Source of the DNA: Achromobacter pulmonis
GTDB lineage: Bacteria; Pseudomonadota; Gammaproteobacteria; Burkholderiales; Burkholderiaceae_B
Length of the DNA stretch: 64,000 bases
Direction of reading: 5' to 3'
Assembly: GCF_902859765.1 (NCBI RefSeq)
Contig: NZ_CADIJV010000026.1
Coordinates: forward strand, 1 to 64,000
Within the stretch, counting starts at the first letter, position 1; the number at the start of each line of letters is the position of its first letter. Position numbers and translations under genes: made by a program. The notes beneath the pieces are model-generated. The model was not told the origin of the DNA. It worked only from the letters and a program-made list of their open reading frames with translations, and searched no databases. Positions 1 to 64,000 of the stretch are shown here, one piece after another.

Positions 1-1042
1 GGACGACCTGCCCGCGGCCCCGGGCGCACCGGAGAGCGCCGCTCATCGCGCCGCCGCGCCGGCGCCTGCCGCCCCTGCCGTGCCGCCCGCCGTGCTGCGC
101 GGCCGCGAGGATATCCGGCGGCGCATCGAACCGGACGCCGTGCTGGCGCAAGAGGGCGACGACGACGAGGACGAAAACGAAGATCTGGACCGCTACGACG
201 AAGCATCGCGGCCTGACCCCGCGCCACCCTGGCAAGCGCCCGCCGGGCCGCGCGACGAGCCCCTCGTGGCGGTGCGCGACAGCGCGCGCCGGGACGCGCC
301 GCGCAGCCCCCGTCCGGCCGAGCCGGTGTTCGTGGTGCCTGAATCCCCCCGGCCTGGGCAACCCGGCCACGGCGAGGGCGCCGGTGGATACCGCCATCAT
401 GACGATCGGGATGACGACGGCCCGCGCGACCACGACGATGGCGGGGCCGAGCCGATCCTGGGCGACCTGCGCACGCGCTACTCCAGCGCCACCGATGTCG
501 GCCGCGCGCCGCCCGAATTCCTCGACCAGGATCGCCAGGAGCGACGTGGCCTGCTGCGCAGGCTGTGGGGCTATGCCTGCCTGGCCGGGTTGCTCGCGCT
601 GGGTCTGCAACTGCTGTATGTGTATCGCATCGACCTGGCCAATTCGGTGCCGGTCCTGCGGCCCGCGCTCGAAGCCGCCTGCCAGCCGCTGGGCTGCACG
701 GTCGGTTACGCGCGCCGCCTCGAACGCATCGCCATCTCGTCGTCATCGCTGCAGCCGCCCGCCGGTGCGGCCGCCATTGATGACGGCCGCACGCGGCTGG
801 TGCTGAACCTGGTGCTGCGCAACCGCTACGACAAGCCGCAGCATTGGCCGGCGCTGGTGCTGGACCTGACTGATTTGTCGGATACCGTGGTGGTGCGGCG
901 GGTGCTGATGCCCGAGAATTACCTCACGCCCGAGCAATTGCGGGGCCCGTTCGAACCGGCGGGCGAACTGAAGATCTCCGTGCCGATTGAAGTGACAGGC
1001 GTTCAAGTCAACGGCTACCAACTCGACAAATTCTTTCCCTGA
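1..1042 (+). CDS. DUF3426 zinc-ribbon-type membrane protein, 5' partial
   Basis: The reading frame is open to the window edge, so the start lies upstream; 346 residues are visible. The first ~170 are a low-complexity acidic, proline- and arginine-rich linker. A single membrane segment follows (LWGYACLAGLLALGLQLLYV), then a C-terminal globular DUF3426 domain ending QLDKFFP. Family members usually start with an MJ0042-type zinc ribbon, which would lie outside the window. The C-terminal domain is probably periplasmic and its function is unknown. The next gene starts 12 bases after the stop. The family call rests on domain order and the C-terminal sequence. Confidence 0.8.
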   Translation, partial: DDLPAAPGAPESAAHRAAAPAPAAPAVPPAVLRGREDIRRRIEPDAVLAQEGDDDEDENEDLDRYDEASRPDPAPPWQAPAGPRDEPLVAVRDSARRDAPRSPRPAEPVFVVPESPRPGQPGHGEGAGGYRHHDDRDDDGPRDHDDGGAEPILGDLRTRYSSATDVGRAPPEFLDQDRQERRGLLRRLWGYACLAGLLALGLQLLYVYRIDLANSVPVLRPALEAACQPLGCTVGYARRLERIAISSSSLQPPAGAAAIDDGRTRLVLNLVLRNRYDKPQHWPALVLDLTDLSDTVVVRRVLMPENYLTPEQLRGPFEPAGELKISVPIEVTGVQVNGYQLDKFFP

Positions 1043-1054
1043 AGGATGACATTC

Positions 1055-1996
1055 ATGGCACCTCCTGTCCTGATCTGCGGTTCGATGGCGTTCGACACCA
1101 TCGCGGTGTTCGAAGGCCGTTTCAAAGAGCACATCATGGCCGATCGCATCCAATCCCTGAGCGTGTCGTTCCTGGTGCCCAGCATGCGCAAGGAATACGG
1201 CGGTTGTTCGGGCAACATCGCCTACAACCTGAATCTGCTGGGCGGCCATCCGGTGCCGGTGGCCACCGTGGGCGAGGATGCCGGCGAATACCTCGAACGC
1301 CTGACCGAACTGGGCATCGACGTCAGCCGCGTCAAGGTAGTGCCCGGCACCTTCACCGCGCAGTGCTTCATCACCACCGACCTGGACGACAGTCAGATCG
1401 CCGCCTTCCACCCGGGCGCCATGTCATTCTCGGCCAGCAACGACCTGAGCGATGCCAAGGCCGCCTGGGGCATCGTCGCCCCGGACGCCAAGGAAGGCAT
1501 GTTCGCCCACGCCGAGCGCCTGCACCAGCGCGGCATTCCCTTCATCTTCGACCTGGGCCAGGCCATGCCGCTGTTCGACGGCGCCGACCTGGAACGCATG
1601 CTGGGCCTGGCACAGGTCCTGACCGTCAACGATTACGAAGCCGGCGTGGTCGAGCAGCGCACCGGCCGCAGCGTGGCCGAGATCGCGACCCGGCTGCAGG
1701 CCGTGGTCGTCACGCGCGGCGCCGAAGGCGCCACGTTGCTCACGGAAGGCAAGACCATCCAGATCGAACCCGTGCGCGCCGCGCAGGTAGTCGACCCCAC
1801 TGGCTGCGGCGATGCCCAGCGCGGCGGCCTGCTCTACGGCCTGACCAGCGGCTGGAGCTGGGAAGACAGCTGCCGCCTGGGCAATGTCATGGGCGCCATC
1901 AAGATTGCCTCGCGCGGCCCGCAGAACCATGCGCCTTCGCGCGCCGAGATCGACGCCGTGCTGCACGCCACCTATGGCATCCGCCTGCCGGCCTGA
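1055..1996 (+). CDS. PfkB-family carbohydrate/nucleoside kinase
   Basis: A 313-residue ribokinase-superfamily protein resembling bacterial adenosine-kinase-like enzymes. It opens with a strand-turn segment (VLICGSMAFDTIAVF) and has the glycine-rich substrate region YGGCSGNIAYNLNLLGG. The C-terminal PfkB signature is DPTGCGDAQRGG, in which the aspartate of GCGD is the expected catalytic base and the preceding residues form the anion hole. I chose the ATG at 1055 over the in-frame ATG at 1046 because GAAGG at 1041-1045 is well spaced from it. Substrate specificity cannot be read from the sequence. It follows the DUF3426 gene closely and may be co-transcribed. Confidence 0.85.
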   Translation: MAPPVLICGSMAFDTIAVFEGRFKEHIMADRIQSLSVSFLVPSMRKEYGGCSGNIAYNLNLLGGHPVPVATVGEDAGEYLERLTELGIDVSRVKVVPGTFTAQCFITTDLDDSQIAAFHPGAMSFSASNDLSDAKAAWGIVAPDAKEGMFAHAERLHQRGIPFIFDLGQAMPLFDGADLERMLGLAQVLTVNDYEAGVVEQRTGRSVAEIATRLQAVVVTRGAEGATLLTEGKTIQIEPVRAAQVVDPTGCGDAQRGGLLYGLTSGWSWEDSCRLGNVMGAIKIASRGPQNHAPSRAEIDAVLHATYGIRLPA

Positions 1997-2203
1997 TTCC
2001 TCATCCAGGTTTCTCGGGAACCCGGGCATGCCGGCATGGTCGAATTGCCGTCGCGCAACCGGCTACGATTTTTCCATCGTGGCCGCGTTGTCAGCCGCTT
2101 TTCTGCCCGTGGCGGGGCGTTTCAGTGTGTTGCACGTTAGGCTGTCGCCCTGCCAGGGCGGAGTATGATCAGAGCGTCGGCAATGCCCGATCGAGGAGTC
2201 CAA

Positions 2204-2707
2204 ATGAACCAAAGCAAAACCTTTTCCTTGTTGACGCCGCGTACCGGCCGATGGCTGGCCGTGGCGGCCGTCGTGACCTCGATGGCTGTCCTGGGCGGTT
2301 GTGCCAATCGCAGTGCCTCCAGCGGCGTGTATAGCTACGACCAGGCGCAACGCGAACAGATCGTCCGCACGGGTACCGTGACGGGCGTGCGTCCCATCGT
2401 CATCCAGAACGACAAGTCCAGCGGCGCCGGCCTGCTGGCCGGAGGGGCCTTGGGTGGCGTGGCAGGTAACGCCATCGGCGGCGGCACGGGCCGCACCATC
2501 GCCACGGTGGGCGGCGCCATTCTCGGTGCCCTGGCCGGCAATGCCGTGGAAAATCAGGTTGGCAAGAATTCCGGCTACGAAATCACGGTGCGGCTGGATA
2601 ACGGTGAAACCCGCGTCGTCGCGCAGGAAGCGGATGTGCCCATCAGCGTGGGCCAGCGTGTGCAGGTCATCAGCGGCGCCGGCCCGACCCGCGTTACGCC
2701 GATGTGA
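2204..2707 (+). CDS. glycine zipper 2TM outer-membrane lipoprotein (SlyB/Pcp-like)
   Basis: A 167-residue lipoprotein. The signal peptide ends in the lipobox LGGC (MAVLGGCANRS). The centre carries two glycine-zipper membrane helices (AGGALGGVAGNAIGG and VGGAILGALAGNAVE). A C-terminal beta segment (EITVRLDNGETRVVAQEADVPISVGQRVQVI) matches the SlyB/Pcp/OsmB group. The ATG at 2204 is preceded by GAGGAG at 2193-2198, which rules out the longer frame from 2165. A strong terminator follows. Proteins of this family sit in the outer membrane and support envelope integrity; the exact role here is unknown. Confidence 0.88.
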   Translation: MNQSKTFSLLTPRTGRWLAVAAVVTSMAVLGGCANRSASSGVYSYDQAQREQIVRTGTVTGVRPIVIQNDKSSGAGLLAGGALGGVAGNAIGGGTGRTIATVGGAILGALAGNAVENQVGKNSGYEITVRLDNGETRVVAQEADVPISVGQRVQVISGAGPTRVTPM

Positions 2708-3125
2708 CCCTGCCGTCTCCCTGGCTGCGGCCAGCACCGAAAAGCCCGCCTCGCGCGGGCTTTTTTTTTGCCCGCGTGCGGGGCTTGCCCCCCTGGGGCA
2801 AGACGCAGGGCGGGGTGGCCTGGCCTGGCCGGAATCTGTCGCTCGGCCGCAACGCGGCTCCGGGTGTTTACCCGCAAGCGTTACGTTTCCCAGCCTTTTA
2901 TGGCGATTTGGCGCGCAAGTTTCATGGCGATTCGACGTTTGCAATGCCATGATTGCACCCGTGCCCGGCGCCGCAGCGTGATTTTGATGTAACCAAGTGC
3001 ATCGTCTTGGTAATCTCTGGTGCCGTAGCCGTCAGTCGATTTTCAGCTGTTTTCCGTATACTCGCCGTCCTGAACTCGGGGCGGGGAGGATTTTGCCGAC
3101 GAGGCAATGTAACGTCGTACCATCT
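2708..3125 (+). promoter_or_regulatory. intergenic region with candidate dlt-operon promoter
   Basis: A 418-base gap with no convincing gene. After the terminator there is a second perfect hairpin at 2784-2802 (CTTGCCCC, 3-base loop, GGGGCAAG). A -10-like TATACT lies at 3057-3062, about 64 bases before the carrier-protein start; no good -35 is visible. The leader contains a small hairpin at 3093-3107 (TTGCC-GACGA-GGCAA) downstream of a GAGGA tract. I infer transcription of the dlt operon from here. Confidence 0.4.
2741..2769 (+). terminator. rho-independent terminator of the glycine-zipper lipoprotein gene
   Basis: GCCCGC and GCGGGC arms flank a 5-base loop and are followed by nine T residues, 34 bases after the stop codon. 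Confidence 0.9.
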
Positions 3126-3365
3126 ATGCACACCGAGCAAGAACTCCACACCAAGATCGGCGCGATCGTCGAGTCGATCGTCATGAAGAAAGTCACTCCC
3201 GATACGCAACTGATTGCCTCCGGCCTGGTCGATTCGCTCGCCGCGGTGGATATCACGCTGGCGGTCGAGGCGGAGTACGGCTGCAGCATCCCGGCTCCCG
3301 AGATCGCGGAGCACCTGCAGTCGGTACGCGCGCTCGCCGGCTATGTCGCTGCCAATCTTTCGTAA
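3126..3365 (+). CDS. dltC: D-alanyl carrier protein DltC-like (acyl carrier protein)
   Basis: A 79-residue carrier protein beginning MHTEQELHTKIG. The phosphopantetheine site is Ser37 in GLVDSLAAVD, matching the G-L-V/L-D-S pattern of DltC and other carriers. In the Dlt pathway the holo-carrier takes D-alanine from DltA and hands it to the membrane acyltransferase DltB. It is the first gene of a five-gene cluster and its end overlaps dltD by 23 bases, so the two are probably translationally coupled. No strong Shine-Dalgarno is visible. The DltC assignment relies on the neighbouring dltA, dltB and dltD genes, because the fold alone would fit any small ACP. Confidence 0.88.
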   Translation: MHTEQELHTKIGAIVESIVMKKVTPDTQLIASGLVDSLAAVDITLAVEAEYGCSIPAPEIAEHLQSVRALAGYVAANLS

Positions 3366-4521
3366 CCCCCGCCTGCTGTCCCATGTCGCGGCCGCGACCA
3401 CCGCGGTGGCGCTGGCCTATGGGGCATTTTGCGGCGCGGACGACCTGCTGTCGCGCGTCGTCCGCCCGGTTTCGACGGCGCCGGCGTCCAGCAGCAATTA
3501 TCTGCCGAATCTGGGGCCGGACTGGGGCACCCAGCACGTCAACCTCAACCGCCTGGGCAATGCGCTCAGCGACGGCACCCTGGTAGTGCTGGGTTCGTCC
3601 GAACTGTCCAGCCACGACCTGCGCTTTGTGCCCTATCGCTTCTTTCCCGAGGAGTTGAAGGTGCCGACGCTGGCCTATGGGCACGCGATGTTCCAGTCTT
3701 ATGGCATCGTCAGCGTGCTGGAATCGGTGGCGGACTCGCTGACCCCCAATACTCGCCTGGTGATCATGGTGTCGCCGGCCTGGTTCGCCTCCGGCGGCCA
3801 GCTGCCGCGCAGCGCGTTTGCCGAGCACGTCACCGGGCCGGTCTGGGACCGGCTGTGGGACAAGCCCAGCACGCGCGAGCAGATGCAGAACTGGATCAGC
3901 GACAACGCCAATTGGGGCCTGTTGTGGTTGATCGCCAACGGCCAGGTCGCCGAGCTCAAGGACAAGCTGTCGCTATGGTGGAACGCGCGCAAGGAACCCG
4001 CGCCCGATCGCCCGCGCAGCAAGCTGTCGGTGCCCGCGCACCGTTTCGTGACGTGGCCGTCGTCGGCGCGGCTCAACCCCGGCCAGTGGTCGCGGCTGAC
4101 GCACGAGGCGCGCGTGGTGGAACACCAGCTCGGCGGCAACAACCCCTACGACGTGCGCGACGACTACTACAAGCAATACCTGGCGCCGCTGTATTCCCCG
4201 GCCCGCAACGAGTTTGCCAACGTCGATCCGCTCACCCGCACCGAGCTGGGTGACTTGTCGCGTGTCATGGCCCTGCTGCAACGGCGCAAGGTCAAGGCCT
4301 ACTTCGTGATCCAGCCGTTCAATCCCAAGCTCATCCTGGACGTCGAGCGTTTCGACCCGGTGGTGGCCGCCATCACCGGCATGTGCCAACGCTATCAGAT
4401 GGGGTGCCTGGACTTGTACAGCATTCCCTTCGAGCCAGGCATGGTGCGCGACGACATGCACCTGGCCGAGCTCGGCTGGGCGCTGGCGGACCAAGGCATT
4501 GCGGAGTACTTTTCCCGATGA
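3343..4521 (+). CDS. dltD: D-alanyl transfer protein DltD-like
   Basis: A 392-residue protein with an N-terminal membrane anchor (about residues 13-30) and an extracytoplasmic SGNH-like domain. The nucleophile motif is GSSELSS at 84-90. The other catalytic residues are in DDMHLAELGW near the C-terminus (the D-x-x-H pair). DltD proteins complete D-alanine transfer to the final envelope acceptor outside the cytoplasmic membrane. The start at 3343 lies inside dltC and removes an implausible arginine-rich leader encoded from 3214. The stop overlaps the next start as ATGA. In this Gram-negative background the acceptor cannot be teichoic acid and is not evident from the sequence. Confidence 0.88.
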   Translation: MSLPIFRNPRLLSHVAAATTAVALAYGAFCGADDLLSRVVRPVSTAPASSSNYLPNLGPDWGTQHVNLNRLGNALSDGTLVVLGSSELSSHDLRFVPYRFFPEELKVPTLAYGHAMFQSYGIVSVLESVADSLTPNTRLVIMVSPAWFASGGQLPRSAFAEHVTGPVWDRLWDKPSTREQMQNWISDNANWGLLWLIANGQVAELKDKLSLWWNARKEPAPDRPRSKLSVPAHRFVTWPSSARLNPGQWSRLTHEARVVEHQLGGNNPYDVRDDYYKQYLAPLYSPARNEFANVDPLTRTELGDLSRVMALLQRRKVKAYFVIQPFNPKLILDVERFDPVVAAITGMCQRYQMGCLDLYSIPFEPGMVRDDMHLAELGWALADQGIAEYFSR

Positions 4522-4727
4522 AACTCTCTCACGAAGCCGACGCGGCGCAGGGCGACGCCGGCGAAGGCCGGATGGCCCGCAAGGCGGCCGCCCGGGCCTG
4601 GGGCCGTCGCTTTCTCTGGCATCTCTGCCTGTATGTCGGGGTGATCCTGGTGTTCGTGCTGCAGGCGCAGCCCACCACGGGCGGCGGCGGACCGATCAAG
4701 GTCGAATTCCAATACCAACAGTTCTGA
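4518..4727 (+). CDS. dltX: DltX-like single-pass miniprotein with C-terminal FxYxxF motif
   Basis: A 69-residue protein (or 51 residues if translated from the ATG at 4572) with one membrane helix at about residues 32-49 (RFLWHLCLYVGVILVFVLQA). A glycine-rich linker leads to the C-terminus KVEFQYQQF. The last six residues fit FxYxxF, the C-terminal signature of Gram-positive DltX, whose tyrosine is reported to carry D-alanine between DltB and later steps. The start overlaps the dltD stop as ATGA and dltB begins 7 bases after its stop. Such short genes are often missed. The DltX call rests on position, topology and the terminal motif rather than on overall similarity. Confidence 0.75.
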   Translation: MKLSHEADAAQGDAGEGRMARKAAARAWGRRFLWHLCLYVGVILVFVLQAQPTTGGGGPIKVEFQYQQF

Positions 4728-4734
4728 CCGCAGC

Positions 4735-5862
4735 ATGGAATTGTTCGCAAGCTTGAGTTTTTTCGGCGGCGCCCTGTGCGGTGGTCTGGGGCTGCTGGCC
4801 TACCGTTCGTTCGGCATGCCGCTGCGCATCGGCTATCGCCACATCATCGGCGTGATCTGCCTGGGCGTGTGGATGGCGGTGTTCTGGGCGCGCCCGTACC
4901 AGCCCATCGCGCTGCTGGCGATCTCGGGCGGGGCGTTGTGGGCCATGCGCCGCCGCTACATCCCGACCTGGCTGGCAGTCATCATCACCATGACGCCGCT
5001 GCTGCTGGTCAAGACCGGCGTATCGCACCTGGGCGCGATGCTGGGCCTGTCGTTTGCCACCTTCCGCGCCATCGACGTACTGCTGTTCGCGCCGCGCAAC
5101 GAGCGCCTGTCGCCGCTGGACTACTTCATCTATCTGTTCTTCCCGCTGACGCTGCTGGCCGGGCCGATGTATCGCTGGCGCAATTTCCAGGCCGACCTCA
5201 AGCGCGGCTACGAAGGCGTCAACCTGAACACCTGGCTGACCGGCCTGGAGTTGATCATGCTGGGCGTGATCCAGAAGTTCGGCCTGGCCGAGCTGATCTG
5301 GCGCTATGGTCTGGCAACGCTGGACGCGCATGACTACTCATTCAGCGGCGTGGCGCTCAACGCGTCGCTGTATAGCGCCTATCTGTTCTTCGATTTCGCC
5401 GGCTATTCCACCATGGCCATTGGTATCGGCATGCTGTTCGGCTTCTCGTTGCCGATCAATTTCCGCAACCCGCTGGCCACGCTCAATCCGCAGGACTTCT
5501 GGCGCCGCTGGCACATCAGCCTGTCCGAGTGGCTGCGCGATGTCGTGTTCATGCCGATCTACAAGGCCTTGAGCAAGAACGCATTCTTCTCGCGCCACCG
5601 CATGGCGGCGCAGAACATCGGTATTTTCGCCACGCTGCTGGCGATGGGCGTGTGGAACGGGCTGTCGCTGCACTACATCGTCAGCGGCCTGATGTTCGGC
5701 ACTTACTCCGTGGGCCACAACCTGCTGGTCAACGCCGCCCGGACCCGGCCCGCGCTGCAGGCCGTCCTGGCCCGGCCCACCATGCGTTTTCTCGGGCGTG
5801 TGCTCACGCTGATCCTGGCTGCGCTGGCGCTCTACGTGTTCAGCGGCCGCAGCCCCATCTGA
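4735..5862 (+). CDS. dltB: D-alanyl acyltransferase DltB-like (MBOAT family)
   Basis: A 375-residue polytopic membrane protein of the MBOAT family. The conserved block FWRRWHISLSEWLRDV contains His260, and the catalytic-type histidine is His313 in VWNGLSLHYIVSG. DltB takes D-alanine from carrier-bound thioester on the cytoplasmic side and passes it across the membrane. It lies between the DltX-like miniprotein and dltA, and the length is typical of the family. The MBOAT family also includes alginate O-acetyltransferase AlgI, but the flanking dltA, dltC and dltD genes make DltB the better name. Confidence 0.92.
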   Translation: MELFASLSFFGGALCGGLGLLAYRSFGMPLRIGYRHIIGVICLGVWMAVFWARPYQPIALLAISGGALWAMRRRYIPTWLAVIITMTPLLLVKTGVSHLGAMLGLSFATFRAIDVLLFAPRNERLSPLDYFIYLFFPLTLLAGPMYRWRNFQADLKRGYEGVNLNTWLTGLELIMLGVIQKFGLAELIWRYGLATLDAHDYSFSGVALNASLYSAYLFFDFAGYSTMAIGIGMLFGFSLPINFRNPLATLNPQDFWRRWHISLSEWLRDVVFMPIYKALSKNAFFSRHRMAAQNIGIFATLLAMGVWNGLSLHYIVSGLMFGTYSVGHNLLVNAARTRPALQAVLARPTMRFLGRVLTLILAALALYVFSGRSPI

Positions 5863-5878
5863 AGCCGGGAGTTTCGGC

Positions 5879-7324
5879 ATGCGTTTCGACCTGAAGACCT
5901 TCCAGTTCGTTGACTCCGTGCGCGCGCCCGACGCGCCGGCGGTGATTGGCGCCGACCGCAGTCTGAGCTGGGCGCAACTGCGCGCCGAGGCCGAGGCCTG
6001 GGCCGAGCAGGCGCGCCAGTATGGGGTGGCGCCGGACGTGCCGGTGGCCATTTATGGCCACAAACAGGCGGCATTCTTCGTTGCCATGGTCGGCGCGCTG
6101 TTGATTGGCGCACCATTCGTGCCGGTCGACACGATCTATCCGCCGCAACGGCTGGGCCGCATCGTCGAGATCGTGCGCGCCGCCGCCATCTACGATGCCG
6201 CCACCCAGGTATTCGAGCCGGGCGAGGGCGCCGAGTTGGCCGAGCGCGGCCTGGCCTACGTCATGTTCACCTCCGGCAGCACCGGCGATCCGAAGGGCGT
6301 GCAGATCGGCCGCGAAAGCGTGGGCCTGCTGGGCGACTGGATGCTGGGCAGTTTCGGTCTGGGCGAGGCGCCGGTGTTCATGAACCAGGCGCCGTTCAGC
6401 TTCGACCTGTCGATGTATGAGGTGTTCGCCACGCTGGCCGCCGGCGGCACCTGTGTGCTCAACGCGCGTGAGCAGATTGGCGCGGCCGCCACCTGGATGA
6501 ACCGCCTGGCGCAGCACGATGTGACTGTGTGGGTGTCGACGCCGTCATTCGCGCACCAGCAATTGGCCAACCGCGATTTCTCGCCGGCCACGCTGCCGAC
6601 CCTGCGTACCTTCCTGTTCTGCGGCGAGCCCCTGCCGGCGGCGCTGGCGAAAAAGCTGCGCCAGCGTTTCCCGGATGCGGTGATCCTGAACACCTATGGC
6701 CCCACCGAGGCCACCGTCGCCACCACCTGGATCGCTATCACCGATGCGGTCCTGGCGGCGCACGACCCGCTGCCGGTCGGCCACGCCAAGCCCGCATGCG
6801 AGCTGCGGATCCTGGACGGCGAGATCTGCATCATCGGTGATCACGTCATGCGCGGCTACCTCAATCGCCAGGACCTGAACGCGGCCAAGCTGTTCGTGGC
6901 CGAGGATGGCCGCCGCGGCTTTCGCACCGGCGACCTGGGGCAACTGGAGGCGGACGGGTTGCTGTTATGCCGCGGCCGCATGGACGACCAGATCAAGCTC
7001 AATGGCTATCGCATCGAGCTGGCGGAGATCGACGAGGCCTTGCATGGGTTGCCGGGGGTGCAGGGCGGGGCCTGCGCGGTATTGCGCCGGCCGGATGGCA
7101 CGGCGGTGCGCCTGATCGGCTTTGTCGCCGGACTGACGCAAGCGCAGGCCAACCAGCTGCTTGACCAGGATGCGCTATCGGGTTGGAAGGAACGGCTGGC
7201 CCGGCGTCTGCCGCCCTATATGGTGCCGTCCGAGCTGGTGTCGTGCGCGGCGTTGCCGATGTCGAACAACCATAAGATCGACCGCAAGAAACTGCTCGAC
7301 ATCTACGCCACGATCCCGGCGTGA
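5879..7324 (+). CDS. dltA: D-alanine--D-alanyl carrier protein ligase DltA-like
   Basis: A 481-residue adenylate-forming enzyme. The phosphate-binding loop is TSGSTGDPKG at 131-140, the A5-type motif is NTYGPTEATVA, and the RTGDLG and GRMDDQIKLNGYRIELAEID motifs follow. The C-terminal catalytic lysine is Lys466 in NHKID. The enzyme activates D-alanine with ATP and loads it onto the DltC phosphopantetheine thiol. The length is close to Gram-positive DltA. It is the last gene of the operon and ends just before a bidirectional terminator. Amino-acid specificity is inferred from the operon, not from a derived specificity code. Confidence 0.9.
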   Translation: MRFDLKTFQFVDSVRAPDAPAVIGADRSLSWAQLRAEAEAWAEQARQYGVAPDVPVAIYGHKQAAFFVAMVGALLIGAPFVPVDTIYPPQRLGRIVEIVRAAAIYDAATQVFEPGEGAELAERGLAYVMFTSGSTGDPKGVQIGRESVGLLGDWMLGSFGLGEAPVFMNQAPFSFDLSMYEVFATLAAGGTCVLNAREQIGAAATWMNRLAQHDVTVWVSTPSFAHQQLANRDFSPATLPTLRTFLFCGEPLPAALAKKLRQRFPDAVILNTYGPTEATVATTWIAITDAVLAAHDPLPVGHAKPACELRILDGEICIIGDHVMRGYLNRQDLNAAKLFVAEDGRRGFRTGDLGQLEADGLLLCRGRMDDQIKLNGYRIELAEIDEALHGLPGVQGGACAVLRRPDGTAVRLIGFVAGLTQAQANQLLDQDALSGWKERLARRLPPYMVPSELVSCAALPMSNNHKIDRKKLLDIYATIPA

Positions 7325-7356
7325 GGCGCCAGCGCGCGCGGCCAGCGGCGCGCCAG

Positions 7357-7395
7357 CAAAACGGCCCGCGCGGCTTGCCGGGCCGTTTTCGTTTT
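7357..7395. terminator. bidirectional terminator between dltA and the YggT gene
   Basis: ACGGCCCG at 7361-7368 pairs with CGGGCCGT at 7379-7386. The hairpin is flanked by AAAA upstream and TTTTCGTTTT downstream, so it can stop both convergent genes. Confidence 0.88.
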
Positions 7396-7955
7396 CAAAT
7401 GCCCATCAGGCCGTAGCTCAGGCGCGCCAGGACCATCAGCAGCACTTGGGCGATGATCAGCAGCACCAGCGGCGAGAAGTCGATCGAGCTGCGCGGCAGC
7501 AAGCGGCGGATGGGGTCCAGCATGGGCGCAGTCAGCGTCTGCAACAGCGGCATCATGGGCGCCATCGGGTTGACCCACGACAGCACCGCCTGGATCAGCG
7601 TCAGCCACACCACCAGGTTGAGCGCCCACTTGAGCGCCATCAGCAGCGCCGACAGCATGGCCGAGGGCAGCAGCACGGCGGGAATCAGCGCGCCGAGCGC
7701 GACCAGCCAGGACAGCACCATATAGACCAGCGCGGCCAGCCAGGTAGCGACCAGGCTGGTCCAGTCGATCTTGTTGCCGGCGGGGATGATCTTGCGCAGC
7801 GGCATCACCAGCCAATTCGTGGCCTGGTAGACGGCGCGGGCCAGCGGATTGAACGGATGCATCCGTATCGCGTGCATCCAGGCGCGCGCGATCAGGGCGG
7901 CGCCGAACAGCGTGAACGCAATTTCGAGCAGGAAGCGGAGAATTTCACCGAGCAT
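7395..7955 (-). CDS. YggT family membrane protein
   Basis: A 186-residue, very hydrophobic protein containing two YggT repeats. The first includes [23 protein letters not shown] and the second [35 protein letters not shown]. These proline-arginine motifs between helices are characteristic. Several membrane segments are evident, with a transporter-like inner-membrane location. The family's role is poorly defined; osmotic stress tolerance has been suggested for relatives. It converges on dltA and shares the bidirectional terminator. Confidence 0.88.
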
Positions 7956-8059
7956 GGGCGCGATCTACCTAATGAAGACAGCAATTATTGTCTCACGCCA
8001 ATGCGGCAATGGTGATACCCGAGGCCCCGGCGGGGAGCCCCCCGGCGCGTGCTGGCGGC

Positions 8060-8090
8060 AAACAAAAACCGCCTGGCCAGGGCCAGGCGG
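8060..8090 (-). terminator. terminator of the histone H1-like gene
   Basis: CCGCCTGGC and GCCAGGCGG form a perfect 9-bp stem with a 4-base loop. On the minus strand it is followed by TTTTTGTTT, 34 bases after the H1-like stop codon. Confidence 0.85.
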
Positions 8091-8123
8091 CTTGAGGTAC
8101 CGCGACCGCGGAGACTCGTCCGA

Positions 8124-8711
8124 TTACGGACGGCCACCCGTCGGGAACGGCCACGACGCGGCGGGATTCAGCGCGGTCTTCGCGCCCGGGGCGGCAGCCG
8201 TGGACGGCGGCGTGGCGGGCTTCTTCGGAGCGGCTTTCTTCGCGGCGGGCTTCTTGGCGGCGGCGGGCTTGGCTGCCGGCTTGGCAGCGGGCTTCTTGGC
8301 GGCCGGAGCCTTCTTGGCGACGACCTTCTTGGCTACCGCTTTCTTGGCGGGGGCCTTTTTGGCAACCGCTTTCTTGGCGACGGCCTTCTTGGCGACGGCT
8401 TTCTTGGCAACGGCCTTCTTGGCTACCGCTTTCTTGGCGACGACCTTCTTGGCAGCGGCCTTCTTGGCTACCGGCTTCTTGGCCGCGACTTTCTTGGCGA
8501 CGGCCTTCTTGGCTACCGCTTTCTTGGCGACCTTCTTGGCGGCCGGCTTCTTGGCGGCAACCTTCTTCACCGCCGGCTTCTTGGCGGCGACCTTCTTGAC
8601 TGCTACCTTCTTGACGGCAGCTTTCTTGGCCGGGGCGGCCTTCTTCGCTACTGCCTTCTTGGCGGCGGGCTTCTTCACCGCTTTCTTTACGGCTTTCTTG
8701 GCTGTTGCCAT
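8124..8711 (-). CDS. histone H1-like nucleoid protein (lysine/alanine repeats)
   Basis: A 195-residue, extremely basic protein built from short repeats such as KKAVAKK, KKVAAKK and KKPAAKK, like the C-terminal tail of eukaryotic H1 and the Bordetella protein BpH1. A non-repetitive tail ([20 protein letters not shown]) ends the chain. It probably binds and compacts DNA. The start is the ATG at 8711, with AAGGAG seven bases upstream; the in-frame ATG at 8717 sits almost on top of that site. Such repeats are prone to length change between strains. A terminator follows. Confidence 0.92.
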
Positions 8712-9056
8712 GGTCATGCTCCTTAGGTTCAGGGGTCCCAGAACTTAAACCCGTGCCCCGATCCGCCAACAAGGCGAACCGTGCCCGGGCTATTCATCGG
8801 CGCATGCCGCTGTCCTGTGCGAGCAACAGCTACTACGGTTTGCGCTAATGAATTCGGCACAGCCATTTGATATGGCCCCCGCTCCTTTGGCGCGAGCCAT
8901 TTCAAATGGCGCCGGTGGGCAGTCTGATCACAGACCGCCTACCGCTTGTTCTACGTGTTCGAAAACACCCTGACCTGGGAGATCGTCTTCGAGCCTGGCG
9001 CGAACGCAACGCTCTTTGGTAGAGCGTGCCCGCGCCTGGCCCGAAGGCGAACTACG
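8712..9056. other. 345-bp intergenic region between H1-like gene and nrdB
   Basis: No gene is supported. The region holds the upstream sequence of the H1-like gene, a pair of 15-bp palindromes (8862-8910), and a perfect 7-bp hairpin at 9009-9027 (ACGCTCT-5-base loop-AGAGCGT) beyond the nrdB stop. That hairpin lacks a T-run on the minus strand. Confidence 0.6.
8862..8910. repeat. pair of palindromic 15-mers
   Basis: GCCATTTGATATGGC (8862-8876) and GCCATTTCAAATGGC (8896-8910) differ at one pairing position as an inverted repeat. Each is itself palindromic; the second is perfect over 7+1+7 bases. Their centres are 34 bp apart. They look like paired operators or a cruciform-forming element. Confidence 0.7.
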
Positions 9057-10256
9057 TTACTCCCAGCTCAGCGTGCCACCGGTTTGGTATTCGATCACGC
9101 GAGTTTCAAAAAAGTTGCGTTCCTTCTTAAGGTCGATCATTTCCGCCATCCACGGGAAGGGATTTTCTTCCTGCGGGTACAGCGGTTCGATACCGATTTG
9201 CTGGCAACGACGGTTGGCGATGAAGCGCAGGTAGGATTTGAACATGGGGGCGTTCAAGCCCAGCACACCGCGCGGCATCGTGTCTTCGGCGTAAGCGTAT
9301 TCGAGTTCGACCGCTTTGCGGAAGAGTTCGCGGATTTCTTCGCGGAATTCCGGCGTCCACAGATGCGGATTTTCCAGTTTGACGGTGTTGATCAGGTCGA
9401 TGCCGAAATTGCAGTGCATGGATTCATCGCGCAGGATGTACATGTACTGCTCGGCCGCGCCGGTCATCTTGTTCTGGCGGCCCAGCGCCAGGATCTGCGT
9501 GAAGCCAACGTAGAAGAACAGGCCTTCCATCAGGCAAGCGAAGACGATCAGCGACTTCAGCAGCGTCTGGTCGGCTTCGGGCGTGCCCGTCTTGAAGTTG
9601 GGGTCCGCGATCGCGTCGATGAACGGAATCAGGAACTCGTCCTTGGCGCGGATGGACGGCACTTCGTTGTAAGCGTTGAAGATCTCCGCTTCGTCCAGGT
9701 CCAGGCTTTCGACGATGTATTGATAGGCGTGCGTGTGGATGGCTTCTTCGAAGGCCTGGCGCAGCAGGAACTGGCGGCATTCGGGCGCCGTGATGTGGCG
9801 GTAGGTGCCCAGCACGATGTTGTTCGCGGCCAGCGAGTCGGCCGTGACGAAGAAACCCAGGTTGCGCTTGACGATGCGGCGCTCGTCCTCGGTGAGCCCG
9901 TTCGGGTTCTTCCAGAGGGCGATGTCGCGCGACATGTTGATTTCCTGCGGCATCCAGTGGTTCGCGCAAGTGGCCAGGTATTTCTCCCATGCCCACTTGT
10001 ACTTGAACGGCACCAGCTGGTTGACGTCGGTCTGGCCGTTGATGATGCGCTTGTCGGCCACCTTCACGCGTTGCGAGGCGGCGCTGCCGCTGGCGGCCAG
10101 GCCGGCCGCGTGTTGCGGCGCGGCCGGGGTCGGCATGGCGGCGTCACCGAACACGCCGGTCGCCGCCCGGACTTCGGGCGCAGCCTGCCCGCCCGCCGCG
10201 GGCGCGGGGGCTTGTGCAGGTTGCGTGGCGAGGGTGTCGTCTTCCCAATTAATCAT
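9057..10256 (-). CDS. nrdB: class I ribonucleotide reductase beta subunit
   Basis: A 399-residue R2 protein that houses the di-iron/tyrosyl radical cofactor used to make deoxyribonucleotides. Asp140 (VTADSL), then Glu171, His174 and Tyr178 in EEAIHTHAY match the E-x-x-H-x3-Y pattern of E. coli NrdB, so a radical tyrosine is present. The second metal-ligand half includes [10 protein letters not shown]. The first ~60 residues form an alanine/proline-rich extension absent from E. coli. It is the second gene of nrdAB, starting 20 bases after the nrdA stop. Confidence 0.95.
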
Positions 10257-10276
10257 GATTCATTCTCCGGAGGCGG

Positions 10277-13207
10277 TTATTGGCAGGCTTCGCACTCTTC
10301 GAAGCCGGGGTCGCCCGGCCGCATGGTGCAAACCGCCCCGAGAACTTCGGGTTCCGGCAAAACAGGTGCAGCGGACACGGGCGCGGAGGTGGACTGGCCA
10401 CCGGCGCTGACGGCGTTCAGTTCGCCGCCGCGTCCCGTCGACTTCTCGGCGCTGGTGGCGCCAAGGGTACGCAGGTAGTAGGTCGTCTTCAGGCCACGCT
10501 TCCAGGCCAGCTTGTAGGTGTCGTCCAGCTTCTTGCCGGAGGCGCCGGCCATGTAGATGTTCAGCGACTGGGCTTGATCGATCCACTTCTGGCGACGCGA
10601 CGCGCATTCCACCAGCCAGCTCGGTTCGACTTCGAACGCGGTGGCGTAGAGTTCGCGGAGTTCGGAAGGTACGCGATCGATGCGGGACAGGCTGCCGTCG
10701 AAGTACTTGAGGTCGGCGACCATGACTTCGTCCCAGAGACCGAGTTTCTTCAGGTCACGCACGAGGTAATCGTTAACGACCGTGAACTCGCCGGAGAGAT
10801 TCGATTTGACGTACAAGTTCTGGAAAGTGGGTTCGATGCACGCAGATACACCAATGATATTGGAAATAGTCGCGGTTGGGGCGATTGCGATGCAATTGGA
10901 GTTGCGCATGCCATGTTGTTTGATGCGCGCGCGCAACGTATCCCAATCGAGCGTGCTCGATTCATCGACCTCGACATGACCGCCGCGTTCATCGCGCAGC
11001 ATCTTCAACGTGTCTTGCGGCAGAATGCCACGCGACCACAGCGAGCCTTCATACGATTGATAGCGGCCACGTTCTTCGGCCAGCAGGCTCGAAGCCCAGT
11101 AGGCGTGATAGCACACCGCTTCCATCGAGCGATCGGCGAATTCGACGGCGGCTTGCGACGCGTACGGCACGCGCATAATTTGCAGGCAGTCCTGGAAACC
11201 CATGATGCCCATGCCCACCGGACGATGGCGCGCGTTGGAGTTGCGGGCCTTGTCGACGGCGTAATAGTTGATGTCGATGACGTTGTCGAGCATGCGCATG
11301 GCGATGCTGACCGTGCGCTTGATCTTGTCGTGGTCGAGTTCGAAACCGCCGCCGGCGGCCGGCTTCATGTGCGCCACCAGGTTCACCGAACCCAGGTTGC
11401 AAACCGCGATTTCCGATTCGTTGGTGTTCAGCGTGATCTCGGTGCACAGGTTCGAGCTGTGGACCACACCGACGTGCTGCTGCGGCGAACGGATGTTGCA
11501 AGGATCCTTGAAGGTGATCCACGGGTGGCCGGTTTCGAACAGCATCGACAGCATCTTGCGCCACAGGGTCAGCGCCGGCATCTTCTTGAACAGCTTCAGT
11601 TCGCCGCTGGCCACGCGCGCTTCATAGCCGACATAGGCTTCCTCGAAAGCCTTGCCGTACTTGTCGTGCAGGTCGGGGCAGTCGGACGGCGAGAACAGCG
11701 TCCATTCGCCGCCTTCCATGACGCGCTTCATGAACAGGTCGGGAATCCAGTTCGCCGTGTTCATGTCGTGGGTGCGGCGGCGCTCGTCGCCGGTGTTCTT
11801 GCGCAGTTCGAGGAATTCCTCGATGTCCAGGTGCCACGATTCCAGGTAGGTGCAGACCGCGCCCTTGCGCTTGCCGCCCTGGTTCACCGCCACGGCGGTG
11901 TCGTTGACGACCTTCAGGAACGGGACCACGCCCTGGCTTTCGCCGTTGGTGCCCTTGATGTGGCTGCGCAGCGCGCGCACCGGGGTCCAGTCGTTGCCCA
12001 GGCCGCCGGCATACTTGGCCAGCAGCGCGTTTTCCTTGATGGCGTCGTAGATGCCTTCCAGATCGTCGGAGACAGTGGTCAGGTAGCACGACGACAGCTG
12101 CGAGTGCAGGGTGCCCGAGTTGAACAGCGTCGGGGTCGAGCTCATGAAGTCGAACGACGACAGGATTTCGTAGAACTCGATGGCGCGGGCTTCGCGATCG
12201 GTCTCGCGCAGCGCCAGGCCCATGGCCACGCGCATGAAGAACACCTGCGGCAGTTCGATGCGGGTGCCGCGGATGTGCAGGAAGTAGCGGTCGTACAGGG
12301 TCTGCAGGCCGAGGTAGCCGAATTGCAGGTCGCGCTTGGCGTTCAGGGCGTGGCCCAGCTTGGTCAGGTCATAGCTGGCCAGCTCGGGCGACAGCAGGCC
12401 GCCTTCGATGCCGCGGGCGATGAAGGTGGGGAAGTATTCGGCGTAGCGCGCGACCATGCCGTCCTGCGAGACTTCCTCGCCCAGCACTTCCTTGCGGATC
12501 GTGTGCAGCAGCAGACGGGCGGTGACCTGGCTGTAGGCCGGGTCCTTTTCGACCAGCGCGCGCGCCGACAGGATGGCGGACTTGAACACTTCGTCGACGG
12601 GGATGCCGTCGTACAGGTTCTTGACCGTTTCCTTCAGGATGGTTTCGGAGTCGATGAACTCGGCCAGGCCTTCACCGGCGGCGACGATGGTGGCGCGCAG
12701 GCCGGCGATGTCCAGCGGACGGCGGACACCCGCGTCCGTGACGTGCAGCACGTTTTCCTGCGGCGCGGCGTCGGCCTTTTGCTGGCCTTCGGCAGCCGCG
12801 GCGGCGGCGCGTTCCTGGGTGCGCTTTTCGCGATAGAGCACATAGGCGCGGGCGACGTCATGCTGGCCCGAACGCATCAGGGCCAGTTCGACCTGGTCCT
12901 GCACGTCTTCGATATGAAAGGTGCCGCCGCCCGGACGGTTGCGCACCAGCGCGTTGACGGCCTGGGTGGTCAGCTGTTCGACCAGCTCGCGCACGCGCGC
13001 CGAGGCCGCGCCCTGGCCGCCGTTGACGGCCAGGAAGGCCTTGGTCATGGCGATGGCGATCTTGCCGGGTTCGAACCCGACCACCGAGCCATTGCGGCGG
13101 ATGATGTTGTAGCTGGCCCATTGCCCGCCGTTGGCGTCGGCCGGGGAATCGGTTTGAGAGGGCGGCACGGCCGAGGGCCGGGTCACAGAGGCGATCGTAG
13201 TCTGCAT
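10277..13207 (-). CDS. nrdA: class Ia ribonucleotide reductase alpha subunit
   Basis: A 976-residue catalytic subunit that reduces ribonucleoside diphosphates. An N-terminal ATP-cone (around IIRRNGSVVGFEPGKIAIAM) senses ATP/dATP. The barrel carries LFNSGTLHSQLSSCYLTT, with one of the redox cysteines, and a finger-loop region around NESEIAVCNLGSVN. The C-terminus FEECEACQ supplies the C-x-x-C pair that relays reducing equivalents. The start at 13207 has AGGAG six bases upstream; the longer frame to 13255 begins inside a palindrome. Paired NrdR-box-like sites lie upstream. nrdB follows in the same operon. Confidence 0.96.
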   Translation of the reverse strand: MQTTIASVTRPSAVPPSQTDSPADANGGQWASYNIIRRNGSVVGFEPGKIAIAMTKAFLAVNGGQGAASARVRELVEQLTTQAVNALVRNRPGGGTFHIEDVQDQVELALMRSGQHDVARAYVLYREKRTQERAAAAAAEGQQKADAAPQENVLHVTDAGVRRPLDIAGLRATIVAAGEGLAEFIDSETILKETVKNLYDGIPVDEVFKSAILSARALVEKDPAYSQVTARLLLHTIRKEVLGEEVSQDGMVARYAEYFPTFIARGIEGGLLSPELASYDLTKLGHALNAKRDLQFGYLGLQTLYDRYFLHIRGTRIELPQVFFMRVAMGLALRETDREARAIEFYEILSSFDFMSSTPTLFNSGTLHSQLSSCYLTTVSDDLEGIYDAIKENALLAKYAGGLGNDWTPVRALRSHIKGTNGESQGVVPFLKVVNDTAVAVNQGGKRKGAVCTYLESWHLDIEEFLELRKNTGDERRRTHDMNTANWIPDLFMKRVMEGGEWTLFSPSDCPDLHDKYGKAFEEAYVGYEARVASGELKLFKKMPALTLWRKMLSMLFETGHPWITFKDPCNIRSPQQHVGVVHSSNLCTEITLNTNESEIAVCNLGSVNLVAHMKPAAGGGFELDHDKIKRTVSIAMRMLDNVIDINYYAVDKARNSNARHRPVGMGIMGFQDCLQIMRVPYASQAAVEFADRSMEAVCYHAYWASSLLAEERGRYQSYEGSLWSRGILPQDTLKMLRDERGGHVEVDESSTLDWDTLRARIKQHGMRNSNCIAIAPTATISNIIGVSACIEPTFQNLYVKSNLSGEFTVVNDYLVRDLKKLGLWDEVMVADLKYFDGSLSRIDRVPSELRELYATAFEVEPSWLVECASRRQKWIDQAQSLNIYMAGASGKKLDDTYKLAWKRGLKTTYYLRTLGATSAEKSTGRGGELNAVSAGGQSTSAPVSAAPVLPEPEVLGAVCTMRPGDPGFEECEACQ

Positions 13208-13239
13208 GGAAGCTCCTGTGCGAAAAGCGCGTAGATAGC

Positions 13240-13258
13240 GACATGACGACGTCATGTC
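13240..13258. promoter_or_regulatory. perfect palindrome in the nrdA leader
   Basis: GACATGAC-GAC-GTCATGTC is a perfect 8-bp inverted repeat whose near end is 33 bases upstream of the nrdA start codon. It could be an operator or an RNA hairpin upstream of the ribosome binding site. Confidence 0.6.
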
Positions 13259-13349
13259 AGGTACGAAATCTGGATCTTATTGAGGGGGTCGCAACGCTTG
13301 GACGGACGAATCCGTGTGGCGTGGCCGACGAGAATCAGCAGTTAGGCGA

Positions 13350-13365
13350 CCACAATATGTAGTGT
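13350..13365. promoter_or_regulatory. NrdR box 1 upstream of nrdAB
   Basis: CCACAATATGTAGTGT matches the NrdR consensus ACACWATATATWGTGT at 14 of 16 positions. NrdR, encoded at 50530-51009, represses ribonucleotide reductase genes through such boxes. Confidence 0.82.
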
Positions 13366-13380
13366 AGCACCCCTCGTTGG

Positions 13381-13396
13381 ACACTAATTCTAGTGA
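13381..13396. promoter_or_regulatory. NrdR box 2 upstream of nrdAB
   Basis: ACACTAATTCTAGTGA matches the NrdR consensus at 12 of 16 positions. It lies 31 bp from box 1, about three helical turns, as in known paired NrdR sites. Confidence 0.72.
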
Positions 13397-13459
13397 TCGA
13401 GTCCGGTGGCTACAAGAAGAAGATAGGATCGGGTTCCCAAAACATTGTTACTAAATGCA

Positions 13460-13487
13460 CTGGGCGCGCCTAGCAAGGCGCGCCCAG
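13460..13487 (-). terminator. stem-loop after the indolepyruvate oxidoreductase gene
   Basis: CTGGGCGCGCC and GGCGCGCCCAG form a perfect 11-bp stem with a 6-base loop just past the stop. The following minus-strand sequence (TGCATTTAG) is only weakly T-rich, so termination is likely but not certain. Confidence 0.55.
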
Positions 13488-13511
13488 GATATTGCGGCTC
13501 AACGCGAGTGT

Positions 13512-16500
13512 TTATGCGGTTTTCCGCAGGGGCACATCGCGCGGGGCAGGCGCCGTATAGCTTTGCATCAAGCGCGCCAGCTCCGTCCTGTACTTGTCGA
13601 CGTTGGCAGCCTTCACGTGGCCAAAGCCGCGGATGGTTTCTGCAAGGGCGGCGATTGTAGCCGCTTGCGCCAGATTGTCGCGATTCAACCCTGCCAGCAA
13701 CTGGTCTATGGTCTGGCGGTACTCGCTCACCAGGGCCCGTTCCATCTTGCGTTCGGCCGTGTGGCCGAAGGGATCGAACCAGGTGCCGCGCAGGCGCTTG
13801 AAGCGGGTCAGCAGCTTGAGCGCGGTCATGGTGCGCGGGCCCAGCGTCATCTTGCGCGGCACGCCGGTGCGCGGGTCCTTGCGCGCGAAGATCGGCGGCG
13901 CCATGTGAAAGCGCAGGCTGTAGTCGCCTTCGAACTGACCCTTGAGCTGCGCCTGGAAGGCGTCGCCGGTGTACAGGCGGGCGACTTCGTATTCGTCCTT
14001 GTAGGCCATCAGCTTGAACAGGCCGCGCGCCACCGCCATGGCCAGGCGCGGGGTTTTGGCGTCGGGCGCCAGTTCGCGCTCGCGCGCGGCCACGCGCTCG
14101 ACCAGCTCGCGGTAGGACTGGGCGTAGGCGGCGTCCTGGTAGGCGGTCAGGTCGTCGACGCGGCGCGCCACGGCGCGTTCGAACGATTCCGGCACATGCA
14201 GTTGCACCACCTGGGCGCGCGGACGCAGCGCGCCTTCCAGCGCCTCGGGCTGGTGCGCGGCCAGGCGGCCGCTGTCGAACGCGGCGCGGTTGGCGGCCAC
14301 GGCGACGCCGTTCAGTTCGATGGCGCGGTTGATGGCGGCCTGCGACAGCGGCACGCCGCCGCGCTGCCAGGCGTAGCCCAGCATGAACATGTTCGACAGG
14401 ATGCTGTCGCCGAACAGCGCCAGCGCGGCTTCGTGCGCGTCGATGGCGGCGGTGTGGTCCTCGCCGGCGGCGTGGCGGATCTTGGCCAGCAGCGCTGCCG
14501 GCCGCATGGCGGCGTCCGGATTGCGGGTGAAATCGGACACCGGCGCGACGTAGGTATTGACGGTGACCTGGGTGTGGCCGCGGCGCAGCGCGCCCAGCGA
14601 GTCGGGCGCCACGGCCGCGACCGGGTCGCACAGGATGGCGGCGTCGGCCTGCTGCCAGTCCAGGCGCACCGGACCGGCGGCGGCGCCGGCGGGCGCCAGG
14701 CGGATGTGGCTGACCACGGTGCCGCCCTTTTGCGCCAGGCCGGTCAGGTCCAGCACCGCGGCCGACAGGCCTTCCAGGTGGGCCGCCATCGAGACAATGG
14801 CGCCGATGGTGATGACGCCGGTGCCGCCCATGCCCGCCACCAGCAGGCGGTAGGGACGCTCCAGCGCCGGCGGCTGCGGCAGCGGCAGTTGCCGAATCAG
14901 TTGCTGCAGACGTTCCTGGTCGGCCTTGGGCGCGGCGCTCTTTCTGGGTTTGCCGCCCATCACCGAGACGAAGCTGGGGCAGAAGCCTTCGGCGCAGGAG
15001 TAGTCCTTGTTGCAGCTGGACTGGTCGATGGCGCGCTTGCGGCCATACGGCGTTTCCAGCGGCACCACCGACAGGCAGTTCGATTGCACGCCGCAGTCGC
15101 CACAGCCCTCGCACACCGCGCTGTTGATCAGCATGCGGCGGGCCGGGTCGGGGAACTGGTTCTTCTTGCGGCGGCGGCGCTTTTCGGCGGCGCAGGTCTG
15201 GTCGTGGATCAGCACGGTGACACCGGGAATCTCGCGCAGCTCGCGCTGCAGCGCGTCCAGTTCGCGGCGGTGGTGCACCTTGATGCCGGCGCCCAGATCG
15301 ACGCCGCGGTATTTTTCCGGTTCGTCACTGGTGACGACGATGCGGGCCACGTTCTCGCCGCGCAACTGCTGGCAGATCTGCGGCACCGAGATCGGGCCGT
15401 CCACCGGCTGGCCGCCGGTCATGGCGACGGCGTCGTTGAACAGGATCTTGTAGGTAATGTTGGCCTTGGCGGCCACGGCCTGGCGGATCGCCAGATAGCC
15501 GGAGTGGTAGTAGGTACCTTCCCCCATGTTCTGGAAGATGTGCGGCATCTTGGTATAGCGCGACAGGCCGATCCAGTCGACCCCTTCGCCGCCCATCTGG
15601 GTCAGGCCGCCGGTGTCGCGGTCCATCCAGGCGGCCATGTAATGGCAGCCCACGCCCGACAGCGCCTGGCTGCCTTCGGGCACCTTGGTCGAGGTGCTGT
15701 GCGGACAGCCGGAACAGAAGTAGGGACGGCGGCGCATGCCGTCGGCGTCGTTGGATAGCATGTCCTGGCAATCGAAGGTCGCCAGGTCGACGCCGGGTTG
15801 CAGGCCGGCGCTGCGCGACAGCCACATGGCCAGCGGGCGCGCCAGCAGCGACGGGCGCAACTGGCCGGCGGACGGCACCAGCACCTCGCCGTCGAAGCCC
15901 TTTTTGCCGACCACGGTGGCGCGCTCGGGCAGGTTGAACAGCAGATCCTTGAGCTGCGTCTCGACCACGGCGCCTTTTTCCTCGACCACGAGGATATGCG
16001 ACAGGCCGCGCGCGAAATCGAGCATGCGTTCGGCATCCAGCGGCCAGGTCAGGCCGGGCTTGTAGATGCGCACCGGCGCATTGGCGGTGACGGTGTCTAC
16101 GCCCAGGCGCGACAGCGCTTCCATGGTGTCCAGGTGGGCCTTGCCGACCGTGACGATGCCGACCGTGGCCTTGGGCGCCGGACAGGTCAGGCGGTCGATG
16201 CTGTGGCGGCGGGCGAAGGCGGCAACCGCCTTCATGCGCAGGTTCATGCGGGTTTCGACCGCCAGCGACAGGAAGTCGCGGGCGGAGTATTCCAGCGCTT
16301 CGGGCGGCAAGTCCGGGTCGGCCGGCATGTCGTAGTTGCGCACCGGCGCGGGCGTGAACGAGTGGCCGCTCTCGATGGTTTCGGACACGGCCTTGAAGGC
16401 GACCCAGGCGCCGGAATGGCGCGACAGGGCCCAGCCCCACAGGGCGAAGGTTTCGTATTCGTCGATCGAGGCCGGGTGCACGATGGGCATCTGCCAGCCA

Positions 16501-17018
16501 ATCAGCGAGGCCTCGCTGGCGTGCGGAATCGAGGAGGAGACGGCAGTGTGGTCGTCGCCCACCACCACCAGCACGCCGCCGTGGCGCGAGGCGCCGGCGG
16601 CATTGCCATGGTGCAGGGCATCGCCGGCGCGGTCCACGCCGGGGCCCTTGCCGTACCACATGGCGAAGACGCCATCGACCTTGCGGTCGGCGCGCACGCC
16701 GGCCTGCTGCGTGCCCATGACGGCGGTGGCGGCCATGTCTTCATTGATGCCGGGCAGGAACGAGATCTGGTTGGCGTCGAGCGCCTTTTGCGCCTTCCAC
16801 ATCGCCATGTCCACGCCGCCCAGGGGCGAGCCGCGGTAGCCGGAGACGAAGCCGGCGGTGTTCAGGCCGCGCTCGCGGTCGACCCGGCGCTGGGTCAGCA
16901 TGATGCGGACCAGGGCCTGGGTGCCGGTCAGGAAAATGCGGCCGGTCTCGCGGGTGAGGTTATCGGCGAGCTGGTAATCGAGGTCCAGCGTGGGCTCGGG
17001 GGCGGGGGTGCCGTCCAT
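13512..17018 (-). CDS. indolepyruvate ferredoxin oxidoreductase family protein (fused)
   Basis: A 1168-residue fusion of thiamine-diphosphate, ferredoxin and gamma-type domains that oxidatively decarboxylates aryl- or branched-chain 2-oxoacids to acyl-CoA. The N-terminal pyrimidine-binding domain contains FVSGYRGSPLGGVDMAM. The central TPP domain has FCSGCPHSTSTKVPEGS. A 4Fe-4S segment CEGCGDCGVQSNC is followed by further cysteines (SCNKDYSCAEGFC). The gamma-like domain starts near LLVAGMGGTGVITIG. The start at 17018 has AGGAG eight bases upstream; the ATG at 17045 has none. It is divergent from an Lrp-type regulator, which probably controls it. The true substrate is uncertain. Confidence 0.9.
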   Translation of the reverse strand: MDGTPAPEPTLDLDYQLADNLTRETGRIFLTGTQALVRIMLTQRRVDRERGLNTAGFVSGYRGSPLGGVDMAMWKAQKALDANQISFLPGINEDMAATAVMGTQQAGVRADRKVDGVFAMWYGKGPGVDRAGDALHHGNAAGASRHGGVLVVVGDDHTAVSSSIPHASEASLIGWQMPIVHPASIDEYETFALWGWALSRHSGAWVAFKAVSETIESGHSFTPAPVRNYDMPADPDLPPEALEYSARDFLSLAVETRMNLRMKAVAAFARRHSIDRLTCPAPKATVGIVTVGKAHLDTMEALSRLGVDTVTANAPVRIYKPGLTWPLDAERMLDFARGLSHILVVEEKGAVVETQLKDLLFNLPERATVVGKKGFDGEVLVPSAGQLRPSLLARPLAMWLSRSAGLQPGVDLATFDCQDMLSNDADGMRRRPYFCSGCPHSTSTKVPEGSQALSGVGCHYMAAWMDRDTGGLTQMGGEGVDWIGLSRYTKMPHIFQNMGEGTYYHSGYLAIRQAVAAKANITYKILFNDAVAMTGGQPVDGPISVPQICQQLRGENVARIVVTSDEPEKYRGVDLGAGIKVHHRRELDALQRELREIPGVTVLIHDQTCAAEKRRRRKKNQFPDPARRMLINSAVCEGCGDCGVQSNCLSVVPLETPYGRKRAIDQSSCNKDYSCAEGFCPSFVSVMGGKPRKSAAPKADQERLQQLIRQLPLPQPPALERPYRLLVAGMGGTGVITIGAIVSMAAHLEGLSAAVLDLTGLAQKGGTVVSHIRLAPAGAAAGPVRLDWQQADAAILCDPVAAVAPDSLGALRRGHTQVTVNTYVAPVSDFTRNPDAAMRPAALLAKIRHAAGEDHTAAIDAHEAALALFGDSILSNMFMLGYAWQRGGVPLSQAAINRAIELNGVAVAANRAAFDSGRLAAHQPEALEGALRPRAQVVQLHVPESFERAVARRVDDLTAYQDAAYAQSYRELVERVAARERELAPDAKTPRLAMAVARGLFKLMAYKDEYEVARLYTGDAFQAQLKGQFEGDYSLRFHMAPPIFARKDPRTGVPRKMTLGPRTMTALKLLTRFKRLRGTWFDPFGHTAERKMERALVSEYRQTIDQLLAGLNRDNLAQAATIAALAETIRGFGHVKAANVDKYRTELARLMQSYTAPAPRDVPLRKTA

Positions 17019-17071
17019 GATGAATGCTCCTGTAGTCGGCACCATGATAGGTTCGCCTGACCGCAGGTTTA

Positions 17072-17124
17072 TTGCGTTTTTGGATCGTGCAATCCCTATA
17101 ATTCGCAATGAATATTTCGTATTC
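17072..17124 (+). promoter_or_regulatory. lrp-side promoter and Lrp-type operator in divergent intergenic region
   Basis: A perfect TATAAT lies at 17097-17102, 55 bases before the regulator start, with a poor -35-like TTGCGT at 17072-17077. The AT-rich inverted repeat GAATA-TTTCG-TATTC at 17110-17124 and the wider ATTGC/GCAAT pair (17071-17092) are plausible Lrp-family binding sites serving both divergent genes. Confidence 0.5.
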
Positions 17125-17156
17125 TCGGAATTTCGACCCAAACAGGAGACAAAACG

Positions 17157-17606
17157 ATGGACAAGACCGATATCGGCATCCTCAAGGCCCTGCAGGAGGA
17201 CGGCCGGGCCTCGGCGCAGCAGTTGTCAGAAAAGGTGGGCTTATCGGCGGCGCCGGTATGGCGCCGGGTGAAGGCGCTGGAGGCCAGCGGGGTGATTCAG
17301 GGCTACAGCGCACAGGTGGACCGCAGCAAGGTGGGGCTGGGGTGCATGTTCGCGCAGATCAGCCTGGAGCGGCATTCGGCGAACACGGTGGAGAACTTCG
17401 AGCGCTCGGTGCGGGACGCGCCGGAGATTCTCGAATGCTACGCGGTCACCGGGGATTCGGATTTTCTGCTGAAGATTCTGGTGGAGAGCCCGGAGGCTTA
17501 TGACCGGTTCTTGCATCGGTTCTTGTTCAATATGCCAGGGATCCGGCAGACGCGCACGATTGTGGCGTTGCGGGAGATCAAGCATGAGTTGAAGTTGCCT
17601 TTGTAG
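17157..17606 (+). CDS. Lrp/AsnC family transcriptional regulator
   Basis: A 149-residue regulator. The N-terminal helix-turn-helix is DIGILKALQEDGRASAQQLS followed by EKVGLSAAPVWRRVKALEA. The C-terminal RAM (ligand-binding) domain spans about residues 65-145 and includes ECYAVTGDSDFLLKILV. Lrp-type proteins bind amino acids and assemble into octamers on AT-rich operators. It is divergent from the indolepyruvate oxidoreductase gene, which suggests it responds to an aromatic or branched-chain amino acid and regulates that gene and itself. Confidence 0.93.
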   Translation: MDKTDIGILKALQEDGRASAQQLSEKVGLSAAPVWRRVKALEASGVIQGYSAQVDRSKVGLGCMFAQISLERHSANTVENFERSVRDAPEILECYAVTGDSDFLLKILVESPEAYDRFLHRFLFNMPGIRQTRTIVALREIKHELKLPL

Positions 17607-17650
17607 GGGGGGCTTCTTTGGTTGCTTGCGAGGGGTGGGGTTCTTAAGGC

Positions 17651-17810
17651 GCGGGTGACGGGGCAGGCGGGGGATGGCGGGGCGTGTAGATGCGCCCAAG
17701 GGAAACCGAAGGGAGCCGCAGGCGGACGAGGTTGACGCAGGGGCAGTCCGGAGCGAACGCTCCGGGCCGCAATCGTAGCCCCGCCATCCCCCGCCTGCCC
17801 CGTCACCCGC
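17651..17810. repeat. 160-bp element with perfect 33-bp terminal inverted repeats
   Basis: The arms 17651-17683 and 17778-17810 are exact reverse complements over 33 bases; pairing stops abruptly on both sides. The 94-base interior contains CCGC-AG-GCGG near 17716-17725 and a hairpin at 17748-17765 (CCGGAGC-GAAC-GCTCCGG). No open frame of note and no flanking target duplication was seen. It could be a small non-autonomous mobile element, a species-specific intergenic repeat, or a long structured RNA. Confidence 0.85.
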
Positions 17811-17922
17811 TCGCGATGAGGCTTAACGGCCGCCTTGTGGCATTTGGGTGACTTGAGTCGGCGACCTGCGCATCATCGCTTTGATTCGATGTGCTCGGTC
17901 TTGTGATGGTCTCTGTATCGCG

Positions 17923-17953
17923 ACGCCCTATATATATAGAGGGCGTTTCTTTA
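17923..17953 (+). terminator. terminator-like hairpin with TA-repeat loop
   Basis: ACGCCCT (17923-17929) and AGGGCGT (17940-17946) flank a loop of alternating TA. TTTCTTTATTT follows on the plus strand, consistent with ending transcription from the lrp side. Confidence 0.6.
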
Positions 17954-17967
17954 TTTGCGCTGGGGGG

Positions 17968-18948
17968 TTACTGGGGCTGGATGCCGGAGATCTTGATCCA
18001 TTCCTTCCAGCGGGCGGTGTCTTCCTTGACGAAGGTGTCGAAGCGGGTGACGTCCATGGCTTCGGGGGTGAGACCGAGGGCGCGCAGCTTGGCGGCGGTG
18101 GCGGGGTCGTTGACGGCGGCCTGGGTGGCGGCGTTCATTTTGGCGACGATGTCGGGCGGGGTGCCGGCGGGGGCTGACAGGCCGAGCCAGCCGGCGACGA
18201 CGAAATCAGGGTAGTAGGTCGACATGGTGGGGACGTCGGGCCAGGCGGGGTGGCGCTTGGCGGCCGTGACGGCGAGCGGGGTGAGGCCCTTGCCGTCGAT
18301 CTGGCCCATGGCGGTCAGGTAGTCGACGAAGGCGAAGCTGATCTGCTTGCCGCGCAGGTCGGTGATGATCTGGGTGATGTTCTTGTAGCCGGCGCCGCTG
18401 ATATTGATGCCGGCGCGTTGCTTGAAGAGTTCGGACGGCACTTGCGAGGACGAACTGTAGTAGCCGAAGAAGACCTCGCCCGGATGCTTCTTGGCGTACT
18501 CGACCAGTTCGGGCACGGTGCGATAGGGGCTGTCGGGAGAAACGATGCCGACCGTGCCGAAGGTGCCGAGCATGCCGACCTGCACGAAGTCCTTTTGCGC
18601 ATCGTAAGGCAGGCGCTTGTAGAGGAACTGGTTGGCGGCATGGGTGGAGTTGGTGGACAGCAGGAAGGTGTAGCCGTCGGCGGGCGCGTTCTTGGCGGCG
18701 TTGGTGCCGACGATGCCGCCGGCGCCAGGCCGGTCTTCGACGATCACGGTCTGGCCGGTCTGCTGGCCCAGGAATTGGGCGAAGGTGCGCGCGGTCAGGT
18801 CGGCGGCGCCGCCGGAGGCGGACGGCACGATCAGCGTGATGGGTTTCTCGGGCCAGCCGGCAGCGTGGGACGCGCCAGCCAGCAGCAGGCTGGCGGCGGC
18901 GAGCGCGTGGCGCAGGATCGAGCGGGGCGCGAAGGCGGTGCGGGTCAT
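17968..18948 (-). CDS. Bug-family tripartite tricarboxylate transporter substrate-binding protein
   Basis: A 326-residue periplasmic receptor. A signal peptide (residues 1 to about 29, ending GASHA) precedes WPEKPITLIVPSASGGAADLTAR, the Bug N-terminal signature. DRPGAGGIVGTNAAKNAPADGYTFLL is the second conserved block. The start at 18948 has AGGAG six bases upstream. Bug receptors are greatly expanded in Bordetella and Achromobacter and bind carboxylates and related compounds. No TctA/TctB permease genes are nearby, so it is an orphan that must use a permease encoded elsewhere or act as a sensor. An alpha/beta hydrolase gene lies 65 bases upstream on the same strand. Confidence 0.93.
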   Translation of the reverse strand: MTRTAFAPRSILRHALAAASLLLAGASHAAGWPEKPITLIVPSASGGAADLTARTFAQFLGQQTGQTVIVEDRPGAGGIVGTNAAKNAPADGYTFLLSTNSTHAANQFLYKRLPYDAQKDFVQVGMLGTFGTVGIVSPDSPYRTVPELVEYAKKHPGEVFFGYYSSSSQVPSELFKQRAGINISGAGYKNITQIITDLRGKQISFAFVDYLTAMGQIDGKGLTPLAVTAAKRHPAWPDVPTMSTYYPDFVVAGWLGLSAPAGTPPDIVAKMNAATQAAVNDPATAAKLRALGLTPEAMDVTRFDTFVKEDTARWKEWIKISGIQPQ

Positions 18949-19013
18949 GGTTGTCTCCTGGAGCGGCGGTGGCGCCGTCATGTTTTGTGGTGTCTGGAAG
19001 AGGGCATCGCGGT

Positions 19014-19865
19014 TCAGCCGAACTGCCGGCGATACCAGTCGAGGATGGCGTTCGCGCCGACCTGCCATTGGTCGCCGTACATCATGCAATGCGGCTGTCC
19101 GGCGAGGACGGCGTGGGAAAAACCGTACAGGCGCGCAATGGCGTGGTCCTGGCCCGGCGGATGGCGGTCGTGGGTGTCCAGGCCGGCCTCCAGGCACAGG
19201 CCGGGCGCGGTAATGGCGGCCGGATCGACCGGGACGCGCAGCAGGTAGCGGTCGTTGAGCACGCGCGGGCTTTCGGGATTGAGGCGTTGCATCACGCGGC
19301 CGACGTCGCGGGTTGGCGAGGTGGCCAGGAAACGGGCGCGGATTTCGCTGGCGGCCGGCGCGGCGCGCGCGATGCCGGCGGGCACGGGCGGCAGGCCGAG
19401 CGCGCCGGGCAGGTTGGCCGGCGGCGACGGCGCCATCAGCACCACGCCGGCCACGTCGTGCTGGCTGGCGGCCAGCAGCGCGGGCAGGGCGCCCATGCTG
19501 TGGCCCGCCACCACCGTGGGCGCGTCCAGCAGGTCGAGCGCGCTGACCACGTCGGCGGCCAGATCGGCGATGCCGGCGTCGACAAAGCCGGCGTCCTGCG
19601 GCAAAGGGCCGTGGCCGCGCGGATCGACGGCGGCGCAGGCCAGGCCGGCGCGGGCGAAGTAATCCAGGTAATGCGCATAGCACCAGGCGCCGTGATAGGC
19701 GCCCGGCACGAACAACAGGCCGGGCCGGCCATTCGGCGCGGCGGCGGTGAGCAACCGTCCCTGGCCGGCGGGACGGGCGGGCAGCCGGTCGGCCAGGCTG
19801 AAGTCCAGCGGATCGACGGCGTGGGCGGCGGCGGGGGAAACGGCGGCGGTAGTCATTGCGGCCAT
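19014..19865 (-). CDS. alpha/beta hydrolase
   Basis: A 283-residue alpha/beta-hydrolase fold protein. The nucleophile elbow is GHSMGA, the oxyanion region is FVPGAYHGAWCYAHY, and a late histidine is found in AGQPHCMMYGDQW. The alternative ATG at 19856 would remove three residues; neither start has a clear Shine-Dalgarno. It is probably co-transcribed with the Bug receptor and is divergent from a LysR regulator. The three may form a small uptake-and-hydrolysis unit for an ester or amide, but the substrate is unknown. Confidence 0.88.
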   Translation of the reverse strand: MAAMTTAAVSPAAAHAVDPLDFSLADRLPARPAGQGRLLTAAAPNGRPGLLFVPGAYHGAWCYAHYLDYFARAGLACAAVDPRGHGPLPQDAGFVDAGIADLAADVVSALDLLDAPTVVAGHSMGALPALLAASQHDVAGVVLMAPSPPANLPGALGLPPVPAGIARAAPAASEIRARFLATSPTRDVGRVMQRLNPESPRVLNDRYLLRVPVDPAAITAPGLCLEAGLDTHDRHPPGQDHAIARLYGFSHAVLAGQPHCMMYGDQWQVGANAILDWYRRQFG

Positions 19866-19939
19866 GTTAAGGGCCGCCCTATGATGAGAAAACTTTATTT
19901 TTCCTATGATTTGATAAGTTCTTCAAATAAGATGCCGCG

Positions 19940-20839
19940 ATGCCCGCCTTGCCCGAGCTGTCCATTTCCCATTACCGGCACTTCCTGCTGGTGGCCGAAT
20001 TGCGCAGCTTCCGCGCCGCCGCCGCGCGCGCATTCCGTTCGCAGCCGGCGCTGTCGCTGTCGATCCGCGAAATGGAACAGCGCCTGGGCCAGCCGCTGTT
20101 CGAGCGCGGCAACGGCAATGCGCTGACGCGCTTCGGCCAGGACTGCCTGCCGCTGGCGCGCGAACTGGTGGAACACCATGACCGGGTGGCGGGAACGCTG
20201 GCGGGGCTGGCCAGCAACGAGGCCGGCACCTTGACCATGGCCTCGGTGGCGACCGTGGCGACGCATTGGCTGCCCGAATTGGTGGCGGCCTACCGCGAGC
20301 GCTTTCCGGCGGTGGCGCTGCGCCTGTTCGACGACAACTCGGAGGGCGTGGAACGGATGGTGCTGGCCGGCGAGGTCGAACTGGGCGTCTGCAGCCCGGT
20401 GCTGCGCGACCGGCGGCTGGCGTTCGAGCCGCTGTTGCGTGATGCTTTCGGCCTGGTCTGCCATCGCGGCCATCCGCTGGCGGGCCGCAAGTCCGTGACC
20501 TGGCGCGAGATCGCCGGGCTGCCGCTGGTGGGCACGGTGGCGCACCGCCAACTGGCGGATTATCCGCAGGCCGCGTTCATGATGGAACGCCAGGTGTTCG
20601 TGTCCAACATGATGTCGCTGCTGGCTATGCTCGAACGCGGGGTGGGGGTGACGGTGCTGGCGCGGCTGGGGGTGCCGCCGGATTCGCCCGGTCTGGTTTT
20701 CGTGCCACTGGCGCGGCCGCGCATCGAGCGCGAGCTGGGTATCACGCGCCTGGCTGGCCGCAGCCTGTCGCCGGCCGCCGCGCGCATGGAGGAAATGCTG
20801 CGTGCCAAAGGGGCGCGCGGCTCGCGCGATGTCGCTTGA
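19940..20839 (+). CDS. LysR family transcriptional regulator
   Basis: A 299-residue regulator. The N-terminal winged helix-turn-helix has HYRHFLLVAELRSFRAAAARAFRSQPALSLSIREMEQRLGQPLFER split over its usual helices. A periplasmic-binding-like effector domain follows from about residue 95. It is divergent from the alpha/beta hydrolase across a 74-bp AT-rich spacer, so by the usual LysR arrangement it probably regulates the hydrolase and Bug genes. The effector is unknown. Confidence 0.93.
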   Translation: MPALPELSISHYRHFLLVAELRSFRAAAARAFRSQPALSLSIREMEQRLGQPLFERGNGNALTRFGQDCLPLARELVEHHDRVAGTLAGLASNEAGTLTMASVATVATHWLPELVAAYRERFPAVALRLFDDNSEGVERMVLAGEVELGVCSPVLRDRRLAFEPLLRDAFGLVCHRGHPLAGRKSVTWREIAGLPLVGTVAHRQLADYPQAAFMMERQVFVSNMMSLLAMLERGVGVTVLARLGVPPDSPGLVFVPLARPRIERELGITRLAGRSLSPAAARMEEMLRAKGARGSRDVA

Positions 20840-21028
20840 AACCAACGCATTTTTGCGTGTTGAGGCCTTAAAACAGGGGCTTTCCGGCAAGGACTGTTGC
20901 GCAATTGCACACGGCGCGGATCGTCGTTGATTCTTCATGCGCGCCTCTTTAGAGTGCGTGATGTTTGCTGCGCGAAGAGCGTGCCGGTTCGTACGGCGCG
21001 GCGCGTCGGCAGACGTGTTGAGGAAGTC

Positions 21029-21535
21029 ATGAGCAGTGTGTATTTGCGTTCGGCGGGCGTGGCCTGCGCCCTTCTGGTCGTGGCCGGCTGCGCCACCAGG
21101 AAACCCGCCGCCATCACCGAGGCCCAGCCGGAAGCGCCACCCAAGCCGGTCGCTTGCACACCCGCCAAGGGCGGCGATCCCATGATCGGCACCTGGTATT
21201 CGAATTCCAGGCCGAAGGGCGTCAGCGGTGACTTCCAAACGCTCACGGTGCTGTATGCCGACGGCCGCATGGCCTACGAGACCCAACTGAAGATCGGCCG
21301 CAAGACGCGCCCGGCACTACGCGAGACGGGCTGCTGGAGCGTGGTGGACGGCATCTATACGATGCAGACCACCCAATCGAACGGCGAAATCGTCGACGCC
21401 ACCGATCCGATCTATATCAATCGCTATCGCGTCGAGAGGGTCGAGCAGGCCAGGCTGACGCTGCGCGAGCTCAAGAGCGGCGGCCAGGTGGTCACCGCAC
21501 GCCGCATGCCGCAGGGCTACCGCCTGCCATATTGA
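21029..21535 (+). CDS. hypothetical lipoprotein
   Basis: A 168-residue protein with a lipoprotein signal ending VAGC (LLVVAGCATRKPAA). The start at 21029 has AGGAAG eight bases upstream; the longer frame from 20897 is not needed. The mature part includes DPMIGTWYSNSRPKG and GCWSVVDGIYTMQTT, a pattern like small lipocalin-type beta-barrel lipoproteins, but I do not recognise the family. It stands alone between the LysR gene and an MFS exporter gene. Confidence 0.75.
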   Translation: MSSVYLRSAGVACALLVVAGCATRKPAAITEAQPEAPPKPVACTPAKGGDPMIGTWYSNSRPKGVSGDFQTLTVLYADGRMAYETQLKIGRKTRPALRETGCWSVVDGIYTMQTTQSNGEIVDATDPIYINRYRVERVEQARLTLRELKSGGQVVTARRMPQGYRLPY

Positions 21536-21665
21536 CCGACCCGGGGGGGCTTGGGTCCACGCGCCGCGTTGCGCCGCACGGACGGAACCCGGCGTCCGGC
21601 GTCGCCAAGCGGACCGGGCTGCGGTAAGGTGCGGACTTCGTCCTCCATTCCGCCGCCGGCCCGTC

Positions 21666-22859
21666 ATGCCCGCCCTCTCTTCCGAAGCGCGCGCCATTGC
21701 GCTGCTTGCCCTGGCCGCTTTCGTCAGCGCCAGCGCTTTCCGTATCTGTGATCCCATGCTGCCGCAGCTGGCCGCCGAATTCGGCGCCACCACCGGCCAG
21801 GCCGCGCGCGCCGTGACCGCGTTCGCGGTGGCCTATGGCGTGTTGCAGATGTTCTTCGGCCCGGTCGGCGACCGCTACGGCAAGTACCGTGTCGTCAGCG
21901 TGGCGACGTTCGCCTGCGCGCTGGGCAGCGCCGGCGCGTTCCTGGCCGAGACGCTGGACATGCTGGTGGTGTGCCGGGCGCTGTCGGGGGCGGCGGGGGC
22001 CGGCATCGTGCCGCTGTCGATGGCCTGGATCGGCGACACCGTGCCTTACGAGCGCCGCCAGGCGACGCTGGCGCGGTTCCTGACCGGTACCATCCTGGGC
22101 ATGGCGACCGGTCAGTTGGCCGGCGGCCTGTTCGCCGACACCCTGGGCTGGCGCTGGGCCTTCGCGGCGCTGGTGTGCGGCTACCTGGTGGTGGGCATGC
22201 TGCTGCTGCGGGAAGTGCGGCGCCAGCGTGCGCTGGGGCTGGGCGTGGTCGATCCGAACGCGCCACGGCAGGGCTTCGTGGCGCAGGCGCGGCTGGTGCT
22301 GGGCGTGCCGTGGGCGCGCGTGGTGCTGGCCACGGTATTCATCGAGGGCCTGCTGGTGTTCGGCGCCCTGGCGTTCGCGCCTTCTTACCTGCACGAACGC
22401 TTCGATATTTCGCTGACCGCGGCCGGCGCGTTGGTGGCGGTGTACGCGGTGGGCGGGCTGCTCTACACGGTGGTGGCCGGCCGCATCCTCAAGCGCCTGG
22501 GCGAACGCGGCCTGGCGGTGGCGGGCGGGCTGGTGCTGGGCGTGGCATTCCTGTCCTACCTGCTGGGGCCGGTCTGGGCGTGGAGCCTGCTGGCCAGCGT
22601 GCTGGCGGGCTTCGGTTACTACCTGCTGCACGCGACGCTGCAGACCAACGCCACCCAGATGGTGCCGTCGGCGCGCGGTACGGCGGTGGCCTGGTTCGCG
22701 TCCTGCCTCTTCATGGGACAGGCGGCGGGGGTGGCGCTGGCCGGCTCGGTGGTGGACGAGGCTGGCGCGGCGGTGCTGTTCGGCGGCGCGGCGGTACTCT
22801 TGCCGCTGCTGGGCGCGTTTTTCTCGCGGGCCCTGAAGGCGCGGCCCAAGGCGGCTTAA
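21666..22859 (+). CDS. MFS transporter (Bcr/CflA-like efflux)
   Basis: A 397-residue protein with about twelve membrane segments. The loop 2-3 signature is GPVGDRYGKYR, and the transmembrane-5 motif typical of drug:proton antiporters is approximated by TILGMATGQLAGGLF. Proton-driven efflux of a small molecule is likely, with unknown substrate. It converges on gltX, whose terminator lies between them. Confidence 0.87.
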   Translation: MPALSSEARAIALLALAAFVSASAFRICDPMLPQLAAEFGATTGQAARAVTAFAVAYGVLQMFFGPVGDRYGKYRVVSVATFACALGSAGAFLAETLDMLVVCRALSGAAGAGIVPLSMAWIGDTVPYERRQATLARFLTGTILGMATGQLAGGLFADTLGWRWAFAALVCGYLVVGMLLLREVRRQRALGLGVVDPNAPRQGFVAQARLVLGVPWARVVLATVFIEGLLVFGALAFAPSYLHERFDISLTAAGALVAVYAVGGLLYTVVAGRILKRLGERGLAVAGGLVLGVAFLSYLLGPVWAWSLLASVLAGFGYYLLHATLQTNATQMVPSARGTAVAWFASCLFMGQAAGVALAGSVVDEAGAAVLFGGAAVLLPLLGAFFSRALKARPKAA

Positions 22860-22908
22860 GAACCTCCGGCGGCGCGGCGCGAGCGCTCGGCGCCGGCCGG
22901 GAGGCCGC

Positions 22909-22944
22909 AAAAAAAGCCCCGAACGGCCTGGCCGGACGGGGCTT
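22909..22944 (-). terminator. gltX terminator
   Basis: CGGGGCTT on the plus strand pairs with AAGCCCCG. Reading the minus strand, the stem is followed by a run of seven T residues, directly after the gltX stop. Confidence 0.85.
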
Positions 22945-22961
22945 CGCGGGCGACGCCAGGG

Positions 22962-24368
22962 TCAGATCGCGGCCAGGCGCTTGATCACGACATCCTTGCC
23001 CAGCAGGGCCAGCACCGCGTCGACCGCGGGCGTCTGGGGCTGGCCGGTCACGGCCACGCGCAGCGGGATCGCCAGCTGCGGCATCTTCAGGCCACGGTCG
23101 GCCAGCACGGCCTTGATCAGGGCCGAGATGGCCTCGCGGGTCCAGTCGGCGCCCTGGGCGCGCTGGGCGAAATCGGCCAGCGCTTCGCGCGCGGCGGCGG
23201 TCAGGTGCTGTTCGACCAGTTCCGGCGCGGCCGGTTTGAATTCACCGCAAAACAGCATGGCGCCGTCGGCCAGTTGTTCGAGGGTCTCGGCGCGGTCCTT
23301 GAGCAGGCCCATCACGCCCGGCAGGTCGATCTTTTCCGGATGGCCGCCGCGCTGGGCGACTCGCGGGGCCACGCGCTCGGCCAGTTCGGCGTTGTCCATC
23401 TGCTTGATGTAGTGGGCGTTGACCCAGTTCAGTTTCTTCGGGTCCCATTGCGAAGCCGACTTGGACAGGTGGCGGGTGTCGAACCATTGCACCAGCTGGT
23501 CGCGGCTGAAGAGTTCGTCGTCGCCGTGGCTCCAGCCCAGGCGCGCCAGGTAGTTGATCATGGCCTCGGGCAGGTAGCCCTCGTTGTCATATTCCATGAC
23601 ATTGACCGCACCATGGCGCTTGGACAGCTTTTCGCCGTCCGGGCCGAGGATCATGGGCACGTGGCCGTATTCGGGCAGGGTGGCGCCCAGCGCGCGCAGG
23701 ATGTTGATCTGGCGCGGGGTGTTGTTGACGTGGTCATCGCCGCGCAGCACGTGGGTGATGCCCATGTCCCAGTCGTCCACCACCACGCAGAAGTTGTAGG
23801 TGGGGGTGCCGTCCGGGCGCGCGATGATCAGGTCGTCCAGCTCGGTGTTGTCGAAGCTGATGGGGCCCTTGACCATGTCGTTCCAGGCGGTGGCGCCGTC
23901 CTGGGGGTTCTTGAAGCGCACCACCGGCTTGCGGCCCTCCGGTACCGGCGGCAGGGTCTTGCCCGGTTCGGGGCGCCAGGTGCCGTCGTAACGCGGCTTG
24001 TCGCCGCGGGCGCGGGCGGCCTCGCGCATGGCCTCGACTTCCTCGGGCGAGCTATAGCAGTGGTACGCCGTGCCGGCGGCCAGCATCTGCGCCACCACTT
24101 CACGGTAGCGGTCCATGCGCTGCATCTGGTAGAACGGGCCCTCGTCCGGCTGCATGCCGAGCCATTCCATGCTGTCCAGGATGGCCTGCACCGCTTCCGG
24201 CGTGGAGCGCTCGACGTCGGTGTCTTCGATGCGCAGCACGAACGTGCCCTTGTGATGGCGCGCGAAGGCCCAGGAGAACAGCGCGGTGCGGGCGCCGCCC
24301 AGGTGCAGGAAGCCCGTGGGCGAAGGCGCGAAGCGGGTACGGATGGGGGAGGTGGCGTTGGAGGTCAT
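22962..24368 (-). CDS. gltX: glutamate--tRNA ligase
   Basis: A 468-residue class I aminoacyl-tRNA synthetase that charges tRNA-Glu. The HIGH-type motif is in [20 protein letters not shown], the KMSKS-type motif is KLSKRHG, and the glutamate-binding region includes [10 protein letters not shown]. The start at 24368 gives the usual [17 protein letters not shown] leader; the frame extends ten residues further without support. It is divergent from the PatZ-like gene. Confidence 0.96.
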
Positions 24369-24488
24369 AGGTGGCAATGATAGCGGCTGCGGCGCCACGG
24401 ATATGGCGCCGGGCTGGCCCGGATCAAGCGGATGGCGGGGTTGTCTTGTTACGATGAACGCTATTTTAGATTAGTGCCTGTTCCCGCC

Positions 24489-26930
24489 ATGCTGCGACAC
24501 GCTCTTGCCCCGATGTTCGAACCCGGTTCGCTGGTGATCGTCTCCGATCGGCCGCTGCCGGCGGCGAATTCGCTGTCGCCCGCGCTCAAGGCCAAAACCA
24601 CCCTGGTGGCCTGCGCAAGCGGCGCCGCGCCCGACCTGCCGGATACGCTGCAGGGCCTGGCCGCGGGCGAGCGGCCCGATCTGGCCCTGGTTTGCGTCTC
24701 GCCGGCGGTGCTGCCCGAGACCCTGCGCCGGCTGTCGCCGCTGGCGCCACGCGCGGTCATTCTGCTGCCGCACGAGCTGCCCGATCCCTACCCGCGCGGC
24801 ACCCTGGCGCTGTGCCGCGCCTGGGCCGAGGAAAACCGCTGCGAACTGCTCGGGCCGCGCTCGTTCGGCGCGCAACGCCCGCATGCCGGCCTGAACCTGA
24901 GCCAGCACCCGGTGCTGGCGCGCGCCGGCCGGGTGGCGCTGCTGGCGCAGTCGCGCTCCATCATGGCCGCCGTGATGGACTGGGCCGAAGACGTGCACAT
25001 CGGCTTTTCCACTGCCGTGTCGCTGGGCGACGAGGCGGTAGTGGGCCTGTCCAAGGTGCTGGACTACCTGGCCAGCGACCCGCGCACCGACAGCATCGTG
25101 CTGTATCTGGAAGACGTCGGCCCGGCGCGCGAATTCATGAGCGCGCTGCGGGCCGCGGCCAGCGTCAAGCCGGTCATCGTGCTCAAGGCCGGGCGCGCCG
25201 ACAGCGACAGCGGCGACGCCATTTTCGATGCCGCGCTGCGGCGCGCGGGCGCGGTGCGGGTGCGCTACTTCGTGCAATTGTTCTCGGCGGTCAAGGTTCT
25301 GGGCTACACGCGCCGTCCCAAGGGCCGGCGCGTGGCGCTGATCTCCAACGGCAGCGGGCCGCCCCAGTTGGCCATGGACCTGATCGGCCCCGAAGCGGCC
25401 GTGCTGCGCGCCGAACTGGCGCCGGCCACGCAGCGCGCCCTGGCGGCGATGCTGGAGCCGGACGCGGCCAGCGCCAATCCGGTCATCACCTATGTGCCGC
25501 TGACGCCGGAACGGATCCGCGCCATGCTCGACGTGGTGCTGGACGACGCCGGCGTGGACGGCGTATTGGTGCTGCTGGCGCCCGACGCCCTGGCCGACTT
25601 GCCCGCAGTGGCGCGCGAGCTGGCGCTGATCGCGCCCAAGGCTCGCAAGCCCGTGGTCACCTGCTTCATGGGCGATGCCGGCATGCGGCCGCTGCGGCGC
25701 ATGCTGGACGATGCCGGCACGTCGGCCTTTCGCACGCCGGAGTCGGCGGCCGACGCCTTCGGCGTGCTGGCGACGCACCACTACAACCAGCAACTGCTGC
25801 TGCAGACCCAGCCTCCCGAACCCGCCACCCATGTGCCCGACCTGGCCGCCGCGCGCGACATCCTGGCGCGGGTGCGGGCCGATTGCCGGCGCGAACTGAC
25901 CACCTCCGAAATCCGCTCGCTGCTGTCCCTGTTCTATGTGCCGCTGCGCGATATGCCGCTGGACGTGGCCGCGGCCGAGCCGGAATCCCGGCCCATGGCG
26001 ATCCGGGTACGGCGCGACCCGCAGTTCGGGCCGGTCATCCGTTTCGGCGCCGGCGGGCCGGACGCGGAGCTGTCGCCATCCGATCGGGGAATCGATCTGC
26101 CGCCGCTCAACGGCTTCCTGGCGCGCCAGATGATCGAGCGCAGCCGGCTGTGGCGCCGGGTGCTGGCGCCGCGCGTCGGCCACCTGGCCGCCGAGGCGCT
26201 GCAGCAGGCGCTGGTGCTGGTGTCGGAAATGGTGTCCGAACTGCCCGACATCGAGACCCTGGATATCGACCCGCTCTACGCCGGCGAGACCCATCTGCGC
26301 GCCGGCGGCCTGCGCCTGACGCTGGCCGAAAAGCCGGGCTGCGAAGCGCCGCAGACCGCCGGCTATCCGCACATGGCGATCCATCCGTACCCGGCGCGCC
26401 TGGTGCAGGTGCGCCGTTTCGCCGATGGCATCCCCTGGGTGCTGCGGCCGATCCGTCCCGAGGACGGCCAGCCGCTGCAGGATTTCATCCGCGGCCTGTC
26501 GGAGCGTTCGCGCTACATGCGCTTCGTATCGATGATGCGCGAGCTGACCCCGCGCATGGTGTCGCGCTATACCCAGGTGGACTATCACCGCGAACTGGCG
26601 CTGGTGGCCGCCACCCAGGTGCCCAATCCCGCCAATCGCGGCCATCCGCACGAGGTGCTGGTGGGCTTCGCCCACTACCTGCGCAACCCGGATGGGCGTG
26701 GCGCCGAATACGCGCTGGTGATCGGCGACGACTGGCAGCGGCGCGGCCTGGGCCGCCAGCTGATGACGGCGCTGATCGACGCGGCGCGCGAGCAGGGGCT
26801 GGAATACATCGACGGCCTGGTGCTGTCGACCAACCGGCCGATGCTGGCGCTGATGACCAGCCTGGGCTTCACCAACGATCCGGACCCGGAAGACCCGACC
26901 ATGCGCCGGGTCTGGCTCAACCTGGCCTGA
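24489..26930 (+). CDS. PatZ-like GNAT acyltransferase with degenerate acyl-CoA ligase domain
   Basis: An 813-residue protein with an N-terminal domain related to NDP-forming acyl-CoA synthetases and a C-terminal GNAT domain (AEYALVIGDDW and RRGLGRQLMTALI, the acetyl-CoA loop). In active ligases the segment after KAGR carries the phosphohistidine loop SHTGALAG; here it is shortened to KAGRADSDSGDAIFD (residues 233-247), so the histidine is absent. This resembles PatZ/Pat protein lysine acetyltransferases, whose ligase part is regulatory. Likely role: acetylating lysines of metabolic enzymes such as Acs. The start at 24489 is chosen by homology pattern; no clear Shine-Dalgarno is visible. Confidence 0.8.
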   Translation: MLRHALAPMFEPGSLVIVSDRPLPAANSLSPALKAKTTLVACASGAAPDLPDTLQGLAAGERPDLALVCVSPAVLPETLRRLSPLAPRAVILLPHELPDPYPRGTLALCRAWAEENRCELLGPRSFGAQRPHAGLNLSQHPVLARAGRVALLAQSRSIMAAVMDWAEDVHIGFSTAVSLGDEAVVGLSKVLDYLASDPRTDSIVLYLEDVGPAREFMSALRAAASVKPVIVLKAGRADSDSGDAIFDAALRRAGAVRVRYFVQLFSAVKVLGYTRRPKGRRVALISNGSGPPQLAMDLIGPEAAVLRAELAPATQRALAAMLEPDAASANPVITYVPLTPERIRAMLDVVLDDAGVDGVLVLLAPDALADLPAVARELALIAPKARKPVVTCFMGDAGMRPLRRMLDDAGTSAFRTPESAADAFGVLATHHYNQQLLLQTQPPEPATHVPDLAAARDILARVRADCRRELTTSEIRSLLSLFYVPLRDMPLDVAAAEPESRPMAIRVRRDPQFGPVIRFGAGGPDAELSPSDRGIDLPPLNGFLARQMIERSRLWRRVLAPRVGHLAAEALQQALVLVSEMVSELPDIETLDIDPLYAGETHLRAGGLRLTLAEKPGCEAPQTAGYPHMAIHPYPARLVQVRRFADGIPWVLRPIRPEDGQPLQDFIRGLSERSRYMRFVSMMRELTPRMVSRYTQVDYHRELALVAATQVPNPANRGHPHEVLVGFAHYLRNPDGRGAEYALVIGDDWQRRGLGRQLMTALIDAAREQGLEYIDGLVLSTNRPMLALMTSLGFTNDPDPEDPTMRRVWLNLA

Positions 26931-26951
26931 GCCGGCGCCGCGGCGGATGTG

Positions 26952-27644
26952 TCAGGCCGTCCTGCGGGCGGCCTGCGCCGGCCGCAGGCGCGTCGCCACT
27001 TCGTCCACCGACAGCACGTCGCCGAAGAACAGCAGCCAGCCGTGCAGCGCGTGCTCATGTTCGGCCGGTGTCACCGCGGCCAGCGCATCGTCCACCATGA
27101 TGGTGCGGAAGTCGCGCATCATGGCGTCGCGCGCGGTCGATTCGCAGCAGACGTTGGTGACCGTGCCGGCGATCAGCAGCGTATCCACGCCCCGTCCGCG
27201 CAGCAGCGGCTCCAGTTCCGACGAGCCCGTCGCCATGGCGCTGTAGAAGCGCTTGACCACGCGCAGATCGCTGTCGGCCGGCCGCAGTTCGGGATGCAGG
27301 GCGAAGCCCGGCGAGTCGCGGCGCAGGGTTTCCAGGCGCCGCGCGCTGCGCTCGGGTGTCAGCATCACGCCATGGTGGTGCGACCAGAAGGCGTCGGCGT
27401 TGTCGGAGGCGGTCTGCACCCACACCACCGTGCCGCCGGCCGCGCGCACCGCCTCGCACAGGCGGTTGACTGGCGCGATGATGCCGCGCGCCGCGGCGCA
27501 TTCGCCTTGGTAGCCGGGAAGCGTGAAGTACTGCTGCATGTCGATTACCACCACCGCGGTGCGGGCGCCGGGCAGGGTGTCATAGGGATGCAGGCAGCCC
27601 TGGCGGGCGATGACGCGGTCCTGGACCCATTGCGGGATCTGCAT
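26952..27644 (-). CDS. isochorismatase-family cysteine hydrolase (RutB-like)
   Basis: A 230-residue hydrolase with the full catalytic triad Asp35 (VVIDMQQ), Lys131 (RVVKRFYSA) and Cys166 (GTVTNVCCEST). A cis-peptide-type GTVTN segment precedes the cysteine. Family members hydrolyse N-carbamoyl or ureido compounds, nicotinamide or isochorismate. It is the last gene of an operon with an NMT1/SsuA-type ABC importer (9-base spacing to the permease), which suggests it degrades the imported nitrogen compound. A C-N hydrolase acting on a pyrimidine or hydantoin breakdown product is one possibility. Confidence 0.88.
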   Translation of the reverse strand: MQIPQWVQDRVIARQGCLHPYDTLPGARTAVVVIDMQQYFTLPGYQGECAAARGIIAPVNRLCEAVRAAGGTVVWVQTASDNADAFWSHHHGVMLTPERSARRLETLRRDSPGFALHPELRPADSDLRVVKRFYSAMATGSSELEPLLRGRGVDTLLIAGTVTNVCCESTARDAMMRDFRTIMVDDALAAVTPAEHEHALHGWLLFFGDVLSVDEVATRLRPAQAARRTA

Positions 27645-27653
27645 AGCGGTTCC

Positions 27654-28490
27654 TTATCCGTAGCGCCGCGCCACGGCGGCTTCGATGCGATACACCACCA
27701 GATACATCGCGCTGGAGATCAGCGCCAGCATGGTGATGGCGGTCATGACGATGTTCAGCTTGAAGACCTGGCTGCCGTTCATGATGAGAAAGCCCAGGCC
27801 CGAGTCGGCCGACTGGAATTCACCGACGATGACCCCCACCAGCGCCAGGCCGATGTTCATCTTCACGGCGGCAATCAGCGTCGGCACGCTGCCCGGCAGC
27901 ACCACCTTGGTCAGCACCTGCCAGCGGCTGGCGCCGAAGGTGCGCGCCAGCTTGACCTTGTTCAGGTCAATGGCGCGAAAGCCGGCATACACCACCATGA
28001 TGGTCACGAACACCGCGATCGCCACGGCCATGCCGTAGACCGCGTAATCCGACCCCAGCCACAGGTAGAAAATCGGCACGAAGGCGATCTTGGGCATCGC
28101 GTTGGCCACCACCAGGAATGGGTCCAGCACCTTGTAGAGGAAGTCCGACCACCACAGCGCGGCGGCGACGATGATGCCGATCACCATGCTCAGGGTGAAG
28201 CCCACCAGCGTGGCCCACAGCGTGGTGGCGATGTGATGCGCCAGGTTGCCCTGGTTCCACAGTTCCAGGAAGGTCGGCCACAGCGCGCTCGGATAGCTGG
28301 TCAGCAGCGGATTGAGGATGTGCATGCGCGGCAGGATTTCCCAGGCGCACAGGAACACCACCAGCAGCAGCGCCTGGGCGACGCGGATGTGGCGGCGGCG
28401 GGCGCGGTCGCGCCGCAGATAGTCCAGGTACTTCTGGCTGGGCGCGGGCACGGCGCGCAGCGGCACGGTATTGGCGACAGGTGCGTTCAC
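27654..28490 (-). CDS. ABC transporter permease (SsuC/TauC type)
   Basis: A 278-residue inner-membrane permease with about six membrane segments. The cytoplasmic ATPase-coupling EAA loop is ARTFGASRWQVLTKVVLPGSVP. It starts with GTG at 28490, three bases after the stop of the ATPase gene. It forms an importer with the neighbouring ATPase and substrate-binding protein. Members of this family import sulfonates, taurine, nitrate or pyrimidine precursors; the substrate cannot be read here. Confidence 0.92.
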   Translation of the reverse strand: MNAPVANTVPLRAVPAPSQKYLDYLRRDRARRRHIRVAQALLLVVFLCAWEILPRMHILNPLLTSYPSALWPTFLELWNQGNLAHHIATTLWATLVGFTLSMVIGIIVAAALWWSDFLYKVLDPFLVVANAMPKIAFVPIFYLWLGSDYAVYGMAVAIAVFVTIMVVYAGFRAIDLNKVKLARTFGASRWQVLTKVVLPGSVPTLIAAVKMNIGLALVGVIVGEFQSADSGLGFLIMNGSQVFKLNIVMTAITMLALISSAMYLVVYRIEAAVARRYG

Positions 28491-28493
28491 GGC

Positions 28494-29306
28494 TCAACCC
28501 TCCACATGGACATCCAGCTCGTCCCAGAGCTGTTTGAAATAGGCATTGAATTCCGGCCGGGAGCGGGCCTGGAACGGGGTCGGCCGCGCGCCTTCCCCGT
28601 AGTGGATGCGATACTGGCTTTTCAGGCGGCCGGGCCGGCGCGACAGCACGATGACGCGGTCGGTCATGGCGATGGCTTCGCCGATGTCGTGCGTTACCAG
28701 CACCACGGTCTTGCCCTCGCGCCGCAGGATATCGACCACCTCGTCGGAGATCGCCAGCCGGGTCTGCGAATCGAGCGCCGAGAACGGCTCGTCCAGCAGG
28801 ATCACATCGGGCTCGGTGACCAGCGTGCGCGCCAGCGCCGCGCGCTGGCGCATACCGCCCGACAGCTGGCGCGGCGTGTGCGACAGGAATGCGCCCAGCC
28901 CGCATTTTTCCAACAGGTGCACCGCGCGCGCCTCGCTGCGCGCGTCGCGCCGGCCCTGGATCTCGGCGCCCAGCATGACGTTTTCCAGGATGCTGCGCCA
29001 CTCGAACAGATAGTCCTGCTGCAGCATGTAGCCGATACGCGGATTCGGTTCGGTGACCGCCTGGCCATCGATCATCACGGCGCCTGACGTGGGGGTGATC
29101 AGCCCCGCGATCAGCGACAGCAATGTGCTCTTGCCACAGCCGCTCTGGCCGATCAGGCTGACGAATTCGCCTGGCGCCAGCGTGAACGACACCTTGGACA
29201 GGGCTTCGGTCTCGCCTTCCGGCGTGAAATAGCTCAGGCAGACATCGCGCAGCTCGATCTTGGCGGTGGCCGCGTCCGGCTTCAGGTTATGGACGACGGC
29301 GTTCAT
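28494..29306 (-). CDS. ABC transporter ATP-binding protein (SsuB/TauB type)
   Basis: A 270-residue ATPase. Walker A is [10 protein letters not shown], the signature motif is LSGGMRQR, Walker B is [12 protein letters not shown], and the switch histidine is in VTHDIGEA. The ATG at 29306 overlaps the stop of the substrate-binding protein gene by four bases, so translation is probably coupled. It powers the permease encoded immediately downstream. Confidence 0.95.
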
Positions 29307-30322
29307 TGCGGCACCTTCCTGGCGAAGTCCGCCACCACCACGTCCTCGTACTTGACGCGGGCGCTGTCCTTCATGACCGCGCTGGCCACCAGCATGTCCT
29401 GCAGCCGGTTCATGGCGTCGGCCGTCACCAGCGGCGACGTCTTCCAGATCCGGTACCGCTTGTAGCGCTCGATGGCCTCGGTCACCGCGGCCGCGTCCAT
29501 GCCGGGGAAATAGGCCATGATCTGCGGCGCCAGCGTGGCCGCCGGCGTGTCCTGCACGTACTTTTCGGCGCGTGCCACCACGTTGGTCCAGGCCTGGATG
29601 ACCTTGGGATTGTCGTGGATGTATTTGTCGGTGGCGGTGAATACTGTGTAGTCCACCTGGCCGACTTCGTGGCCGACCGAGGCCACGATATATCCCTTGC
29701 CGTTGCGCACCAGCTCGCCGGCCTCGGGCTCCAGGAATATGCCGTAGTCGCCCTGGCCGGCCATCCAGGCGCCGGCGCGCGCCGGGATGCCGATATTGTT
29801 GAGCAGCTTGACGTCCTTTTGCGGGTCCAGGCCGTGCTTGCGCAGCGCCGTTTCCAAGAACACGACCGGGTTCGAGCCGGGGCGAAAGCCGATCACTGCC
29901 TTGCCCTTGAGCATGTTCCAGTCGAATTTCTCGACCGGCTTGCGCGCCAGCAGGAAAAAGCCGTCCGTGGCGGTCAGGCCGGCGAAGATCTTCGGCTTGA
30001 CCGGCGATTCGCTGTTCTGCACGTAGATCGAGGCCTCGGGGCCGATCAGCACGATGTCGGCGCTGCCCGAGAGCAGGGCGGTCATGCCCTTGTCCGTGCC
30101 TTGCGAGGTTTTCATGGATACGTCCAGCCCGGCGTCCTTGAAGTAGCCCTGCGACAGGGCGACATACTTGGGCACATAGAGGATGGAGCGCACCACTTCT
30201 TCGTAGCGCACTTTGACGGGGGGATTCAGGGCCTGGCCATGGCTGGCGAGAGGGGCGAACGCGGCGCTGAGCGTAGCGAGCAGCGCAACGGCTGCCCGGC
30301 GGGGCGATGACAAGGATTTCAC
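29303..30322 (-). CDS. ABC transporter substrate-binding protein (NMT1/SsuA-like)
   Basis: A 339-residue periplasmic receptor with a signal peptide ending around SHGQA. The N-terminal VPKYVALSQGYFKDAGLDV and the TALLSGSADIVLIGPEA segment are typical of the NMT1/SsuA/ThiY fold. It starts with GTG at 30322, with AGGAG eight bases upstream; the long upstream extension of the frame is not coding. It is the first gene of the importer-hydrolase operon. The NMT1-type fold plus a cysteine hydrolase suggests a nitrogen-containing heterocycle or ureido substrate, but this is inference. Confidence 0.92.
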   Translation of the reverse strand: MKSLSSPRRAAVALLATLSAAFAPLASHGQALNPPVKVRYEEVVRSILYVPKYVALSQGYFKDAGLDVSMKTSQGTDKGMTALLSGSADIVLIGPEASIYVQNSESPVKPKIFAGLTATDGFFLLARKPVEKFDWNMLKGKAVIGFRPGSNPVVFLETALRKHGLDPQKDVKLLNNIGIPARAGAWMAGQGDYGIFLEPEAGELVRNGKGYIVASVGHEVGQVDYTVFTATDKYIHDNPKVIQAWTNVVARAEKYVQDTPAATLAPQIMAYFPGMDAAAVTEAIERYKRYRIWKTSPLVTADAMNRLQDMLVASAVMKDSARVKYEDVVVADFARKVPQ

Positions 30323-30623
30323 GGGACTTTCTCCTGCGTCTATATGCCTCGCCGGACCCGGCGCGACACGGCCAAATGGGGATGGAGCGACTGCAACAAC
30401 AGGGAAGCCCGAACTTGGGTGGCCCGGGCCGATACGGCTTGGATCGAATACTATATTCAATACAAACAGGCCACAAGACTTTTGGGGATTGGTGTTTTCT
30501 CTATGAGCGAGCGCCGTCCTGCCTCGGAGAACCCGAAGCTGGGATACCACTTGGTATACAAAAAGGGGGAATCAGCCCGTCAAGCGGCGTGACGGGCGGG
30601 CAGGGCGGAGGGCGCTGCCGGTT
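30323..30623. promoter_or_regulatory. upstream region of the importer operon with palindromic sites
   Basis: A 301-base gap with no supported gene. It contains GAATA-CTA-TATTC at 30446-30458 in an AT-rich stretch. It also contains ATACCA-CT-TGGTAT at 30544-30557, overlapping TTGGTATACAAA (30551-30562). The latter resembles GntR-type operators (GTATAC core). Both are candidates for controlling the minus-strand operon. Confidence 0.45.
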
Positions 30624-31313
30624 TCAGGCCAGTACCTGCTGCAGGAAGCGCGAGATATCGGCCACTTCCTCGGCGCAGACCGAGTGCGGCATGGGGTAGG
30701 TGTGCCAGCGCACGTCATAGCCCAGGCGTTCCAGTTCGGCCCGCGAGGCCTCGGCGCGCGGCAGCGCTACCACTGGGTCGTACAGGCCGTGAGCCAGAAA
30801 GATCGGCGTGCGCTGGTTGGCTGGCGCGCGCTCGGCCTCGGCGCTGTCCAGTAGCGGCAGGTAGCCCGACAGGCCCATCATGCCGGCCAGCTTGTCCTGC
30901 AGGCGCAAGCCCGTGTGCAGCGTCATGGCGCAGCCTTGCGAGAAGCCCGCCAGCACGATGTTCGCGGTCGGGATGCCGCGCGCATTCTCGCGCGCGATCA
31001 ACTTGTGGATCGCCGCTTCCGAGGCGCGGATGCCCTTGGCGTCTTCCACCCGCACCAGGTCCATCACCAGGATGTCGTACCAGGAACGCATCGCCATGCC
31101 ATTGTTGATGGTGACGGGCTGCACCGGGGCGTTGGGAAACACGAAACGCACGCCGAGGTCGGCCGGCAGGTCCAGTTCCGGCACGATCGGCGCGAAGTCG
31201 TTGCCGTCGGCGCCCAGGCCGTGCAGCCAGATCACGGCGTGCGTGGGATTCGAGGCGGTTTCGATCTCGATGCAATCGAGCAGGTCGGTCGGGGCGTTCA
31301 TGGACGGCGGCAT
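30624..31313 (-). CDS. carboxylesterase/phospholipase family hydrolase
   Basis: A 229-residue alpha/beta hydrolase of the Abhydrolase_2 (acyl-protein thioesterase-like) family. Motifs are VIWLHGLGADGNDF (oxyanion loop), GFSQG (nucleophile Ser), HGLYDPVV (Asp) and PMPHSV (His). Its start overlaps the darP stop as TGATG, suggesting coupling; the in-frame ATG at 31301 is an alternative. The substrate is probably a short-chain ester. Confidence 0.9.
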   Translation of the reverse strand: MPPSMNAPTDLLDCIEIETASNPTHAVIWLHGLGADGNDFAPIVPELDLPADLGVRFVFPNAPVQPVTINNGMAMRSWYDILVMDLVRVEDAKGIRASEAAIHKLIARENARGIPTANIVLAGFSQGCAMTLHTGLRLQDKLAGMMGLSGYLPLLDSAEAERAPANQRTPIFLAHGLYDPVVALPRAEASRAELERLGYDVRWHTYPMPHSVCAEEVADISRFLQQVLA

Positions 31314-31861
31314 CAGTGGTTGAGGGTCTTGAGCGCCTGGAACAGGGCGCGGTAATGCTTCTTCTGCGGCTCCTGCCCTTGCAGCAGGGCGGCATTGGCC
31401 AGCTTTTCCTTGCGCGCGGCGCGGATCACCGAGCGCAATTGCTGCACGTCCGCCTGCGGATTGTCGTTCAGCAGCTTGGTCAGCGCCTCGTCATCGTCGA
31501 GCAGGCGGTCACGCAGGGTTTCCAGGCGATGCATGGCCGCGGTTTCCTCGCGCGAGCCGTTTTCCCAGACGTCGAGCTGGGCGCGGATCTCGTCGGCGGG
31601 GGCGTCGCGCATCAGCTTGCCCACGAAATGGGTCTGACGGCGCCGGCCTTCGCGGCTGGTGGTGCGCTGCGCCTCGCGGATCGCCTCGTAGAGACGCTCG
31701 GCCAGGGGCAGTTGCTTGAGGCGTTCGGGGGACAGTTCGATCAGTTGCTTGCCGAGATCCAGCAGCGCATGCATTTCGCGCTTGATCTGCGACTTGCTGG
31801 GACGATCGTAGCCGTTCTCGTCGTAGCCGTCGGTGGGTTCTTCTTCGATGTGGGAATTCAT
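31313..31861 (-). CDS. darP: ribosome biogenesis factor DarP (YjgA, DUF615)
   Basis: A 182-residue basic helical protein. The family pattern is [23 protein letters not shown] near the N-terminus, then [29 protein letters not shown] at the end. DarP associates with the assembling 50S subunit and helps its maturation. The start at 31861 (MNSHIEEEP) is preferred over the upstream in-frame extension. It is divergent from pmbA, a conserved arrangement. Confidence 0.93.
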
Positions 31862-31919
31862 GGAAAACTGCGCAATGACAGACTTGGCTATGATAACCGT
31901 CTCTGCAAATTGGACAGCA

Positions 31920-33284
31920 ATGGTCAAATCCTCCTCCTCCTTGCCGCTGGCGGCCAATCACGCGCGTTTTTCCGAACTCGTCGAGCAAACCCTGGCCTAC
32001 GCGCGCCAGATCGGCGCCTCGGACGCCGCGGCCGAAGTTTCCGAAAGCCTGGGCCTGTCGGTATCGGTGCGCAAGAACGACATCGAAACCGTCGAACAGA
32101 CCCGCGACCGCTCGCTCGACCTGACGGTCTACGCCGGCCAGAGCCGCGGCTCCGCCTCGACCTCCGACTTCTCCGAAGCCGCGCTGCGCCAGACGGTCGA
32201 AGCCGCCTGGCACATCGCCCGCCACACCGCCGCCGATCCGGCCGCCGGCCTGCCCGACGCCGACCAGTTGGCCACCGAATTCCCCGACCTCGATCTGCAC
32301 CGCGCCTGGGCGGTCTCCACCGAGGAAGCCGCCGAGCTGGCGCTGCGCGCCGAACGCGCCGCGCGCGAGGTCGATGCCCGCATCACCAATACCGACGGCG
32401 CCACGGTCGGCACCTATGAAGGCCAGTTCGTCATGGGCAACACCCGTGGCTTCCTGGGCGGCTACCCGTATTCGCGCCACAGCCTGTCGGTGGCGCCCAT
32501 CGCCGGCCGCGGCAACGGCATGCAGCGCGACTACTGGTATACCTCCGAGCGCGACCCGGCCAAGCTGGCCACGCCCGAGGCCGTCGGCCGCTACGCCGCC
32601 GAACGCACCCTGTCGCGCCTGTCGGCGCGCCGCATCCGCACCGGCAAGTTCCCGGTGCTGTTCGAGGCGCCGCTGGCGCTCGGCCTGGTCGGCGCCCTGA
32701 CGCAGGCCGCCAACGGCGGCGCGCTGTACCGCAAGGCCAGCTTCCTGCTCGATGCGCTGGGCAAGCCGATCTTCCCCGAACACATCAACCTGACCGAGGA
32801 CCCGCACATCCGCGGCGCCATGGGCAGCTCGCCGTTCGACGACGAAGGCGTGCGCACGCGCAAGCGCAACGTGGTGTCGGCCGGCGTGCTGGAAGGCTAT
32901 TTCCTGTCCTCCTACACCGCGCGCAAGCTCGGCATGCAGACCACCGGCAACGCCGGCGGCTCGCACAACCTGGTCTTCAGTTCCACGCTGACGCGCCGCG
33001 GCGACGATTTCGAAGCCATGCTCAAGAAGATGGGCACGGGCTTCCTGGTCACCGAACTGATCGGCCAGGGCGTGAACTACGTCACCGGCGACTACTCGCG
33101 CGGCGCTTTCGGCTACTGGGTCGAAAACGGCCAGATCCAGCACGCGGTGCAGGAAGTCACCATTGCAGGCAACCTGTCGGACATGTTCCGCCAGATCGTC
33201 GCGGTGGGCGCCGATACCATCTCGCGCGGCACCAAGACCACCGGCTCGATCCTGATCGAGCAGATGGCGATCGCCGGCACCTGA
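31920..33284 (+). CDS. pmbA: metalloprotease subunit PmbA (TldE)
   Basis: A 454-residue member of the TldD/PmbA family. With TldD it forms a heterodimeric zinc protease that processes small peptides such as microcin B17 and CcdA; PmbA is the non-metal-binding partner. The HExxxH motif of TldD is absent, as expected. Characteristic blocks are [34 protein letters not shown] and [13 protein letters not shown]. The start at 31920 is the best-supported ATG although the Shine-Dalgarno is weak. A terminator follows; tldD is not in the window. Confidence 0.93.
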
Positions 33285-33307
33285 TTGCTCCGCGCCCGCG
33301 CCATGTC

Positions 33308-33349
33308 GCCCGCCCACGCGGGGCCTTCGGCCCACGGGGCGGGCGTTTT
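33308..33349 (+). terminator. pmbA terminator
   Basis: GCCCGCCC (33308-33315) pairs with GGGCGGGC (33337-33344), followed by GTTTTC. It lies 23 bases after the pmbA stop. Confidence 0.75.
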
Positions 33350-33517
33350 CATTGGCGCGGCCGGGGCCGGTCGCGGCGCTTCGCGCCGGCCACGGCACCC
33401 AGCCCGTCTTTGCAATCCTTTATCGCTTGGGAATTCCTCTAGCCGTCAGGCCCATTTGCAACGTGTAATATCCGGCGGGTATTGCTCGAACGCGTATCGG
33501 TGTAGAGGAGCAAAGAG

Positions 33518-34669
33518 ATGCAACGACGTTCATTCCTGAAGCAGGCGGGCCTGGGGACCATGGCGGCGGGGGCGGCGGTCAGCGCGCCCGCCCTGGCCCA
33601 GGACTCGCCCTCCATCAGTTGGCGCCTGGCGTCCGGCTTTCCCGCCGCGCTGGATCTGCGTACTGGCGCCGGCGAGATGTTCTGCAAGTTCGTCGCCGAT
33701 GCCACCGGCGGCAAATTCAGCATCCGCCCGCAGGCTGACGGCGCAATCGCGTCCGCGGCCGAACTGCTGGATGCCGTCGGCGCCGCCAAGGTGGAATGCG
33801 CCCACGTCTCCTCGGCCGCCTGTTTCGCCAAGAATCCCGCCTTCTGCTTCGATTCCGCCGTGCCATTCGGGCTCGACACCGGTTCGATGGACGCCTGGAT
33901 GCTCGAGGGCGACGGCCTGCGCCTGACGCGCGAGCTGTTCAAGGCGCACAAGATCCTCAACTTCCCCCTGGGCAACACCGGGCCGCAGATGGGCCTGTGG
34001 TCCAACCGCGAAATCAAGCGCGCCACCGACCTGAAAGACCTGAAGATGCGCGTCGACGGCCTGGCGGCGCAGGTGCTGGCGCGTCTGGGCGTGGCGCCGC
34101 AGGGGGCCGAATCGGCGGCGCAGGCAGAGGCCGCCAAGCAGGCCGGGGCCGCCAGGGCATCCCAGGACGGCAAGCCGGAAGCGGGCGCCGCGCCCGCCGG
34201 CCCGGACGCCGTGGCCGGGGCGGGCGCCTACGACGACGCCAAACTGGGCCTGAACAAGACCGCGAAGTTCTATTACGGCCCGAGCTGGTGGGCCCCCAGT
34301 GAACAGCTGTCGCTCTATATCAATGAAGAGGCCTGGGCCAAGTTGCCCAAGCACTACCAGGCGGCGCTCGAGGCCGCCGCCCTGGCCGCGCATACCCGCA
34401 CCACTGCGGCCTATGCCGCCCGCAATCCGGCGGCGCTGGCCCAGTTGGTCGCCGCCGGCGCCCAGGTGCGCGCCCTGCCGCGCTCGGTCATGGACGCCGC
34501 CTTCGAGGCCGCCGAGCAGGTCTACGCGGCGCTGGGCGAGAAAGATCCGAAGTTCAAGGAAATCCACGACAACTACATGGGCTGGCGCGACCACGCGATG
34601 CCCTGGTTCCGCCTGACGCAAGGCGCCTACGACCAGTATCTGGGCGTGGCGTTGTCGGCGCGGGGGTGA
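33518..34669 (+). CDS. orphan TRAP DctP-like receptor with altered central segment
   Basis: A 383-residue protein with a twin-arginine-type leader (MQRRSFLKQAG) and cleavage near ALA-QD. The N-terminal half and the C-terminal YDDAKLGLNKTAKFYYGPSWW match TRAP receptors of the TakP/DctP type. Between them, residues 194-237 are an alanine/glycine-rich low-complexity stretch. In relatives this region is the conserved GGDIYPALEKGTIDAAEW segment that shapes the ligand pocket. No DctQ or DctM genes are adjacent. It may have lost normal ligand binding. A terminator follows. Confidence 0.8.
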   Translation: MQRRSFLKQAGLGTMAAGAAVSAPALAQDSPSISWRLASGFPAALDLRTGAGEMFCKFVADATGGKFSIRPQADGAIASAAELLDAVGAAKVECAHVSSAACFAKNPAFCFDSAVPFGLDTGSMDAWMLEGDGLRLTRELFKAHKILNFPLGNTGPQMGLWSNREIKRATDLKDLKMRVDGLAAQVLARLGVAPQGAESAAQAEAAKQAGAARASQDGKPEAGAAPAGPDAVAGAGAYDDAKLGLNKTAKFYYGPSWWAPSEQLSLYINEEAWAKLPKHYQAALEAAALAAHTRTTAAYAARNPAALAQLVAAGAQVRALPRSVMDAAFEAAEQVYAALGEKDPKFKEIHDNYMGWRDHAMPWFRLTQGAYDQYLGVALSARG

Positions 34670-34705
34670 GCAGGCCCGGGTGCCGAATGGCATTCGGTAG
34701 GAGGT

Positions 34706-34735
34706 GGGGTTTTCGCTGACAACCCCGTGTTTTTT
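34706..34735 (+). terminator. terminator after the DctP-like gene
   Basis: GGGGTT and AACCCC arms with a 9-base loop are followed by GTG and six T residues. A second small perfect hairpin (CCGAAT-GGC-ATTCGG) sits just upstream at 34683-34697. Confidence 0.75.
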
Positions 34736-34924
34736 ACAAAAAAATGGGCGGTTTTGCTCCTTTTGTTGAACGGCATTCGAGTTTCGGCCTGATACAAAGG
34801 AGTAATATCCCGGGTCTTGACGCGCAAACGTGACGCCTTCACGCGCCATTGGACGTCAATCCGGCGGGTACATCCCGGCCTGGATAACCAACATTCCGAG
34901 ACAGACTTTAAGGTGGTATCAACC

Positions 34925-36079
34925 ATGCAATCCAAGACCAAGAAGCTGCTGGCCGCGCTGATCGCTGCCGGTATCGTCCCGGCCGCCCATGCGGCTGACA
35001 TCAAGTTGGGCGTGGCCGAAGCCCTGTCCGGCGGCGCCGCGCAATACGGCGTGTCGATCCGCAATGGTTTCCAACTGGCGGCCGACGAAATCAATGCCGC
35101 CGGCGGAATCAACGGCAACAAGATCGTGCTGGTGGTCGAAGACGAGCAGGGCAAGAAAGAAGAAGCGATCAACGTCTTCAAGAAGCTGATCTTCAAGGAC
35201 AACGTCCTGATGGTCTTCGGTCCGACGCTGTCGAACTCGGCCCAAGCCGCCGACCCGATCGCCCAGGCTGCCAAGACGGTCGCCTTCGGCACCTCCAACA
35301 CCGCCGACGGCATCACCTCCATCGGCAACTACGTGTTCCGCAATTCGGTCACCGAAGCCGACGTGCTGCCGGCCACCATTGCCACCGTCAAGGCCAAGAC
35401 CGGCCTGAAGAACGTGGCGGTGCTCTACGGCAACGACGACGTCTTCACCAAGAGCGGCTACGACAACTTCAAGAAGGCCCTGGAAGACCAGAAGATTCCG
35501 GTCACCACGACCGAAACCTTTGCCAAGGGCGACGTCGACTTCAAGGCCCAGCTCACCAAGATCAAGGGCACCAACCCCGACGCCATCGTGCTGTCGGCGC
35601 TGCTGGCCGAAGGCGCCCCGATCATGGTGCAGGCCCGCCAACTGGGCCTGAACGTGCCCGTCATCGGCGGCAACGGCATGAACTCGGTCAAGATCTTCGA
35701 CCTGGCCCCCGGCGGCGCGTCGAACAACCTGTGGATCGGCAGCCCGTGGTCGATCGAGAACAAGGCCCCCGCGAACGTCAAGTTCATCGACGCCTACAAG
35801 GCCAAGTTCAACGGCGCGCCCGACCAGTTCGCGGCCCAGTCGTATGACGCCATGCACATCGTGGCCCAGGCCCTGAAGAACACCAAGCTGACCGGTGAAC
35901 TGGCCAAGGACCGCGCCGCCCTGCGCGATGCGCTGCCCTCGGTGCAATGGAGCGGCGCCACCGGCCCGTTCAAGTTCCGCCAGGCCAAGGACCGCGCCGG
36001 CAAGCCCGCTGGCTATGACGCCGACCAGGCACCGATCGTCAGCGTGACCAAGGACGGCAAGTACGTCATCGAGAAGTAA
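34925..36079 (+). CDS. livK: branched-chain amino acid ABC transporter substrate-binding protein
   Basis: A 384-residue periplasmic receptor of the LivK/LivJ family. The signal peptide ends AAHA (residues 1 to about 23), followed by DIKLGVAEALSGGAAQYGVSIRNGFQLAADEINAAGGING split across the first lobe. The ATG at 34925 gives a normal signal peptide; the TTG-initiated extension from 34817 is not needed. It is probably the high-affinity receptor for leucine/isoleucine/valine or a related amino acid. A strong terminator separates it from livHMGF, as expected when receptor is made in excess. Confidence 0.93.
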   Translation: MQSKTKKLLAALIAAGIVPAAHAADIKLGVAEALSGGAAQYGVSIRNGFQLAADEINAAGGINGNKIVLVVEDEQGKKEEAINVFKKLIFKDNVLMVFGPTLSNSAQAADPIAQAAKTVAFGTSNTADGITSIGNYVFRNSVTEADVLPATIATVKAKTGLKNVAVLYGNDDVFTKSGYDNFKKALEDQKIPVTTTETFAKGDVDFKAQLTKIKGTNPDAIVLSALLAEGAPIMVQARQLGLNVPVIGGNGMNSVKIFDLAPGGASNNLWIGSPWSIENKAPANVKFIDAYKAKFNGAPDQFAAQSYDAMHIVAQALKNTKLTGELAKDRAALRDALPSVQWSGATGPFKFRQAKDRAGKPAGYDADQAPIVSVTKDGKYVIEK

Positions 36080-36106
36080 GCAGTCGGCATCCCCGCGCGG
36101 GGGGAT

Positions 36107-36151
36107 GCGCCTTGCGGACGGCGGCTGGCCGCGGTCCGCAAGGCGCTTTTT
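36107..36151 (+). terminator. strong terminator between livK and livH
   Basis: GCGCCTTGCGGAC (36107-36119) and GTCCGCAAGGCGC (36134-36146) form a perfect 13-bp stem followed by five T residues. Confidence 0.92.
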
Positions 36152-36189
36152 ATCGTAGGACTCCCCAGGAATAGAACGGCTCTCTCAGG

Positions 36190-36308
36190 GCGGCAGGTCC
36201 ACGCAATGCGCGGCGTGGAAGGCCTTACACAGGCCTGCCCCGGGTCCCGAAGCCGAGCCTGGCGAGCGGCAAGTCCACGCGGGGGGCGCGGCGTGGAGGC
36301 TCTTTTTT
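36190..36308 (+). promoter_or_regulatory. livH leader with two related hairpins and a terminator-like end
   Basis: Two imperfect direct repeats (36190-36224 and 36266-36301) each contain CCACGC and GCGTGG arms. The second is enclosed by GAGCCT (36255-36260) and AGGCTC (36297-36302) and followed by six T residues, 20 bases before the livH start. This looks like an attenuator or a second terminator. Confidence 0.6.
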
Positions 36309-36328
36309 GATTTGGAATATGTCCCATC

Positions 36329-37210
36329 ATGTTGGAACAACAATTCGTTAACGCCTTGTCGTTGGGCTGTGTGTACGCACTGTTCGCGCTGGGCTTCACG
36401 CTGGTATTCGGCGTGCTCGGGGTCATCAACCTCGCGCATGGCGCCGTCTTCATGGTGGGAGCCTACGCGGCGCTCTCCGTGGTGCAGCATTTCGGCCTGC
36501 CCCTGTGGGCGGCCCTGATGGTGGCATTTTTCGTCGCCGGTTTCACCGGGGTCATCATCGACTACCTGGTGCTCAAGCCGCTGCGCAAGCGCAATGCGCC
36601 GCACCTGATCCCCATGATCGCCACGATCGGCGTCGGCATCATCCTGAACAACGGCGCGCAAGGCATCTTCGGCGCGGGCAACATGCGGTTCCCGCACGGC
36701 ACCGTCCCCGAGGATGTGATCGAGATCGCCGGCCTGCACCTGACCGTGATCGAACTGGGCATCATCTTCCTGTCGTTCGCGCTCATGGCGCTGCTGATGT
36801 TCGTCATGCGGCGCACCCAATTCGGCCGCGCCCTGCGCGCCATCGCCGAATCGCCCAAGGCCGCCTGGCTGCTGGGCATCAACGTCGAAAAGCTCTTCAT
36901 CACCACCTCGTTCGCCGCGGCCGCCCTGGGCGGGGTCGCGGGCGTGCTGATCGGCCTGTACTCGAACGCGCTGTTCCCGCTGATGGGCCAGCCGATGCTG
37001 CACAAGGGCATCGCGGTCATCATCCTGGGCGGCATGGGCGACATTCGCGGCGCCATGCTGGGCGGGCTGTTCCTGGGCTTCGCCGAAGTGCTGTCGGTGG
37101 CCTATATCGGCTCCACCATGCGCGACGCGGTGGCATTCGGCCTGCTGTTCCTGATTCTGCTGGTGCGTCCGCAGGGTCTGTTCGGCAAAGTGGTTCAACG
37201 CAAGGCTTGA
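36329..37210 (+). CDS. livH: branched-chain amino acid ABC transporter permease LivH
   Basis: A 293-residue inner-membrane permease. Family features are VFGVLGVINLAHGAVFMVGAY near the N-terminus, RRTQFGRALRAIAESPKAAWLLGI as the ATPase-coupling loop, and ILGGMGDIRGAMLGG. It pairs with LivM. The stop is two bases before the livM start. Expression may depend on reading through two hairpins upstream. Confidence 0.95.
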   Translation: MLEQQFVNALSLGCVYALFALGFTLVFGVLGVINLAHGAVFMVGAYAALSVVQHFGLPLWAALMVAFFVAGFTGVIIDYLVLKPLRKRNAPHLIPMIATIGVGIILNNGAQGIFGAGNMRFPHGTVPEDVIEIAGLHLTVIELGIIFLSFALMALLMFVMRRTQFGRALRAIAESPKAAWLLGINVEKLFITTSFAAAALGGVAGVLIGLYSNALFPLMGQPMLHKGIAVIILGGMGDIRGAMLGGLFLGFAEVLSVAYIGSTMRDAVAFGLLFLILLVRPQGLFGKVVQRKA

Positions 37211-37212
37211 GT

Positions 37213-38079
37213 ATGAGCGGATTCGAAAATTTCTGGGCCATCTATGGCAACCTGGTGCTGACCCTCGGCACCAACGCCCTGCTGGCCCTCTCCATCTGGC
37301 TGACGCTTGCCTGCGGCATGCTGGCCATGGCCAATGCGGCCTTCATGGGCATCGGCGCGTACGCCGCGGCGTTGCTCACCATGAACTACGACGTCTCGTT
37401 TCCGGTCGCGCTGGCCGGCGGCATGGCGGCGCCGGCCCTGGTGGCGGCGCTGATCGGCTTGCCGACCTTGCGCCTGTCCGGGGTCTACCTGGCCATGGCC
37501 ACGCTGGGCTTTGGCGAGGTGGTGCGCGTGACGGTGCTGAACACCGAGTCGCTCACCGGCGGCGCGCTCGGCCTCAACGGCATCCCGCAACTGACCCAGT
37601 GGTGGCATGTCATCCTGGCCTTGGTCATCGTCCTGGTGGTGCTGTGGCGCGTGCGCGCGTCCAAGATCGGCCGAGCCTTCGAGGCCATCCGCGGCGACGA
37701 AACCGCGGCCGGCCTGATGGGCATCGACGTGCGCGCCAACAAGATGCTGGCCTTCGTGGCGGGCGCGATGATCGCCGGCCTGGCCGGCGCGCTGAATGCC
37801 CACCTGACGTTCTTCATCGGCCCCAACGAATACGGCTTTGACCGGGGCGTGGAAATCCTGACCATGGCCATCCTGGGCGGCATCGGCGGTCTGGCCGGTC
37901 CCGTGCTGGGCAGCTTCATCATTACCGTGCTGCCCGAACTGCTGCGCGGTTTCGCGGATTTCCGCCTGGTCATCAACGGAGTGATCCTGGTGGTGATTGT
38001 GCTGTTCCTGCCGCAAGGCATCTGGGATCCGGCGCGCTTCAAGCGCTGGATGCGTCAAGGAGGCAAGCGCCATGCTTGA
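37213..38079 (+). CDS. livM: branched-chain amino acid ABC transporter permease LivM
   Basis: A 288-residue polytopic permease. LAMANAAFMGIGAYAAALL and RLSGVYLAMATLGFGEVVRV are LivM signatures; the coupling loop is SKIGRAFEAIRGDETAAGLMGID. It forms the membrane channel with LivH. livG begins eight bases before its stop. Confidence 0.95.
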   Translation: MSGFENFWAIYGNLVLTLGTNALLALSIWLTLACGMLAMANAAFMGIGAYAAALLTMNYDVSFPVALAGGMAAPALVAALIGLPTLRLSGVYLAMATLGFGEVVRVTVLNTESLTGGALGLNGIPQLTQWWHVILALVIVLVVLWRVRASKIGRAFEAIRGDETAAGLMGIDVRANKMLAFVAGAMIAGLAGALNAHLTFFIGPNEYGFDRGVEILTMAILGGIGGLAGPVLGSFIITVLPELLRGFADFRLVINGVILVVIVLFLPQGIWDPARFKRWMRQGGKRHA

Positions 38080-38860
38080 GCTGACCTCCGTTTCCAAGAG
38101 CTTTGGCGGCCTGCACGTGCTGCATGACGTCAGCCTGTCGGTGCCCGAAGGCGCGATCTTCGGCCTGATCGGCCCCAACGGCGCCGGCAAGACCACGGTG
38201 TTCAACCTGATCACCGGCCTGCTGCCGCCCAGCGGCGGCAGCATCACCTTTAATGGTGAAAGCCTGCTGCGCAGGAAGCCGCATGCCATCACCCGCATGG
38301 GCATCGCCCGCACCTTCCAGAACATCCGTCTCTTCAAGGAGATGACGCTGCTGGAAAACGTGGTGGTGGGCGCCTACCGCCACATGAATTACGGCTTTCC
38401 CAGCCTGCTGCTGGGTCTGCCGGGTTACCGCGAGCACGAAAAGCGCGCCCGCGAGCGCGCCCACGAGCTGCTGACCTGGATGCGGCTGGACCACAAGGCC
38501 AATGACCTGGCCGACAACCTGTCCTACGGCGAACAGCGCCGCCTGGAGCTGGCGCGCGCGCTGGCCACCGAGCCCAAGCTGCTGTTGCTGGACGAGCCGG
38601 TCGCCGGCATGAACACCGGCGAGCGCGCCGAGCTGATGCGCGAGATTCTGGCGATCCGCGACCGCGGCTACACGATCCTCATGATCGAGCACGACATGCG
38701 CTTCGTGATGGGGCTGTGCGAGCGCATCGCGGTGCTGAACTTCGGCAAGATCATCGCTTGCGGCGGGCCCGAAGAGATCCGCAACAACGAGCAGGTCATC
38801 GAGGCCTACCTGGGCCGCGAAGACGACGACGACACCGAAAACGCGGAGGCCGCACAATGA
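38072..38860 (+). CDS. livG: branched-chain amino acid ABC transporter ATPase LivG
   Basis: A 262-residue ATPase. Walker A is GPNGAGKTTVFNLITG, the signature is LSYGEQRRLELARAL, Walker B is LLLLDEPVAGMN and the switch histidine is in MIEHDM. AAGGAGG at 38057-38063 lies before the ATG at 38072, which excludes the longer upstream frame. The acidic tail DDDDTENAEAAQ is unusual but harmless. The stop overlaps the livF start as ATGA. Confidence 0.95.
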   Translation: MLELTSVSKSFGGLHVLHDVSLSVPEGAIFGLIGPNGAGKTTVFNLITGLLPPSGGSITFNGESLLRRKPHAITRMGIARTFQNIRLFKEMTLLENVVVGAYRHMNYGFPSLLLGLPGYREHEKRARERAHELLTWMRLDHKANDLADNLSYGEQRRLELARALATEPKLLLLDEPVAGMNTGERAELMREILAIRDRGYTILMIEHDMRFVMGLCERIAVLNFGKIIACGGPEEIRNNEQVIEAYLGREDDDDTENAEAAQ

Positions 38861-39567
38861 GCACGATGCTGGAAGTCCGCGGACTCGAGGTCAACTACGG
38901 CCACATCGAAGCCGTCCGCGGCATCGACCTGGACCTGCAAGCCAAGGAAATCACCGCCCTGGTCGGCGCCAACGGCGCCGGCAAATCGACCACGCTGCTG
39001 GCGCTGTCGGGCCTGCTGCCCAAGGCGCGCGGCAAGATCCTGTTCGAAGGCGAGGACGTCACCAACCTGGCGCCGCACCAACTGGTGGCGCGCGGCATCG
39101 TGCAGGTGCCGGAAGGCCGGGCCATCCTCACCACCATGACCGTGCTGGAGAACCTCGAGCTGGGCGCCTACCGCCGCGGCCTGAAGAATGTCGACTCGGA
39201 CCTGGAATATGTCTTCAATCTGTTCCCGCGCCTGAAAGAGCGGATCACCGGCATCGCCGGCAACCTCTCCGGCGGCGAGCAGCAGATGCTGGCGATCGGC
39301 CGCGCCCTGATGGCCAAGCCGCGCCTGCTGCTGCTGGACGAGCCGTCGATGGGCCTGGCGCCGATCGTGGTGCAGGAAATTTTCCGCTCGCTGCGGGCGA
39401 TCAATGCCGACGGCCTGACGCTGTTCCTGGTGGAGCAGAATGTGCGCCAGGCGCTCAAGATCGCGCAACACGGCTATGTGCTGGAGAATGGCGCCATGGC
39501 GCTGTCGGGTACCGGTCGCGGGCTGCTGGGCCACCCGCGGGTGCTGGAAGCCTACCTGGGCGCTTGA
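38857..39567 (+). CDS. livF: branched-chain amino acid ABC transporter ATPase LivF
   Basis: A 236-residue ATPase. Walker A is GANGAGKSTTLLALSG, the signature is LSGGEQQMLAIGRAL, Walker B is LLLLDEPSMGLAP, and VEQN replaces the usual switch-histidine segment as in other LivF proteins. The start at 38857 overlaps the livG stop. It is the last gene of the operon. Confidence 0.95.
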   Translation: MSTMLEVRGLEVNYGHIEAVRGIDLDLQAKEITALVGANGAGKSTTLLALSGLLPKARGKILFEGEDVTNLAPHQLVARGIVQVPEGRAILTTMTVLENLELGAYRRGLKNVDSDLEYVFNLFPRLKERITGIAGNLSGGEQQMLAIGRALMAKPRLLLLDEPSMGLAPIVVQEIFRSLRAINADGLTLFLVEQNVRQALKIAQHGYVLENGAMALSGTGRGLLGHPRVLEAYLGA

Positions 39568-39892
39568 TTCGACGGGGGCGCAGGCATGGCCGAGAGGTCA
39601 TGATTGCGTCCCTTTTTAAGAATGCGACAGCCGCCCGCCAGGGTACGGCAGTCGGTTTGCCTGGATCTCCCTATGCTTGCCCAATTTTTGAGCATCCGTG
39701 GTAGAATTTCGGGCTTTCCCTCATTTTGACCATTGCACGGGCGGGTAATAACGCTTAGGCGGGACGTCGATAGGGATGACGGAGTCGGCTGAAACCCAGT
39801 TTCTGGGAAGACGCGGGTTCCGCCGTCTAGTTGAGGGAAAAACCTGGCTGGATCGTCCAGCCGGAGACCATTTTTCATATCTAGGAACCATC
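39568..39892 (+). promoter_or_regulatory. rplM promoter and structured leader
   Basis: A 325-base gap without a gene. An extended -10 (TG-G-TAGAAT, hexamer at 39702-39707) sits about 186 bases before rplM, with no clean -35. The leader holds CCCAG-TTT-CTGGG near 39795-39807 and GGCTGGA-TCG-TCCAGCC near 39846-39862. It could be the site of autogenous control by L13, as known for E. coli rplM. Confidence 0.5.
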
Positions 39893-40321
39893 ATGAAGAC
39901 CTTTGTGGCCAAGCCGCATGAAGTCCAACGTGACTGGTTTGTGATCGACGCCAAGGGCAAAGTCCTCGGTCGTGTGGCCAGCGAAGTCGCACGTCGTCTG
40001 CGTGGCAAGCACAAACCTGAATTCACGCCGCACGTTGATACCGGCGATTACATCGTCATCATCAACGCTTCCGATATCGTCGTCACCGGTACCAAGGCGA
40101 AGGACAAGAAGTACTTCCGCCACACCACGTACCCGGGCGGTATCCGCGAAACGAACTTCGAGAAGATGCAAGAGCGTTTTCCCGGTCGCGCCATTCAGAA
40201 GGCCGTCAAGGGCATGCTGCCCAAGGGTCCTCTGGGCTACGCCATGATCAAGAAGCTGAAGGTCTATGCCGGTGCCGAGCACCCGCACACCGCCCAGCAG
40301 CCCAAGACGCTGGATATCTAA
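39893..40321 (+). CDS. rplM: 50S ribosomal protein L13
   Basis: A 142-residue protein of normal length. [20 protein letters not shown] opens the chain and [22 protein letters not shown] and YPGGIR are family motifs. L13 is an early assembly protein of the large subunit. The start at 39893 is the conserved one. rpsI follows nine bases after the stop, the standard operon. Confidence 0.98.
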
Positions 40322-40330
40322 GGAAACGCC

Positions 40331-40723
40331 ATGATCGGTAACTGGAACTACGGAACCGGCCGTCGCAAAACTTCGGTGGCTCGCGTTTTCATCAAGAAAG
40401 GCACCGGCAAGATCGTCGTCAACGGCAAGCCCGTCGACGAGTTCTTCGCTCGTGAAACCGGCCGCATGGTCGTGCGCCAGCCGCTGGAACTGACCGGCCA
40501 CCTGGAATCGTTCGACATCAAGGTCAACGTGCACGGCGGCGGTGAAACCGGCCAGGCCGGCGCAGTCCGTCACGGCATCACGCGTGCCCTGATCGACTAC
40601 GACGCGACCCTGAAGCCCGCGCTGTCGCAAGCTGGCTTTGTGACCCGCGATGCCCGCGAAGTCGAACGCAAGAAGGTCGGCTTCCGCAAGGCGCGCCGTC
40701 GCAAGCAGTTCAGCAAGCGTTAA
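40331..40723 (+). CDS. rpsI: 30S ribosomal protein S9
   Basis: A 130-residue protein with [14 protein letters not shown] at the N-terminus, the [15 protein letters not shown] block, and the conserved basic tail [11 protein letters not shown] that reaches the P-site tRNA. It is co-transcribed with rplM and followed by a strong terminator. Confidence 0.98.
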
Positions 40724-40731
40724 TCGCTGCG

Positions 40732-40761
40732 AAAAAAGCCCGCCTCGTGCGGGCTTTTTTT
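40732..40761 (+). terminator. rplM-rpsI terminator
   Basis: GCCCGC and GCGGGC arms flanked by AAAAAA and seven T residues, eight bases after the rpsI stop. Confidence 0.92.
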
Positions 40762-40913
40762 ACATTCCGGGGCCCCGGCCCCGATCCAGGCCCGCGGAAC
40801 TCCGCGGGCTTCGTCCGGTCGGACTCCGGTCGCCGCGCGCTTTCAAGCGTGCGGCGGCAAGGCCGGTTGTCCGAGCGATACAATCGAGCCTCGTTCTACG
40901 TAGAGCACACATC

Positions 40914-41978
40914 ATGGCCCAAGCATCGAACTCCCGTATCAAGGTTGGTATCGTCGGCGGCACCGGTTACACCGGCGTCGAACTGCTGCGCTTGCTGTCG
41001 CAGCATCCCCATGTGGAATTGACCGCCATCACGTCCCGCAAGGAAGACGGGCTGCCGGTGGCCGACATGTACCCGAACCTGCGCGGCCGCGTGCGGATCG
41101 CCTTTTCCGCGCCGGAAAAGGCCACGCTGACCGACTGCGATGTGGTGTTCTTCGCCACGCCCCATGGCGTGGCCATGGCCCAGGCCCAGGAACTGATCGC
41201 CGCCGGCACCAAGGTCATCGATCTGGCCGCGGACTTTCGCCTGCAGGACGTGCCTACCTTCGAGCGCTGGTACAAGATCCCCCATACCTGCCCCGACATC
41301 CTGGCTGAATCGCAGTATGGCCTGGTCGAGCTGAACCGCGAAGCCATCGCCAAGGCGCGCGTCATCGGCAACCCGGGTTGCTATCCGACCACGGTGCTGC
41401 TGGGCCTGGCTCCGCTGCTCGAAGGCGGCAAACAGCTGGTCGACGTACAGACCCTGATCGCGGACTGCAAGTCGGGCGTGTCCGGCGCCGGCCGCAAGGC
41501 CGAGGTCGGCTCGCTGTTCTCCGAAGCGTCGGACAACTTCAAGGCCTACGGCGTGGCTGGCCATCGCCATCATCCGGAAATCGTTGCCCAGCTCGAGAAG
41601 ATCGCTGGCGGCAAGGTCGGCCTGACTTTCGTGCCGCATCTGGTGCCGATGATCCGCGGCATGTACTCGACCCTCTACGCCCGCATCCAGCCCGAGGCGC
41701 GCGACACCGACTTCCAGGCTCTGTTCGAGCAGCGCTATGCCGACGAGCCGTTCGTCGACGTCATGCCCGCCGGCAGCCTGCCCGAGACGCGCTCGGTGCG
41801 CGCCTCGAACAACCTGCGTATCGCGCTGTCGCGTCCGGGCGGCGGCGACCAGCTCATCATCATGGTGGTGCAGGACAACCTGGTGAAGGGCGCGGCCGGC
41901 CAGGCGGTGCAGAACATGAACCTGATGTTCGGCTTCACCGAAACCCTCGGCCTGGATCAGGTCGCGATCCTGCCCTGA
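40914..41978 (+). CDS. argC: N-acetyl-gamma-glutamyl-phosphate reductase
   Basis: A 354-residue enzyme that reduces N-acetylglutamyl phosphate to the semialdehyde in arginine biosynthesis. The NADP-binding motif is [18 protein letters not shown]; the catalytic cysteine is in GNPGCYPTT; the catalytic histidine region is GHRHHPEI. The start at 40914 gives [15 protein letters not shown]. It is followed 40 bases later by a small membrane protein gene. Confidence 0.97.
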
Positions 41979-42018
41979 GTTGCGGTCGGGCTGGCGGTCC
42001 GCCGCCGGCCCGTTCACC

Positions 42019-42792
42019 ATGTCCGACGATTCTCCCGGCCTCCCTCGCGCTTCCCGCCCCGGCGTTGCCTTGCGGGTCACTGCCGGCGTGCTGGCGGGGG
42101 CGCTGGCGGGCGCGGCGGCGGGTTACTACTATGCGCGCGTGGTCTACCGGCCAGTGGACGCGGTGGTGCTCAGCGTCGCGCAGGTCGAGGCGCGTGACGA
42201 GGCCATGCGTCAGCAGGCGGTCCAATTGCGTTACGTGCGTGGCCAGCTCGATACCGCCGATGGCGAGCTGGTGATCGAGCGCTCGGCGCGTCAGGAACTC
42301 GAAACCCAATTGCATGGCGCGCAGGCCGAACTCGGCCGCGTGCGTGACCAGTTGGCCTTTTACGAACAGTTGCTGCCGCCTGGTCCGGAAGGCACCGTGG
42401 GCATCCGCGGCGCCCAGATCGACCGCGATGGCGCCGGCCTGCGCTACAAGGTGCTGCTGATGCGCAGCGGCCGCGGCGGCGCGGCGCCGTTTGCCGGCAC
42501 GCTGCGGTTCCAGGCCACCGGCATGCTCAAGGGCGAAATCGTTACCGTGGACCTGGCGCCGATGCAGGTCAAGGCCGAGAACGGCTCCGAGCCGGCCACG
42601 GCCGAGAACGGCTCCGAGCCGGCCACGGCCGAGAACGCCGCGACTGCATCGCTTGCCTTGCAGTTCGACCAGTACCAGCGCAGCCAGGGCATCCTGGCGC
42701 TGCCCGAGGGATTCGTCCCTGAAAACGTGACCATCAGCGTGCTGGAGGGCGATGTGGTCCGTGCCTCCCGCAGCGTCAAGCTCGAACTTTGA
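42019..42792 (+). CDS. single-pass coiled-coil membrane protein (DUF6776-like)
   Basis: A 257-residue protein with one N-terminal membrane helix (VTAGVLAGALAGAAAGYYYA), a coiled coil at about residues 50-115 (rich in Q, E, R and L heptads), and a C-terminal beta domain. A 27-bp tandem repeat encodes AENGSEPAT twice and then AEN. The equivalent gene commonly precedes erpA in related betaproteobacteria, and members have been grouped as DUF6776. Function is unknown; an envelope structural role is possible. Confidence 0.75.
   Translation: MSDDSPGLPRASRPGVALRVTAGVLAGALAGAAAGYYYARVVYRPVDAVVLSVAQVEARDEAMRQQAVQLRYVRGQLDTADGELVIERSARQELETQLHGAQAELGRVRDQLAFYEQLLPPGPEGTVGIRGAQIDRDGAGLRYKVLLMRSGRGGAAPFAGTLRFQATGMLKGEIVTVDLAPMQVKAENGSEPATAENGSEPATAENAATASLALQFDQYQRSQGILALPEGFVPENVTISVLEGDVVRASRSVKLEL
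42574..42637 (+). repeat. 27-bp in-frame tandem repeat
   Basis: Two identical 27-base units (42574-42600 and 42601-42627) and a 10-base start of a third. Each unit encodes AENGSEPAT, so copy-number change would stay in frame. Confidence 0.95.
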
Positions 42793-42877
42793 GTCCGGGC
42801 GGCGCTGCGCTATAGTGACTACATGCGAGTGGCGCAGCCGCTCATCGGAATATGGCCCCAGCGGCCAGGAGTGAATC

Positions 42878-43249
42878 ATGAATGCAGTGACCGAAACCGT
42901 CGACCTGCAGGCCGCCCCGCCTGCTCCCCTGGTGTTCACCGACTCGGCAGCCGCCAAGGTCAAGGACCTGCTGGCCGAGGAAGGCAACCCCGAGTTGAAG
43001 CTGCGCGTGTTCGTGCAGGGCGGTGGCTGTTCGGGTTTCCAGTACGGTTTCACGTTCGACGAAGTCGTCAACGAAGACGATACTGTGCTCGACAAGGCTG
43101 GCGTGCAACTGCTGGTCGATCCCATGAGCTTCCAATACCTGGTCGGCGCCGAGATCGACTACAAGGAAGACCTGGAGGGCGCGCAGTTCGTCATCCGCAA
43201 TCCCAACGCCACTACCACCTGCGGCTGCGGCTCGTCGTTCTCGGTGTAA
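42878..43249 (+). CDS. erpA: iron-sulfur cluster insertion protein ErpA
   Basis: A 123-residue A-type Fe-S carrier. The three ligand cysteines are Cys51 ([12 protein letters not shown]), Cys115 and Cys117 ([12 protein letters not shown]). It delivers clusters to apo-proteins such as IspG/IspH. An 11-residue alanine/proline-rich leader precedes the core domain. It stands at the end of this plus-strand block, with a bidirectional terminator shared with anmK. Confidence 0.96.
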
Positions 43250-43279
43250 ACCGCGCTGGCGGCGGATCGTCCGCCAGTC

Positions 43280-43314
43280 AAAAAAAAGCCCTTCGGCAAG
43301 CCGAAGGGCTTTTT
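43280..43314. terminator. bidirectional terminator between erpA and anmK
   Basis: GCCCTTCGG and CCGAAGGGC arms with a CAAG loop, flanked by A and T runs on both sides, serve the convergent genes. Confidence 0.93.
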
Positions 43315-43333
43315 CATTGGGCGCCTGGCGGGC

Positions 43334-44443
43334 TCAGGCCGGGTAGAGGGCGCCCAGGATGCGTGGGCCGCGCGCGCCGGTGACGCTGGGCAGGCCGGCG
43401 GGCCGCCGCGCCAGGAAGGCCTGGGCCAGCCAGGCGAAAGCCAGCGCTTCGACCTGCTGCGCCGGCACGCCCAGCGCGTCAGTGGGGTGGACCGGGCGTT
43501 GCAGGCAATACGCCAATTCGCGCATCAGGCCCGGGTTATGGGCGCCGCCGCCACACACATAGAGTTCGCGCACATCGGCGCCCGCGGCGTCGATGGCGTT
43601 GGCGACGGTGCGGGCCGTCAGGCGCAGCAAGGTCGCCTGCACGTCCTGCGCGGCGGGGGTGGGGCCGTCGAAGGCGGCCAGCCGGTCGTCCAGCCAGCGC
43701 AGGTTGAACAAGTCGCGGCCGGTCGATTTGGGAGGCGGCAACGCGAACCAGGGTTCGCTGGCGATCAGTTGCTCCAGCAACGGCGCCAGCACCTGGCCGC
43801 TGGCGGCCCAGCGGCCATCGGTGTCGTAAGCCCGCCCCAGGTGCCGCTGGCACCAACCGTCCAGCAAGACATTGGCCGGGCCTGTATCGAAGCCGCGCGG
43901 CGGCTGGCCCGGCACCAACAGAGTGACATTGGCGATACCCCCCAGATTCAGCACCGCGCGGCCCTGCCGCGCGCCAAACACCGCGGCGTGGAAGGGCGGC
44001 ACCAGCGGCGCGCCCTGGCCGCCGGCGGCCACGTCGCGGCTGCGGAAGTCCGCCACCACGTCGATACCGGTCAGCTCCGCGAGCAGCGCGGGTGCGTTCA
44101 ATTGCGCGGTGTAGCCGAGATCGGGGCGGTGGCGCACCGTCTGGCCGTGGGCGCCGATGGCGGCGATGTCCCGCGCCGGCAGGCTGGCGTGGGCCTGCAG
44201 GTCGGCCACCACGCGCGCATACAGGCGCGCCAGTTCATTGGCGGCCAGGGCGGAGCGGGCCAGTTCGTCTTCGCCGGCAAGGTTCAGCGCCAGGAACTCG
44301 GCGCGCAATGCGGCCGGCATGGGCAGGCTGGCGCTGGCCAGCAACCGCGGCGGCTGGCCGGGGCGCAGTTGCGCCAGGACGCCATCCACGCCGTCCACGC
44401 TGGTGCCGGACATGAGGCCGATGAAATGCTGGGGTGCGGTCAT
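43334..44443 (-). CDS. anmK: anhydro-N-acetylmuramic acid kinase
   Basis: A 369-residue sugar kinase that converts recycled anhydro-MurNAc to MurNAc-6-phosphate during peptidoglycan recycling. The family signature GLMSGTSVDGVDGVL is at the N-terminus; GHGQTV appears as GAHGQTVRHRPD and NLGGIANVTLL follows. It lies downstream of the M23 endopeptidase gene on the same strand, a functional pair in wall turnover. Confidence 0.96.
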   Translation of the reverse strand: MTAPQHFIGLMSGTSVDGVDGVLAQLRPGQPPRLLASASLPMPAALRAEFLALNLAGEDELARSALAANELARLYARVVADLQAHASLPARDIAAIGAHGQTVRHRPDLGYTAQLNAPALLAELTGIDVVADFRSRDVAAGGQGAPLVPPFHAAVFGARQGRAVLNLGGIANVTLLVPGQPPRGFDTGPANVLLDGWCQRHLGRAYDTDGRWAASGQVLAPLLEQLIASEPWFALPPPKSTGRDLFNLRWLDDRLAAFDGPTPAAQDVQATLLRLTARTVANAIDAAGADVRELYVCGGGAHNPGLMRELAYCLQRPVHPTDALGVPAQQVEALAFAWLAQAFLARRPAGLPSVTGARGPRILGALYPA

Positions 44444-44458
44444 GGCGATGGCTGCCTG

Positions 44459-44495
44459 AAAAAAAAGCGGCCCGGCATCGAGGTGCGCGGGCCGC
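44459..44495 (-). terminator. terminator of the M23 peptidase gene
   Basis: GCGGCCCG (44467-44474) pairs with CGGGCCGC (44488-44495). On the minus strand eight T residues follow. It lies between the M23 stop and the anmK start, so anmK may need its own promoter or read-through. Confidence 0.85.
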
Positions 44496-44521
44496 CTTGC
44501 GGGTGCATCATGCCGGCCAGC

Positions 44522-45931
44522 CTAGCGGCTGGCCACGTTGGTCAGGGTGTCGGGCAGGGTCTGCTGGAACTGGGTCAGCAGTTGGATCTGCTGCTTGTAC
44601 GGCGTCACGGCCTGATTGAAGGCGCGGACTTCCGCGGGCTCCAGGGTGCGGGCCACGGGCAGGTCCACCGAAAGCGGGTCGATGGGCTGGTTGTCGACGC
44701 GGAACTCATAATGCAGATGCGGCCCGGTCGCCCAGCCAGTGGCGCCCACGTAGCCGATCAGCTGGCCCTGGGAGACCTTGGTGCCCTTGGTGATTCCCGC
44801 GGCGATGCGGCTCTGGTGGGCATACAGGGTCGAGTACTTGCCGTGGTGCTTGATGATCACGACGTTGCCGTAGCCGTTCTGCCATCCGGCGAATTCCACC
44901 GTGCCGTCGGCCGTGGTGTGGATTGGCGTGCCCGAGGGCGCGGCGTAGTCCACGCCTTTGTGGCCGGTCCAGGTCTTGTGGATCGGGTGCATGCGCATGC
45001 CGAACGTCGAGCTGATGCGGCTGAACTTCAGGGCGGTGCGCAGGAACGCGCCGCGCAGGCTGGTGCCGTCGAAATCGTAGTACGAGCCGGTCTTGTCGTC
45101 GGGGCTGAACCAGACGGCGTTGTAGGTCTTGCCGTTGTTGATGAATTCCAGGGCCAGCACCCGGCCGGCGCCGGCGTAGCGGCCGTCGTGCGAACGCACT
45201 TCGTAGACCACGCGGAATTGGTCGCCCTGGCGCAGGTCGCGCAAGAAGTCGATCTTGGCGCTGAGGATGTCGGCCATCTGCATGGTGACCGAATCGGGGA
45301 TGCCGGCGGCATCGGTGGCGCCGAACAGCGAGGAGCGGATCGTGCCGACCGCCACGCGCGTCTGGCGCTCGGTGTTCTCGGTGACTTCCTCGGCCTTGTA
45401 GCCATCGTCGGTGCGCGCGACGTGCAGCATGCGGGTGACGACCTGGCCTTCGGCCTCGTTGCCCGGGGTGTGGATATAGCGCAGCCAGATCAGCTTGCCT
45501 TCGGCGTCGGTGGCGGCCTGCACCGAGCGGCCGGGGTACAGCTTGTAGATGCTGCGGGCGCTGGCGTCATGGGTCAGGAAGGCTTGCAGGCCCGGCGAAT
45601 CCAGTTCCAGGCGCTGCAGCACGGCGGCCAGCGTGTCGCCCGGCCGGATGCGGGTTTCGCTGATGTAGGGCGCGGCGCTGGGCGTGCTGACTTCGACCTG
45701 CTCGGTGGTGAGCGGCAGAATGCTCTGGATGACGCGGGTGGGGGGGAGTTCGCTGCGGTCGGGTTGCTGCACCATGCCCAAGGCGGCGGCGCCGGCAAAC
45801 AGACCCACGGCGGTGACCAGAAGCGTGCGGCGGAAAAGCCCTGAACGATGGGACTTGGGTTCGACGGGCGCAAATACGGCGGCAACTTTGCGCTTGATGC
45901 TACTCGCCAGGTCGTGGAGGCCACGATTCAT
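44522..45931 (-). CDS. M23 family peptidoglycan DD-endopeptidase
   Basis: A 469-residue enzyme with an N-terminal membrane anchor (TLLVTAVGLFAGAAALGMV, about residues 37-53), an OapA/LysM-like segment (IRPGDTLAAVLQRLELD) and a C-terminal LytM domain. Zinc ligands are His324 and Asp328 (HKGVD) and His407 of GPHLHYEF, with His405 catalytic. All are present, so it should be active and resembles MepM, which cuts crosslinks to allow wall growth. It is divergent from tyrS and upstream of anmK. Confidence 0.93.
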   Translation of the reverse strand: MNRGLHDLASSIKRKVAAVFAPVEPKSHRSGLFRRTLLVTAVGLFAGAAALGMVQQPDRSELPPTRVIQSILPLTTEQVEVSTPSAAPYISETRIRPGDTLAAVLQRLELDSPGLQAFLTHDASARSIYKLYPGRSVQAATDAEGKLIWLRYIHTPGNEAEGQVVTRMLHVARTDDGYKAEEVTENTERQTRVAVGTIRSSLFGATDAAGIPDSVTMQMADILSAKIDFLRDLRQGDQFRVVYEVRSHDGRYAGAGRVLALEFINNGKTYNAVWFSPDDKTGSYYDFDGTSLRGAFLRTALKFSRISSTFGMRMHPIHKTWTGHKGVDYAAPSGTPIHTTADGTVEFAGWQNGYGNVVIIKHHGKYSTLYAHQSRIAAGITKGTKVSQGQLIGYVGATGWATGPHLHYEFRVDNQPIDPLSVDLPVARTLEPAEVRAFNQAVTPYKQQIQLLTQFQQTLPDTLTNVASR

Positions 45932-46188
45932 CGTGAAGATACCCTCTCAGGTGGCATGAGCTCGCAGGGTGCGTGACACGAACGGCCCCCGCGCGCCACG
46001 TTTTTCGGGGCAAGGGCTGGCGCGGGGCGCATCTTGTGAACAACGGGTGGTAACCGGAAGCGCAACTGCGTACATATGACAGTTGCGTATGATTAGGGCG
46101 GTATCCTAGCTGATTCGGCTAGAATTTTCGATAGTTTTCGTCACTTTTTACACCTTTTATCGGCTAAAGCCGTCCTGGCCCCCCTTAC

Positions 46189-47418
46189 ATGTCACCCTCA
46201 GAAGCCCCCATCACCCCCGAAGTCGAAGCCGATCTGCGTATTGCCAAGCGCGGATGCGATGAGCTGCTGGTCGAATCCGAATTCGCCCGCAAGCTGGCCC
46301 GCAGCCGCGCCACCGGCGTGCCGCTGCGCATCAAGCTGGGGCTGGACCCGACCGCGCCCGACATCCACCTGGGCCACACGGTGGTGCTCAACAAGATGCG
46401 CCAGCTCCAGGACCTGGGCCATACGGTCATCTTCCTGATCGGCGACTTCACTTCGACCATTGGCGATCCCAGCGGCCGCAACAGCACCCGTCCGCCGCTG
46501 ACGCGCGAACAGATCGAGGCCAACGCCAAGACCTACTATGCGCAGGCCAGCCTGGTGCTGGATCCGGCCCGCACCGAGATCCGCTACAACTCCGAGTGGT
46601 GCGATCCGCTGGGCGCGCGCGGCATGATCCAGCTGGCGTCGCGCTACACCGTGGCGCGCATGATGGAACGCGAGGATTTCACCAAGCGCTTCAAAGGCGG
46701 CATTCCGATCTCGGTGCATGAATTCCTGTATCCGCTGATGCAGGGTTACGACTCGGTGGCGCTGAAGTCCGATCTGGAGCTGGGGGGCACCGATCAGAAG
46801 TTCAACCTGCTGGTCGGCCGCGAGCTGCAAAAGGAATATGGGCAAGAGCCGCAGTGCATCCTGACGATGCCGCTGCTGGTCGGCACCGACGGCGTCGAGA
46901 AGATGTCCAAGTCCAAGGGCAATTACATCGGCATTTCGGAGTCGCCCGATTCGATGTTCGGCAAGCTGATGTCGATTTCCGACACGCTGATGTGGCGCTA
47001 CTTCGAGCTGCTCTCGTTCCGCTCGCTGGAAGACATCGCGGCGTTGCGTCAGGAGATCGATGGCGGCCGCAATCCGCGCGATGCCAAGGTCATGCTGGCG
47101 CAGGAGATCATCACCCGGTTCCACTCGGCCAAGGCGGCCGACGACGCGTTGGCCGCGTTCGAGGCGCGTTTCCGCGACGGCGCGATCCCGCAAGACATGC
47201 CCGAGGTCAGCATCGGCGGCGCGCCGGTCGGTATCCTCAAGCTGCTGCGCGAGGCGGGGCTGGTGGCATCGGGTTCGGAGGGGCAGCGCAACGTCGAGCA
47301 AGGCGGGGTGCGCGTCAATGGCGACCGGGTCGAAGACAAATCGTTGCAACTGCCCGCAGGGACTTACGTCGTCCAGGTGGGCAAGCGCAAGTTCGCGCGT
47401 GTTAAGTTGAACCCATAA
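46189..47418 (+). CDS. tyrS: tyrosine--tRNA ligase
   Basis: A 409-residue class I synthetase. The HIGH-type motif is DIHLGHTVV, the KMSKS motif is [10 protein letters not shown], and a C-terminal S4-like RNA-binding domain ends the protein. The presence of KMSKS and the sequence pattern place it with the TyrZ-type enzymes common in betaproteobacteria. It is divergent from the M23 gene across a 257-base spacer holding a TAGAAT hexamer at 46120-46125. Confidence 0.96.
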
Positions 47419-47490
47419 TCGCGTAGATTTTGCTACGCTGGAGGGACGTTCAAGGCTGGGATGCCTTCGCAGCACTTCAAGGAGCACGAC

Positions 47491-48147
47491 ATGAAACTTT
47501 CGAGTTTGTCTTTTTCCGATAACGAGTCGATTCCGGAGCGCTACGCCTTCGGCAAGATCGATGCGCAATCGCACGTCGCGCTGGCAGACAACTACAACCC
47601 GCAGTTTTCCTGGGACGACGTCCCGGCGGGCACCCAGTCGTTCGCCTTGATCTGCCACGATCCGGACGTCCCCTCCAAGCCCGACGACGTCAACCAGGAA
47701 GGCCGCGAGGTGCCGGCCGACCTGCCGCGGGTGGATTTCTTCCATTGGGTGCTGGTGGACCTGGCCGCCGACATGCGCGAAATCGAGGAAGGCGCCTTCT
47801 CCAGTGGCATCACGCCGCGTGGCAAGGGCGGGCCGCTGGCGCCGCTGGATGCCCGTCAGGGCATCAACTCGTACTCGTCCTGGTTCGCCAACGACCACGA
47901 CATGAGCGGCGACTACTTCGGCTACGACGGCCCGTGCCCACCCTGGAACGACTCGCTGGTGCACCGCTATGTGTTCACGCTGTACGCGCTGGACGTCCAT
48001 TCGCTGAACCTGCAAGGCTCGTTCAACGGTGAAGATGCCTTGCGCGCCATCCAGAAGCACGTGCTGGCGCAGGCGTCGCTGACCGGCACCTACACGCTCA
48101 ACCCGAGGCTGGCGCCCAAGCTGATCGGGGCAACCTCGGCATCCTGA
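47491..48147 (+). CDS. YbhB/YbcL family Raf kinase inhibitor-like protein (PEBP)
   Basis: A 218-residue phosphatidylethanolamine-binding-protein family member. Motifs are CHDPDVPSKPDDV, FFHWVLVDLAADMREI and GYDGPCPPWNDSLVHRYVFTLYALD. The start at 47491 has AAGGAG at 47479-47484. The family is widespread in bacteria, but its role is not firmly known. It is followed by a terminator shared with the LysE gene. Confidence 0.92.
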   Translation: MKLSSLSFSDNESIPERYAFGKIDAQSHVALADNYNPQFSWDDVPAGTQSFALICHDPDVPSKPDDVNQEGREVPADLPRVDFFHWVLVDLAADMREIEEGAFSSGITPRGKGGPLAPLDARQGINSYSSWFANDHDMSGDYFGYDGPCPPWNDSLVHRYVFTLYALDVHSLNLQGSFNGEDALRAIQKHVLAQASLTGTYTLNPRLAPKLIGATSAS

Positions 48148-48160
48148 GCGCCGGGGCGTC

Positions 48161-48191
48161 AAAATGGGCCGCGATCCCTGCGGCCCATTTT
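48161..48191. terminator. bidirectional terminator between PEBP and LysE genes
   Basis: ATGGGCCGC and GCGGCCCAT arms with a 7-base loop, flanked by AAA and TTT, lie between convergent genes. Confidence 0.85.
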
Positions 48192-48225
48192 CATTTGTGG
48201 AACCGTTGCCGCCCGCGCGCCGCTT

Positions 48226-48861
48226 TCAGGCGCTGGCGCGTTTCAGCCGCAGCAGCGCCACGCCGAAGGCCACGAACACCGACCCCACCGCCCGGTTGAT
48301 CCAGCGCACCGCTCGCGGCTGCTGGAACAGGCGGCGGGCGCGGCGCGCCAGCAGTCCGTAGGCCAGCAGCGAGGGCAGCGACAGGCCCATGAAGATGCCG
48401 GTCAGGATGAAGAACTGCGGCAGCAGGGGCTCGGCCGCGTTCAGGAACTGCGGAAAAAGCGCGGTGAAAAACAGGATCGGCTTGGGGTTCAGGCCGGCCA
48501 CGAAGGCCGCTTCCAGATAGAGCGCCAGCGCGCCGCGCGGCGCGCCGGCGCTGCCCGGCGGCGGCGCGGCCACGCTGCTGCGGCCCAGCAGGTGGCGCAG
48601 GCCCAGGTAGATCAGGTAGGCGGCGCCGGCGATCTTGAGGGCGGCGAACAGCAGGGCCGACGACTGCAGCACCACGCCCAGGCCCAGCATGGCGGCGGCG
48701 GACAGCAGGAACAGCCCCGTGACATTGCCCAGTGATGACGGCAACACCGCGCGCAGGCCGCCGGCGGCGCCATTGCGCATGGCCAGGATGCTGGCGGGGC
48801 CGGGCGTGATGACGCTGACGGCGGCGACCAGGGTGTAGGCAAGCAGAGTCTGCGTTTGCAT
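48226..48861 (-). CDS. LysE family amino acid exporter
   Basis: A 211-residue membrane protein with about six helices. The family signature is SVITPGPASILAMRNGAAGG near the N-terminus, and FVAGLNPKPILFFTALFPQF is the second conserved block. It probably exports an amino acid or a derivative such as homoserine lactone. It stands alone, convergent with the PEBP gene. Confidence 0.92.
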   Translation of the reverse strand: MQTQTLLAYTLVAAVSVITPGPASILAMRNGAAGGLRAVLPSSLGNVTGLFLLSAAAMLGLGVVLQSSALLFAALKIAGAAYLIYLGLRHLLGRSSVAAPPPGSAGAPRGALALYLEAAFVAGLNPKPILFFTALFPQFLNAAEPLLPQFFILTGIFMGLSLPSLLAYGLLARRARRLFQQPRAVRWINRAVGSVFVAFGVALLRLKRASA

Positions 48862-49066
48862 GAAAGTTTCTCAAGTCGGGTTGAGAGGGGTTTCCGGCCG
48901 CGCGGGGATGGCGGAAATTTCGCGTCCTTGAGGGGAATTTTGCCTCCATTCGGGGCATTTTGACGACAGGCAAAGTGGCGTGACGCGGTAAACTATCCGT
49001 CATTATCCGGGTTTACCCGCCCGGGCGCAGTTTCCTCCTCTCTTACCGCCTCAGGAACCCCCCGTC

Positions 49067-50317
49067 ATGTTTGACCGCAACCTCACCCTCTCCAAGGCTG
49101 ACCCGGAAGTCTGGGCCGCCATCCAGAAGGAAGACGTTCGCCAGGAGCAGCACATCGAGCTGATCGCTTCGGAGAACTACGCCAGCCCGGCCGTCATGGA
49201 AGCCCAGGGCACGCAGCTCACGAACAAGTACGCCGAGGGCTACCCGGGCAAGCGTTACTACGGCGGTTGCGAATACGTCGACGTGGTCGAGCAACTGGCC
49301 ATCGATCGCCTGAAGCAGATCTTCGGCGCCGAAGCCGCCAACGTGCAGCCCAACTCGGGCTCGCAGGCCAACCAGGGCGTGTACATGGCCGTCCTGAAGC
49401 CGGGCGACACCGTGCTGGGCATGAGCCTGGCCGAAGGCGGCCACCTGACCCACGGCGCGTCGGTCAACGCCTCGGGCAAACTGTACAACTTCATCTCGTA
49501 CGGCCTGGACGAAAACGAAGTCCTGAACTACGCCCAGGTCGAGCAACTGGCCAAGGAACACAAGCCCAAGCTGATCGTCGCTGGCGCCTCTGCCTATGCC
49601 CTGCACATCGACTTCGAGCGCATGGCCCGTATCGCCCATGACAACGGCGCGCTGTTCATGGTCGACATCGCCCACTATGCCGGCCTGGTGGCCGGTGGCG
49701 CCTACCCGAACCCGGTGCCGCACGCCGATTTCGTCACCTCGACCACGCACAAGTCGCTGCGCGGCCCGCGCGGCGGCGTCATCATGATGAAGGCGGAATT
49801 CGAAAAGGTCGTCAATTCGGCCATCTTCCCCGGCATCCAGGGCGGCCCGCTGATGCATGTCATCGCCGGCAAGGCGGTGGCTTTCAAGGAAGCGCTGGAA
49901 CCCGAATTCAAGACCTACGCGCAGCAAGTGGTCAAGAACGCCAAGGTGCTGGCCGACACGCTGGTCAAGCGTGGCCTGCGCATCGTCTCGGGCCGCACCG
50001 AAAGCCACGTCATGCTGGTGGACCTGCGTTCCAAGGGCATCACCGGCAAGGAAGCCGAAGCGGTGCTGGGCCAGGCCCACATCACGGTCAACAAGAACGC
50101 CATCCCGAACGATCCGGAAAAGCCCTTCGTGACCAGCGGCATCCGCCTGGGCACGCCGGCCATGACCACCCGCGGCTTCACCGAAGCCGAGGCCGAGCTG
50201 ACCGCCAACCTGATCGCCGACGTGCTGGACAACCCGCGCGACGAGGCCAATATCGCCGCCGTGCGCGCCAAGGTCAACGAACTGACCTCGCGCCTGCCGG
50301 TGTACGGCCGCAAGTAA
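49067..50317 (+). CDS. glyA: serine hydroxymethyltransferase
   Basis: A 416-residue PLP enzyme that interconverts serine and glycine and loads one-carbon units onto tetrahydrofolate. The PLP lysine lies in [15 protein letters not shown]. Other family blocks are [19 protein letters not shown] and [14 protein letters not shown]. Length is standard. nrdR follows after a terminator, a conserved order in betaproteobacteria. Confidence 0.98.
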
Positions 50318-50358
50318 TGCCGCCACGGCGGTGGCTCCGCGCCGCCCGCGCCTAGAGG

Positions 50359-50390
50359 GGACGGCTCCGCAAGGGGCCGTCCTTTTGTTT
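50359..50390 (+). terminator. glyA terminator
   Basis: GGACGGC (50359-50365) and GCCGTCC (50376-50382) are followed by TTTTGTTT, 41 bases after the glyA stop. Confidence 0.85.
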
Positions 50391-50529
50391 TAGGGCCAAT
50401 GGCGCTTGCGTGTCGGCGGCCTCCAGGGCAAAAATATTAGGGACGAATTTGTCATGATCGACACGGGCAAGCCGTCGCATCGTTACAATATGGGCGAATT
50501 ATTGCTTTCCGTGTTTTCAGGGATCACAC

Positions 50530-51009
50530 ATGCGGTGTCCATTTTGCGGCAACTCCGAAACGCAGGTCGTTGACAGCCGTGTCTCGGAAGAGGGCGACGC
50601 CATTCGTCGTCGGCGCCGCTGCCAGTCCTGTGACAAGCGCTTCACCACGTATGAACGGGTGGAGCTGGCATTGCCGTCCGTGGTCAAGCGCAACGGCAGC
50701 CGCAGCGACTACGATCCCGCCAAGCTGCGCGCCAGCCTGAGCCTGGCGCTGCGCAAGCGTCCGGTCAGCACCGAGGACGTGGACGCCGCCGTGGCCCGCA
50801 TCGAGGAACAACTGCTGGCCAGCGGCCTGCGCGAAGTGGCTTCTGGCCATATCGGCGAACTGGTCATGAACGAGTTGCGCAAACTCGACAAAGTGGCCTA
50901 CGTACGTTTCGCCTCGGTCTACAAGAGCTTCGAGGACATCGGCGAATTCGTCGAGGCGATCCGCGAAATGCAGGGGCCGGTGCTGCCGGGCAAGCTGCGC
51001 AAGGAGTGA
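50530..51009 (+). CDS. nrdR: transcriptional repressor NrdR
   Basis: A 159-residue regulator that senses dATP/ATP and represses ribonucleotide reductase genes. The N-terminal zinc ribbon uses Cys3, Cys6, Cys31 and Cys34. An ATP-cone follows at about residues 46-136 ([21 protein letters not shown]). A -10-like TACAAT lies at 50484-50489. Its likely target in this window is nrdAB, which has two matching boxes at 13350-13396. Confidence 0.97.
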
Positions 51010-51075
51010 GCCGCCCGTCCGCTTCAGCGGCGCGGCGCGCGCCGCCCCGGCCGGCCGGCTGCTGGCACTAGGCGG

Positions 51076-52035
51076 CTACGGCGCCGGCGCGCGCGCCATG
51101 CTGGGCGTCTGCGGCTGAAATCTGCGCCACACGCGGCGCAGGTGCTGGGCCGAGCCGAAGCCCGATTTTTCCGCCACGGCTTCCAGATTCAAGCGGGTTT
51201 CGCGCAGCATGTCGCGCGCCAGCGCCACGCGTATCTGATACAGGTAATCCATCGGCGTGCAGCCGGCATGTTCATGGAACAGGCGCGTCAGGTGGCGCGG
51301 GCTGGTGTGGGCTTGTTCGGCCAGCGACTGCGCCGACCAGGGCGCCGCCGGGTTGCGCACGACCGCGTCCTGCACCCGGTGCACGCCGGGATGCATATGG
51401 TTGCGGTGCTCCAGCCAGGGGGACAAGGCCGAGTCGCTGCCGGCGCGCCGCTGGTACACCACCATGTCGCGCGCCACTTCGCTGGCCACCCGCGGGCCGC
51501 AGTGACGCGACACCATGTGCAACGCCAGATCGATGCCGGCGGTGATGCCGGCGCTGCTGACCAGGTTGCCATCCTCGACGAAGATGCGGTTGTCGTGCAA
51601 TCGGGCGCTCGGATCCATGTCGGCGAGCTGCGCCAGGCAGCTGTGGTGCGTGGTGCACTCGCGCTGGCGCGTCAGGCCGGCCGCGGCGGCGAACAGCGCG
51701 CCGGCGCAGACGGTCATCAAGGTGAAGCCGTCGACCGGGTGGCGCCGCGCCAGCCAGTCGATGATCCGGCGGGCCTCGGGTTCGTCCAGCCGGGTGGGTT
51801 TGCCGACCACGCCCGAGATGATCACCAGGGCCTCGGGCGGCAACTGCTCGGGCAAGGGCTGGATCCGCGCCAGGTGCAGGCCGGGAATGCCGCTTTCGAT
51901 TTCGGTCGAGGGGCCGCAGAAATGCTGCTCAAAGGCGCCGGGACACAGCTTGTTGGCGACCCGGAACGCCTCGGCCGGTCCGGCCACGTCGAGCAGCACG
52001 ATTCCCCGGGGCAGGATGAAGTGCACGGGAATCAT
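51076..52035 (-). CDS. GlxA family AraC-type transcriptional regulator
   Basis: A 319-residue regulator with an N-terminal DJ-1/PfpI-like domain (cysteine elbow in LMTVCAGALFAAAAGLT) and a C-terminal AraC helix-turn-helix pair (WSAQSLAEQAHTSPRHLTRLF and LNLEAVAEKSGFGSAQHLRRV). Such GlxA/FtrA-type regulators respond to small metabolites. It begins 12 bases after the stop of an isochorismatase-family gene, so the two form an operon, and it may regulate that hydrolase. Confidence 0.93.
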   Translation of the reverse strand: MIPVHFILPRGIVLLDVAGPAEAFRVANKLCPGAFEQHFCGPSTEIESGIPGLHLARIQPLPEQLPPEALVIISGVVGKPTRLDEPEARRIIDWLARRHPVDGFTLMTVCAGALFAAAAGLTRQRECTTHHSCLAQLADMDPSARLHDNRIFVEDGNLVSSAGITAGIDLALHMVSRHCGPRVASEVARDMVVYQRRAGSDSALSPWLEHRNHMHPGVHRVQDAVVRNPAAPWSAQSLAEQAHTSPRHLTRLFHEHAGCTPMDYLYQIRVALARDMLRETRLNLEAVAEKSGFGSAQHLRRVWRRFQPQTPSMARAPAP

Positions 52036-52047
52036 GGCGGCTCGTCC

Positions 52048-52617
52048 TCAGTGCGCGTCGGAGAAGACGTCGGCGGCGCGGGCAATGCGGGCAAAACGGC
52101 CCTGCAGCACCAGTTCGGTGGCATCGCGGATCTCGGCCGGGGTGTAGTGCTTGCCGGACGGGCTCTGCATCGCGAAGGTCAGCGTGGCGTCGGTCGGGAA
52201 CACCACCTTGAAGCCGTCGTCGCTGGCGTGGCGGGTGGTGGTCTCGCAGCATTGTTCGGTGCGGATGCCGCTGACGATGACGCCCTCGACACCGTGCGTG
52301 CGCAGCCAGTCCTGCAAGGTGGCGCCGTCGGCATCCCTGGCGTAGAGCGAGGAGTGCACGGTCTTGTGGAACACCGCGTCGGGTTCGATGTGCAGTTCCT
52401 TCAGGGTCTTGACGTGGCCGGAGGCCAGCGAGAACGGGTTGGCCGGATCATTGGCGGCGCTGGTGTGGAATACCTGCAGCACCGGGACGCCGCGGGCGCG
52501 GGCGGCGTCGATCAGGCCCTGCAGTTGCGAGATGAATGCCGGATATTCCGATTCATCCCAAAACGGACGTTGACGAAAAGAATCCTGGACGTCGATGACA
52601 ATCAATGCCTGTTTCAT
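52048..52617 (-). CDS. isochorismatase-family cysteine hydrolase
   Basis: A 189-residue hydrolase with Asp9 (LIVIDVQDSF), Lys85 (FHKTVHSS) and Cys123 (GIRTEQCCETTTR) as the catalytic triad. The ATG at 52617 has AAGGAG nine bases upstream. The operon with a GlxA-type regulator is seen elsewhere for this type of hydrolase. Substrate unknown. The pair lies between nrdR and ribD on the opposite strand. Confidence 0.9.
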   Translation of the reverse strand: MKQALIVIDVQDSFRQRPFWDESEYPAFISQLQGLIDAARARGVPVLQVFHTSAANDPANPFSLASGHVKTLKELHIEPDAVFHKTVHSSLYARDADGATLQDWLRTHGVEGVIVSGIRTEQCCETTTRHASDDGFKVVFPTDATLTFAMQSPSGKHYTPAEIRDATELVLQGRFARIARAADVFSDAH

Positions 52618-52807
52618 GGCTGCGGGCTCCTTGCCGAGGTATTTCAGGGGGTTGTGGCATATTGTGATGCCGCCGGCAGCGCCGGGCGAGGCCGGCTCCA
52701 GACCAGCATCGGCCTGAAACGGACATTGAGCGGCAGGCCCGGGAAGCATCATAGCGCGCCCCGCGACGATACGCCCCGGCGGCGCGCCGCGGACATACAA
52801 TCCCAGC

Positions 52808-53980
52808 ATGATGATGAACCCCAGCGTGAACCCCAGCGAACCCGAAGACCTGTCCTGGATGCGGCGCGCCCTGGCGCTGGCGCAGACCGTCATGTACTCG
52901 ACCGCGCCCAATCCCCGAGTCGGCTGCGTCATCGTGCGCGATGGCCGGGTCCTGGGCGAAGGCGCGACCCAGCCGCCTGGAGGGCCGCACGCCGAAGTCT
53001 GCGCCCTGCGCGATGCCCAGGCGCGCGGCGAATCGGTGGCGGGCGCCACCGTTTACGTCACGCTGGAGCCGTGCAGCCATTTCGGCCGTACGCCGCCCTG
53101 CGTCGAGGCGCTGCTGGCGGCTGCGCCGGCGCGCGTGGTGGTGGCGATCGGCGATCCCAATCCGCTGGTCAACGGCAAGGGCCTGGCGCGGCTGCGCGAG
53201 GCCGGCATTGCCGTCACCACGGGCATCTGCCGCGAAGAGGCGCTGGCGCTGAATGCCGGTTTCATTGCGCGCATGAGCCGCGGGCGGCCTTGGACCTGGC
53301 TCAAGATGGCGACGTCGCTGGACGGACGCAGCGCGCTGCAGAACGGCCTGTCGCAATGGATCACCGGCCCCGAGGCGCGCGCCGACGGGCATCGCTGGCG
53401 CGCGCGCAGCTGCGTGGTGCTGACCGGCATCGGCACGATACTCAAGGACGACCCGCAACTGACCGTGCGTAGCGTGGCGACGCCGCGCCAGCCGCGCCGG
53501 GCGGTAGTCGACGGCCGCTTCGAGATTCCCGAGGACGCGCGCCTGTTCGATGGCGGCGAGGTCATCGTGTTCACGGCCCGCGCCGATGCCGCCAAGCAGG
53601 CGCGGCTGGAAGCCCGGAATGTGCGCGTGGTGCCGATGCCGGCCGAGACGCCCGATCGGGTCGATCTGCCGGCGATGATGCACTGGCTGGCCGCGCAGCA
53701 GTGCAACGAAGTCCACGTCGAGGCCGGCGCGGGCCTGAGCGGCGCGCTGGTGGCGGCAGGCTGCATCGATGAACTGCTGATCTATATGGCGCCGATGCTG
53801 TTGGGCGACGCCGCCGGCGTGGTCAAGCTGCCGCTGCTTGAGCGCCTGGATGGCGCGCCGCGTTATGAATTCATCGAGGCCGAGCGGGTTGCCGCCGACC
53901 TGCGCGTGCGTGCGCGGGTGCCGGAGCATTGGCGCGGACTGCTGCGGCGGGTCGCGTTGCCCGCCGCAGAGGAGCCCTAG
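52808..53980 (+). CDS. ribD: bifunctional riboflavin biosynthesis protein RibD
   Basis: A 390-residue fusion for two steps of riboflavin synthesis. The N-terminal deaminase has zinc ligands His61 (HAE), Cys89 and Cys98 (EPCSHFGRTPPC), with Glu63 catalytic. The C-terminal reductase starts near residue 160 (WTWLKMATSLDGRSAL). Three consecutive ATG codons make the exact start uncertain by two residues. No FMN riboswitch was recognised upstream. The stop overlaps that of the convergent lipoprotein gene by three bases. Confidence 0.96.
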   Translation: MMMNPSVNPSEPEDLSWMRRALALAQTVMYSTAPNPRVGCVIVRDGRVLGEGATQPPGGPHAEVCALRDAQARGESVAGATVYVTLEPCSHFGRTPPCVEALLAAAPARVVVAIGDPNPLVNGKGLARLREAGIAVTTGICREEALALNAGFIARMSRGRPWTWLKMATSLDGRSALQNGLSQWITGPEARADGHRWRARSCVVLTGIGTILKDDPQLTVRSVATPRQPRRAVVDGRFEIPEDARLFDGGEVIVFTARADAAKQARLEARNVRVVPMPAETPDRVDLPAMMHWLAAQQCNEVHVEAGAGLSGALVAAGCIDELLIYMAPMLLGDAAGVVKLPLLERLDGAPRYEFIEAERVAADLRVRARVPEHWRGLLRRVALPAAEEP

Positions 53981-56433
53981 CGTCTCCTGCCGGTGGCGGC
54001 CGGGCCGCCATCGCGCCAGGCCCACAGGCCGGCGCCAAGCGCCGCCAGGGCCAGCAACCCGCTGGCTAGCAACAGGCCGGCATGCTGCTGGCGTGCGTGT
54101 TCCCAGGCCTTCCATGCCTGGATGTAGTGAAAGCGCGCGGCCGACTGGAAATCCGGCTCCGGGCATTCGCGGCCGAAGGTGTCGCCGAAGGGCACCCGCG
54201 CGCCCTGATCCACATACCGCAGGTAGATGGCGGTGGCGCGCGCCGGCGTGTCATCGATCACGTAGCTTGCGCCGTGGCACAGCACGGCCGCGAAGGCCTG
54301 CGAGCGGGAGGGCAGTTCGTCGGCCGCTTTCAGTGCGTAGCCGGCGGCGATCTGGCGGTAGTGGTAGCGCACGTTGGGGCGCGCCTCGCTGGCCGCGTAG
54401 CGGGCGCGTTCCTCCGGGGTCACGTAAGGGCCGGGCAGGTCCGCCTCGGCCCGTTGCCGGGGAGTATCCATTGGCTGCCCGGCGTCTGCGCGCGCCTCGC
54501 GCCACCAGGGGTTGGCATCGCGGCCGGCGCCCGCCGAGTAGTTGCCATCGTAGACGGCGTAGTCAGGCCCCTGCTCGTAGCCCATGATGCGGATGCCGTC
54601 ACGGCGCGCCAGCGCCGCGGCGTCATACCAGGCCCTGGCGCGGCGGGTGCGGCCCCAGGCGCTGCCCGCCGTCTGCAGCGCGGTTGCATACTGGGCGGCG
54701 CGCAGGCGCACGTCGGACTCCCGGATCGTCCAATTGCCGTCGTCATCGTCGACGCGGGCAAAGCGCGGGTCGTCATCGGCCGGAAAATAAGGCAGGGCCT
54801 CGGCTGCGCGGCCTTCGCGCACCAGGCGCCGGGCCAGCAGCTGGCGCAGGCGGTCGTGCGCGGGCGGGGGATTCAGGCGGCGCCATGCATAGAACTGGTC
54901 GGGGGTATAGCTGCCAAAGCCGGCCGGGCGCGCAGGCGCCGGCGTGGCGGCAGGCAGGCGGTCGACATAGGCCTTGAGTTCCTCGGTGGTGAGCACGCGT
55001 TCGGCCACGTAGGCGGCGTCGTTCCAGTAAGGCGACTGGGTCCAGCCTTCAGCGGGCCGGTTGGCGCCGTCGCCGGCCGCGGCCGCGCGATACAGCTGGT
55101 CCAGCGCTTCCACGTATTGGCCACGCGACAGCGACAGCACGCCTTGCTCGGCCTTGAGCCGCGCGCCCGATTCCGGTTCGACGCTGCCATCGGCGCGCGG
55201 AAACGCCCCGACGGCGCGCGCATAGGCCTGGGCGGCGAGTTCGTTGTCGCCGCGGCGGATGGCCAGCTTGGCCCGTACCCACCACGCCAATGCCGTGTCG
55301 AGCCGGTTGGCCAGGGCCTGGGCCAGATCGTAGCGGCCGACGCGGTAGGCCAGCGCCGCGACCCGGTCAGCGTTGGCGATGCGCTGCGGTTCCTGGGTCT
55401 GCAACGCGGCCGCCAGCGATTGCAGGGCCGGGTTCGGCGCCACGTTGGGAGCGCCGTCGGCGGCATCGGCCAGGCTCAGGCGGCCGCTGCGTTCGAAGTT
55501 GGCGAACGGGTCGCGCGCGCTGTCGGGCTTGCCGTCGACAATGTCGCCGATCCGGGCCAGGCCATACGCCACCAGCAGGCGCTGACCGACCGGATCGTCG
55601 ATCAGCCGGCCGGCGCGGGCCGGCGAGGTCAGCGCCCAGTCGGCGATCAGGCGCAGCGATTCGCGCCCGCTGACCGAGTCGCGCGCGGCCTGGGCGGCGT
55701 ACAGGCGCACCGCCTGTTGCAGATCGGGGGGCGCCACGGCGTCCAGACAGGGCGTCGCGTTGACGACGTCTGCGTAGGCGCATTGCCCCAGATTGCCGCG
55801 CAACGACAGTCGCGCCTGCTGGCCGTAGCTGGCGACGGCCAGGCCGAGCGGATCGGGAGCCCCATGCCGCGCCAGGTCGCGCACGCGGGCATAGCCCTGC
55901 GCCGCTGCTGCCGCATCCGTGATCTCGGCCAACATGTAAGTGGCCCAGACGCTGCGTGTCGCGGCCTGTTCGGCGGGTAGCGCCAGAATTGCCCGCAGGC
56001 GCTGACGCGCCCGTTCCCAACGGTCCTCGTCCGGCGCTTGCGGCGCCGTGCGGTAGTCGACCGCGGCCGCGGCATAGAGGCGGACGGCTTCGGGCAGGCC
56101 CGCGCCTGCGGCGTAGGCCTGGTCGCCATCGGCGCGCGCGCGCATCGTTCGCACCTGTTCGTATTGCGTTGGTGTGAGCGTGGTGTCGTAGGATTCCGGG
56201 ATGGCGTCGGAGCGGTAGCTGCCGTCCGGCAGCAGCGGCGACTCATTGGCCCGCAGCGCATCCGTGGCGGGCACCAGCCGCGCCGCCTCATAGGCGAATG
56301 AATTGGCGGGCGTGCCTTGCAGGGTGCTCGCGCGATCATCCAGCAATTGCGGCGGGAAGTCGGGACCACAGGCGATGACGAGGCCAGTGCCGGCCAGCAG
56401 CAGGGCGACGGCCAGCGTTTTACGGTTGTACAT
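53977..56433 (-). CDS. large lipoprotein of unknown function, helical-repeat type
   Basis: An 818-residue protein. The lipoprotein signal ends VIAC (LLAGTGLVIACGPDFPPQLLDDR). The body is rich in alanine helices spaced like TPR or Sel1-type repeats (e.g. WWVRAKLAIRRGDNELAAQAYARAV split over two helices). A C-terminal membrane helix (HAGLLLASGLLALAALGAGLWAW) would anchor the far end, an unusual double attachment. The start at 56433 overlaps the end of the DUF3142 gene by 14 bases. I recognise CGPxFP-type lipoproteins paired with DUF3142 proteins but know of no assigned function. Confidence 0.78.
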   Translation of the reverse strand: MYNRKTLAVALLLAGTGLVIACGPDFPPQLLDDRASTLQGTPANSFAYEAARLVPATDALRANESPLLPDGSYRSDAIPESYDTTLTPTQYEQVRTMRARADGDQAYAAGAGLPEAVRLYAAAAVDYRTAPQAPDEDRWERARQRLRAILALPAEQAATRSVWATYMLAEITDAAAAAQGYARVRDLARHGAPDPLGLAVASYGQQARLSLRGNLGQCAYADVVNATPCLDAVAPPDLQQAVRLYAAQAARDSVSGRESLRLIADWALTSPARAGRLIDDPVGQRLLVAYGLARIGDIVDGKPDSARDPFANFERSGRLSLADAADGAPNVAPNPALQSLAAALQTQEPQRIANADRVAALAYRVGRYDLAQALANRLDTALAWWVRAKLAIRRGDNELAAQAYARAVGAFPRADGSVEPESGARLKAEQGVLSLSRGQYVEALDQLYRAAAAGDGANRPAEGWTQSPYWNDAAYVAERVLTTEELKAYVDRLPAATPAPARPAGFGSYTPDQFYAWRRLNPPPAHDRLRQLLARRLVREGRAAEALPYFPADDDPRFARVDDDDGNWTIRESDVRLRAAQYATALQTAGSAWGRTRRARAWYDAAALARRDGIRIMGYEQGPDYAVYDGNYSAGAGRDANPWWREARADAGQPMDTPRQRAEADLPGPYVTPEERARYAASEARPNVRYHYRQIAAGYALKAADELPSRSQAFAAVLCHGASYVIDDTPARATAIYLRYVDQGARVPFGDTFGRECPEPDFQSAARFHYIQAWKAWEHARQQHAGLLLASGLLALAALGAGLWAWRDGGPAATGRRR

Positions 56434-57628
56434 GCAAGCTCGGCGTTGGGGAGTCACAGCGGATCCATCCTATGGCGCGTTCAGCGCCGGCGCGCAGCAG
56501 GCCATCCTGCGCGCGCCGAAGATACCTGCCCTCGCGATCGTACTCAAGGGTATAGCCGTTGATGCCGTCGGCGGCGGCGCAGCGGGCGTCCAGTCTGACC
56601 ATGAAGGGCAGCGGCATGTCGGCGTTGCCGCGGTTGGCCAGCAGCACGTCGCGCGCGCCGCCGGAGTCCGGCGGATTGATCGCGACTGCCAGCGCCGGCG
56701 CCAGGGGCTGGCGCGCCAGCACCGCGCGCCAGGTCCGCAGGCTCCAGGCGCGCGTGTCGGCCTGGGTCGGCAGGCGGAACCAGACGATGCCGGCCAGGCG
56801 CGCCGGGCGCGCGCGATCGAGCGCACCGACAAAGGCCGCGACGGTGCCTGGCGCCGCCAGCAGTTCGGCCGAACGGCCGCCCGGCATCAACGCTGGCCGT
56901 TCGCTTTCGACCGCAACGATCTGGCCTTGTTCGTCCCATGCGACCCGGCTGCCGTAGGCCGGCAGCGCCACCCGCCAAGGTTTGCCGGTGCGCTGGGCGT
57001 AAGCGTCGAGCCAGGCACGCGCGTGCGCGGCGTCGAACAGCAGCCCCTGCGCCGGGTTCGATACGGCATGCACTTGCAACACCGTTTCGTCCGGTACCGC
57101 CAGCAGGCCGGCCAGCGCGGGGCTGTCCAGCCAGGTGGGCAGCGCGGTGATCGACAACGGCAGGTCGGGCGGCAGCCGGGTCTTCAACGTGGTCAGCAGC
57201 GCGGTATAGGCCGGCAGCCGCGCGGTGGCGCAGTCGTAGTCGATTTCCAGGCCGGCCAGCGCGATGCCGGCGTTGCGCCAGACGGCGAGCGTGGCGGTGG
57301 CGCGCGCGGCAATCTCGGCCTCGCGCAACGCGCCGACGCGGCCATCCAGCCGCAGCACCAGCACCACCGGACGGCCGGTCGCCGCCAGCGCGGCCAGGTC
57401 GGGCGCCGCTTCGAACCAGACGCCGTCGGCGCGCAGTTCGGCCGCCAGCACGCGCCACGATCGCAGCACATCGGCGCTTTCATTCAGCGCCTGGACCAGC
57501 GCGGGCGTCCAGCGCCGCTGCCAGACATAGGCATCGTTGGGCAAAGGAGGCAGGGCGCGTTCGCAGGCCGCCAGCAGCACGGCGCAGAACGGCAGGAGGC
57601 AAAGCGCCGCGAGACGCCGGCCGCGCAT
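56420..57628 (-). CDS. DUF3142 lipoprotein
   Basis: A 402-residue protein. The signal MRGRRLAALCLLPFCAVLLAAC has lipobox LAAC. The DUF3142 domain follows, with AYVWQRRWTPALVQAL, GLEIDYDCAT and ITALPTWLDSPALAGLL; the overall pattern resembles a TIM-barrel glycoside-hydrolase-like fold (acidic DYD at a strand end), but activity is unproven. Starts at 57658 and 57682 are also in frame; 57628 gives the cleanest signal peptide. Its 3' end overlaps the large lipoprotein gene, so the two are almost certainly co-translated. Confidence 0.82.
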   Translation of the reverse strand: MRGRRLAALCLLPFCAVLLAACERALPPLPNDAYVWQRRWTPALVQALNESADVLRSWRVLAAELRADGVWFEAAPDLAALAATGRPVVLVLRLDGRVGALREAEIAARATATLAVWRNAGIALAGLEIDYDCATARLPAYTALLTTLKTRLPPDLPLSITALPTWLDSPALAGLLAVPDETVLQVHAVSNPAQGLLFDAAHARAWLDAYAQRTGKPWRVALPAYGSRVAWDEQGQIVAVESERPALMPGGRSAELLAAPGTVAAFVGALDRARPARLAGIVWFRLPTQADTRAWSLRTWRAVLARQPLAPALAVAINPPDSGGARDVLLANRGNADMPLPFMVRLDARCAAADGINGYTLEYDREGRYLRRAQDGLLRAGAERAIGWIRCDSPTPSLHVQP

Positions 57629-58496
57629 CGACGCGCGGCTGATGCGAGACCCATGCATGACGGGACGCAGGCGTGACGGCATGGTGTACGGGACAGCGTT
57701 TGAATGGCGGCGCGAGGCGCCAGGTCGGCCAATGCGAGATTCTATCCTTGACGGTGCAAGGGGTATTAGCACTCTGCCGCCCCGGCTGCCAATCGATGCC
57801 GCGACAGCCTATGACAAGCGCCGGGACAGCGTTTGCCGGCGCGGCTTGCGGCCTGATCGCAGCAAGTTTGAGAACGATTTTCGCGCCTCATATAAGGGTT
57901 GTCGATGGGTGTTTTTTTACCGCATTGCCTCAAATGAATTGCCACAAAGCCGTCAAATCGGCTTAGCATAAGCCCATGACTTGGCGCTACGCGCGCATGG
58001 CTTGCTCCACGACCCGCCACGCGCCCTCGTCACCACGGATTCCAGTGTCGTGTACCGGCGCTTTCATATACCCGGACCGGCGCTTGCTGAACGCAGTCGC
58101 TTTGCGCCGTTCAGACCGTTCGCTGCCATCGCATAGCGAACGCACCGGACTTGTGTCCGGATCATAAGAATCCACCGGGATATCGCTCATCCCTTCAAAT
58201 AATTGCTGACCATTTCATGCGTGGCCGCATCGTGCGCCCGTGCTACAGCGATATGCTGAAGGCGAAGGGCTGAACTTATTCACGTTGGTTGCAATCCTTG
58301 ATGGAACTTGTGTCTCAAGTGCGCAGCCTAAACGGAAAGGGCCCGATCGTGCTCTTGGTTGATGTGTGGCGAAAGCAACATACAACCGTGCCGAGATTGC
58401 TGAAGGCGAGATTGACTAGTCACGCTCAAGCACTGAGGCACACAATGGGGACACGTAGGGACGTAATGGCTTTTTCGCGTGTTGTAGGAGGTTTCC
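57629..58496. other. 868-bp gene-poor region upstream of prkA
   Basis: No gene is convincingly supported; composition is less GC-rich than the neighbours. It holds several hairpins (57947-57974, 58087-58114, 58118-58141, 58145-58160, 58306-58320) and two direct repeats: ACCGGCGCTT at 58054 and 58076, and TGCTGAAGGCGA at 58254 and 58398. A 67-codon minus-strand frame (58190-57987) has a poor start context. The prkA and DUF3142 promoters should lie here but were not identified. Confidence 0.6.
58087..58160. repeat. three consecutive perfect stem-loops
   Basis: CTGAACG/CGTTCAG (58087-58114), GTTCGCT/AGCGAAC (58118-58141) and CCGGAC-TTGT-GTCCGG (58145-58160) follow each other within 74 bases. 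None is followed by a T-run. They suggest a structured RNA or a clustered binding element. Confidence 0.65.
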
Positions 58497-60422
58497 GTGC
58501 AAAACATCGTCGAAGGCTTCAAGTCGCAGTATGCAAGAGAGCAGGAGTCAGAGCTTTCCCTCGAGGAATATCTGAACCTCGCCAAACGTGATCCGATGGC
58601 ATACGCCAGTCCTGCTGAACGCATGCTGGCGGCGATTGGCGAACCTGAGATCGTGGATACGCGCAACGACCCACGTCTTTCCCGTTTGTTTTCCAACCGG
58701 ACCATCCGGCGCTATCCGGCGTTCCAGGAGTTCTACGGCATGGAGGACGTGATCGGGCAGATCGTGGCGTTCTTCAAGCATGCCGCGCAGGGACTGGAAG
58801 AGCGCAAGCAAATCCTCTATCTGCTGGGACCGGTGGGCGGCGGCAAGTCGTCCATCGCCGAACGCCTCAAGGTGCTGATGGAGCGCTATCCCATCTACGC
58901 GCTCAAGGGCTCGCCCGTGAACGAGTCGCCGCTTGGCCTGTTCCATCCGGAACGGTTCGGCGACACGCTCGAAAAGGAATACGGCATTCCGCGCCGCTAC
59001 CTCAGCGGCATCATGTCGCCGTGGGCGGTCAAGCGCCTGAAGGAGTTCGACGGCGATATCTCGCAATTCCGCGTGGTGCGCCTGAACCCGTCGGTGCTGC
59101 GCCAGGTGGCGATCGCCAAGACCGAGCCGGGCGACGAAAACAACCAGGACATTTCGTCGCTGGTCGGCAAGGTCGACATCCGCAAGCTCGACCGCCACTC
59201 GCAGGATGACCCGGACGCCTACAGCTATTCCGGCGGCTTGTGCCTGGCCAACCAGGGCCTGCTCGAGTTCGTTGAAATGTTCAAGGCGCCGATCAAGATG
59301 CTGCACCCGCTGCTGACGGCGACCCAGGAAGGCAACTTCAAGGGCACCGAGGGCTTCTCGGCGATTCCGTTCAACGGCTGCATCCTGGCGCACTCGAACG
59401 AGTCGGAGTGGCAGACCTTCCGCAACAACAAGCACAACGAGGCGTTCCTCGACCGTATCTATATCGTCAAGGTGCCTTACTGCCTGCAGGTGTCGGAAGA
59501 AGTCCGCATCTACGAAAAGCTGCTGCATCACAGCTCGCTGTCGACGGCGCCATGCGCACCGGGAACGCTGGACATGATGGCGCAGTTCTCGGTGCTGACC
59601 CGGCTGAAGGAGCCGGAGAACTCCAGTATCTACTCGAAGCTGCGCGTCTATGACGGTGAAAGCCTCAAGGACGTCGACCCCAAGGCCAAGGCGCTGCAGG
59701 AGTACAAGGACTACGCGGGCACCGACGAGGGCATGAACGGCGTTTCGACGCGCTTCGCCTACAAGATCCTGTCCAGCGTCTTCAACTATGACCAGACGGA
59801 AGTGGCGGCCAATCCGGTGCACCTGATGTACGTGCTCGAACAGCGTATCGGGCGCGAGGACTATCCGGAGGAAATCCGCCGGCGCTACCTGGAGTTCATC
59901 AAGGGCTTCCTGGCGCCGCGCTATGCCGAGTTCATCGGCAAGGAAATCCAGACGGCCTACCTGGAGTCGTACTCGGAGTATGGCCAGAACATCTTCGACC
60001 GCTACGTCACGTTCGCCGACTGCTGGATCCAGGACGAGGAATTCCGCGACCCGGAAACCGGCGAGAGCTTCGACCGTAGCGCCTTGAACGATGAACTGGA
60101 GAAGATCGAGAAGCCCGCCGGCATTGCCAACCCCAAGGACTTCCGCAACGAGATCGTGAACTTCGTGCTGCGGGCGCGCGCCAACAACAATGGCCGCAAC
60201 CCGACCTGGACCAGCTATGAAAAGCTGCGCGAAGTGATCGAGAAGAAGATGTTCTCGAACACGGAAGACCTGTTGCCGGTGATCTCGTTCAACGCCAAGG
60301 CATCGGCCGAGGACAAGAGCAAGCATCAGAGCTTCGTCGACCGGATGGTGGAGAAGGGCTACACGGAAAAGCAGGTCAGGCTGCTGTGCGAGTGGTATCT
60401 CCGTGTGAGGAAGTCTTCCTGA
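58497..60422 (+). CDS. prkA: PrkA (YeaG) serine protein kinase
   Basis: A 641-residue protein with an N-terminal AAA-type ATPase domain and a C-terminal PrkA kinase-like domain. Walker A is GPVGGGKSS at 111-119; ILAHSNESEW and FLDRIYIVKVPYCL are family blocks. PrkA/YeaG proteins are induced by starvation and stress and act with YeaH and SpoVR. It starts with GTG at 58497, with TAGGAGG five bases upstream. yeaH follows 12 bases after the stop. Confidence 0.95.
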   Translation: MQNIVEGFKSQYAREQESELSLEEYLNLAKRDPMAYASPAERMLAAIGEPEIVDTRNDPRLSRLFSNRTIRRYPAFQEFYGMEDVIGQIVAFFKHAAQGLEERKQILYLLGPVGGGKSSIAERLKVLMERYPIYALKGSPVNESPLGLFHPERFGDTLEKEYGIPRRYLSGIMSPWAVKRLKEFDGDISQFRVVRLNPSVLRQVAIAKTEPGDENNQDISSLVGKVDIRKLDRHSQDDPDAYSYSGGLCLANQGLLEFVEMFKAPIKMLHPLLTATQEGNFKGTEGFSAIPFNGCILAHSNESEWQTFRNNKHNEAFLDRIYIVKVPYCLQVSEEVRIYEKLLHHSSLSTAPCAPGTLDMMAQFSVLTRLKEPENSSIYSKLRVYDGESLKDVDPKAKALQEYKDYAGTDEGMNGVSTRFAYKILSSVFNYDQTEVAANPVHLMYVLEQRIGREDYPEEIRRRYLEFIKGFLAPRYAEFIGKEIQTAYLESYSEYGQNIFDRYVTFADCWIQDEEFRDPETGESFDRSALNDELEKIEKPAGIANPKDFRNEIVNFVLRARANNNGRNPTWTSYEKLREVIEKKMFSNTEDLLPVISFNAKASAEDKSKHQSFVDRMVEKGYTEKQVRLLCEWYLRVRKSS

Positions 60423-60434
60423 GTGAGGTGAATC

Positions 60435-61694
60435 ATGAATTCACTGATCGATCGCCGTCTTAACGGGCGTAACAAGAGCGCCGTCAATCGGGAGCGCTTT
60501 CTGCGGCGCTACAAGGACCAGATCCGCAAGGCGGTCCACGGGATGATCCGCGACCGCTCGATCCAGGACATGGATCAGGGCGGCGAGATCAACCTGCCCG
60601 CCCGCGATATTTCCGAGCCGACCTTCCGGCACGGCGCGGGCGGCGACCGGGAAATGGTGCATCCGGGCAACCGCGAGTTCGCCAAGGGCGACACGTTCGA
60701 CCGGCCTCAGGGGGGAGAAGGCCAGGGCGGGTCCGAGCCCGGCGAGGGCGAGGCGGTCGATCAGTTCACCTTCAGCCTGTCGCGGGCCGAATTCCTCAAC
60801 CTGTTCTTCGAAGACCTGGAACTGCCTCACCTGGCGCGCACCCAGCTGGGCGAGGTCAGCCAGAAGAAATGGCAGCGCGCCGGCTACACCACCACCGGTT
60901 CGCCCAGCATGCTCAGCATCAGCCGCACGCTGAAGTCGTCGCTGGCGCGGCGGGTGGCGCTGAGCGTGAAGGCGCGCGCCGACCTGGAAGACGCGGAAGA
61001 ACGCCTGGCCAAGGCCAGGGCGGCGGGCGCGCCCGCCGATCAGATCAAGGCCCTGGAGCAGGACGTCGAGGACTGCCGCGAGCGCCTGGCGCGCGTGCCG
61101 TTCCTGGACGACCTGGACCTGCGCTACCGCAACCGCGTGTCGGTCTCGATCCCGATGGCGCGCGCGGTCATGTTCTGCCTGATGGACGTGTCCGGCTCGA
61201 TGGACGAGGGCAAGAAGGACCTGGCCAAGCGCTTCTTCACGCTGCTGTACCTGTTCCTGTCGCGCAAGTACGAGCACGTCGACCTGGTCTTCATCCGCCA
61301 CACCGACAATGCCGAGGAAGTGGACGAGCAGACTTTCTTCTACGATCCCAAGAGCGGCGGCACCATCGTGCTGTCGGCGCTGGAGTTGATGCGCGAGATC
61401 GTCGAGAAGCGCTATCCGCCCACGGCCTGGAACGTGTATGCGGCGCAGGCCAGCGACGGTGACTCGTTCGGCGCCGACGCCGGCAAGAGCGCGCGCTTCC
61501 TGGCCGAGCACCTGCTGCCGGCCTCGCGCTACTTCGCCTATATCGAAATCCCCGACTCGCAGGAGGCGCGCAAGAGCAGCCTGTGGGCCGAGTATGAACA
61601 GAAGCTGGAGCCGCATTTCGTGATGCGGCGCATTTGCGAGCGCGGGGAAATCTATCCCGTGTTCCATGACCTGTTCAAGAAGGAAACCGCATGA
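60435..61694 (+). CDS. yeaH: YeaH/YhbH family protein (DUF444, VWA domain)
   Basis: A 419-residue protein. A basic N-terminal region (RRLNGRNKSAVNRERFLRR) and a glycine/glutamate-rich linker precede a coiled coil (about 181-220) and a von Willebrand A domain whose metal site starts Asp251, Ser253, Ser255 (DVSGSMDEG). It is the conserved partner of PrkA. Its stop overlaps the SpoVR start as ATGA. Confidence 0.94.
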   Translation: MNSLIDRRLNGRNKSAVNRERFLRRYKDQIRKAVHGMIRDRSIQDMDQGGEINLPARDISEPTFRHGAGGDREMVHPGNREFAKGDTFDRPQGGEGQGGSEPGEGEAVDQFTFSLSRAEFLNLFFEDLELPHLARTQLGEVSQKKWQRAGYTTTGSPSMLSISRTLKSSLARRVALSVKARADLEDAEERLAKARAAGAPADQIKALEQDVEDCRERLARVPFLDDLDLRYRNRVSVSIPMARAVMFCLMDVSGSMDEGKKDLAKRFFTLLYLFLSRKYEHVDLVFIRHTDNAEEVDEQTFFYDPKSGGTIVLSALELMREIVEKRYPPTAWNVYAAQASDGDSFGADAGKSARFLAEHLLPASRYFAYIEIPDSQEARKSSLWAEYEQKLEPHFVMRRICERGEIYPVFHDLFKKETA

Positions 61695-63241
61695 ATGCCA
61701 TCCTGGGCGCACTCGTGGAGCCGGAATCGGCCGACAGCCCGCGGCCGTTGTCGCAAGGTTCCGAATGGACGTTCGAACTGATCCAGTCCTATGACGACGC
61801 GATCTCGCAGGTCGCGCGCGAGTACGGGCTGGACACCTATCCGAACCAGATCGAGGTCATCACCTCGGAGCAGATGCTGGACGCGTACGCGTCGGCGGGC
61901 CTGCCCATCGGTTATCCGCACTGGTCGTACGGCAAGGAGTTCATCCGCAACGAGCAGTACTACCGGCGCGGCATGCAGGGCCTGGCCTACGAGATCGTGA
62001 TCAACTCCAACCCCTGCATCGCGTATCTGATGGAAGAGAATTCCATGACGATGCAGGCGCTGGTGATAGCGCATGCGTGCTACGGCCACAACTCGTTCTT
62101 CAAGGGCAACTACCTGTTCCGCCAATGGACCGACGCCGATGGCGTGCTGGACTACCTGGTGTTCGCCCGCAAGTACGTGATGGATTGCGAGGATCGCTAC
62201 GGCATCGACGCGGTGGAAGCGCTGCTGGATTCCTGTCACGCGCTGTCGCACCATGGGGTGGACCGCTACAAGCGGCCGACGCCGATCTCGTACAAGGAAG
62301 AGGCCGCGCGCCAGGCCGAGCGCCAGGAGCACGCCCGCCTGCAGTACAACGACCTGTGGCGCACGCTGCCGCGGCTGGAAGCCGACCGGGACGAGCGCAT
62401 CGCCGCGCCCGTGTTCCCACCGGAGCCGGAAGAGAACCTGCTGTATTTCATCGAGAAGTACTCGCCCAAGCTGGCGCCGTGGCAGAAGGAGCTGGTGCGC
62501 ATCGTGCGCAAGGTCGCCCAGTACTTCTATCCGCAGACCCAGACCAAGGTGATGAACGAAGGCTGGGCCACGTTCTGGCACTACACCATTCTGAACCGGC
62601 TGCACGAGAAGGGCCTGGTCAACGACGGCTTCATGATGGAGTTCCTGCAGAGCCACACCAACGTCGTCAGCCAGCGCGGCTTCGACGAGCGCGGCTACGG
62701 CGGCATCAATCCGTATGCGCTGGGCTTCGCGATGATGTCGGATATCCGCCGCATCTGCGAAAAGCCCACCGATGAGGACCGCCGCTGGTTCCCAGACATC
62801 GCCGGCGGCGACTGGCTCAAGACGCTGGACTTCGCCATGCGTAACTTCAAGGACGAGTCGTTCATCTCGCAGTACTTGTCGCCGCGCCTGATCCGCGAGT
62901 TCCGCTTCTTCGCGATCTCCGATCACCAGGCCAATCCCAAGCTGGAAGTGGCCGCCATCCACGACGACGAAGGCTACCGTGACATCCGCCGCCTGTTGGC
63001 CGCGCAGCACAACCGCGACAACCAGGTGCCGGACATCCAGGTGATCCGTTTCAATCGCGACACCGACCGTTCGCTGGTGCTGCGCCACTTGAAGAGTCGC
63101 GGCCGGCCGCTGGCGGCCGAGGACGCCGAGCAGGTGATGAAGCATCTGGCGCGGTTGTGGGGGTTCCGGGTGCGGCTGGAGGAAACTGAGCCGGATGGCA
63201 CGGTCAGCGCCTACCGCGAGCAGGATCCGCCGAACGCCTGA
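61691..63241 (+). CDS. spoVR: SpoVR family protein (YcgB-like)
   Basis: A 516-residue cytoplasmic protein of the SpoVR/YcgB family. Blocks include EVITSEQMLDAYASAGLP, HWSYGKEF and MNEGWATFWHYTILNRL. In Bacillus SpoVR affects spore cortex; in non-sporulating proteobacteria it accompanies PrkA and YeaH in stress responses. Function is unresolved. It is translationally coupled to yeaH and followed by a strong terminator. Confidence 0.94.
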   Translation: MNAILGALVEPESADSPRPLSQGSEWTFELIQSYDDAISQVAREYGLDTYPNQIEVITSEQMLDAYASAGLPIGYPHWSYGKEFIRNEQYYRRGMQGLAYEIVINSNPCIAYLMEENSMTMQALVIAHACYGHNSFFKGNYLFRQWTDADGVLDYLVFARKYVMDCEDRYGIDAVEALLDSCHALSHHGVDRYKRPTPISYKEEAARQAERQEHARLQYNDLWRTLPRLEADRDERIAAPVFPPEPEENLLYFIEKYSPKLAPWQKELVRIVRKVAQYFYPQTQTKVMNEGWATFWHYTILNRLHEKGLVNDGFMMEFLQSHTNVVSQRGFDERGYGGINPYALGFAMMSDIRRICEKPTDEDRRWFPDIAGGDWLKTLDFAMRNFKDESFISQYLSPRLIREFRFFAISDHQANPKLEVAAIHDDEGYRDIRRLLAAQHNRDNQVPDIQVIRFNRDTDRSLVLRHLKSRGRPLAAEDAEQVMKHLARLWGFRVRLEETEPDGTVSAYREQDPPNA

Positions 63242-63312
63242 ACGAGTCTGGCTGTGGTCCGGACGCGGGCGTCCGGGAGGGTCGCCGCGGGGCGGGCACG
63301 GGCGCCTGCGAC

Positions 63313-63342
63313 AAAAAGGGGACGCAATAACGTCCCCTTTTT
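63313..63342 (+). terminator. prkA-yeaH-spoVR operon terminator
   Basis: AAAAAGGGGACG and CGTCCCCTTTTT form a perfect 12-bp stem with a CAATAA loop, 71 bases after the spoVR stop. Confidence 0.92.
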
Positions 63343-63424
63343 CTTTGCCTGCGCCGCCAATGCAGCTTTCTTGCCGATCTGCTAGAATCGCGGATTCGCA
63401 TTTTCAGCAATGCGTACCGGATCA

Positions 63425-63515
63425 GGACAGGTGGCCGAGTGGTTGAAGGCGCACGCCTGGAAAGCGTGTATACGTCAAAAGCGTATCGGGGGTTCGAATC
63501 CCCCTCTGTCCGCCA
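63425..63515 (+). tRNA. tRNA-Ser (anticodon GGA)
   Basis: A 91-base type II tRNA. The acceptor arm GGACAG pairs with CTGTCC, followed by G and an encoded CCA. The D arm contains GGCCGAGTGGTTGAAGGC. The anticodon arm CACGC-CTGGAAA-GCGTG gives GGA, reading UCC and UCU. The long variable arm (TATACGTCAAAAGCGTA) is typical of tRNA-Ser. The T arm is GGGGG-TTCGAAT-CCCCC. A TAGAAT hexamer at 63383-63388 is a plausible -10 box. Confidence 0.97.
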
Positions 63516-63563
63516 AGATTTCCTCAGGAATGGCCCGGGGTTGTTCCTCAGCCCCCTTGCCTC

Positions 63564-63599
63564 AAAACCCGCATGAACATTGGTTCTGCGGGTTTTTTG
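63564..63599 (+). terminator. terminator downstream of tRNA-Ser
   Basis: AAACCCGCA and TGCGGGTTT arms are followed by a T-run, 49 bases after the tRNA 3' end. Confidence 0.85.
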
Positions 63600-63676
63600 T
63601 TGCCGCGCGGGCGCCACGGGAAGCGGCGTGCGCCTTGCTCGGGCAGCCAGGCGCTGTGTGGCGCCGCTCGAACGAT

Positions 63677-64000
63677 CTAGTTTCGCACCACGCCGCGAAA
63701 GGCCGCCGAGAGCGCGGCCAGCGCATCGCGCGCGCGGCTGTCCCTGACCCGGGTATGCAGCAGGATGGGCAGCCGCGGCAGATCCGGCAGCCCCAGCCTG
63801 GGGCCGACGTCGACCGCGCCGAACGGCACCATGCGCGCGGCAAGCGCGGCCACCCCGAGCCCGGCCATGACAGCCGCGGCGACCGTCATCACGCCGCCGC
63901 CGACGAACACTTCGGTCCAGGGTATGCCTGCCTCATCGAGCAGTTGTCCGGCCATGGCGCGCACGCCACAGGGCTCGGCCATCGTGGCCAGCGGCAGCGG
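63677..64000 (-). CDS. LysR family regulator, C-terminal part (truncated by window end)
   Basis: The last 107 residues of a protein whose start lies beyond the window. MAEPCGVRAMAGQLLDEAGI and GGGVMTVAAAVMAGLGVAALA match the second half of a LysR effector-binding domain, ending AFRGVVRN. The DNA-binding domain is not visible, so the LysR call rests on this pattern. Confidence 0.75.
   Translation of the reverse strand, partial: PLPLATMAEPCGVRAMAGQLLDEAGIPWTEVFVGGGVMTVAAAVMAGLGVAALAARMVPFGAVDVGPRLGLPDLPRLPILLHTRVRDSRARDALAALSAAFRGVVRN

Follow-up and report, generated by a model that had tools for sequence, protein, structure and literature searches.

A 69-codon open reading frame, here called X, lies between dltD and dltB in a five-gene operon (ACP-dltD-X-dltB-dltA) of the window, that is, the whole 64,000-nucleotide stretch of DNA analysed, and its product very probably acts as the acyl carrier in a Gram-negative D-alanylation (Dlt/Dra) system, holding the acyl group on Tyr66 between DltB and DltD. 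DltX has been reported to receive D-Ala from DltB on a Tyr of its C-terminal hexapeptide and to pass it on to DltD (PMC12148441), and a comparable sequence of events is proposed here. DltA should load D-Ala onto the acyl carrier protein (ACP), and DltB would pick it up at the cytoplasmic side and pass it to Tyr66 of X, whose C-terminal tail would lie in the periplasm and reach into the DltB channel; the tail would then swing to the Ser of DltD, from which D-Ala would be delivered to an envelope acceptor other than teichoic acid. Membrane topology, Tyr66 acylation, direction of transfer, payload, and acceptor are what we infer from the features described below. X may thus be the carrier so far missing from the Gram-negative Dlt/Dra pathway, itself linked to cationic peptide resistance.

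The frame between dltD and dltB, first pointed out in a sequence-only reading of this DNA, was verified, and the single membrane helix attributed to it agrees with hydropathy, one hydrophobic segment spanning residues 32–50 (Kyte-Doolittle 2.15). Seven Lys/Arg residues precede this segment and one follows it, so that the C-terminus should be periplasmic. The length of 69 residues assumes the first ATG, an alternative in-frame ATG at residue 19 giving 51 residues. Among the 968 frames of the window (stop-to-stop, at least 30 residues, six frames), X is the only one ending in [FY]xYxxF. The ATG of X overlaps the dltD stop (ATGA), seven bases separate X from dltB, and a promoter scan of positions 2700–7500 returned no promoter. 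The features of the operon, which belongs to a genome of 5.67 Mb, are collected in the table.

Table. Features of the dlt operon in the window, with the basis of each assignment.
Feature	Position	Strand	Basis
Acyl carrier protein (ACP, DltC role)	3126..3365	+	PF00550 3.5e-9; GLVDSL phosphopantetheine site
DltD, SGNH-type transferase	3343..4521	+	PF04914 5.5e-58; alignment with Gram-positive DltD
X, DltX-like miniprotein, 69 aa	4518..4727	+	ORF, conservation, selection
Predicted membrane helix of X, residues 32-50	4611..4667	+	hydropathy only
C-terminal hexapeptide of X, FQYQQF	4707..4724	+	sequence and conservation
Tyr66 of X, proposed relay residue	4713-4715	+	
DltB, MBOAT, 375 aa, without fused C-terminal motif	4735..5862	+	PF03062 7.2e-15; TIGR04091 5.8e-61, under its cut-off
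DltB His260 in conserved RWH stretch	5512..5514	+	taken as S. thermophilus His289 column
DltB Asn308 in WNG	5656..5658	+	column of the WHG His, taken as S. thermophilus His336
DltB His313	5671..5673	+	kept in most Gram-negative DltBs
DltA, adenylating enzyme	5879..7324	+	PF00501 5.5e-63; TIGR01734 1.8e-113, under its cut-off

Conservation of X was followed in two bacterial families. For the first, the family to which the window belongs, a DltB profile (E ≤ 1e-40) was run against 268 genomes; the second, an enterobacterial-type family of the same class, comprised 295 searched genomes. DltB was present in 59 of the former, all of which carry, just upstream of dltB, an X ending in [FY]xYQQF; it was present in 26 of the latter, and a protein ending in FEYQ[QK]F stands just before dltB at every one of these loci, one of them broken. 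DltD (E ≤ 1e-8) was found in exactly those 26 of the 295 genomes. Persistence of the FxYxxF-type terminus in orthologues, set beforehand as a test, was therefore borne out at 59/59 and 26/26 dltB loci, each ending being in frame with an ATG, and the X frame is not broken in relatives bearing dltB and dltD. The sole doubtful case is the broken locus (L141), which comes from a genome 49% complete, has stops in dltB and dltD and an X tail in frame with dltD-like sequence, and was left out of the selection test. Sampling was limited to one phylum, from which 398 genomes were drawn; six of these have DltB at E ≤ 1e-40, all within the two families.

The last six codons of X are under strong purifying selection, with pN 0.024 and pS 0.729 in the first family (58 distinct sequences) and 0.022 and 0.951 in the second (24 sequences); over 40 codons the corresponding pN/pS values are 0.078/0.434 and 0.132/0.577. 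The Tyr and the last Phe of the motif do not vary in any of these 58 and 24 sequences. The exact fit to FxYxxF noticed earlier holds for X itself, but not without exception in its family, the first position being Tyr in six of the 58 first-family sequences and Phe otherwise. Parts of the helix are conserved as well; the N-terminal part varies freely. With the start taken at the nearest ATG giving at least 36 residues, X has 37–44 residues in 20 of the 59 first-family genomes and 50–75 in 39; in the second family, 39–40 residues from the nearest ATG were counted in 25 of 26, the remaining one being L141. Positions 4518–4601 encode a 28-residue N-terminal extension that is variable among Achromobacter species and missing from the other genera aligned.

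The MBOAT protein encoded next to X lacks the motif that X carries. Elsewhere among MBOAT-SGNH systems, the MBOAT itself carries the hexapeptide as a fusion (PMC12148441), and indeed 69 of 70 distant MBOATs from many phyla were found to end in [FY]xYxxF themselves (68 in FxYxxF, one in YxYxxF; the single protein without a fused motif is L048), whereas the window DltB ends in YVFSGRSPI. In nine related genomes, the motif is missing from all nine DltBs and present in all seven other MBOATs; the genome of the window is among the nine, with its second, fused-motif MBOAT on contig C29. This distribution suggests that X supplies the motif missing from DltB. In a DltB tree, rooted for drawing only, a 100/99 branch separates 20 Gram-negative and 5 Gram-positive DltBs from 22 of the 70 distant MBOATs, which stand for the fused class. 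A wider DltB profile matched in 36 of 312 genomes of the class, scoring 586 bits for the window DltB and at most 182 bits for all other matches; nine loci inspected among the latter all have WHG and a fused motif. The window DltB passes the cut-off of PF03062 (MBOAT; 55.5 vs. 27 bits) and does not reach that of TIGR04091 (DltB equivalog; 206.8 vs. 375 bits). Its solved structural relatives are 6bug and 8jem.

A further peculiarity of this DltB concerns the catalytic column of MBOAT proteins. His336 of Streptococcus thermophilus DltB has been termed invariant and His289 conserved (PMC11035591), and DltB, PatA, and other MBOATs are reported to need a His at this column (PMC12148441). When this numbering was matched to the alignment through the WHG and RWH stretches, not through a structure, the window DltB aligned without gaps there, with Asn308 and His260 at the two columns. 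Asn occupies the WHG column in all 58 first-family DltBs that have a residue there (a 59th, L192, has none) and in 27 of 28 rows of the second family, which come from 26 genomes and two plasmids; the broken L141 is the one exception. His is found in 5/5 Gram-positive DltBs and in 67 of the 68 other MBOATs with a residue at this position, L094 and L110, which have none, having been dropped from the 70; the single exception (L080) looks misaligned or frame-shifted. His260 is present in every row having the stretch. The sequence-only reading had placed the channel site at DltB His313, which is not supported by the alignment: the catalytic column is that of Asn308, and His313 stands five residues further on. 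His313 occurs in 58/58 first-family and 25/28 second-family rows and, with Asn in L116 and L133, is not strictly kept. With the usual His replaced by Asn308, the work of the first step would fall to His260, and perhaps to His313. A DltB devoid of the required His may thus differ in its chemistry. The titles and abstract openings among the literature matches listed contain no description of this change, and a clade of MBOATs with Asn at an "invariant" residue makes the catalytic mechanism testable by comparison.

The partner enzymes are in keeping with a Dlt-type pathway. The window DltD matches PF04914 and has the Ser/Asp/His residues, with GSSE at residues 84–87 and D..H at 370/373; both are shared with three Gram-positive DltDs and with the second DltD described below (DltD2), though DltD2 and the others differ in the surrounding residues. 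The DltD of a Klebsiella electrica plasmid operon has GASE and D..H. DltA of the window is 34–36% identical to Gram-positive DltA, and its stretch FLFCGE recurs in two of three Gram-positive DltAs, the third having FVFCGE. The payload is read from this DltA similarity only, and FIFIGE at the same stretch in the Klebsiella plasmid counts against a D-Ala reading. The window ACP is 38% identical to that of the plasmid operon. The suggestion of a DltX-like relay, made in the sequence-only reading, thus fits the company of dltB and dltD in two families, the unvarying Tyr and Phe, the motif-less DltB, and the DltD Ser/Asp/His residues; that X is an essential part of the system, as also suggested there, we infer from co-occurrence.

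Two other readings of X itself have to be weighed. That the frame is a translational coupler or chance frame devoid of protein function might be supposed from its shortness, its overlap with the dltD stop, and its failure to match any family model; with pN far under pS, an ending conserved in two families, and dltD, X, and dltB staying together although the ACP gene moves—it is first in the window operon and last in the Klebsiella plasmid operon, with the dltD-X-dltB block unbroken in both—this reading is scarcely credible. A more substantial alternative is that X merely tethers DltB and DltD or stabilises DltB, D-Ala travelling by another route and the Tyr never being acylated. Conservation of parts of the helix would suit such a scaffold, and a regulatory role for DltX is still discussed (PMC11035591). 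A scaffold would not, however, readily account for a Tyr and a last Phe that do not vary, nor for the report that the same motif, fused to PatA, is acetylated on its Tyr, the Tyr residues of both DltX and PatA being reported acyl carriers (PMC12148441). We therefore consider a purely structural role improbable and favor an acyl carrier.

As to its relation to known proteins, X resembles DltX (PF12459) in being small, with one predicted helix and a C-terminal FxYxxF, and in its association with dltA, B, C, and D, but differs in having no detectable sequence similarity to it. The tails are FQYQQF, YEYQQF, or FEYQ[QK]F in X and FIYNEF in the three Gram-positive DltXs examined; furthermore, X lies between dltD and dltB, whereas the DltX gene comes first, and the partner DltB of X has Asn at the catalytic His column, unlike that of DltX. 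At E ≤ 10, X matched nothing in Pfam and NCBIfam, and 14 relatives of X gave chance-level matches only (PsbL, YqzM). PF12459 did not match X or the 14 relatives at E ≤ 10, a threshold at which HMMER filters drop most weak matches, or any protein of the genome at E ≤ 0.001. It does match three Gram-positive DltXs used as controls, at 1.2e-15 or better. Profile-profile comparison of X with DltX gave a probability of 2%, weak as a negative since the profiles hold 15 and 3 short sequences. A search of solved structures returned one chance-level match each for X and its profile, and Gram-positive DltX did no better. The gene had been described as easily unannotated; in keeping with this, besides escaping the family models, the enterobacterial X appears as a "hypothetical protein" (WP_255423173.1) in two RefSeq plasmid records. 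On present evidence X appears to work like DltX while failing the DltX sequence test, and should be named DltX-like.

The PatA/PatB-type acetylation systems likewise join an MBOAT and an SGNH protein by an acyl-Tyr motif (FxYxxF), but their motif is part of the MBOAT polypeptide, and neither a microprotein nor a carrier protein is involved (PMC12148441). According to the same source, MBOAT/SGNH pathways other than Dlt have no DltX-like microprotein, a statement with which X, belonging to a Dlt-type pathway, is not in conflict. The Bordetella pertussis dra and the Dickeya and Pectobacterium dlt genes constitute a gene set of the same Gram-negative type as that of the window, and both these genes and their link to cationic peptide resistance are already known (PMC9858536, PMC9410548, PMC3544676). 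No DltX-like protein is named in the available portions of these accounts ("dltx" occurs 0 times in PMC3544676). The B. pertussis locus is cited as BP2987-BP2991, i.e., five tags (PMC9858536), so that a gene there may already be annotated. Neither a Gram-negative DltX nor a shared-portal arrangement was found among the literature matches listed, which covered few subscription papers and are no proof of absence. With X, free-standing carriers would comprise, besides DltX, a second sequence family that has gone unrecognised.

The first search with X also gave a weaker second match (X2) in four Achromobacter relatives, lying behind DltD2, another DltD, which shares about 40% identity with that of the operon. 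A DltD2 profile run over the 268 family genomes detected this protein in 42 (loci L117–L120 and L193–L230): within the window's genus it occurs in 38 of 43 genomes with dltB, and within a genus taken to hold B. hinzii in four of eight; the genome of the window has no such pair. All 42 are among the 59 genomes with a dlt operon, from which the pair lies apart, and no match to DltB, DltA, or ACP (E ≤ 1e-5) was obtained within a few kilobases around any of the 42 loci. The Fisher test in this analysis (p about 1e-35) ignores relatedness and is not readable as a probability. X2, ending in FQY[SQ][KQ]F, follows DltD2 at every locus, retains the helix and tail features of X, and is under purifying selection (38 sequences; pN 0.049, pS 0.437 over 40 codons), less markedly so than X in the last six codons (pN 0.044, pS 0.580). 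GSSE and D..H lie in one open frame in 41 of 42 DltD2s, L230 having a stop, and two DltD2 proteins match PF04914. Ten DltD2s in a tree form one clade (98/98) spanning both genera; a grouping of DltD2 with enterobacterial DltD (91/81) was set aside as possible long-branch attraction. At L118, the neighbors of the pair, a molybdopterin-domain gene on one side and a phosphate permease on the other, are uninformative on the acceptor.

The simplest reading is that the DltB of the operon may also load X2. It draws on the complete genome G799, where the pair occurs and DltB is the only MBOAT match (E ≤ 0.001); a fused-motif second MBOAT is found in seven of nine genomes checked, including five of six having the pair, so that the shared-DltB reading rests on G799. 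It is accordingly a tentative though quite plausible proposal that, in Achromobacter and part of Bordetella, X and X2 are both loaded by a single DltB without the canonical His, each carrier being bound to its own DltD, so that D-Ala goes to two different envelope acceptors. For the orphan pair only, X2 could instead be acylated by a donor other than the DltB of the operon (an acyltransferase-3 protein or a fused-motif MBOAT), or DltD2-X2 could be an esterase, as the distance from dltB and the frequency of fused-motif MBOATs would allow; given that all 42 pairs occur in dlt-operon genomes, that DltB is the one MBOAT match of G799, and that X2 retains the helix and tail features of X, this seems less likely. 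The orphan pairs suggest that carrier and transferase form a duplicable module with a shared portal. If a single DltB does load both, one membrane portal with two carriers would amount to a plug-in, multi-output acyl relay.

Some further observations were made on these loci and their surroundings. In genome G852, the DltB match begins only at residue 44 (L191), and X is intact with one Gly-to-Trp change ahead of the tail; with this partial DltB and the stop in dltD2 (L230), the system looks to be decaying. Two plasmids (L142 and L143; NZ_CP041250.1 and NZ_CP071862.1) carry an enterobacterial dltD-X-dltB-dltA-ACP operon flanked on both sides by IS elements, and this operon may therefore be mobile. 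The second-family X of L135 is identical in protein to the X of Enterobacteriaceae plasmids. A plasmid DNA search with the whole operon returned 85 records, none of which covers 80% of the query; the 20 matches listed are headed by three enterobacterial dlt operons, and the remainder are short stretches in the dltA part, many under NRPS genes. Elsewhere in the window, positions 8124–8717 (minus strand) encode an Ala/Lys-rich repetitive protein with KKAVAKK repeats, which presumably resembles histone-H1-type bacterial proteins.
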